Source: Actinomycetota bacterium (GTDB lineage Bacteria; Actinomycetota; Thermoleophilia; Gaiellales; Gaiellaceae). Taken from it: DNA of 33,679 nucleotides. Under the pieces are notes generated by a model that searched no databases, was not told the DNA's origin, and saw only the letters and a list, made by a program, of their open reading frames with translations. Shown in pieces: positions 1-33,679 of this stretch; position 1 is the stretch's first letter, and each line of letters begins with the position of its first letter. Where the stretch lies: positions 1 through 33,679 of the forward strand of contig VAYM01000110.1 of NCBI GenBank assembly GCA_005884945.1, given 5' to 3'. The position numbers and the translations under genes are program-made.

Positions 1-169
1 TGGTAGTAGCCGTCGGCGTAAAAGCTTCGTGGCGGACGAGGCATTCGAACGATGATGCAGCTCACTGAGCGTGAGAGGACGCCGCGTTCGCCTTTTGGCA
101 CACATCCGTGACGAGGCCTGCGCGGTGCCTGGCACCGGGCCCCCCGAAAGGGTCGCGTACGCTTCGGGC

Positions 170-967
170 ATGGCCGTCGTCAGCCGCATTTCGATCGCGC
201 CCGTCAAGGGGCTCGCGCTCGCGCATCCCGACGAGGTGCAGGTCGATACGACCGGCGTGCTCGCGAACCGGCGCTTCTACGTCGTCGACGACCGAGGTCG
301 CCGCTACGGACAGATCCGGAACGGACGCCTCGTGCAGATCCGCGCCGCGTACGACCCCGAGCGCGAGCACCTCGCGCTCACCTTCCCGGACGGAACGATT
401 GCCGAGGGGATCGTCGACCTCGCCGAAGAGACCACGACCGACTTCTACGGACGGCCCGTCAACGGCCGCGTCGTCGCAGGCCCATGGGCCACGGCGCTCT
501 CGGCCTGGTGCGGCCGCTCGCTCCGCCTCGTGCAACCGGCGGCCGGACAGGCCGTCGACCGCGCCCGCGGACACGTGTCCCTCGTCTCCGAGGCCTCCCT
601 GCGCGAGCTCGCGCGACAGGCGAACGAGAACGAGCCGGTCGACGGCCGCCGCTTCCGGATGCTGTTCCAGGCGGACGGCCTGCGAGCGCACGAGGAGGAC
701 ACGTGGCTCCGCCGGAAGGTCAGGATCGGCGAGGTACTCGTCCGCTTCCGCGGCGTCGTCGGCCGCTGCGCGATCACGACGCAGAACCCGGACACGGGCC
801 TGCCCGACTTCGACACCCTCCGCGTCCTCAACGCGTACCGCGGCCTGGACGCGAAGCGCGAGCTCCCGTTCGGCGTCTACGGCGAGGTGCTCGAGCCTGG
901 GCGCGTCCGCGTCGGTGACCTCGCCGAGCCACTCGAGCTCAGCCTTCTCGACGCAACGGCGTCGTAA
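170..967 (+). CDS. MOSC domain-containing protein
   Basis: In-frame ATG at 170 inside ORF 71..967. MAVVSRISIAPVKGLALAHPDEV...GVLANRRFYVVDD resembles the MOSC N-terminal beta-barrel; GRCAITTQNPDTGLPDFDTLRVLNAYRG resembles the MOSC core with conserved Cys. Confidence 0.85.
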   Translation: MAVVSRISIAPVKGLALAHPDEVQVDTTGVLANRRFYVVDDRGRRYGQIRNGRLVQIRAAYDPEREHLALTFPDGTIAEGIVDLAEETTTDFYGRPVNGRVVAGPWATALSAWCGRSLRLVQPAAGQAVDRARGHVSLVSEASLRELARQANENEPVDGRRFRMLFQADGLRAHEEDTWLRRKVRIGEVLVRFRGVVGRCAITTQNPDTGLPDFDTLRVLNAYRGLDAKRELPFGVYGEVLEPGRVRVGDLAEPLELSLLDATAS

Positions 968-976
968 ACTCAACGG

Positions 977-1678
977 ATGGCGTCCGTCGTCCACCCGGAC
1001 GAGGTCGAGCCGCGGCGCGAGGGCAACGCCGAGGTTCGCACGACCTTCCATGCCGGCAACGGCTGCGAGCGGCTCGAGCAGCGCGTCGTCCGCGTCGCGA
1101 CCGGCCGGTCTCCGCGACGTCGCCTCGAGGACCAGCAGGAGATCCTGTACGTCGTCGAGGGCCGCGGAACCCTCGACCTCGACGGCGAGACGCACGCGCT
1201 GGAGCCGGACATGGGCGTCTACATCGCGCGCGGCGAGACGTACGCGATCGACGCGGACGACGGACTGACGCTCGTCTCCGTCGTCACCCCCGCGGACTGC
1301 GACTCCGCGAACGGGCAAAGGAAGGTAACCGTGCGTTTCGCAGACCAACCGGAGCTCGACGCCACGAGTGTCCGCACGTTTCGGTACCTCGTCAACGAGG
1401 AGGCCGGCTGCCCGGACGTGACGCAGTTCCTCGGCATCGTCCAGCCGAGCAAGGCGGCGGCGCATCACCATCCGTACGACGAGGTGGGATACATCGTCGA
1501 AGGCGAAGGAATAGCGCACATCGACGGGGCGGAAACGCCGATCCGCGCAGGCTCATGCTTCCACCTGGAGCCGCGGCAACCGCACACGATCGAGAACTCG
1601 GGCACCGGGCCGATGCGGATCCTAGGCGTCTTCCACCCATCCGGCAGTCCTGCGGAGGCGTATGAGGAGAAACAATGA
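977..1678 (+). CDS. Double-cupin domain protein
   Basis: ORF 977..1678 has two cupin-like halves (EILYVVEGRGTLDLDGETHALEPDMGVYIARGE and HHHPYDEVGYIVEGEGIAHIDGAETPIRAGSCFHLEPRQPHTIEN). Confidence 0.85.
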   Translation: MASVVHPDEVEPRREGNAEVRTTFHAGNGCERLEQRVVRVATGRSPRRRLEDQQEILYVVEGRGTLDLDGETHALEPDMGVYIARGETYAIDADDGLTLVSVVTPADCDSANGQRKVTVRFADQPELDATSVRTFRYLVNEEAGCPDVTQFLGIVQPSKAAAHHHPYDEVGYIVEGEGIAHIDGAETPIRAGSCFHLEPRQPHTIENSGTGPMRILGVFHPSGSPAEAYEEKQ

Positions 1679-1726
1679 GCCGCGGACGGCGTCAGAGTCG
1701 GTAGAGAACCCACAAGGAGGAGTGGA

Positions 1727-2950
1727 ATGAGGAAGAGGATCGGGCTGGCGTTGGGGGTGGCGCTCGTCGCGGCGGCAGCAGCGGTCGCGGCGACCGTCGG
1801 GGGATCGGCTTCGCCTGCGTCGGCGATGGCGCTCGCACCGTCGTGCAAGAACGCGAAGATCGCGCTCACCGGCCCGTACACGGGGCCGGCCGGCACGGCG
1901 GGGCTCGACCAGCGGAACTGGGGCCGGTTGTTCGTCAGCTACTGGAACGGCAAGAAGGCGATCCCGGGCGTCCCGAAGGGCATGAAGCGCACGCACCTGA
2001 CGACGGTCGAGGACGACACGCAGCTCAACCCGCAGGTCGCCGCGACGGTCGCGACGAAGTACAAGTCCGACTCCTCGCTGCTAGCCGTCAACGGCTTCTC
2101 GGGAAGCCAGGAGAACGTCGCCGGTGGCCCGATCCTCGCAAAGGCGGGGATCGCGTTCGTCTCGGGCTCGGCGACGCGCTCAAGCCTCACGGTGGCGAGC
2201 TCGCCCGACGGCAAGGGCATCGCGGGTCACTTCTTCCGCGTCGTGCCGAACGACAACTTCCAGGCAGCGGTCGACGTCAAGTTCATGATGAAGAAGCTCG
2301 GGATCAAGAAGGGCAACACGGTCATGACCGTCGACTCGGCGGAGGCGTATTCCGTTCCGCTGATCACGCTTGCGTCGTCGCTCTTCCGCAAGGCCGGGGT
2401 GAAGGTCGACCGTGAGTCGCAGCCCGCCTCGCAGACGGACTTCACGTCGCTCGCGGGGAAGGCCGTGGCCGTGCGCGCGAAGGGCGTCATGTTCGCGAGC
2501 CAGGTCGCGTCGAACGCGCAGCTCTTCAGCGACCAGCTGAAGGCCGCCGGCTTCAACGGCAAGTTCATCGGGACGGACGGGACGTTCGACTCGTCGCAGT
2601 TCAAGTTCCCGGGTGCCTACATCTCGTCGTTCAGCCTCGATGTGACGAAGGTCAGGGCCGACCGGTCGATCGTCGCCGACTTCACGCACAGGTTCGGCAA
2701 GACGATCAACTTCGGCGCTCCGTCATGGGTCGCGGTCCAGGTGCTCGCGATGGCGATCTCGAAGTCCTGCGCGGACGGAAAGGTCAGTCGCGCCGAGGTG
2801 CTGAAGAACGTACGCAAGGTGAAGATGACGAAGTCGCTGCTGGGCAAGCCGGTCGCCTTCCTCCCGAACGGCGACGTGAAGGGCGGCATCAACTTCTCGA
2901 TCTTCAAGATCGCGGAAGACCACAGCTACCAGCTCGTGCAAGCGGGCTGA
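1727..2950 (+). CDS. Branched-chain amino-acid-type ABC transporter substrate-binding protein
   Basis: Signal peptide, periplasmic-binding-protein fold sequence (IALTGPYTGPAG..., VNGFSGSQENVAGGPILAKAGIAFVSGSAT), RBS aaggagg upstream, followed by livH/M/G/F homologues. Confidence 0.9.
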   Translation: MRKRIGLALGVALVAAAAAVAATVGGSASPASAMALAPSCKNAKIALTGPYTGPAGTAGLDQRNWGRLFVSYWNGKKAIPGVPKGMKRTHLTTVEDDTQLNPQVAATVATKYKSDSSLLAVNGFSGSQENVAGGPILAKAGIAFVSGSATRSSLTVASSPDGKGIAGHFFRVVPNDNFQAAVDVKFMMKKLGIKKGNTVMTVDSAEAYSVPLITLASSLFRKAGVKVDRESQPASQTDFTSLAGKAVAVRAKGVMFASQVASNAQLFSDQLKAAGFNGKFIGTDGTFDSSQFKFPGAYISSFSLDVTKVRADRSIVADFTHRFGKTINFGAPSWVAVQVLAMAISKSCADGKVSRAEVLKNVRKVKMTKSLLGKPVAFLPNGDVKGGINFSIFKIAEDHSYQLVQAG

Positions 2951-2962
2951 TCCAAGTCACTG

Positions 2963-2994
2963 CGTGCGGCCCACCCGACGTGGTGGGCCGCACG
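2963..2994 (+). terminator. Strong intercistronic hairpin between SBP gene and livH
   Basis: CGTGCGGCCCACC-CGACGT-GGTGGGCCGCACG: perfect 13-bp stem, 6-nt loop, no obvious U-tract; possible attenuator or mRNA-stabilising element. Confidence 0.7.
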
Positions 2995-3018
2995 TGGGTG
3001 TGAGAGCCTTCGTCGCGG

Positions 3019-3990
3019 ATGGGCGGCATCCATCTTCTCGCCGGCTTCGACTCGTTCACGCTGACGTGGCCCTACTTCTTCGACCAGCTCGTTGCGGGAC
3101 TGACGCTGGGGAGCCTGTACGCCCTGCTCGCGCTCGGCTACTCGATGGTCTACGGGATCCTGAAGCTCCTCAACTTCGCGCACGGCGAGGTCTTCATGAT
3201 CGGCTCGTACATCGGGTACTTCGTGCTGACTGCGCTCGGAGGGGCGGCTAGTCCGGACGTCCCGATCGTCGTCCTGTTGCTGCTCATGTTCGCGGCCGGA
3301 ATGCTCGGTTCCGGTCTCCTCGGCGTCGCGATCGAGCGCTTTGCCTACCGACCGCTGCGAAGCGCGCCGCGCATCGCGCCGCTGATCAGCGCGCTCGGCG
3401 TCTCGTTCTTCCTCCAGCAGCTCGCGACGCTGCTGTTCGGCTCGATCCCGAAGCAGTACAACACGTTCGGCCTCCACAACGGCTCGCTGTTCAACCGGAT
3501 CACGCTCGGCAACTTCCAGATCCAGTACATGCAGCTGATCGTGGTCGTGTCCGCGGTCGTGCTGATGCTCGCGCTCACGCAGCTCGTTGCACGCACCAAG
3601 GTCGGGCGGGCGATGCGCGCGACATCGTTCGACCTGGAAGCGGCGTCGATGATGGGCATCGACATCGACCGCGTGATCATGTTCACGTTCTTCGTCGGGT
3701 CGGCGCTCGCCGGCGCGGGCGGCGTCATGAACGGGCTCATCTTCCAGAACGTGAACGCGTACGTTGGCTTCAACGCCGGCCTGAAGGCGTTCACCGCCGC
3801 CGTCGTCGGCGGGATCGGAAGCATCAAGGGCGCGATGTTCGGCGGGTTGACGATCGGCGTCGCGCAGGCGTTCGCAACCGGCTACCTCTCGTCGGCGTAC
3901 CAGGACGTGATCGTGTTCGCGCTCCTCGTCGTCATCCTGCTCATGCGACCTACCGGCCTCTTCGGGACGCCGGCCCTACAGAAGGTCTGA
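3019..3990 (+). CDS. livH: Branched-chain amino-acid ABC transporter permease (LivH type)
   Basis: Hydrophobic; GLTLGSLYALLALGYSMVYGILKLLNFAHGEVFMIGSY and C-terminal LLMRPTGLFG are LivH family signatures. Confidence 0.93.
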   Translation: MGGIHLLAGFDSFTLTWPYFFDQLVAGLTLGSLYALLALGYSMVYGILKLLNFAHGEVFMIGSYIGYFVLTALGGAASPDVPIVVLLLLMFAAGMLGSGLLGVAIERFAYRPLRSAPRIAPLISALGVSFFLQQLATLLFGSIPKQYNTFGLHNGSLFNRITLGNFQIQYMQLIVVVSAVVLMLALTQLVARTKVGRAMRATSFDLEAASMMGIDIDRVIMFTFFVGSALAGAGGVMNGLIFQNVNAYVGFNAGLKAFTAAVVGGIGSIKGAMFGGLTIGVAQAFATGYLSSAYQDVIVFALLVVILLMRPTGLFGTPALQKV

Positions 3991-5483
3991 TGGAAGCCGA
4001 AGCACCGGGCCCGCAGATCGGCGCCGACGAGTGGGTCGCGCGGTCCGGCGAGCGCCGTCAGGCCGGAGCGCTCGGACGCGCCCGGCTCTGGGCGGAACGA
4101 CTGCCGCGGCCCGTCCTCGTCGCAGGAGCCGCCGCGGTCGTCGCCCTCGTCGCGCTCGTGCCGGTGATGACGACGGACGACTACGTCCTACGCGTCGGGG
4201 TCGTCTCGTTGATCTTCGCGCTGCTGGCGCTCGGCCTGAACGTCTCCGTCGGATTCGCGGGATTGCTCGACCTCGGCTACGTGGCGTTCTACGGCTTCGG
4301 CGCGTACGGGTACGCGATGCTCTCGTCGTCGAAGTTCGGCGTGCACTGGGCGCTCTGGGAGTCGCTGCCAGTCATCCTGGCGACGTCGGTCCTCGTCGGC
4401 TTCCTGCTCGCGCTGCCGTCACGTCGGCTCGTCGGGGACTACCTCGCGATCGTCACGCTCTTCTTCGGCCAGATCTTCTACACGATCGCCGTGCAGGGAT
4501 ACCGCGTGCCGCTGATCAAGATCCACGGGTCGCACGACATCACCGGCGGCCCGAACGGCATCGCCGACGTCGACGACTTCCACTTCTTCGGCGTCCACCT
4601 GACGACGAACAAGGCGTACTACTGGTTCTCCCTCGCCGCGGTCGTGCTCGTCTTCGCCGCGCTCCACTTCCTCAACCACTCGCGAACCGGCCGCGCGTGG
4701 CGCGCGCACCGCGACGACCCGCTCGCGACGCAGCTGATGGGGATGCCGGTGAACTGGCTGAAGCTGCTCGCGATCGCGGTCGGCGCGAGCGTCGGCGCGC
4801 TCGCGGGAACGATCAACGCCGCGTCCCTCCACGGCTCGTTTCCCGACGACTACAACACGCCGGTCCTGATCACGATCTACGCGATGGTGATCCTCGGCGG
4901 CGCCGGGAGCCTCCTCGGCGTCGTCGTCGGCGCGCTCACCGTGAACGTTCTCCTGGAAGTCCTGCGCACGCCGGACCACGCGCGCTGGATCCTGTACATC
5001 GCCATCCTGCTCGCGCTCGTCGCCAAGGTGCGCCCGTGGCGGAGGCTCGCCGCCGTGCTCGTCGCGACGGTCGCCTTCGGGATCGCGCTGCACGCGATCG
5101 TCGCCGCGGCGTGGCCGCGCGGCGTCCACGGTCTCGTCTCCATCAGCGGCACGGACTTCAGCAAGGGCGGCTGGCTCGGCTGGGGCCTTCGCCACTGGCT
5201 CGTCCTGCCGGGGCGCACGTACGAGCAGGGCCAGTACACGTGGTTCAACGTCGCGCTCGTCGCGCTCATCGGGCTCGTGCTCGCGCTGACGATGCTCCGC
5301 GGCTGGGCGCGCTGGGTCGTCCTCGTCCCGACGCTCTGGCTCGCGGCGCTCGTGTGGGAGACGCGGCTCGTGGAGGAGGGGACCGGGCCGACCAGGTTCC
5401 TGCTGCTCGGTGCGATCCTCGTCGTGCTGATGGCCGCGCGGCCGCAAGGTCTCCTCGGCACGCAACGCGTCGAGATCCTCTGA
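3990..5483 (+). CDS. livM: Branched-chain amino-acid ABC transporter permease (LivM type), extended
   Basis: LNVSVGFAGLLDLGYVAFYGFGAYGYAML, GGAGSLLGVVVGA and terminal RPQGLLGTQRVEIL are LivM signatures; overlaps livH stop by one nt. Confidence 0.92.
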   Translation: MEAEAPGPQIGADEWVARSGERRQAGALGRARLWAERLPRPVLVAGAAAVVALVALVPVMTTDDYVLRVGVVSLIFALLALGLNVSVGFAGLLDLGYVAFYGFGAYGYAMLSSSKFGVHWALWESLPVILATSVLVGFLLALPSRRLVGDYLAIVTLFFGQIFYTIAVQGYRVPLIKIHGSHDITGGPNGIADVDDFHFFGVHLTTNKAYYWFSLAAVVLVFAALHFLNHSRTGRAWRAHRDDPLATQLMGMPVNWLKLLAIAVGASVGALAGTINAASLHGSFPDDYNTPVLITIYAMVILGGAGSLLGVVVGALTVNVLLEVLRTPDHARWILYIAILLALVAKVRPWRRLAAVLVATVAFGIALHAIVAAAWPRGVHGLVSISGTDFSKGGWLGWGLRHWLVLPGRTYEQGQYTWFNVALVALIGLVLALTMLRGWARWVVLVPTLWLAALVWETRLVEEGTGPTRFLLLGAILVVLMAARPQGLLGTQRVEIL

Positions 5484-6210
5484 TGGCCGCGCCGCTGCTC
5501 GAGCTCGAAGGCGTGTCCAAGGCGTTCGGCGGCCTGCAGGTGATCGACAAGCTCGACCTCGCAGTCGGCGAGCGGGAGATCGTGAGCGTCATCGGGCCGA
5601 ACGGCGCCGGCAAGACGACCGTGTTCAACCTGATCACCGGCGTCTACCGCGTCGACAGGGGCGAGATCAGGCTCGGCGGCGACAACCTCGTCGGCCTCTC
5701 GCCGCACCGGATCACGCGCCGCGGCGTCGCGCGCACGTTCCAGACGCTGCGTCTGTTCCTGAACATGTCCGTGAAGGAGAACGTGATGGCCGCCGCGTAC
5801 GGCCACACGCGTGCGGGCGTCGTGCGCTCGATCCTCCGCACGCCGGGCCAGCGGCGGGAGGAGCGCGAGATCGAACGGCTCGCGGAGGAACGGCTCGCAT
5901 TCTTCGGCGACCGCCTGATGGGCTACCGCTGGAACCAGCCCGCGTACAGCCTCTCGTACGCGAACCGGCGCCGGCTCGAGATCGCGCGGGCGACGGCGAC
6001 GAGCCCGCGCATCCTGCTGCTGGACGAGCCCGCGGCGGGGATGAATCCCTCGTGATCGAGCACGACGTGCACGTCGTCGAAGGGATCTCCGACGGCGTCG
6101 TCGCCCTCGACCACGGCGTCAAGATCGCCGAGGGATCCTTCGACGAGGTCGCGACGAACGAGCGCGTCGTCGAGGCGTATCTCGGCTTGCGCGCGGCGGA
6201 GACGAAATGA
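5483..6210 (+). pseudogene. livG: Branched-chain amino-acid ABC transporter ATP-binding protein (LivG type), apparently disrupted by an internal out-of-frame deletion
   Basis: Frame 2 encodes MAAPLLELEGVSKAFGG...GPNGAGKTT...LLLDEPAAGMNPS then TGA at 6053-6055. The expected C-terminus (IEHDVHVVEGISDGVVALDHGVKIAEG...VVEAYLGLRAAETK*) continues in a different frame at 6055..6210. About 20-23 residues normally between GMNP and IEHD are absent. Confidence 0.8.
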
Positions 6211-6914
6211 GCGCGCTGCTCGAGCTCTCCGGAATCAACACGTACTACGGGCAGATGCACATCCTGCAGGACGTCAGCCTGAAGATCGGCGAAGGCGAGC
6301 TCGTCTCGCTCCTCGGCGGCAATGCGTCGGGCAAGTCGACGACGCTGAAGACGATCCTCGGGATCGTGCCGGCGCGCACGGGCAACGTGAGGTTCGGCGG
6401 CGAGGACGTCACGGCGAGGCGCACGAGCTACCGCATCGGACGCGGGATGGCGATCGTCCCCGAGAACCGACGGCTGTTCGCGCCGATGACCGTGCTCGAG
6501 AACCTCGAGATGGGCGCGTACCTGCAGGGCGACGGGATGAAGGAGGGCCTCGAGCGCGTCTACTCGCTGTTCCCGATCGTCTACGAGCGCCGCCAGCAGC
6601 TCGCAGGCACGCTCTCCGGCGGGGAGCAGCAGATGGTGGCGATGCGGCGTGCGCTGATGTCGCGGCCGAAGCTGCTCCTGATGGACGAGCCCTCGATGGG
6701 TCTCGCGCCGATCCTGGTCGAGAGGAGCTTCGAGATCATCCAGCAGGTGCACGCCTCGGGCGTCGCGATGCTCGTCGTCGAGCAGAATGCGAACATGGCG
6801 CTCTCGATCGCAGACCGCGGCTACGTCCTCTCGACCGGGCGGCTCGTCCTCGAGGGAGCGGCGAAGGAGCTGCTCGCGCACGAGGATCTCCGGAAGGCCT
6901 ACCTTGGCCGTTAG
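6207..6914 (+). CDS. livF: Branched-chain amino-acid ABC transporter ATP-binding protein (LivF type)
   Basis: LLELSGINTYYGQMHILQDVSLKIGEGELVSLLGGNASGKSTTLKTILG, LSGGEQQMVAMRRALM, LLLMDEPSMGLAP, VEQNANMAL. Confidence 0.94.
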   Translation: MSALLELSGINTYYGQMHILQDVSLKIGEGELVSLLGGNASGKSTTLKTILGIVPARTGNVRFGGEDVTARRTSYRIGRGMAIVPENRRLFAPMTVLENLEMGAYLQGDGMKEGLERVYSLFPIVYERRQQLAGTLSGGEQQMVAMRRALMSRPKLLLMDEPSMGLAPILVERSFEIIQQVHASGVAMLVVEQNANMALSIADRGYVLSTGRLVLEGAAKELLAHEDLRKAYLGR

Positions 6915-8067
6915 CACCGAGACGCTGGCCGCGCGCTGCCGCCACCGGTTCCCGATCTTCGAACACCGCGTCTACATCAACTCGTGCGCGCAGGGCGCGC
7001 TGTCGGACTCGGTACGCGCAGCGTACGAGCAGTATCTGCGCGACTGGGATGAGTACGGCGCGCCGTGGGAATACTGGGTCGAGCGCGGGGAGGCCGCGCG
7101 CGCGACGTTCGCCGACCTCGTCAACGCGGCGCCGGACGAGGTTGCAGTCACGACCTCGGAGTCGGCCGGCGTCGCGGCCCTCGCGAGCGGCCTCCGTTAC
7201 GCCCGCCGCTCGAAGGTCGTCATCACCGACTGGGAGTTCCCGACGATCGGACAGATCTGGCACGCGCAGGAGTCGCGGGGCGCGCGCGTCGTCCACGTCC
7301 CTGCCGGCACCGACGGGACGATTCCGATCGAGCACTTCGAGCGCGCGATCGACGACGACACGCTGATCGTCTCGATTACGCACGTCTGTTACCGCAACGG
7401 CGCGATGATCGACGTCCCCGCGGTGGTCGAGCTCGCGCACGAGCGCGGCGCATACGTGCTCCTCGACGTGTATCAGTCGATCGGCTCGCTGCCGATCGAC
7501 GTGAAGGGGCTGGGCGTCGACTTCCTCGGCGCGGGCGTGCTCAAGTACCTGCTCGGCTCCGCGGGCCTCGGCTTCTTCTACTGCCGGCGCGAGCTCGTGG
7601 ACAAGGCGTGGCCGACCGCGACCGGTTGGTTCGCGGACGAGAACATCTTCGAGATGGACCACACGGACTACTCCCCGGCGCCGACCGCCTCGCGCTTCCA
7701 GTCCGGGACGCCGCCGATCCCTGCGATCTACGCCGGCATCGCGGGGATGGAGCTGATGAAGGAGATCGGGATCGCGGAGACGCGCGAGCACGTGCTCGAG
7801 CTGCAGCAGCGGCTGATCGACGGCCTCGACGAGCTCAAAGCGGTCCTCGTCACGCCGCGCGTTCCCGAACGGCGCGGTGCGCTGGTCTGCGTCAAGTCCA
7901 CGGACGTGCCGGCGCTCGTGCGCGCGCTGGACGCGGAGGGGATCGTCATATCCGAGCGCGACTCGAATCTTCGGATCGCGCCGCACGCGTACAACACCGC
8001 CGACGACATCGACGCGGTGCTCGCAGCGCTCGAGCGTCACCGCAGCCTGCTCGCAGCCGCGGGTTAG
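6904..8067 (+). CDS. Class-V aminotransferase-like PLP enzyme
   Basis: YINSCAQGALSDSV...; GAYVLLDVYQSIGSLPIDVKGLGVDFLGAGVLKYLLGSAGLGFFYCRRE matches the fold-type I PLP-lysine region. In-frame TTG at 6904 overlaps the livF 3' end. Confidence 0.85.
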   Translation: MAVSTETLAARCRHRFPIFEHRVYINSCAQGALSDSVRAAYEQYLRDWDEYGAPWEYWVERGEAARATFADLVNAAPDEVAVTTSESAGVAALASGLRYARRSKVVITDWEFPTIGQIWHAQESRGARVVHVPAGTDGTIPIEHFERAIDDDTLIVSITHVCYRNGAMIDVPAVVELAHERGAYVLLDVYQSIGSLPIDVKGLGVDFLGAGVLKYLLGSAGLGFFYCRRELVDKAWPTATGWFADENIFEMDHTDYSPAPTASRFQSGTPPIPAIYAGIAGMELMKEIGIAETREHVLELQQRLIDGLDELKAVLVTPRVPERRGALVCVKSTDVPALVRALDAEGIVISERDSNLRIAPHAYNTADDIDAVLAALERHRSLLAAAG

Positions 8068-8108
8068 TCGAGGGTTAGCGGCTCGGCCGAGACTCCATCC
8101 TGTCGGAG

Positions 8109-8137
8109 TTGACAGCCCATAGCAGTATTGCTATACA
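8109..8137 (+). promoter_or_regulatory. Sigma70-like promoter of the DUF2339 gene
   Basis: TTGACA (8109-8114), 17-bp spacer, TATACA (8132-8137). Confidence 0.8.
8119..8134. promoter_or_regulatory. Palindromic operator O1 (ATAGCA-GTAT-TGCTAT)
   Basis: Perfect 6-bp inverted repeat in the promoter spacer, overlapping the -10; same arms as at 10872..10887. Confidence 0.8.
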
Positions 8138-8138
8138 C

Positions 8139-8154
8139 ATAGCAAACTTGCGAT
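8139..8154. promoter_or_regulatory. Imperfect operator O2 (ATAGCA-AACT-TGCGAT)
   Basis: One mismatch from the O1 arms, placed exactly 20 bp downstream of O1, near the expected transcription start. Confidence 0.65.
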
Positions 8155-8172
8155 GGGAGAGAGGAGCAAGTG

Positions 8173-10875
8173 ATGAATGACCAGCTCCTGCTGCGAATAG
8201 ACGAGCTCGAGGGACGAACGGATGCGATCCAGCGCGAGCTCGCAGACCTCAGGGATCTCGTGACGCATGCTCGGCGCGTATCCCCGCCGGTTCGGCCGGC
8301 GCCCGCGCCGCCGCCTGCCGCCCCGAGCGCGTATCGCCAGCCGCTGCCGGACTACGGCGACGCCGTCGCACGCGCGGCGAAGCGGGTCCGCGAGCGGCGA
8401 CCGCGGCCCGACCTTTCGGACGTCGACCTGCTCGGGCCGAAGGCCCTCGCGTGGGCCGGCGGGATCGTGACGGTGCTGGGCGTGGTGTTCTTCTTCGTGC
8501 TCGCGGTCAACCGCGGCTGGATCGGGCCCGGCTTGCGGGTCGCCTTCGGCGCGATCGCCTCGGCGGCCGTCCTCGGGGCAGGGCTCTGGCTGCGGAAGCG
8601 CTACGGCGAGACGTACTCGTCGCTCGCGGCTGCAGGTGCCGGGATCGCGGGCTGGTACGCGACGCTGCTCGCTGCGACGGCGCTCTACGACCTCGTGCCG
8701 AAGCCGCTCGCGCTCGTGCTCGCCGGCCTCATTGCGGCCGCGGGTGTCGCGGTCTCGATCGCGTGGCGTGCGCAGATCGTCGGCGCCATCGGTCTGGTCG
8801 GGGCGACCGTCGTCCCCGCGCTCGTCGCATTCGACGGCGGGCTGACGCGGACGGGGACTGCGTTTGTCGCGCTTGTCCTCGCGGCTACCGGGGTCGTCGG
8901 CTTGCGGATGCGCTGGCGCGGCCTGCTCGTCGCCGGCGCGATCGCGAGCCTCCCGCAGATCGCGGTGTTGCTGGCGGACACCGAGGGTCTGCCCTGGGCC
9001 GTCGTCGTCCTCGCGGCCGTGTTCTGGCTTGTCTACAGCGGGATCGGCGTCGCCGAGCAGATCCTTCGCGGACGCGACCGTCTCGACTCGCTGCCCGCGG
9101 CGTTCATCCTCGGTAGCGCGGGCTTCCTCGTCTTCGCCACGGCCGTGCTGTTCGGCGATCGGGCGGGTGGAGACGCGCAGGGCATCGCGTATCTCGTCGC
9201 CGCTACGGCCTACGCGGCGGCGGCGTTTGCGGTGCGGCGCGAGCTCGGGATGTTGCTCGGCGCGCTGGCGCTGTCAGCGGTCGCAGTCGGTCTGGCGCAG
9301 ATGCTCTCCGGCGCGAGCCTGACCTACGCGTGGGCTGCGGAAGCCGCGGTGCTCGCGTGGACGGCGAAGCGGTTTGCGCGCCTTCGCTTCCAGCTCGCAG
9401 CGCTGGCGTATCTCGTGCTCGCGGCCGGGCACGCGCTGTTGTTCGAGGCGAGTGTCGACCATCTCTTCGAGTCGATGTCGCATCCGGCCGGTGGTGCGCC
9501 GACGGTCGCGGCGTCTGCCGTCGCACTGCTCGTCATCGCCCTCGCGGCGAGCGGGCTCGAAACCGCGCAGGACGAACAGCCGCACGGCGTCCTTCGACCG
9601 CTCGGCGCCGTCCTGCGTACGCTGCGCGCCTACGAAGAGGTCGTCCGTGGAGCAGCCTTCGCGCTCGCGGCCCTGTTCGGCGTCTATGCGGGCTCGCTCG
9701 CGACGCTCGGCGCGTACCAGGCGGTCACGAACGACGTGGACCGCGCTTTCTACGTGGGACACCTGACTCTGACGTGTGCGTGGGCGGCGCTGGGGCTGAT
9801 CGCGCTGACGGCGGCACTGCTGCGGCGCGGGGACGTCGCCCGCGGGCTCGCGATCACGTGGCTCGCGCTCGTCACGCTCAAGACCGCGACGTTCGACGCG
9901 AGCGTGCTCGATCGGTCGCTCCACTCGTACGCCTTCCTCCTGGTCGCAGGTGTCCTCTTCGTGGGAACGGTCATCATCCACGAGCTCGATTCGCGCGTCA
10001 CCAGCATCAGCCCGCTCGCGTACCCGGCACTTCTCAGCACGCTCGTGCTCTCCGTCATCGGCGGGACGAACGTCGCGCAGGGTTCGACGTGGGACGGAAC
10101 GGCGGTCCTCGGCGCCGGTCTCGCGCTCACGCTGGTCGGCGGCTTCGAGCTCAGACTGCCGCGGCTGCGCGACTTCGCGACCTTGCTGTGGGGCTTGGGG
10201 CTGACCGTCGCTGCGGTCGGCGAGGCGATCATCGTGCAAGGGATTCCGCTCGTGCTCGTGTGGACTGCAAGCGCGGTCGCGCTCGCAGCACTCGCGCGGC
10301 TGGCGTCCGAACGCCGTCTCTTCGTCGCTGCCGGCGTCTACGTCGTCGTCGCGCTCGCGTACACGGTCGTCGACGAGACGCCTCCGAGCCGCCTCGTGTA
10401 CTCGACGCTGCATCCAGGCGCGCATCTCGTCGCGCTGGTGCTCGTGGTGATCGCGACCGCCGCGGTGGCGCTGCTACTCGGGCGGGACGACGAGGCCCAG
10501 GGCGCACTGCGCGGGGCCGGCTTCTGGGCCGGGGCCGTCGTCGCCGTCTACGGGCTCTGCCTCGCGATCCTCGAGGTCGCAGAGCGCATCGCGCCGGGCA
10601 ACGACGTGCAGACGAACTTCCAGCGCGGGCACACGGCCGTCAGCGGCTTCCTCGGCCTGCTCGGGCTCGGGCTGCTCTACGCGGGGCTCAAGCGCCGCAG
10701 CCGCGGCCTCCGCGTCGGCGGCCTCGCCCTGCTCGGCGCGATCCTCGCGAAGATCTTCCTCTACGACCTCGCCGCCCTCAACTCGGCGACGCGGGCCGTC
10801 TCGTTCCTCGCGGTGGGTGCCGCCCTCCTGCTCGGCGGGTTCTTCTACCAGCGGCTGAGCACGAACCATGCATAG
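8173..10875 (+). CDS. DUF2339-like multi-pass membrane protein
   Basis: About 900 aa, N-terminal coiled coil/proline-rich segment then many TM segments; LLGPKALAWAGGIVTVLGVVFFFVLAVNRGWIGPGLRVAFGA resembles DUF2339 proteins. Confidence 0.8.
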   Translation: MNDQLLLRIDELEGRTDAIQRELADLRDLVTHARRVSPPVRPAPAPPPAAPSAYRQPLPDYGDAVARAAKRVRERRPRPDLSDVDLLGPKALAWAGGIVTVLGVVFFFVLAVNRGWIGPGLRVAFGAIASAAVLGAGLWLRKRYGETYSSLAAAGAGIAGWYATLLAATALYDLVPKPLALVLAGLIAAAGVAVSIAWRAQIVGAIGLVGATVVPALVAFDGGLTRTGTAFVALVLAATGVVGLRMRWRGLLVAGAIASLPQIAVLLADTEGLPWAVVVLAAVFWLVYSGIGVAEQILRGRDRLDSLPAAFILGSAGFLVFATAVLFGDRAGGDAQGIAYLVAATAYAAAAFAVRRELGMLLGALALSAVAVGLAQMLSGASLTYAWAAEAAVLAWTAKRFARLRFQLAALAYLVLAAGHALLFEASVDHLFESMSHPAGGAPTVAASAVALLVIALAASGLETAQDEQPHGVLRPLGAVLRTLRAYEEVVRGAAFALAALFGVYAGSLATLGAYQAVTNDVDRAFYVGHLTLTCAWAALGLIALTAALLRRGDVARGLAITWLALVTLKTATFDASVLDRSLHSYAFLLVAGVLFVGTVIIHELDSRVTSISPLAYPALLSTLVLSVIGGTNVAQGSTWDGTAVLGAGLALTLVGGFELRLPRLRDFATLLWGLGLTVAAVGEAIIVQGIPLVLVWTASAVALAALARLASERRLFVAAGVYVVVALAYTVVDETPPSRLVYSTLHPGAHLVALVLVVIATAAVALLLGRDDEAQGALRGAGFWAGAVVAVYGLCLAILEVAERIAPGNDVQTNFQRGHTAVSGFLGLLGLGLLYAGLKRRSRGLRVGGLALLGAILAKIFLYDLAALNSATRAVSFLAVGAALLLGGFFYQRLSTNHA

Positions 10876-10887
10876 CAAGAGTGCTAT
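10872..10887. promoter_or_regulatory. Palindromic operator O3 (ATAGCA-AGAG-TGCTAT) upstream of the XRE gene
   Basis: Perfect inverted repeat overlapping a TATAAC -10-like hexamer (10885-10890) and the DUF2339 stop codon. Confidence 0.8.
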
Positions 10888-10897
10888 AACTACAGCC

Positions 10898-11206
10898 GTG
10901 TCGCCTCGCACGCGGAAGCCATCGGATAAGCGCCCGCTCGAACGCCTGCACGAGCGGATCGCGACGCGCGACCGCGGCTGGTTCTTCGCTCAGATCGCGG
11001 AGAAGGTCGCGATGCGTCGTGCCGAGATTAGTCTCTCGCAGCGCGAGCTCGCGGAGCTCGTCGGCACGACGCAGTCCGCGATCGCGCGGCTCGAACGCGG
11101 CGGGCGCCCACCGCGCATCGACACGCTGCTCAACATCGCGGACGCGCTCGAGTGCGACCTCGTCGTCGATTTGAAACCGAAGCGCCCCGGACGGGGCGCG
11201 GGCTAG
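10898..11206 (+). CDS. XRE-family helix-turn-helix transcriptional regulator (antitoxin-like)
   Basis: RRAEISLSQRELAELVGTTQSAIARLERGGRPPRIDTLLNIADALECDLVVDLKPK is a canonical HTH_3/XRE domain; GTG at 10898 is 7 nt after a -10-like TATAAC. Confidence 0.9.
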   Translation: MSPRTRKPSDKRPLERLHERIATRDRGWFFAQIAEKVAMRRAEISLSQRELAELVGTTQSAIARLERGGRPPRIDTLLNIADALECDLVVDLKPKRPGRGAG

Positions 11207-11589
11207 CGACCGTTCACGGACGCGAGCTCGGGCGGCGTCTCCGACGACTCGACGACGCGTTCCGCGAGGTCGCGCAGCTTCACGCGGTTCGAGCGCGCGC
11301 CGCGGCGGAGCAGTCGAAACGCGGCGTCGATGTCCGTGCCGAATCGTTCGGCGAGGATGCCCTTCGCCTGCTCGATCACGATCCGCGAGTCGAGTGCTTC
11401 CTGGAGCTGTGCCGCGCGGCGCGCCAGGATGCTCGTCAGCTCGAGCAGCCGCACGATCGCGGTTTCGGCTTCCGGCGGCGTGCCGGGCGGGACGCTGATG
11501 CGAAGCAGGCTCTCGGCAGGGGAGGAAAACCGAGGGCCCCGGACCGCCCGGCCGTCGCCGTCAGCCTCTGAGACGTCGGTCGATGACAT
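11203..11589 (-). CDS. ANTAR domain RNA-binding protein
   Basis: ALDSRIVIEQAKGILAERFGTDIDAAFRLLRRGARSNRVKLRDLAERVV is a typical ANTAR motif. Exact start uncertain (overlaps the upstream gene). Confidence 0.85.
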   Translation of the reverse strand: MSSTDVSEADGDGRAVRGPRFSSPAESLLRISVPPGTPPEAETAIVRLLELTSILARRAAQLQEALDSRIVIEQAKGILAERFGTDIDAAFRLLRRGARSNRVKLRDLAERVVESSETPPELASVNGR

Positions 11590-11932
11590 CCTGGACGGCT
11601 TCCATCAACGACGGGCGAATGTCGAAGAACGGCTGCAGGCCGGCAATCTCGATCGTCCGCAGAACGCGACGATCGTCGACGACGAGGATCAGCTCCCCGT
11701 CTCTCCGTTGCAGCGCCTTCGACGTCGAGATCAAGACCGCCAACCCCCCCGAATCGAGCAGGGTGACGCCGATCAGATCGACGACCACTGAGCGTGCCCC
11801 GCCCTCGACGATCTCGTCGAGCCGGCTGCCGACCTCTTCCGAGGCATGCAGGTCGAACTCGCCGGCGATCGCGACGACGTGGCTGTCCGCGCCGATGCGC
11901 GACGCGGCGACCTTCACATCGAGGACGGACAC
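11561..11932 (-). CDS. STAS domain protein (anti-sigma factor antagonist-like)
   Basis: VVAIAGEFDLHASEEVGSRLDEIVEGGARSVVVDLIGVTLLDSGGLAVLISTSKAL: STAS fold with the conserved D-S-G-G segment. Confidence 0.88.
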   Translation of the reverse strand: MSVLDVKVAASRIGADSHVVAIAGEFDLHASEEVGSRLDEIVEGGARSVVVDLIGVTLLDSGGLAVLISTSKALQRRDGELILVVDDRRVLRTIEIAGLQPFFDIRPSLMEAVQDVIDRRLRG

Positions 11933-11956
11933 GCTGCGACTGTAGGGCGCGACGCA

Positions 11957-11992
11957 TGAGCGTTCAGTCGATGTTCGGTTAAGGAACGCTCA
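11957..11992 (-). other. Inverted repeat between response-regulator and STAS genes
   Basis: TGAGCGTTC (11957-11965) and GAACGCTCA (11984-11992): 9-bp perfect arms, 18-nt loop; one arm contains the response-regulator stop codon. Confidence 0.5.
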
Positions 11993-12676
11993 CACTTCGG
12001 CGAGCATGTAACCCGCGCCGCGGACGGTGACCAGACGTACCGGCTCCTTGGGATCGGCCTCGACCTTCCGGCGCAGGTTCGCGACGTGGACGTCCGCCGC
12101 ACGCTCGTCGCCCACGTAGCTGCTGTCCCAGAGGTGCTGCATCAACTCACGCCTCGAGAACACGCGCCCTGGCCGCTCACTCAAGGTGGACAGGAGCCGG
12201 AACTCGGACGGCGTCAGGCGCACGACCCGTCCGTCGACGCGCGCGACGTGCGCCGCCAGGTCGAGCTCGAGCCCACCGACGTGTCGAACACCGTCTCCGG
12301 CGTCGGAACGGTCGAGCTCTCGCCGCCGCAGGATCGCGCGAACGCGACTCACAAGCTCGGGCATCGAGAACGGCTTGGCGATGTAGTCGTCGGCACCGGC
12401 CTCTAGACCGACGACGCGGTCGACCTCGGCGGTGCGCGCGGTCAGCATCAGGATCGGCACGTCGCTCTCCGCCCGCAGTCGTCGACAGACCTCCAACCCC
12501 GAGAGACCCGGCAGCAGGATGTCCAGCACGAGAACGTCGTACGTCTCCGAGCGCGCAGCCTCGAGCGCAGCCGTGCCGTCCGCGAGCGCATCCACGTCAT
12601 AGCCCTCGCCGCGCAGCGTGTAGGCGACCGCGTCCGCAATCGACTCCTCGTCCTCGACGACGAGAACGCGTGTCAT
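11990..12676 (-). CDS. OmpR-family response regulator
   Basis: Receiver domain (VLVVEDEESIADAV, DVLVLDILLPGLSG, MLTARTAEVDRVVGLEAGADDYIAKPF) plus winged-helix C-terminus (LTPSEFRLLSTLSERPGRVFSRRELMQHLW...VRGAGYML). Confidence 0.95.
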   Translation of the reverse strand: MTRVLVVEDEESIADAVAYTLRGEGYDVDALADGTAALEAARSETYDVLVLDILLPGLSGLEVCRRLRAESDVPILMLTARTAEVDRVVGLEAGADDYIAKPFSMPELVSRVRAILRRRELDRSDAGDGVRHVGGLELDLAAHVARVDGRVVRLTPSEFRLLSTLSERPGRVFSRRELMQHLWDSSYVGDERAADVHVANLRRKVEADPKEPVRLVTVRGAGYMLAEV

Positions 12677-13695
12677 CTACGGGCGAAGCGCGCGGACGGA
12701 AGCTCGATGCGCGCCCGCGTGCCTTTGCGCGGCGTCGAATCGAAGGAGAGGGTCCCTCCGATCGTCTCGAGTGCCTGCGCGGCGATCGAGATCCCCAGGC
12801 CGAACCCGGCGCTGTCGCGGCCTGTGCCCGTCGCGAAGCGGCGTTGGAGCCGGTCGAGCTGCTCGGGGAACATCCCGATCCCGTGGTCGACGATCTGAAC
12901 CTCGACCCTGCGTTCTTCGATCTCTTCGGCCGAGATCGCGAACGAGCCGTTCACGGCGTGCCGTCGCGCGTTCGACATCAAGTTCGTGAGTGCTTGCGCG
13001 GTGAGATCCCGATCGACGAACACGCGCAGTGACGACGGGCAATCCACTCTGACATCGTGCTCGACGCCGGCGGCTTCCAGTGCGTCGTCGATGAGTGGCC
13101 GAAGCGAGACGATCTCCGGTCGCGGCGGCTCTTCGCCCGAGCGGGCGCGTGCGAGGACGAGCAATGCACGGGCGATCCGAGCAAGGCGGTCGCATTCGCG
13201 TGCGATGTGTGCGATGAAGCGATCACGGGTTTCCGGCACGATCTTGCCGCCGGATTCGAGCACGTGCGCGGCTCCGACGATCCCGGTCAGGGGGGTGAGG
13301 AGCTCGTGCGCGGCATTCGAGACGAACTCCCGCTGCGCGGTGGCACGGCGGTCTCGCGCCGTTGCGTCCTCGAGCATGAGCACGGCCGTCGCCGCCCGCC
13401 CGGCGCCGATTCCGGTCACGCTGTAGACCCGGTGGCTCGACGAGCGAATCTCTTCGACGATCGTCCCGGCGCCGCGACGGAACAGCCGGTCCACGAGCTT
13501 CGTGAGCGGGACCTCGTCCCAGACCTCGGGCAGCGGATCGCCGACCTGAAGGTGGGCGGGATGGAAGAGGCGCCGAGCGGCCGTGTTCGCGTGGACTACC
13601 TCGTACTCGCGCGTGATCGTCACGATGCCGTCGGGCAACCTGTCGATGACCGTCTTGAGCTGCTCGAACTCCGCTTCGCGCGCGGCGTGGATCAC
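12673..13695 (-). CDS. Cytoplasmic PAS-containing sensor histidine kinase
   Basis: PAS-like N-terminus, H-box FVSNAAHELLTPLTGIVGAAHVL, HATPase motifs (LMSNARRHAV, VDHGIGMFPEQLDRLQRRF, GFGLGISIA); no TM segment; GTG start overlaps the upstream stop. Confidence 0.9.
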   Translation of the reverse strand: MIHAAREAEFEQLKTVIDRLPDGIVTITREYEVVHANTAARRLFHPAHLQVGDPLPEVWDEVPLTKLVDRLFRRGAGTIVEEIRSSSHRVYSVTGIGAGRAATAVLMLEDATARDRRATAQREFVSNAAHELLTPLTGIVGAAHVLESGGKIVPETRDRFIAHIARECDRLARIARALLVLARARSGEEPPRPEIVSLRPLIDDALEAAGVEHDVRVDCPSSLRVFVDRDLTAQALTNLMSNARRHAVNGSFAISAEEIEERRVEVQIVDHGIGMFPEQLDRLQRRFATGTGRDSAGFGLGISIAAQALETIGGTLSFDSTPRKGTRARIELPSARFARR

Positions 13696-15551
13696 GATCT
13701 GCCGTCGGAGTCGGTCGCCTGCATCATCACGATCACACCGTGATTCGTCCCGCCCCGGGCGCGCAACGGAGTGAGCGAGATCAGGCAGTCGATCGAACGA
13801 CCGCGACGGTTCACCGCGGCGAGCCGCAGATGCTCGGGCCTGCCGTCCTCCTGGCTCAGGGCCTTGCGGATCGGGTTTCGCAGCTGCTCGGTAGGCAGGC
13901 CGATGTCGAGGTTGAGGAAGTGCCGACCCACGGTCTCGTCCGGCATCAGACCCCAGAGCTTGCGCGCGCCCTCGTTCCAGGCGTCCACTTGCAGCTCGTC
14001 ATCGAGCACGACGACTGCGGCCTCGAGGCTGCCGAGCACCGCGTCGAGGAATGTATTCACTTCGTTGAGCTCCGTCGTCCGATCCTGGAGCTCGTCGTTC
14101 ATCGTCTCCAGCTCCTCGTTCGTCGACTGCAGCTCCTCGACCGTCGTCTCGAGCTCTTCGTTCGTCGATTGGAGCTCCTCGTTCGTCGTCTCGAGCTCTT
14201 CGTTCGTCGATTGAAGCTCTTCGTTCGTCGTCTCGAGCTCCTCGACGGTCGACTGCAGCTCCTCGTAGGCCGTCTCCATCTCCCGCTTCGACTCCTGCAA
14301 GGCCTCCTGCAACCGGCGGAAGCGCGTCACCTCGGTGAAGGTGACACCGATTCCGAGTCCCTCGCCCGTCCGCGAGACCAACGGCGCGATCTGCAAGTCG
14401 ACGTAGCGCACTTCGTCGCCCACTCGCCATTCGACCTCACGCAGCGTGACGACATGGCCTTCGATGGAGGCCTGCTCGATGCGCGAGCGGAGCTCGATCG
14501 GCCGGAAGGAGACATCCAGATCCTGGAAGGGTCGTCCGAGGTCGCGTTGCGTCAACCCGAAGAACGTCCGCGCCTGGAGGTTCGCCGAGACGACGACGCC
14601 GTCGCGGTCGATGACGATCTGGGCAACAGGTCCCGCCTCGAACCCGGCCTCGCGCACGCGCCCGTCGACATCGACCTCCCCCTGGACTTCTCCTGGCCCC
14701 AGGGGAAGAGCGCCGAGCCGCGCGCGGCGGACAGCGGTCGGCACCTTCGCGAAGACGCGCCGCTTGAGGTCGATGGCGGCAAAGAGGTTCATGCTCGCCG
14801 CGAGGGCCTCCGACTTCCCGAGAAACAGAAAACCGTCGTCGCGTAGGGCGAAGTGGAAGTTGTTCAGGACGTGCACCTGCGTCTGCGTGTCGAAGTACAT
14901 CAGCGTGTTTCTCGAGACCAGCAGATCGATCTTCGAGATCGGCGGGTCCTGGAGGAGGTCATGGCGCCCGAAGATCACCGATCTACGCATGTCCTTGCGA
15001 AAGGCGAAGTTGCCGTTGGAGCTCTCGAAATACCGCTCGCGCAGCGCCTCCTGGACGGGCTCCACCTGCCCGCTCGTGTACACCGCGTGACGGCCGACGT
15101 TGAGCGCGTCGTCGTCGACATCCGTCGCATAGATCTTCACGCGCCGCTTGAAGTTCTCTTCGCCCATCGCCTCGGCCAGCACCATCGCCAGGCTGTACGC
15201 CTCCTCGCCGCTCGCGCAACCGGTCGACCAGACGCGGATCCTCTCCTTCTCGCGTGCTTGCAGCAGCCGCGGCACGATCTCCTCGCGGAGGAAGTCCCAG
15301 GCGACCTCGTCGCGGAAGAACGCGGTGACGTTGATGAGGATGGTGTTGAAGAGATCGACGAACTCCGTGGGTGTCCCCTGGAGGTACGCCTGGTAGTTCG
15401 CGAACCCTTCGACTCCCGCCGCCTCCATCCGCTTCCCGATGCGTCTCGCGAGGCTGGGTCGCTTGTACCCGGTGAAGTCGAAACCGCGGTCGGTCCGGAT
15501 GAACTCGAGCAATGCCTCGAAGTCTGGGTTCGGCTGTTCCTTCTCGCTCAT
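13692..15551 (-). CDS. cheR: CheR-type methyltransferase with coiled coil and PAS domains
   Basis: CheR motifs (TAFFRDEVAWDFL, RVWSTGCASGEEAYSLAMVLAE, KIYATDVDDDALNVGR, DLLVSRNTLMYF), a heptad coiled coil, then PAS domains. Confidence 0.92.
   Translation of the reverse strand: MSEKEQPNPDFEALLEFIRTDRGFDFTGYKRPSLARRIGKRMEAAGVEGFANYQAYLQGTPTEFVDLFNTILINVTAFFRDEVAWDFLREEIVPRLLQAREKERIRVWSTGCASGEEAYSLAMVLAEAMGEENFKRRVKIYATDVDDDALNVGRHAVYTSGQVEPVQEALRERYFESSNGNFAFRKDMRRSVIFGRHDLLQDPPISKIDLLVSRNTLMYFDTQTQVHVLNNFHFALRDDGFLFLGKSEALAASMNLFAAIDLKRRVFAKVPTAVRRARLGALPLGPGEVQGEVDVDGRVREAGFEAGPVAQIVIDRDGVVVSANLQARTFFGLTQRDLGRPFQDLDVSFRPIELRSRIEQASIEGHVVTLREVEWRVGDEVRYVDLQIAPLVSRTGEGLGIGVTFTEVTRFRRLQEALQESKREMETAYEELQSTVEELETTNEELQSTNEELETTNEELQSTNEELETTVEELQSTNEELETMNDELQDRTTELNEVNTFLDAVLGSLEAAVVVLDDELQVDAWNEGARKLWGLMPDETVGRHFLNLDIGLPTEQLRNPIRKALSQEDGRPEHLRLAAVNRRGRSIDCLISLTPLRARGGTNHGVIVMMQATDSDGRS
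14076..14264 (-). repeat. 21-bp (7-aa) tandem repeat encoding an EELQSTN/EELETTN coiled coil
   Basis: Nine heptads: EELQSTV EELETTN EELQSTN EELETTN EELQSTN EELETTV EELQSTN EELETMN DELQDRT. Confidence 0.9.
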
Positions 15552-16603
15552 CGGCTCTGCGCGGCTCCTTCAGGAGTCAGTTCGGCTTCAGAAGTCAATT
15601 CGGGAACCAGCTCTTCGAGCGCGCGCCGGATCGCAACTCCGTGTTCCACCGCCCCGTTCGCCTGACGCTCGAACCGTTCAGCCGTGCTCCGCCGACCCCG
15701 TGCTCGGAAGCGCGCGGCCATTCGTCGTGTCAACGCGGCACGCTCCTCGAGGGCGCGCACCGCCGCCCACATGCCGGCCTCCACGTTTCCGGACTGTTCC
15801 GCGAACAGCGTCTCGATGGAGAAGCCGTGCCCCGTCCGGCAGCGATAGCGCGGAAGCCCGCCCTCGTCGGACTCCCACAGCCCGCCGCCGCACTCGGGAC
15901 ACGTGAAGCCCGACGGCACGCCGTTCTGCGGCCGGTCGCTCGAGCCGCGGTCGATCTGGATGAATGCGTCCTCCTCGACCATCTGGTCGGCCGCCATCTC
16001 GGGCACTTCCTCCGGGGCGGGCTCGGCTGCCACCTCGACGATTGCCCGCGCGAGCTTGCGCGCGGGGAGCACCTTGTCGGGTCCGACGAACTCGATCGCG
16101 CTCGACGGCATTCCGGGATACAGCGCTTCCTTCGGATCCTGGACGAGCGTCCGTCCGCCGCGCATCTTGATCACGGCGAGACCGGCGGTCCCGTCGTCGA
16201 GCACCCCCGAGAGGATTACGCCGATGACGCGAGGGCCGAAGCTGTGCGCGGCGCTGCGGAAGAGCGGGTCGATCGCCGGCCGGTAGCCGTTCTCCTTCGG
16301 TCCGCGGATGACCCGGACGACCCCGGGCTGGAGGAACAGGTGGTGGTCCGGCGGCGCGACGTAGATCCGGCTGTGCTCGATCGGCTCCTCGTCGACGGCA
16401 TGCGCAGCCGGAAGATCGCCGCGCCGCGCGAGGATCGACGGGAGGACGCTCGTGCCGCTCGCGGAGATGTGGAGCACGACGAACACCGACGCCGCAAGAT
16501 CCGCCGGGAGCTGCGCAACCATCTCGCCCAAGGCTTCGACGCCGCCGGCCGATGCGCCGACGACCACGATGTCGTGGCCGTTTATCTCCCGTTCAGCTGG
16601 CAC
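15548..16603 (-). CDS. cheB: CheB-type methylesterase with C-terminal zinc-ribbon-like region, no receiver domain
   Basis: IVVVGASAGGVEAL, FVVLHISASGTSVLP, VILSGVLDDGTAGL catalytic motifs; CPECGG...YRCRTGHGFSIETLFAEQ tail. Confidence 0.92.
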   Translation of the reverse strand: MPAEREINGHDIVVVGASAGGVEALGEMVAQLPADLAASVFVVLHISASGTSVLPSILARRGDLPAAHAVDEEPIEHSRIYVAPPDHHLFLQPGVVRVIRGPKENGYRPAIDPLFRSAAHSFGPRVIGVILSGVLDDGTAGLAVIKMRGGRTLVQDPKEALYPGMPSSAIEFVGPDKVLPARKLARAIVEVAAEPAPEEVPEMAADQMVEEDAFIQIDRGSSDRPQNGVPSGFTCPECGGGLWESDEGGLPRYRCRTGHGFSIETLFAEQSGNVEAGMWAAVRALEERAALTRRMAARFRARGRRSTAERFERQANGAVEHGVAIRRALEELVPELTSEAELTPEGAAQSR

Positions 16604-16753
16604 GGCCTCAGTTTCCCCCTCCGGTCAGTTACGAGGATAGCTCTGTGCCACCTCGGCCGCTCGACGCGGGGCTATGATCACGATCGCGGATCGTGGCGGA
16701 AGGGGATCGATGCGACTGTCGAGCGTCGCCGAGCGGGACACGAAAGGGGACGC

Positions 16754-17089
16754 ATGGATGCAGAACGGGAACGACGCATCGGCCTGAACGAGTCTGTTCT
16801 CCGTGAGGTCAACGAACGGATCGAGCAGGCAGCGGACTCGTTCGGGCTCGGCGATCAGCCGCTGAACCTCGTCTGCGAATGCGGAGATCCGACGTGCGTC
16901 GCGCAGATCACGATGACGCCTTCGGAGTACGAGTCGCTGCGTGCCGAGCCGACCCACTTCGCGGTGGCTCCCGGTCACGAGATCGCCGATGTCGAGCAGG
17001 TCGTCGAGCGACGGAAGGGCTACGACGTGATCCGCAAGCACGAAGGGGACCCCGCGGGGATCGCGCGGGAAACCGATCCACGAGGCTGA
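16754..17089 (+). CDS. Small conserved-looking hypothetical protein with a CECGDPTC motif
   Basis: ATG at 16754 preceded by aaagggga; MDAERERRIGLNESVLREVNERIEQAADSFGLGDQPLNLVCECGDPTCVAQITMTPSEYESLRAEPTHFAVAPGHE... Confidence 0.75.
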   Translation: MDAERERRIGLNESVLREVNERIEQAADSFGLGDQPLNLVCECGDPTCVAQITMTPSEYESLRAEPTHFAVAPGHEIADVEQVVERRKGYDVIRKHEGDPAGIARETDPRG

Positions 17090-17093
17090 GCGG

Positions 17094-17654
17094 ATCGTCG
17101 TCGGCGCACTCGGCGATTCGATCACGGAAGGCTCGCCCGCGTACGACTCGCGCCTGGGCGGCGACGAGACGAGCCAGTGGGAGTACTGGGCGGCGCGCGC
17201 GGATCCGCGCCTTGCCTTTCGCAATTGCGGCCGCTACGGACAGCGCACGGACGAGATCGCCGCGCGACTCGACGCGTGCGCTTCGGGTGCCGACGTCCTC
17301 GTCGTGCAGGGTGGGATCAACGACATCGCGCAGGGACGTCCCGCGGATGCTGCTGCCGCGAACCTACGCGCGATGGTGCGCCGTGGGCGGGAGCTCGGAC
17401 TTCGCGTCGCGATCGCGGACGTCCTGCCGTGGAACAACGGCTGGCCGAACGCCGAGCCGCGGATCCGCGAATTGAACGCCTCGATCGGCGAGATCGCGCG
17501 CGACGAGGGCGTCGCGCTGCTGCCGTTCCACGACACGCTCGAGGATCCGCATCGCTCCGGACGCATGCGTGACGAGTGGACGCATGCCGACGGGGATCAT
17601 CCGTCCGTCGCCGGGTATCGGCGTCTCGGCGAGGTCGCCTTCCGCTTGCCCTAG
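17094..17654 (+). CDS. SGNH/GDSL-type hydrolase (start codon unresolved)
   Basis: Frame is open from 17031; IVVGALGDSITEG (block I), VVQGGINDI (block III), DGDHPSVAGY (block V). No ATG/GTG/TTG between the upstream stop (17028) and the GDS block; 17094 is only a nominal start (ATC). Confidence 0.75.
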   Translation: MVVGALGDSITEGSPAYDSRLGGDETSQWEYWAARADPRLAFRNCGRYGQRTDEIAARLDACASGADVLVVQGGINDIAQGRPADAAAANLRAMVRRGRELGLRVAIADVLPWNNGWPNAEPRIRELNASIGEIARDEGVALLPFHDTLEDPHRSGRMRDEWTHADGDHPSVAGYRRLGEVAFRLP

Positions 17655-17766
17655 ACGGCAGGTAGGGCTTGGGGTGACGAGGTTCCCGAACGAAAGAATC
17701 CGGGGGCGGCTCCTCAACCTCGGAGGCGAGCGGTCGAGGATCACGAGGTCGGCGAGCAGCCGACGT

Positions 17767-18780
17767 CTAGTTCCGTGTGAGAACGGACACCGTGTTGTCG
17801 CCGAGATTCGACACGTAGACCCTGTTCGTGCTCGTGTTCACGCCCGCTCCTGCGGGCAACGCCCCGACCGGGACAGTGTCGATGACCGAGTCCGTCGCGC
17901 CGTCGATCACCGACATGGTGTTGTCGAACAGATTCGGGACATAGACGATGTTCCGCTCGCTGTCCGCAGCCGGACCAAAGGGCGCAGTGCCGACCGCGAC
18001 ATGGTCGACCACGGTGTTGCTTGCGCCGTCGATCACAGAGACCATGTGACCGAAGTCGCCGTTCTTGAAGCAGTCGTTCGTTCTCGACTCTGTACAGAGA
18101 TCACCCACGTAGACCATGTGGGTCGCGTCATCCACGGTCAGCGTCTCGGCATTGGCCTTCTGACCGAGATCGATCGACGTTAGGAATGTGTCCTTGGTGC
18201 CGTCGATGACGCTCACCCTTCGGCCCTCGTTGTGACAACAGCCCGAGACAGCGACGTAGATCCTGTTCGTGACGTCGTCGACGGCGACGCCGTACGGGCC
18301 GCTCGCACGCAGCGGAATCTGCTTGACGACGACGTCCCGGGTGCCGTCGATCACCCAGAGGCTATTCGTCCGTGCGCTCGCGACGTAGATCTTGTTCGTC
18401 ACTGGGTTAACGCCGACGCCGAACGGTTGGGCGCCGACTCGAATCGTCGCCACCACCCGATCGGTGGCGCCGTCGATCACGGAGACGTCGTTGGACATGA
18501 AGTTGGTCACGTAGATCTTGTTCGTCACGGCGTTGACCGCGAGCTGCCGCGGGAATGTGCCTACGGGAACGGTCGCGACGACAGCTAGACCTTGAATGAC
18601 CGTGACGGCATTGTCGGCACGCGTCGCCACATACGTCTTGTCGGTCAGCGAATTGACCGCGACACCGACGGGTTCCGCGCCGACCGGGATCGTCGTGATG
18701 GTGCCACTGACCGCAGCGGACGAGACGGGAACGAGCACACACGAAACCGTCACGACCAAGAGCATCAAACGCAGCCTCAT
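17767..18780 (-). CDS. Secreted YVTN-family beta-propeller repeat protein
   Basis: Signal peptide MRLRLMLLVVTVSCVLVPVSSA and repeats of VIDGAT..VV..VPVG..P.GV.VN..TNKIYV.N. Confidence 0.9.
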   Translation of the reverse strand: MRLRLMLLVVTVSCVLVPVSSAAVSGTITTIPVGAEPVGVAVNSLTDKTYVATRADNAVTVIQGLAVVATVPVGTFPRQLAVNAVTNKIYVTNFMSNDVSVIDGATDRVVATIRVGAQPFGVGVNPVTNKIYVASARTNSLWVIDGTRDVVVKQIPLRASGPYGVAVDDVTNRIYVAVSGCCHNEGRRVSVIDGTKDTFLTSIDLGQKANAETLTVDDATHMVYVGDLCTESRTNDCFKNGDFGHMVSVIDGASNTVVDHVAVGTAPFGPAADSERNIVYVPNLFDNTMSVIDGATDSVIDTVPVGALPAGAGVNTSTNRVYVSNLGDNTVSVLTRN

Positions 18781-18934
18781 CTCCCCTCCCTTGATTGTGA
18801 GGGGGTCGCTGACGCCCGCTTACATCGCCTGGCCCGGATCTCCGGCCGCAGCCTCCTCGGAGTGACACCCACCCTGCTACGAAGCGGCGAGAAATACAAG
18901 GGCAGACCCAGGCGAGCGTCTCGCTAGACCACTA

Positions 18935-19660
18935 CTAGACGTCGAACACGTCGCCGTCCGCGGCGCGCTCGAGTCCTTCGTCGAGGCCCAGCTCGTGCGG
19001 GCGGTGGATGATCACGAGCCGCTTCGCGCCGGACTGCTCGAACGCGTCGATCGCCTCCTCGGCTGCGAGGTGTCCGCGCAGCGCCGTCTCCCCGGCGCCG
19101 ACCTCCGCGAGCGTCGCCTCGCAGAGGAAGAGATCCGCGTCGCGCGCGAGCTCCACGAGCGCACCGCTGGGCGCCGAGTCGCCGGAATACGCGAGCGTGC
19201 GTTCGCCGTCGGTGACGCGGAAGCCGTACGTCTCGATGTCGTAGTGCGGCACCCGCATGGGCGTCACGCTCAGGCCGTTGATCGCGAACGGCTCCCCCCC
19301 GCGGTACTCGTGGAGCTCGAACGCCTGCTTGAACATCCCTTCGCTGCCGAAGTGCTTGCCGAAGCTGCCGAGCTCGCCGCTGCCGGCGGGTGGGACCCAG
19401 AGCTGCGCGCGCGGAAGCGTCCGGCCCGGGCCGTACTGCGATCCCCAGCACCAGGGGACGACGTCGCCCCAGTGGTCGAGGTGGAAGTGCGAGATCACGA
19501 TCGCGTCGACCTGCGGCCAGGCCTCCTGCTCGCGGAGGCGCGGCAGCACTCCGGGGCCGCAGTCCAGGAGGATCCGGCCCGACCCTTCGACGAGGTAGCC
19601 CGACTGCGCGCCACCCGGATTGGGCCAGGCGGGAGAGCACCCGACGACGATGACCTTCAT
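18935..19660 (-). CDS. MBL-fold metallo-hydrolase
   Basis: MKVIVVGCSPAWPNPGGAQSGYLVEG, IVISHFHLDHWGD (HxHxDH), LAYSGDSAPS. Confidence 0.92.
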   Translation of the reverse strand: MKVIVVGCSPAWPNPGGAQSGYLVEGSGRILLDCGPGVLPRLREQEAWPQVDAIVISHFHLDHWGDVVPWCWGSQYGPGRTLPRAQLWVPPAGSGELGSFGKHFGSEGMFKQAFELHEYRGGEPFAINGLSVTPMRVPHYDIETYGFRVTDGERTLAYSGDSAPSGALVELARDADLFLCEATLAEVGAGETALRGHLAAEEAIDAFEQSGAKRLVIIHRPHELGLDEGLERAADGDVFDV

Positions 19661-19664
19661 CCGG

Positions 19665-19682
19665 CTAAGCATGACTGCTTAG
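19665..19682. promoter_or_regulatory. 18-bp perfect palindrome in divergent intergenic region
   Basis: CTAAGCA-TGAC-TGCTTAG in the 32-bp gap between the MBL and cNMP-binding genes; overlaps a TAGAAT -10-like hexamer (19680-19685). Confidence 0.7.
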
Positions 19683-19692
19683 AATCGCTCGC

Positions 19693-20100
19693 GTGGCACA
19701 GGGCCCCACCGACCTCCTCCAGCGCGTCCCCATCTTTCAGGGCCTCGAGCCGCGCGAGCTGGAGCGGATCGCGGGCTCGATGAAACAGCGGACCTTCCGT
19801 GCCGGCGACACGGTCACAGCCGAGGGGCAGGGCGGCGTCGGGTTCTTCGTGATCGAGTCGGGCGAGGCGAGGGTCACGATCGGCGGGAAGGACCGTCGCA
19901 CGCTCGGGCCCGGCGACTACTTCGGTGAGGTCGCGCTGCTGACGGACAGCCCGCGGACGGCGACGATCAAGGCCGAGACCGACCTGCGCTGCTACGGCAT
20001 GACCTCCTGGGACTTCAAGCCGCTCGTCGAGACGCACAGCTCCATCGCGTGGAAGCTGCTGCAGACGATGGCCAAGAAATATCAAGAGCCGGGCGACTAA
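19693..20100 (+). CDS. Stand-alone cyclic-nucleotide-binding (Crp-type effector) domain protein
   Basis: LLQRVPIFQGLEPRELERIAGSMKQRTFRAGDTV...LGPGDYFGEVALLTDSPRTATIKA; no HTH follows. Confidence 0.9.
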   Translation: MAQGPTDLLQRVPIFQGLEPRELERIAGSMKQRTFRAGDTVTAEGQGGVGFFVIESGEARVTIGGKDRRTLGPGDYFGEVALLTDSPRTATIKAETDLRCYGMTSWDFKPLVETHSSIAWKLLQTMAKKYQEPGD

Positions 20101-20103
20101 CTA

Positions 20104-21633
20104 CTAGCCCAACCGCAGCACCTCGTCCGCCTGCTCGATGAGCAGCGGGTCGTGCGTCGCGCAGACGACCGCGGTGCCGAGCTCGCGCGCGAGGCGGACG
20201 AACAGCGCCCCGACGGCGAGCGCGTTTCCCTGATCGAGTCGAGACGTCGGCTCGTCCGCGAGCAGGAGCTCGGGACGCGCCGCGAGCGCCCGCGCGATTG
20301 CGACACGACCGCGCTCCCCCGTCGAGAGCCGTGACACGTGCTGCTCGACGCGGTCCTCCAGGCCGACCGCGACGAGTGTCTCACGCGCGCCGTCGGGCGG
20401 CCTGCCGCGAACCGCGAGCGCGAGCTCGACGTTCTCGAGCGCACTCAGCGCCGGCACGAGCCCGGCCTGCTGGCCGACGTAGCCGACGTGGTCGCGGCGG
20501 AAGCGAGCGCGCGCTGCGCGGTCGAGCCTGGCGACGTCCGTGCCGAGCACGAGGACATCGCCGTCGGTCGGGAGCTCGAGGCCGGCGAGGAGCTGAAGAA
20601 GCGTCGTCTTCCCGGAGCCGGACGGCCCGGTCACGGCGGTGAGCGACGACGAGCGGAACCGTGCGCCGAGCCGGTCGACTGCCGCCCGCTCAGTCGGACC
20701 GGTGCCGTAGACCTTTCGCAGCGAACGCGTCTCGGCGACAACGGTCGTTGCGCGTGGCGCCTCGACGATCGGAGCGGCCGCTTCCTGCACGTCCTCTTCC
20801 TGCGTCGTCGCCGAGACGACGATGCCGCGTCCCTCGAGCCGAGCGGCCGCATGTGTGCGAATCCCCGAACGCCGAAGCAGTTCTTCGGGCAACCGCAGCC
20901 AGCCGCCGCGTCCGACGACGATCGACTCCTCGCCGCCGGCTCCGCGCGCCGTCTCCTCACTGACGCGGCCGTCGCGGATGCGCACGATGCGGTCGGCGAT
21001 CGTTGCTGACTCCGGATCGTGGCTGACGATCACGGCCGTGCAGCGTTCCGAGCGCACGAGCTCGCCGATCGTCTCGTAGACGCGAGTCGCGCTTGCTGCG
21101 TCGAGCTCGCCCGTCGGCTCGTCCGCGAGGAAGAGGCGTGGCCTGTGGGCCAGCGAAGCCGCGACCGCGACGCGCTGCTGCTCGCCGCCGGAGAGCTCGG
21201 CTGGATGTGCGTTCCGCTTGTCGTCGAGGCCGACGCGCTCGAGCAGCTCGTCTGCGCGGCATACGCGTTCGGCCGGCGTTCTTCCCGCGAGGCCGAGCTC
21301 GAGCGCCACGAGCTCGCGCGCAGTCAGCTCGGGCGAAAGCGCGCGCGCGTAGTGCTGGTCCGCGTAACCGACCGTACGCGTTCGATAGCGCGCGACGTCG
21401 GCGGTCGGCAGCTTGCCGAGCTCGACCCCGAAGACGTGCACCGTTCCCGCCGAGGGGCGGTCGAGGCCCGCGAGGATGCGCAGGAACGTCGACTTCCCCG
21501 ACCCGCTCGGGCCGAGCACCGTGACGACTTCGTGCTCGCGGACGGTCAGCGACAGACCCTGCAACGCGGCGGCGTCGCCTTCGGGAGTCTGGTGCACGCG
21601 GAAGAGATCGCGGACGTCGATCGCAACGCTCAC
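20104..21633 (-). CDS. ABC transporter ATPase with two fused LolD/MacB-type nucleotide-binding domains
   Basis: Two Walker A ([18 protein letters not shown]), two signatures ([24 protein letters not shown]), two Walker B ([24 protein letters not shown]). Confidence 0.93.
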
Positions 21634-24600
21634 GTTCCGGCCTCCGCAAAGCGGCCCGCGACGTCGCTGCGAAACGCACGACGTGTCGCGACGCCCACGA
21701 CGACGGCGGCTAGCGCGGCGTACGCGACGAACCCGAGGAGCAGCACCGGCCAGTCCACGCCGAGCAGGAGCGGCGGTTGGGGCGAGATCGCGCCTGCGGT
21801 CAACGTCACGAGCGCGACGATGAGGATCGCGAGGATCGCGCCGGTTACGATCCCGCCGACGAGACCGAACCCTGCGACGAAGCCGCTCCGAAGACGGAGC
21901 TGCGCGCGCAGCGTCGACGGTTCCGCGCCCTGCGCTTCGAGGTCGAACAGCTCGCCGCGCTCGTCACGGACGTCCGCGACAACACCGAGCAACAGTCCGA
22001 CGAGCGCGAGCCCGAGCGCGGCGAGCGCGGCTCCGATGAGCGTCAGCATCGTTCCGCGCGCGAGCGGCTCCGAACGAAGCTGCGAGAGGAGGTGTCGCCG
22101 CGACGTGACGGTGAGCACGTCGAACGGCGGTCGCGCCAGCGCTGCGTCGAGCGCCGCCGCCTTTCCGCGCGGTGCGACCAGCCACGCCTCGGCCGGCGCA
22201 CCCGCACCCGGTGCGTCTGCATCGAGCGCCGCCGAGATCGTGGGCAGGTCGGCGAGCACGGCGTTTCCGTCGATCGTCGGGACCCGCCGTGCCTCCGCGA
22301 CGACACGTGCTGTGATCGTCCCGTTGCCGACGGCGATCGGCAAGATCCCGCCAGGCCCGGCGGCGTTCGCGAGCGTCGGCGTGACGACGACAGGGACGGG
22401 CCGTCCGTCCGTGGGCTGCCGCGCGCGGAAGCGGGCGGCGGCGCTGTTCGTGACGAAGTAGCGGAAGCCGCCGCCGCCGACCGGCGTGATGCCGCCTGTT
22501 CCCGTCCACGCGGCGAAGTCGAACGGCAAGCGACGCCCGTCGGCGCGCGGCGCGCCGATCCGCATCGTCCCCACCGCGTAGGTGACGACGTTCCCGCCGC
22601 CGTTCGCGATGCCGTGCAGCCCCGTACCCGTGAGGTCGAACGTGAACGAGAGCAGTAAGCCCCCACGTGCGCCCGCAGGAATCAATGCGGCGAGGCGGCG
22701 CGAATCGGTGGTGGTGCCGAGCGGGACACCGTACGCGCGTCCCTCGTGCAGGATCACCGCCCGCACGGCGAGCTCGTCTCCGTGCGCGCGGAGCGGCAGC
22801 GTCAGCACGCGGGCTTCGGCAGGGATCCGTACGCCCTGGACCGTGACCGGTCCCGCCGGCTGCAATAGACGTTGCAGGTCTTTCGGCGACGCCGACGAGT
22901 CGTCGCTGCGCCAGCGCAACGAGGTCAGATCGCGTGCCGGAAGCGCGAGCACGGTGACGCCGCCCTGCGCTCCTTCGAGATGAGGAACGTCCGCCGACTG
23001 GCGCAAGACGCTGAACGCGTGTGTTGCCGGAACGGCGTCGCCGAAGTCGTGAAGCGACGCCGCCCGGAAGACGGGCACGAGCTTCAGCAGGTCCTCGCTG
23101 ACGACGTCGTCGACCGGCGCAGCGAACGATGCCTGGTCGTTCTGCCCGCGCACGAGCGTGGCGCGATACGCCTCGGCGAACAGCGCGAGCCCGAGGCTGA
23201 CGACGAGGAACCCAACGGCAACCGCTGCGCGTCCCGGATGACGCGCGAGCGAGAGAGCGGCGAGTCGCACGGGCGCCGCTCCTCGCCTTCCCCAACGCTC
23301 GAGCAGGCCGAGAGCCGGCGCGAGCACCCGCGCGAAGAGCACTGCGGCGACGAAGACGATGAGCGCCGGCAGGACGAGGAGCACGCCGCCCGTTCCGCGT
23401 TCACTCGCGAGCGCGCTCGCGTCCGCTGCACCGCGCGCGAGCGCAATCACGACGGCGACGAGCGCTCCCGCAGCCGCCGCGTCGACCGGCGTCACGGTCC
23501 ACCCGCCGAGCCGCGCCGATCCGAGGCGAAGCGACAGCAGCACGACGAGCGACGCAGCCGCCGCGATGACCACGGCGAACAGCACTCCGCGCGCGGCGAG
23601 CGTCGAATGGTCCAGGATCGCGCCGACCGGAACGTCCGCGCGCCCGGCGACGAGTGCGCCGATGCCCGTTCCAACGGCCCAGCCGACCGCGGCGCCGAGC
23701 AGCGAGACGACCACCACCTCCGCCGTCGAGACGAGCGCGAGCTGCCAGCGCCGCGCGCCGTACCACGTCAAGCGCCGCCATTCGGCCTCCGCGTCACGCC
23801 GCAGTCCGGTCGCGGCCAACACCGAAAAGGCGAGCAACAATGCCGCCGCCTCGCCGCCGATGAGCAACAGGCGCCGGCCGGCGACGTCGCCGATCGAGTT
23901 CGCCGCGCGCAACTCGTCGACCGGTGCGGTCAGATCGAACGCGAGGGACTCGGCTTCGACCTGCGACCGCGTCCGCTCGATCTGGCCGGCGAAACGGTTG
24001 ACCGTCCACGGGTGGACGTCGTGCGGACCGAGCGGCGCCGTCCACGCGTAGCTGCGATACGTCGATCCGAAAACGTCGGCGTGCGTGAGACCGTCGACGC
24101 CCTCGGCGAGAAGGAGCGGCGGAGTCGGCGCGGTGTGGTAGCGAAGAGCCTCGCTGAGAATCGACGCATACGTTTCACGCGTGATCAGATCTCCGAGCGG
24201 CAACGCCGACGCGAGGGTCGCGCGACCGACGCGGACGAGGTTGAGCCCTCCGATCTTCGGGATCGGACCGCTGCCGCCGAGCTGGACGACCTCGCAGCGT
24301 TCCGGACTGCACGTACGCGGCAGCCGGCCCGAGTCCAGATGGACGAACCGCGCGAGCCCGTCGATCGCACCGAGATCGAACAGGTGACCGTTCGACTCGC
24401 TCTGTCGGAACAGCATCGCGCGTACCGGCCGGCCCGCAAGCGGTGTGATCGATGTGCGCGCGAACTTGTCGAGCGCAACCGGGTCGTTCCCGGCTCCGGT
24501 CCCGATCCCGCCCCACACGAGACGCACCACGCGATCCGCCTGCGGAACCTGCGACGTCGCTCGGGACAGGCTCTTGTCCTGAGCGATCAGGCTGCCGGCG

Positions 24601-24731
24601 AGCACGGACGCGAGCAACGCGGCGCCTGCGGCGATCCCGAGTGCCACGAGGACGACGCGCTCGCCGCGCCGCGACAGCCTGATCCAGGCGAGGCGCAGCG
24701 GGTAGGCGATGCGGCGGAGCCGGGGCGTCAC
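21630..24731 (-). CDS. FtsX-like ABC transporter permease
   Basis: 1033-aa protein with an N-terminal TM, large extracytoplasmic regions and multiple TM bundles; start overlaps the tandem ATPase gene arrangement. Confidence 0.85.
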   Translation of the reverse strand: MTPRLRRIAYPLRLAWIRLSRRGERVVLVALGIAAGAALLASVLAGSLIAQDKSLSRATSQVPQADRVVRLVWGGIGTGAGNDPVALDKFARTSITPLAGRPVRAMLFRQSESNGHLFDLGAIDGLARFVHLDSGRLPRTCSPERCEVVQLGGSGPIPKIGGLNLVRVGRATLASALPLGDLITRETYASILSEALRYHTAPTPPLLLAEGVDGLTHADVFGSTYRSYAWTAPLGPHDVHPWTVNRFAGQIERTRSQVEAESLAFDLTAPVDELRAANSIGDVAGRRLLLIGGEAAALLLAFSVLAATGLRRDAEAEWRRLTWYGARRWQLALVSTAEVVVVSLLGAAVGWAVGTGIGALVAGRADVPVGAILDHSTLAARGVLFAVVIAAAASLVVLLSLRLGSARLGGWTVTPVDAAAAGALVAVVIALARGAADASALASERGTGGVLLVLPALIVFVAAVLFARVLAPALGLLERWGRRGAAPVRLAALSLARHPGRAAVAVGFLVVSLGLALFAEAYRATLVRGQNDQASFAAPVDDVVSEDLLKLVPVFRAASLHDFGDAVPATHAFSVLRQSADVPHLEGAQGGVTVLALPARDLTSLRWRSDDSSASPKDLQRLLQPAGPVTVQGVRIPAEARVLTLPLRAHGDELAVRAVILHEGRAYGVPLGTTTDSRRLAALIPAGARGGLLLSFTFDLTGTGLHGIANGGGNVVTYAVGTMRIGAPRADGRRLPFDFAAWTGTGGITPVGGGGFRYFVTNSAAARFRARQPTDGRPVPVVVTPTLANAAGPGGILPIAVGNGTITARVVAEARRVPTIDGNAVLADLPTISAALDADAPGAGAPAEAWLVAPRGKAAALDAALARPPFDVLTVTSRRHLLSQLRSEPLARGTMLTLIGAALAALGLALVGLLLGVVADVRDERGELFDLEAQGAEPSTLRAQLRLRSGFVAGFGLVGGIVTGAILAILIVALVTLTAGAISPQPPLLLGVDWPVLLLGFVAYAALAAVVVGVATRRAFRSDVAGRFAEAGT

Positions 24732-24754
24732 GCCCCAATCATCGCCGTCGCAGG

Positions 24755-25891
24755 CTAGGCCGGGCGGTTGGCCAGCTTGACGCGGATGGTGTGGCTCTTG
24801 CCGCCGCGGACGTACGTGATCGAGGCCGTGTCGCCCGGCTTGTGCGCGTTGACCGCGGCGATCAGCGCGTTGACGGTGGCGATCTTCTTGCCGTCGACCG
24901 CGGTGATGACGTCGCCGCCGGTGGGGTAGTCCTGGCCGTTGACCGTCCGGGCTCCGGTCGCCGCGCGGAATCCTGCCTTCGCCGCGGGCGTCCCGGTCCT
25001 GATCGTCGCGACCTCGGCGCCCGCCGCGAGGTTGAGGTCACCGGCGACCGATGCCGGGATGGTCACCGCCGACACGCCGAGGAACGCGTGCTCGACCTTT
25101 CCGCTGCCGACCAGCTGCGTGACGACCGACTTGACGGTGTTCGACGGGATCGCGAACCCGACGCCCTCGTTCCCGCCGGAGTCGCTCTGGATCTGCGCGT
25201 TGACGCCGATCACCTTGCCCTGCATGTCGAGGAGCGGGCCGCCGGAGTTCCCGTGGTTGATCGCGGCGTCGGTCTGGATCGCGTTCGCGATCGTGAAGTT
25301 GTTCGGCGCCTCGATCTGCCGGTGCAGCGCGCTGACGATCCCGCTGGTCACGGTTTCCTCGAGACCGAACGGCGATCCGATCGCGACCGCTCCGTCGCCG
25401 ACCGCGACGTTGTCGGAGTTGCCGAGGCCGAGCGGGACGAGCAGCGAGCTCGGCGCGTTGACGTGAACCACGGCGAGATCGGTCGACGCATCGGTGCCGA
25501 CGACCGTCGCCTTGTAAGTCGCGCCGTTCCAGAACTGCACCGAGACCGACGTCGCACCGTCGACGACGTGCTCGTTCGTGACGATGTCTCCCTGCGTGTC
25601 GTAGACGAACCCAGAGCCTTGCGCGCGCTGGGTGTTCGAGCCGCCGAACGGCGTCGCGCCTTGGTTGGAGGTCACCGTCAGCTCGACGACGCCCTTGTAC
25701 GCTCGTCGGTAGATCTCGTTGACGCTGAGCGAGCTCGTGGCGGACGCGGGGGTCGAGTTGTCGACAGTGACCTGGCGGACGACAGTCTTCGTGCTCGAGT
25801 TGAACGCGCTGTATGCCGCCACACCGCCACCCGCGCCGATTGCGACGGCGGCGGCGAGGGCGGCGATGACGGTTGTGCGAGGGAGGTGCAT
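24755..25891 (-). CDS. HtrA/DegP-like trypsin-family serine protease with PDZ domain
   Basis: Signal anchor; catalytic H (IVTNEHVVDG), D (ASTDLAVVHV), S (INHGNSGGPLLD); C-terminal PDZ (GGDVITAVDGKKIATVNALIAAV). Confidence 0.95.
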   Translation of the reverse strand: MHLPRTTVIAALAAAVAIGAGGGVAAYSAFNSSTKTVVRQVTVDNSTPASATSSLSVNEIYRRAYKGVVELTVTSNQGATPFGGSNTQRAQGSGFVYDTQGDIVTNEHVVDGATSVSVQFWNGATYKATVVGTDASTDLAVVHVNAPSSLLVPLGLGNSDNVAVGDGAVAIGSPFGLEETVTSGIVSALHRQIEAPNNFTIANAIQTDAAINHGNSGGPLLDMQGKVIGVNAQIQSDSGGNEGVGFAIPSNTVKSVVTQLVGSGKVEHAFLGVSAVTIPASVAGDLNLAAGAEVATIRTGTPAAKAGFRAATGARTVNGQDYPTGGDVITAVDGKKIATVNALIAAVNAHKPGDTASITYVRGGKSHTIRVKLANRPA

Positions 25892-25914
25892 TGCCGGTAT
25901 CTCACCAGCCGTCC

Positions 25915-25997
25915 CTAAGACGCGCCTGAGAGGCGGGTAAGAACTGCGTGAAAACGGCTCTTAAGAACGATTTACGCCGTTCTTAGCAGGCTCTTAG
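25915..25997. promoter_or_regulatory. Symmetric eight-half-site array in htrA/two-component divergent promoter
   Basis: CTAAGA 25915, CTGAGA 25926, GTAAGA 25937, GTGAAA 25948 | TCTTAA 25959, ATTTAC 25970, TCTTAG 25981, TCTTAG 25992: all starts exactly 11 bp apart, orientation inverts at the centre. Confidence 0.85.
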
Positions 25998-26136
25998 CCG
26001 GCGGTGGCAGCGTGAGACGCGTGACATCTGCCTCCCGCCTGCTCCTCCGGTATGCCGCCGCCGTCGCCGACCCCCTGGCGCCGGCGGCGGCAGCGGCGGG
26101 TCACGCGTAGCCGACCTCCGGCGACACAATGGCAGC

Positions 26137-26811
26137 ATGAGGATCCTGGTCGTAGACGACGAGCGTGCGGTGCGGGACTCCCTTCGCCGTGCGCTCGAGC
26201 TCGAGGGCTACGAGATCGAGCTCGCGGGCGACGGGCGCGAGGCGCTCTATCGGCTCGACACCGACTCACAGCCGGACGCGGTCATCCTCGACGTGCTGAT
26301 GCCGGGACTCGACGGGCTCGAGGTCTGCCGCCGGATCCGCGCCGGTGGGAGCTCCGTTCCGGTGCTCATGCTGACTGCGCGCGACGCCGTCGAGAACCGT
26401 GTCGAAGGGCTCGACGCGGGCGCCGACGACTACGTGACGAAGCCCTTCGCGCTCGAGGAGCTCCTCGCGCGCGTGCGCGCGCTCATCCGGCGGACCACCG
26501 ACGGAGCGGACGAGAAGCTTCGCTTCGCCGACCTCGAGCTCGACCCGGGCACGCGGGAGGTGACGAGGGGAGGAGAGCCGATCGAGCTGACCCGAACGGA
26601 GTTCTCACTCCTCGAGCTCTTCCTGCGCAACCCGCGCCAGGTGTTGACGCGGTCGATCATCTTCGAACGGGTCTGGGGCTACGACTTCGGTTTCGCGTCA
26701 AACTCTCTCGACGTGTACATCGGCTATCTCCGGCGCAAGACCGAGGTGGGCGGCAGGCCCCGCCTCATCCACACCGTCCGCGGTGTGGGCTACGCCCTGC
26801 GAACAGCATGA
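26137..26811 (+). CDS. OmpR-family response regulator
   Basis: [76 protein letters not shown], winged-helix [30 protein letters not shown]...[10 protein letters not shown]. Confidence 0.96.
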
Positions 26812-28196
26812 GCTTCCGGGCGCGGCTGACACTTGTCGCCGCCGCCGCCGTCGCGCTCGCGGTCATCCTCGCCTCGGCGATCGTCTACGTCGTCGTCCGC
26901 CATCAGATGCGCAGCCAGGTCGACGATGCCGTGCGCGCGCAGGCGTTCCAGCTCGCGACGGGGCCACCGCTTCATCTCGAGCCGGGCGCAAACGGAAAGT
27001 ACTACCTCGACATCCATCGCGGGGTCGTCGGCGGCGGCGGATTCGTGCAGCTCGTCGGCCCGCGCGGAGCGACGTTCGTCACATTCGAGGAACTCGGCTC
27101 GCCTCCGATTCCGGTGTCGAAGGAAGCACTCGCCGTTGCCCAGGGCAAGAAGACGGACCAGTTCATGAGCGACGCGAGTGTCTCCGGTCGCGACTTCCGC
27201 GTCATGACCGTTCCCGTTCAGAACACGAACGGACAGTCGTCGGCGCTCCAGGTCGCGCAGGACCTCACCGGCGTCAACCACACGCTGAGCAAGATCCGGA
27301 AGATCCTCGTCGTGATCGGCCTCGGCGGCATCGCGCTCGCAGCCGCGCTCGGTCTCATCGTTTCGCGCGCCGCGCTCGCACCTGTGCGCCGCATGACGGG
27401 AGCGACGGAGAAGGTGGCCGAGACCGGCGACCTCTCGGAGCGGATCGAGACGCACGGAGCGGACGAGCTGAGCCGCCTCGGCGCGAGCTTCAACGCGATG
27501 CTCGCGGCGCTGGAGGACTCGACGCGTAAGCAGCGCCAGCTCGTCGCGGACGCGTCACACGAGCTGCGGACGCCGCTCACGAGCCTGCGCACGAACATCG
27601 AAGTGCTCGCCGGCGAGCGTACGCTGCCGCCGGGTGAGCGCGAGCGGCTCCTGCACGACGTCATCGAGCAGCTCGGCGAGATGACGACGCTGATTGCCGG
27701 CCTGATCGAGCTGGCGCGCGCGGAGGAACAACCGGACGAGCCGGAGGACGTCCGGCTCGACCTCGTCGCCGCCGATGCGGTCGAGCGTGCACGTCGGAAC
27801 CAGCCGGGCGTGGAGTTCGAGACGGACCTCCACGAGTCGCTCGTCCACGGCGTGCCGTCCACGATCGAGCGCGCGGTTGCGAACCTCCTCGACAACGCCG
27901 CGAAATGGAGCCCGCCCGGCGGCCCGGTCGAGGTCGGGGTCCGCGGCGGCACGGTGACCGTGCGGGATCACGGCCCGGGGATCGCGCAGGAGGATCTGCC
28001 GTACGTCTTCGACCGGTTCTACCGCGCACGCTCCGCACGCGGGCTGCCGGGATCCGGGCTGGGGCTGGCGATCGTGCGCCAGGTCGCGGAGGCACACGGC
28101 GGGGAGGTCGTGGCCGAGCGCGCACACGGTGGCGGCACGCAGATGACGCTCCGGCTCAACGGCCGCCCGCCACACGCCGCGGACGACGGTTCTTAG
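26808..28196 (+). CDS. Membrane sensor histidine kinase (HAMP-HisKA-HATPase)
   Basis: Starts at ATGA overlap with the response regulator; two TM segments, HAMP, H-box [26 protein letters not shown], HATPase [45 protein letters not shown]. Confidence 0.95.
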
Positions 28197-28218
28197 CTTC
28201 GTCTTAGGCTGGTCTTAG
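28191..28218 (+). promoter_or_regulatory. Triple TCTTAG direct-repeat array
   Basis: TCTTAG at 28191, 28202 and 28213 (11-bp steps), upstream of the gene at 28264; first copy contains the kinase stop codon. Confidence 0.85.
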
Positions 28219-28263
28219 GGACCAGTGCTCTCATCAGAGCAGACCCGGGAAAGGAGCTCGACC

Positions 28264-28941
28264 ATGCTGGGAAGCCGTGGGCGGAAGCTGATCGTCGCGA
28301 TCGTCGCGACGCTCGCAGTTGCAGGCGGAGGCATCGCGATCGGCGCGACGCAGCTCGGATCTCCGAGCCAGGAAAGCCAGGCGGTCGTGAACGATGCCGC
28401 GAAACAACTGGGCGTGACTCCGACAGCGCTGAGCAATGCGCTCGAGAACGCGTTGCTGAATCGCGTCGACGCAGCCGTCGCATCCGGCCGTATCACGAAG
28501 GACCAGGGTGACGCGTTGAAGGCGCGCATCCGGTCCGGCTCCGTTCCGTTCTTCGGTTTCGGCGCGTTCGGTGACCATCACTACGGCGATGATCTGCAGG
28601 CCGCCGCGACCTATCTCGGCATCACGACGGACGCCCTCCGTTCGGAGCTCGCTTCGGGCAAGACGCTCGCCGCGGTTGCGAAGGAGAACGGCAAGTCGGT
28701 CGACGGTCTCGTCGAGGTCCTCTACAACGCGGAGAAGAAGGAGCTCGACCAGGCGGTTGCGAACGGTCGGCTCACGAAAGACCAGGAGCAGACGATCCTG
28801 ACGCACGTGCGCGACCGCATCACGGCGAAGGTCAACGGGACGCTGCCACGGTTCAACGGTCACTTCGACCGGTTCCGCGCGCCGGGGCCGTTCTGGGGCG
28901 GCTTCGAACGTCTGCGCCCGTTCCACGGCTCGACCACGTAA
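28264..28941 (+). CDS. Secreted/anchored helical protein of unknown function
   Basis: RBS aaaggag; N-terminal signal-like segment MLGSRGRKLIVAIVATLAVAGGGIAIGA; repeated LGVT..AL...A...LLNRVDAAVASGRITKDQGD type helical units. Confidence 0.85.
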   Translation: MLGSRGRKLIVAIVATLAVAGGGIAIGATQLGSPSQESQAVVNDAAKQLGVTPTALSNALENALLNRVDAAVASGRITKDQGDALKARIRSGSVPFFGFGAFGDHHYGDDLQAAATYLGITTDALRSELASGKTLAAVAKENGKSVDGLVEVLYNAEKKELDQAVANGRLTKDQEQTILTHVRDRITAKVNGTLPRFNGHFDRFRAPGPFWGGFERLRPFHGSTT

Positions 28942-28943
28942 CG

Positions 28944-28982
28944 TTTAACGAAGTGCTAACCGGCGTCTTAGAGGGGTCTTAG
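28944..28982 (+). promoter_or_regulatory. Four-half-site array upstream of the metalloprotease gene
   Basis: TTTAAC 28944, GCTAAC 28955, TCTTAG 28966, TCTTAG 28977: exact 11-bp steps. Confidence 0.8.
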
Positions 28983-29005
28983 GCGTGCGCGCGAGTCTGG
29001 AGCGA

Positions 29006-30112
29006 ATGATCAGGCCCCAGCCATTCAGCACCCGCCTGCGGCTGATGTGCGGGGGCCTGCCGGTCCTCGTGGCCGCCGCCGCCCTTGCTGCCAGCCCCTC
29101 GGCGGCGGCCACGAGGGAAAGCCTGAAGACGCCGCTGCTCGCGGACATCGGCACCGCGGCGACGCCGATCACAGATTCGATCCTGTCGAGGCGCGCGACG
29201 CGCAGCCTCACCGCCGCCGCATCCTGGGGCGGCACGTTCACGACGTCCGCGGGTGACCAGGTCTCCATCCACGTCTCGGACAGCTATCCGGTCGACAACA
29301 CACGTGCGCAGCGCTGGGCCGACTTTCTCGGCAGCCTCGTGCACGGCTCGGAGATCTCGACCGTCCAGGTCTATCTCGCGCCGCTCGACGAAGTGCAGCA
29401 GTACTGCGGGCAGGACGCTCTTGCGTGCTACAACCCGACCAACAAGCTGCTCGTCGCGCCCGGCGACGATCCCAGCTCCGAGCTCTCGGCGGAAGCGGTC
29501 GTGACGCACGAGTACGGACACCACGTCGCGAACTCGCGCAACGACGCACCGTGGCTGGCGATCGACTACGGGACGAAGCGTTGGGCGTCGTACGTACAGG
29601 TCTGCTCGAAGGCGCAGGCCGGCCAGCTCTTCCCGGGCGCCGAGTCCGACTCGCGGTATCAGCTGAATCCCGGTGAAGGCTTCGCGGAGAGCTATCGCGT
29701 CCTGAACCAGCATCGGCTCGGCGTCCCCGAGTCGCCCTGGCAGGTCGTGTCGCAGTCGCTCTATCCCGATGCGACCGCGCTGTCGCTCATCCAGCAGGAC
29801 GTGCTCACTCCATGGACCGGCCCGGCGCAGTCCACGCTGTCTGCGGCGCTCACGAAGCGCGCGAAGTCGCGGACGCTCAGCGTCGCCACGCCGCTCGACG
29901 GGACGTTCCGCGTCACGATCCGCGCGGCGAAGGGCGAGCGCGTCGGCGTCAACCTCGTGACGAGCACCGGCGCCCGCGTCGCGCACGCGGTCGTGACCGG
30001 GACGGCGGCGCGGACGCTGACGACGACCGTCTGCGGATCGCGCACGTACGGCGTCCAACTGAACCTCGCGAAGGGCGCGGGGCGGACGCGCGCGGTCGTT
30101 TCCAAGGCCTAG
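29006..30112 (+). CDS. Secreted zinc metallopeptidase-like protein
   Basis: In-frame ATG at 29006 (GTG at 28985 also possible), signal peptide, VVTHEYGHHVAN (HExxH) and downstream NPGEGFAESYR glutamate. Confidence 0.8.
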   Translation: MIRPQPFSTRLRLMCGGLPVLVAAAALAASPSAAATRESLKTPLLADIGTAATPITDSILSRRATRSLTAAASWGGTFTTSAGDQVSIHVSDSYPVDNTRAQRWADFLGSLVHGSEISTVQVYLAPLDEVQQYCGQDALACYNPTNKLLVAPGDDPSSELSAEAVVTHEYGHHVANSRNDAPWLAIDYGTKRWASYVQVCSKAQAGQLFPGAESDSRYQLNPGEGFAESYRVLNQHRLGVPESPWQVVSQSLYPDATALSLIQQDVLTPWTGPAQSTLSAALTKRAKSRTLSVATPLDGTFRVTIRAAKGERVGVNLVTSTGARVAHAVVTGTAARTLTTTVCGSRTYGVQLNLAKGAGRTRAVVSKA

Positions 30113-30307
30113 TTCAGAGACCGACGCGAACGCCGCCGCGGAGTGCGCAGGCTCGAGCCCGCCGCCCGAGCCCGAGAGGGGGCGCGCAAGGGGCGCTATT
30201 TACGAACCCTTTACAGGGCTTCTCTTCGATTCCGCCGAGGTGAGGAGTAACGTCCGCCGAATTCAGCGGGGGTCTCTCGCACGCGCTGCCTTAGAGAAGG
30301 AGTCTTG

Positions 30308-31462
30308 ATGCGCTTCACCCGAATCGTGCTGCTCTGCGCGCTCGTCGCCTTGGTCGCCGTTCCCGCCGCATTGGCCATCCGGTTCACGGACGACAGCTAC
30401 AACATTCCGACCGGAGTCGTCGGGCAGCCCTATAGCAAGCAGTTCAACGGGGCCGGCGGTTGCGGGCCGGCACTTCCGTACCAGTACAGCATCATCAGCG
30501 GCAGCTTGCCGCCGGGCCTTTCGCTGTCGAAGAGCGGCCTGATCGGCGGCACGCCGACGCAGGCCGGTAGCTGGTCGTTCTACGTCGACCTCAGCGACCA
30601 GAACCCGCCGTCTGCGACGTGGTGCCGTCCCGCGGAATCGCAGCGGCAGTTCACGATCACGGTGATCAACGGCGCGGCGGTTACACCGCTGACGATCGTC
30701 CAGCCTGCGCTAACGCCGAAAGCGATCGTCGTCGGGACGGCGTACAGCGTGCAGTTCTCCGCGCAGGGCGGCGGGACGCAGACGTGGTCCGTCCAGTCGG
30801 GCTCGCTGCCGACCGGTCTCACGCTGAGCTCGTCCGGGCTTCTCTCGGGCACGCCGACCGCGGCCGGGGACTTCACGTTCACGATCAAGGTGACGGACGG
30901 AATGCGCTCGGCGGCGCAGGCGTACACGCTCAGCGTCGTCAATGCACTGAAGGCGACGGTACCCGCGGTTCCCGCCGCGGAGGTGGCGCGGTCGTTCCGG
31001 CTTCAGCTCGCGGCGACGGGCGGACGGCCCGCGTACAAGTGGTCGGGTGCCGCGCTGCCGGCGGGTCTGACGCTCGATCCGGCGACCGGTGTCGTGAGCG
31101 GTGTTCCGGCAGTCGCGGGAACGTTCCCGGTCAAAGTCACCGTGACCGACACGCTCGGGCTCGCGACGACGATCGACCTTCCGCTCACCGTCGCTGCGAA
31201 GCTCACGCTGGTGAAGAAGACGGTCGCGGCTGCGAAGGTCGGTCGGCTCTTGCGCGTTCGGCTCTTCGCGAACGGCGGTGTGCTCCCACAGACGTGGAAG
31301 ATCGTTCGTGGCTCGCTCCCCGCAGGCGTCAAGCTCGCCGCGCGCAGCGGCCAGCTCGTGGGCAAGGCGCGGAAGGCCGGAACGTCGCGGGTCGTCGTGC
31401 AGGTGACGGACGCCCTCGGCGCAATCGCGCGCACGACGGTCGTTGTCCGCGTCCGCGGCTGA
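30308..31462 (+). CDS. Secreted protein with putative-Ig (He_PIG-like) repeats
   Basis: RBS agaaggag, signal peptide, repeats such as YQYSIISGSLPPGLSLSKSGLIGGTPTQAGSWSFYV and TWSVQSGSLPTGLTLSSSGLLSGTPTAAGDFTFTIKVTD. Confidence 0.88.
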   Translation: MRFTRIVLLCALVALVAVPAALAIRFTDDSYNIPTGVVGQPYSKQFNGAGGCGPALPYQYSIISGSLPPGLSLSKSGLIGGTPTQAGSWSFYVDLSDQNPPSATWCRPAESQRQFTITVINGAAVTPLTIVQPALTPKAIVVGTAYSVQFSAQGGGTQTWSVQSGSLPTGLTLSSSGLLSGTPTAAGDFTFTIKVTDGMRSAAQAYTLSVVNALKATVPAVPAAEVARSFRLQLAATGGRPAYKWSGAALPAGLTLDPATGVVSGVPAVAGTFPVKVTVTDTLGLATTIDLPLTVAAKLTLVKKTVAAAKVGRLLRVRLFANGGVLPQTWKIVRGSLPAGVKLAARSGQLVGKARKAGTSRVVVQVTDALGAIARTTVVVRVRG

Positions 31463-31477
31463 GGACTGAGGAACAGG

Positions 31478-31505
31478 CAGGCGGCTCACCACGGTGGGCC
31501 GCCTG
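31478..31505 (+). terminator. Hairpin downstream of putative-Ig gene
   Basis: CAGGCGGCTCAC-CACG-GTGGGCCGCCTG: 12-bp stem with one G-U pair. Confidence 0.65.
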
Positions 31506-31579
31506 TCGCTCGCGGTGCAAGGCGTAATCGACAGCACGCGCACGCGTCGACAGTCGGCGCATGCCGCCGAGGGGGCGCA

Positions 31580-31605
31580 TGTGGGGAGCCCGTCGGCTCC
31601 CCACA
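31580..31605. terminator. Hairpin between convergent genes
   Basis: TGTGGGGAGCC-CGTC-GGCTCCCCACA: perfect 11-bp stem, 4-nt loop, just past the stop of the minus-strand beta-helix gene. Confidence 0.75.
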
Positions 31606-31615
31606 CGCACTGCTC

Positions 31616-32779
31616 TCAGCCGACGCAGCCTGAGATCGAGCCGAGCGGCTCGCAGTTGTCGGGGGTGTTCCCCGACACGTCAGCGTGGTGGAGCGTCACT
31701 GTCCCCGCCGACACGGTCGGGTCGAAGCTGATGTTCACGATGCCACCGCCGCTTGCGGCGCTGTTGTCTGTGACAGCGCTGTGGTTGAGCAGCAGCGTCG
31801 GTGTCGGCTGGCCGGCGAAGAAGATCGCGTTGACGATCCCGCCGCCGAGGCCGCCCGGCGCCGTGTTTCCCGAGACGACCGTGTGGTTCAGCGTCGCGGT
31901 CGTGTGGTTGAGCAGACCGCCGCCGGTCTCGCCGGGTGCCGTGTTGTTGACGATTTGGCTGTCGTTGCTCACCAGCGTGCCGCCGTTCGCGATGCCGCCC
32001 CCGCCACTGTCGGGGACCCCGCTCGCCGTGTTGTAGGCGATCACGCTCTTGTTCAGCGTGATCAAGCTGCCGGGACCGCCGCCCATCCCATTGCCGCTGG
32101 CGATCCCGCCGCCGCCAGGGCCGGCGTTGTGATCGACCCTGCTGTTGTTCAGGGTCACGGTCGACGCGAGGCTGAGCAGGCCGCCGCCGCCGCTGCCGGT
32201 CTCCGGCACGGTGTTCGAGCTCACCTCGCTCTTGTTCAGCGTCGTGGTGGCACCGAAGGCGCTTGCGATTCCGCCACCGGCATCGTTCGCGAAGTTCCCG
32301 GTGACGGTCGAGCTGTTCAGGGTCAGCGTCCCGGAGACGTTCAGGATGCCGCCGCCCGCTCCGGCCGCCATGTGCCCCAGTACCTTGCCGGCCGTGATCG
32401 TGACGCCGTTCAGTGTCAGTGCACCACCCGAGCTCCCGTCGACCATGAAGATCCGGAAGTTGCTGTTGTTGCCGGCAATCGTCGCTCCCTTGCCGTTCAC
32501 TGTGATTGGCGTGACGACCACAGGCAGGCCGTTGCCGCCGACGGCCGGGTTGTTCGCCGTCGTGAGCGAATACGTGCAACCCGAGGCGAGGTTGATCGAC
32601 CCGCCACCGGCAGCATTGACGGTGTTCACCGCCGCAACCAGCCCGGCTCCACCCGCCGAGCATGGGACTTTCACCGAAGCCGCCGCCCCGGCAGCCGTCG
32701 AGGCCACCAGCGCCACTGCGGCCGTGGAGACGACCAAGACGCCGAGACGTCCGGCACGTTCACGCACACGCTGAAGCAT
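31616..32779 (-). CDS. Secreted right-handed beta-helix repeat protein
   Basis: Signal peptide; repeated TLTLNSSTVTGNFANDAGGGIA / LNNSRVDHNAGPGGGGIA type coils. ATG at 32779 preferred over TTG at 32785. Confidence 0.87.
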   Translation of the reverse strand: MLQRVRERAGRLGVLVVSTAAVALVASTAAGAAASVKVPCSAGGAGLVAAVNTVNAAGGGSINLASGCTYSLTTANNPAVGGNGLPVVVTPITVNGKGATIAGNNSNFRIFMVDGSSGGALTLNGVTITAGKVLGHMAAGAGGGILNVSGTLTLNSSTVTGNFANDAGGGIASAFGATTTLNKSEVSSNTVPETGSGGGGLLSLASTVTLNNSRVDHNAGPGGGGIASGNGMGGGPGSLITLNKSVIAYNTASGVPDSGGGGIANGGTLVSNDSQIVNNTAPGETGGGLLNHTTATLNHTVVSGNTAPGGLGGGIVNAIFFAGQPTPTLLLNHSAVTDNSAASGGGIVNISFDPTVSAGTVTLHHADVSGNTPDNCEPLGSISGCVG

Positions 32780-32804
32780 CCGCAATCTCCCCTTTCAGCT
32801 CTCA

Positions 32805-32824
32805 GAGCCGGCCTGCGCCGGCTC
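32805..32824 (-). other. 5'-leader hairpin upstream of the beta-helix gene
   Basis: GAGCCGGC-CTGC-GCCGGCTC: perfect 8-bp stem upstream of a GGGGAG RBS. Confidence 0.45.
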
Positions 32825-33044
32825 ACCACGCGGGATTGTCCCGCATGTTGCCACGAGCCGCAACGGCGCCCTTCGCTTCGCACGTGGATCGTTGATGCTC
32901 GTGTCGCGGGCAGTCGAGCCTAGCGAGCCGTTGCGTCTCGTTCCGCAGGCGCTTTGCGTCAGCTCGTGTTTCCCCTTCTGTTGCCCCCTTGGCGTGGCGA
33001 CAACCGAGCCGATGAGAAAGCCGCGCGTAGAGGGCTTTGCTCTA

Positions 33045-33117
33045 TGGGCCGGGCAGGGATCGAACCTGCGACCTTGGGATTAAAAGTCCCCTGCTCTACC
33101 AACTGAGCTACCGGCCC
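33045..33117 (-). tRNA. tRNA-Lys (anticodon TTT)
   Basis: Minus strand GGGCCGGTAGCTCAGTTGGTAGAGCAGGGGACTTTTAATCCCAAGGTCGCAGGTTCGATCCCTGCCCGGCCCA folds as a cloverleaf; no encoded CCA. Confidence 0.96.
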
Positions 33118-33166
33118 CGGGACTCAGGCTAGCCGCTTCGCGACGCCCGGCTATTCTGGCCTTTCC

Positions 33167-33239
33167 GCCCCCGTCGACTAGCGGTCTAGGTCTCCACCCT
33201 TTCAAGGTGGCAGCACGGGTTCGAATCCCGTCGGGGGTA
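33167..33239 (+). tRNA. tRNA-Glu (anticodon TTC)
   Basis: GCCCCCGTCGACTAGCGGTCTAGGTCTCCACCCTTTCAAGGTGGCAGCACGGGTTCGAATCCCGTCGGGGGTA cloverleaf. Confidence 0.95.
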
Positions 33240-33245
33240 CTACTC

Positions 33246-33318
33246 GGGCGGTTAGCTCAGCTGGGAGAGCGCCTGGTTTACACCCAGGAGGTCGGCGGTT
33301 CGATCCCGTCACCGCCCA
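33246..33318 (+). tRNA. tRNA-Val (anticodon TAC)
   Basis: GGGCGGTTAGCTCAGCTGGGAGAGCGCCTGGTTTACACCCAGGAGGTCGGCGGTTCGATCCCGTCACCGCCCA cloverleaf. Confidence 0.95.
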
Positions 33319-33472
33319 TGAACATCCATCGCGGCGCGGCCGCTTCGCGGACGCGGTCGGCGGACTCTAGCCTGCGCACTCCGCGGCGGCCGTGCCGCCG
33401 ACGATCGTGCGGCCTGCGCCGCGGCACAGCGAGCAGGCGCAAGATTCGCACGCCGCGCGAGTCTGCTCGTTC

Positions 33473-33634
33473 ATGGGCACCTCGACCCCGTGCTTCCGGT
33501 GCATCGCCTGTCGGTGCATCTACGTCTCGCGGGGTCGGTGGGATCTCCCCACCTGCCCTCGGTGCGGCTGTCGCTCCGCGCTCTTCGTCAACCGCGAGGT
33601 TCCCCGGCCGACAACGCGAACGCGTTCGTCTTAG
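33473..33634 (+). CDS. Possible small Cys-rich zinc-ribbon-like protein
   Basis: MGTSTPCFRCIACRCIYVSRGRWDLPTCPRCGCRSALFVNREVP...; CxxCxxCxC and CPRCGC spacing; no clear RBS. Confidence 0.4.
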   Translation: MGTSTPCFRCIACRCIYVSRGRWDLPTCPRCGCRSALFVNREVPRPTTRTRSS

Positions 33635-33679
33635 ACGATCAGCGCTTGCGGCTCCGTGTCGACCGCTTGCGGCTCGTCG
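33632..33679 (-). CDS. C-terminal end of a minus-strand gene truncated by the window edge
   Basis: Minus strand reads ...DEPQAVDTEPQALIV* with TAA at 33632-33634; too short to identify. Confidence 0.35.

Follow-up and report, generated by a model that had tools for sequence, protein, structure and literature searches.

The window analyzed here, by which is meant the whole stretch of 33,679 nucleotides, carries an htrA-type protease gene and, divergently oriented to its right, the genes of an OmpR-type two component system, with a series of short phased repeats between them (Table 1). Directly downstream of htrA on the minus strand (20104-24731), genes for an ABC-transporter ATPase and a large FtsX-type permease are found, and it is possible that these form one operon with htrA. 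Two additional arrays (28191-28218 and 28944-28982), which go beyond those described in a first-pass annotation of this DNA, each precede a secreted-protein gene. The stop codon of the kinase gene (28194-28196) lies inside the first half-site of the former, and a comparable array follows the kinase gene in most of the close relatives tested.

Table 1. Coordinates of genes, arrays, and predicted promoter elements at the htrA-regulator locus
Feature	Position	Strand	Remarks
htrA/degP-type trypsin-like serine protease with PDZ domain	24755..25891	-	Trypsin_2 1e-32, PDZ_2 5e-16, TIGR02037 1e-91
Predicted htrA -10, TGG-TGAGAT on the minus strand	25899..25904	-	N10 from last half-site; 7 nt from htrA start codon (predicted leaderless)
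htrA-facing operator	25915..25953	-	Read towards htrA: TTTCAC-N5-TCTTAC-N5-TCTCAG-N5-TCTTAG; most relatives with a divergent htrA have a corresponding tetrad
Right-facing operator	25959..25997	+	TCTTAA-N5-ATTTAC-N5-TCTTAG-N5-TCTTAG; equivalent tetrad in nine related loci
Predicted right-promoter -10, TGG-CAGCGT	26008..26013	+	N10 from last half-site
Predicted leaderless 29-codon mini-ORF, metallopeptidase start and signal-peptide remnant	26021..26110	+	Alignment to the relatives' gene
GC-rich hairpin	26053..26092	+	Best read as alanine codons (GCC..GCG) of the signal-peptide remnant
Predicted -10 (CACAAT) of response-regulator gene	26125..26130	+	6 nt from regulator ATG
OmpR/PhoB-family response regulator, predicted binder	26137..26811	+	PF00072 3e-33, PF00486 4e-26
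Sensor histidine kinase	26808..28196	+	HAMP, HisKA, HATPase_c
Third array, TCTTAG x3 at 11 bp	28191..28218	+	N10 to TCTCAT (28229-28234)
Predicted secreted protein of unknown family	28264..28941	+	Conserved regulon member downstream of kinase
Fourth array, TTTAAC-N5-GCTAAC-N5-TCTTAG-N5-TCTTAG	28944..28982	+	N10 to GAGTCT (28993-28998)
Secreted zinc-metallopeptidase-like protein	29006..30112	+	HEYGH zinc-binding motif at residue 168; homologue of gene beside right tetrad in relatives

The central array (25915-25997) consists of the hexamers CTAAGA (25915), CTGAGA (25926), GTAAGA (25937), and GTGAAA (25948), followed by TCTTAA (25959), ATTTAC (25970), TCTTAG (25981), and TCTTAG (25992), each start lying 11 bp from the next; the letters, coordinates, and spacing given in the first-pass annotation are reproduced exactly. 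That annotation had also described the array as inverted about its centre, with the strongest half-sites outermost and closest to the promoters, and both descriptions hold, the latter in relatives as well. Specifically, when scored as an inverted 4+4 TCTTAG array with a phase of 11, the array reaches 39 of 48, a value far beyond chance, while the best of 60 random sequences matched to the dinucleotide composition of the window reaches 27, and no phase of 8-10 or 12-15 scores above 24 at any position of the window. Similarly, perfect copies of TCTTAG-N5-TCTTAG number six in the 2.86-Mb genome, as compared to an expectation of ~0.03 per genome from base composition, and four of the six fall within a single 3-kb stretch at this locus.

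Comparison with related bacteria reveals that the spacing of these hexamers is conserved. Among 34 orthologous loci in which the regulator is at least 75% identical, same-strand TCTTAG-like hexamers lie 11 bp apart 57 times, 22 bp apart 35 times, and 33 bp apart 19 times, while every other distance occurs at most twice; information content averages 1.7 bits in the half-site columns as compared to 0.86 bits in the spacers. Of the 103 genomes of the family, 47 carry the four-unit pattern (reversed control, 0/103), and arrays are found in 30/31 genomes possessing a close orthologue of the regulator versus 2/21 genomes without one (Fisher p 5e-11, a value which ignores kinship and is partly confounded by phylogeny). 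Additionally, copies of the motif stand upstream of the regulator gene itself in relatives, and upstream of neighbouring secreted-protein genes. Since the 11-bp step is kept while the spacers drift, since the arrays co-occur with the regulator orthologue, and since the motif stands before the regulator's own gene and those encoding secreted proteins, the eight hexamers are probably direct-repeat sites of the adjacent OmpR/PhoP-type regulator, as the first-pass annotation had proposed, although a related OmpR-type paralogue could bind the TCTTAG motif. The locus has the composition expected of a direct-repeat operator of the OmpR/PhoB family, with half-sites 11 bp apart and an adjacent regulator composed of a receiver and a winged-helix (Trans_reg_C) domain. 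A scan of other genome contigs returned only regulators 42-55% identical, from Actinobacteria and other phyla, none of which has TCTTAG tetrads and a divergently oriented htrA next to it. Upstream of related regulators in Microlunatus, Sanguibacter, and Ktedonobacter (L091, L092, and L098), 11-bp repeats of TCACAG, TCATAG, or TCTCAG are observed, and judged by their letters these are PhoP-like variants of the TCTTAG operator code.

The arrays are joined to their presumed promoters by an equally regular grammar. On the htrA side, TNNNAT lies at N10 in 9/9 aligned loci, usually preceded by TG, while on the right a -10-like box preceded by TG lies at N10 in 10/10 aligned loci and is of the TGG-CA type, mostly NANNNT. 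The combination TCTTAG-N10-TNNNAT occurs only four times in the whole genome, twice at this locus. The sequence thereby displays the layout of class-II activators of the PhoB/CiaR type, in which the last half-site is positioned ~10 bp upstream of the -10 and replaces the -35. As the start codons of htrA and of the reading frames at 26021 and 29006 each follow the predicted -10 by 7 nt, and that of the regulator follows its own by 6 nt, the transcripts of all four are likely leaderless.

Though the four right-hand sites face the response-regulator gene in this genome, as the first-pass annotation had stated, in most close relatives a metallopeptidase gene occupies that position. In G001, G002, G004, G007, and G009 (loci L166, L169, L171, L172, and L173) the right tetrad precedes a predicted leaderless secreted metallopeptidase gene homologous to 29006-30112 of the window, and the regulator gene follows with an operator of its own, TCTTAG-N5-TCTCAG-N10-CACAAT-N6-start; this two-half-site operator is present in most close relatives. 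In the window and in its sister genome G005, all that is left is an ORF of 29-30 codons aligning to the metallopeptidase start and its signal peptide, a similar remnant of 50 codons is found in G037, and the regulator's own half-sites are missing upstream of the regulator gene in all three. Together these data suggest that the leaderless metallopeptidase gene is probably the ancestral partner of the right tetrad in the genus and that the regulator-facing state is secondary in this genome. The simplest account of the comparison is that the metallopeptidase gene and the regulator's operator were deleted, placing the regulator under the right tetrad. With the metallopeptidase gene gone and no operator of its own ahead of the regulator-kinase pair, which comes next downstream, the regulator would depend on the right tetrad, which most likely now provides for its autoregulation. 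On the tree, loss of the metallopeptidase gene requires two changes (window and G005; G037), though these losses may stem from a single origin. To the right of the htrA tetrad in G012 (L200), only two right-facing half-sites are seen, followed by a decayed-looking short ORF whose DNA is similar to the metallopeptidase start; loss of the gene seems to have recurred.

Explanation of the repeats as chance or as a low-complexity artefact is refuted by the random sequences, the whole-genome counts, the reversed-pattern control, and the conservation detailed above, and retains a vanishingly small probability. Greater weight is due to the claim of the first-pass annotation that all eight sites compose one contiguous, bidirectional platform in strict 11-bp phase, on which the regulator would assemble across the centre and couple both divergent promoters. 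All eight sites are indeed in register in the window, G001, G002, G004, and G009, and the close packing of the tetrads, 11-14 bp apart in 9 of the 10 comparable loci, may point to an interaction between them; additionally, M. tuberculosis PhoP binds suitable repeats as a trimer and as a tetramer (PMC4832192). The 11-bp phase, whose conservation in orthologous loci that annotation had named as a check, is however nearly absolute only inside the tetrads: across the centre just 5/10 comparable loci share it, the register being lost in G007 (12 bp between the innermost sites), G037 (13 bp), G003 and G008 (14 bp), in another genus, g14 (20-22 bp), and in G005, where both tetrads are intact yet 333 bp apart. 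The htrA-regulator interval of the latter (L199) carries an insertion of ~320 bp between the tetrads, apparently with a fragment of another gene. Moreover, while the left tetrad is present in most relatives with a divergent htrA, agreeing with the consensus at 20-24 of 24 positions, what lies to its right is four, two, or no sites, several relatives having two or no recognisable ones, and the flip of protein polarity at the centre would prevent a tandem head-to-tail polymer from passing through. Given the variable centre spacing, the intact tetrads of G005, and the occasional absence of right sites, the unit of conservation is, by this comparison, the tetrad: two independent four-site operators stand back to back rather than one eight-site device, and their exact central register appears dispensable, though they are usually close together. 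We thus regard a platform contiguous across the centre as improbable, and hold just as little expectation of a mirror-symmetric complex of eight regulator molecules in which the promoters of htrA and of the regulator (or metallopeptidase) fire or stay silent together; were such a complex to exist, the 11-14 bp packing would be conserved because the innermost dimers, which oppose each other, touch.

Two further alternatives concern what the operators do. As the sites overlap the -35 region, and as CutR, a secretion-stress regulator of Streptomyces, represses htrB (PMC12802291), the arrays could serve repression, with the regulator blocking polymerase at htrA and the right promoter until released under stress; an extended -10 without a -35, separated by 10 bp from the last half-site, is, however, the CiaR layout for activated promoters, and makes repression unlikely. 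More doubtful still is the proposal that a small regulatory RNA is transcribed from the right operator in the manner of the CiaR csRNAs. A C-rich stretch and a stable hairpin (z -3.7) are present at 26053-26092, and in the genus g14 (L030, L031, L034, and L035) 80 nt of C-rich sequence, which include a conserved GC hairpin with a CCUCCU loop, lie downstream of a right-facing array. In the window, however, the hairpin is made up of alanine codons, and the signal-peptide remnant to which these belong has a full-length homologue in relatives. The hairpin also has no U-tract; once the segment proved to be this remnant, the hairpin was set aside as a small RNA. Matches to Rfam were limited to sub-threshold chance hits, none at gathering score, and compensatory pair changes in the g14 hairpin were absent among the only four sequences available. 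The CCUCCU loop in g14 is anti-Shine-Dalgarno-like and the regulator's own operator comes after the C-rich stretch, which is a candidate small RNA or terminator.

Taken together, we consider it highly probable that the array represents two independent class-II-type activator operators, placed back to back, for htrA and (ancestrally) the metallopeptidase gene, and bound by the adjacent regulator. On each tetrad, this OmpR/PhoP-family protein would sit as two tandem dimers. At each promoter the nearest half-site stops 10 bp short of an extended -10 for which no normal -35 is seen, and the regulator would stand in for this missing element, such that the left operator would switch on leaderless htrA and the right operator a leaderless transcript which, in related species, encodes the secreted zinc-metallopeptidase. 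The system would therein constitute a secretion/envelope-stress regulon comprising htrA, the metallopeptidase, the regulator-kinase pair, and the secreted protein encoded at 28264; the operator at htrA is conserved among relatives. What we infer here is that the protein binds, that it activates rather than represses, and that the signal is one of stress, while the array, its spacing, the -10 grammar, the conserved regulon, and the gene loss are drawn from sequence and comparison.

Elsewhere in the same genome (contig C171, ~21066-21115; L205), five phased half-sites (CTTTAC, CTTTAC, TCTCAT, TCTTAG, and TCTTAG) precede a secreted ORF resembling a multicopper oxidase, at the spacing from a TGAGAT-type box that is also seen at htrA. 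Further members of the regulon are likely represented by L203, L206, and L209. With these observations, an uncultured and unstudied bacterial family gains a defined operator code, composed of TCTTAG-N5 repeats and N10 to an extended -10, along with a probable secretion-stress regulon of proteases, and the code permits genome-wide prediction of the regulon in about half of the genomes of the family. The take-over proposed above suggests that loss of one gene could re-wire autoregulation by handing a regulator its neighbour's operator. General ideas on OmpR-type operators are unchanged.

Several characterized systems lie close to the one described here. The scores of the regulator are below all NCBIfam equivalog cut-offs among those listed: PhoB, the best (217.6 vs 296.2), MtrA (213.6 vs 300), and CseB (191.9 vs 350). 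Among solved structures, its best sequence match is PhoP of M. tuberculosis, whose DNA complex is a tandem dimer with strict spacing, trimers and tetramers forming on proper repeats (PMC4832192). The PhoP boxes (TCACAGC-N4-TCACAGC) share the 11-bp step, and the base-reading residues Asn212, Tyr217, and Tyr220 are conserved in the helix of the window regulator. In contrast, the base-reading positions Val213, Glu215, and Ser216 are changed to Ser, Asp, and Val, respectively, motif positions 3-4 differ (TCTTAG here), and the regulon is a different one; the three changed residues would fit the replacement of TCACAG by TCTTAG, which alters the middle of the motif.

Sites of E. coli ArcA are likewise composed of 2-5 repeats at 11 bp, with ~44 bp protected for four repeats and opposed weaker sites at dctA (PMC3798270); as most of these sites have 3-5 repeats, the view of the first-pass annotation that the array is unusually long does not stand. 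ArcA repeats are, however, degenerate and mostly repress, whereas the arrays described here are cleaner and have a fixed N10 to the -10. The CutRS and CssRS systems of Streptomyces resemble the present one: they are two component systems of the OmpR type and, in these high-GC Gram-positives, control proteases of the HtrA family (PMC12802291, PMC3498368), but CutR binds TAWATAAA, a motif which the TCTTAG repeats of this locus do not share. Streptococcal CiaR offers a hexamer direct repeat at 11 bp (TTTAAG-N5-TTTAAG) with N10 to the -10 and a terminal G; it likewise regulates htrA and feeds back on the operon that encodes it (PMC3091779, PMC8317062), and its csRNA genes were found by the layout TTTAAG, N5, TTTAAG, N10, -10 (PMC3091779). 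It differs in that two repeats are present in place of four, the hexamer is TTTAAG and not TCTTAG, and the hosts are low-GC Firmicutes. By analogy, the system would work like CiaR, but is not classed as CiaR because the consensus here is TCTTAG and not NTTAAG-N5-TTTAAG. Extended 11-bp arrays (ArcA) and control of htrA by OmpR-type regulators (CiaR, CutRS) are already known; what is new is a family-specific operator code, its regulon, and the apparent take-over of an operator.
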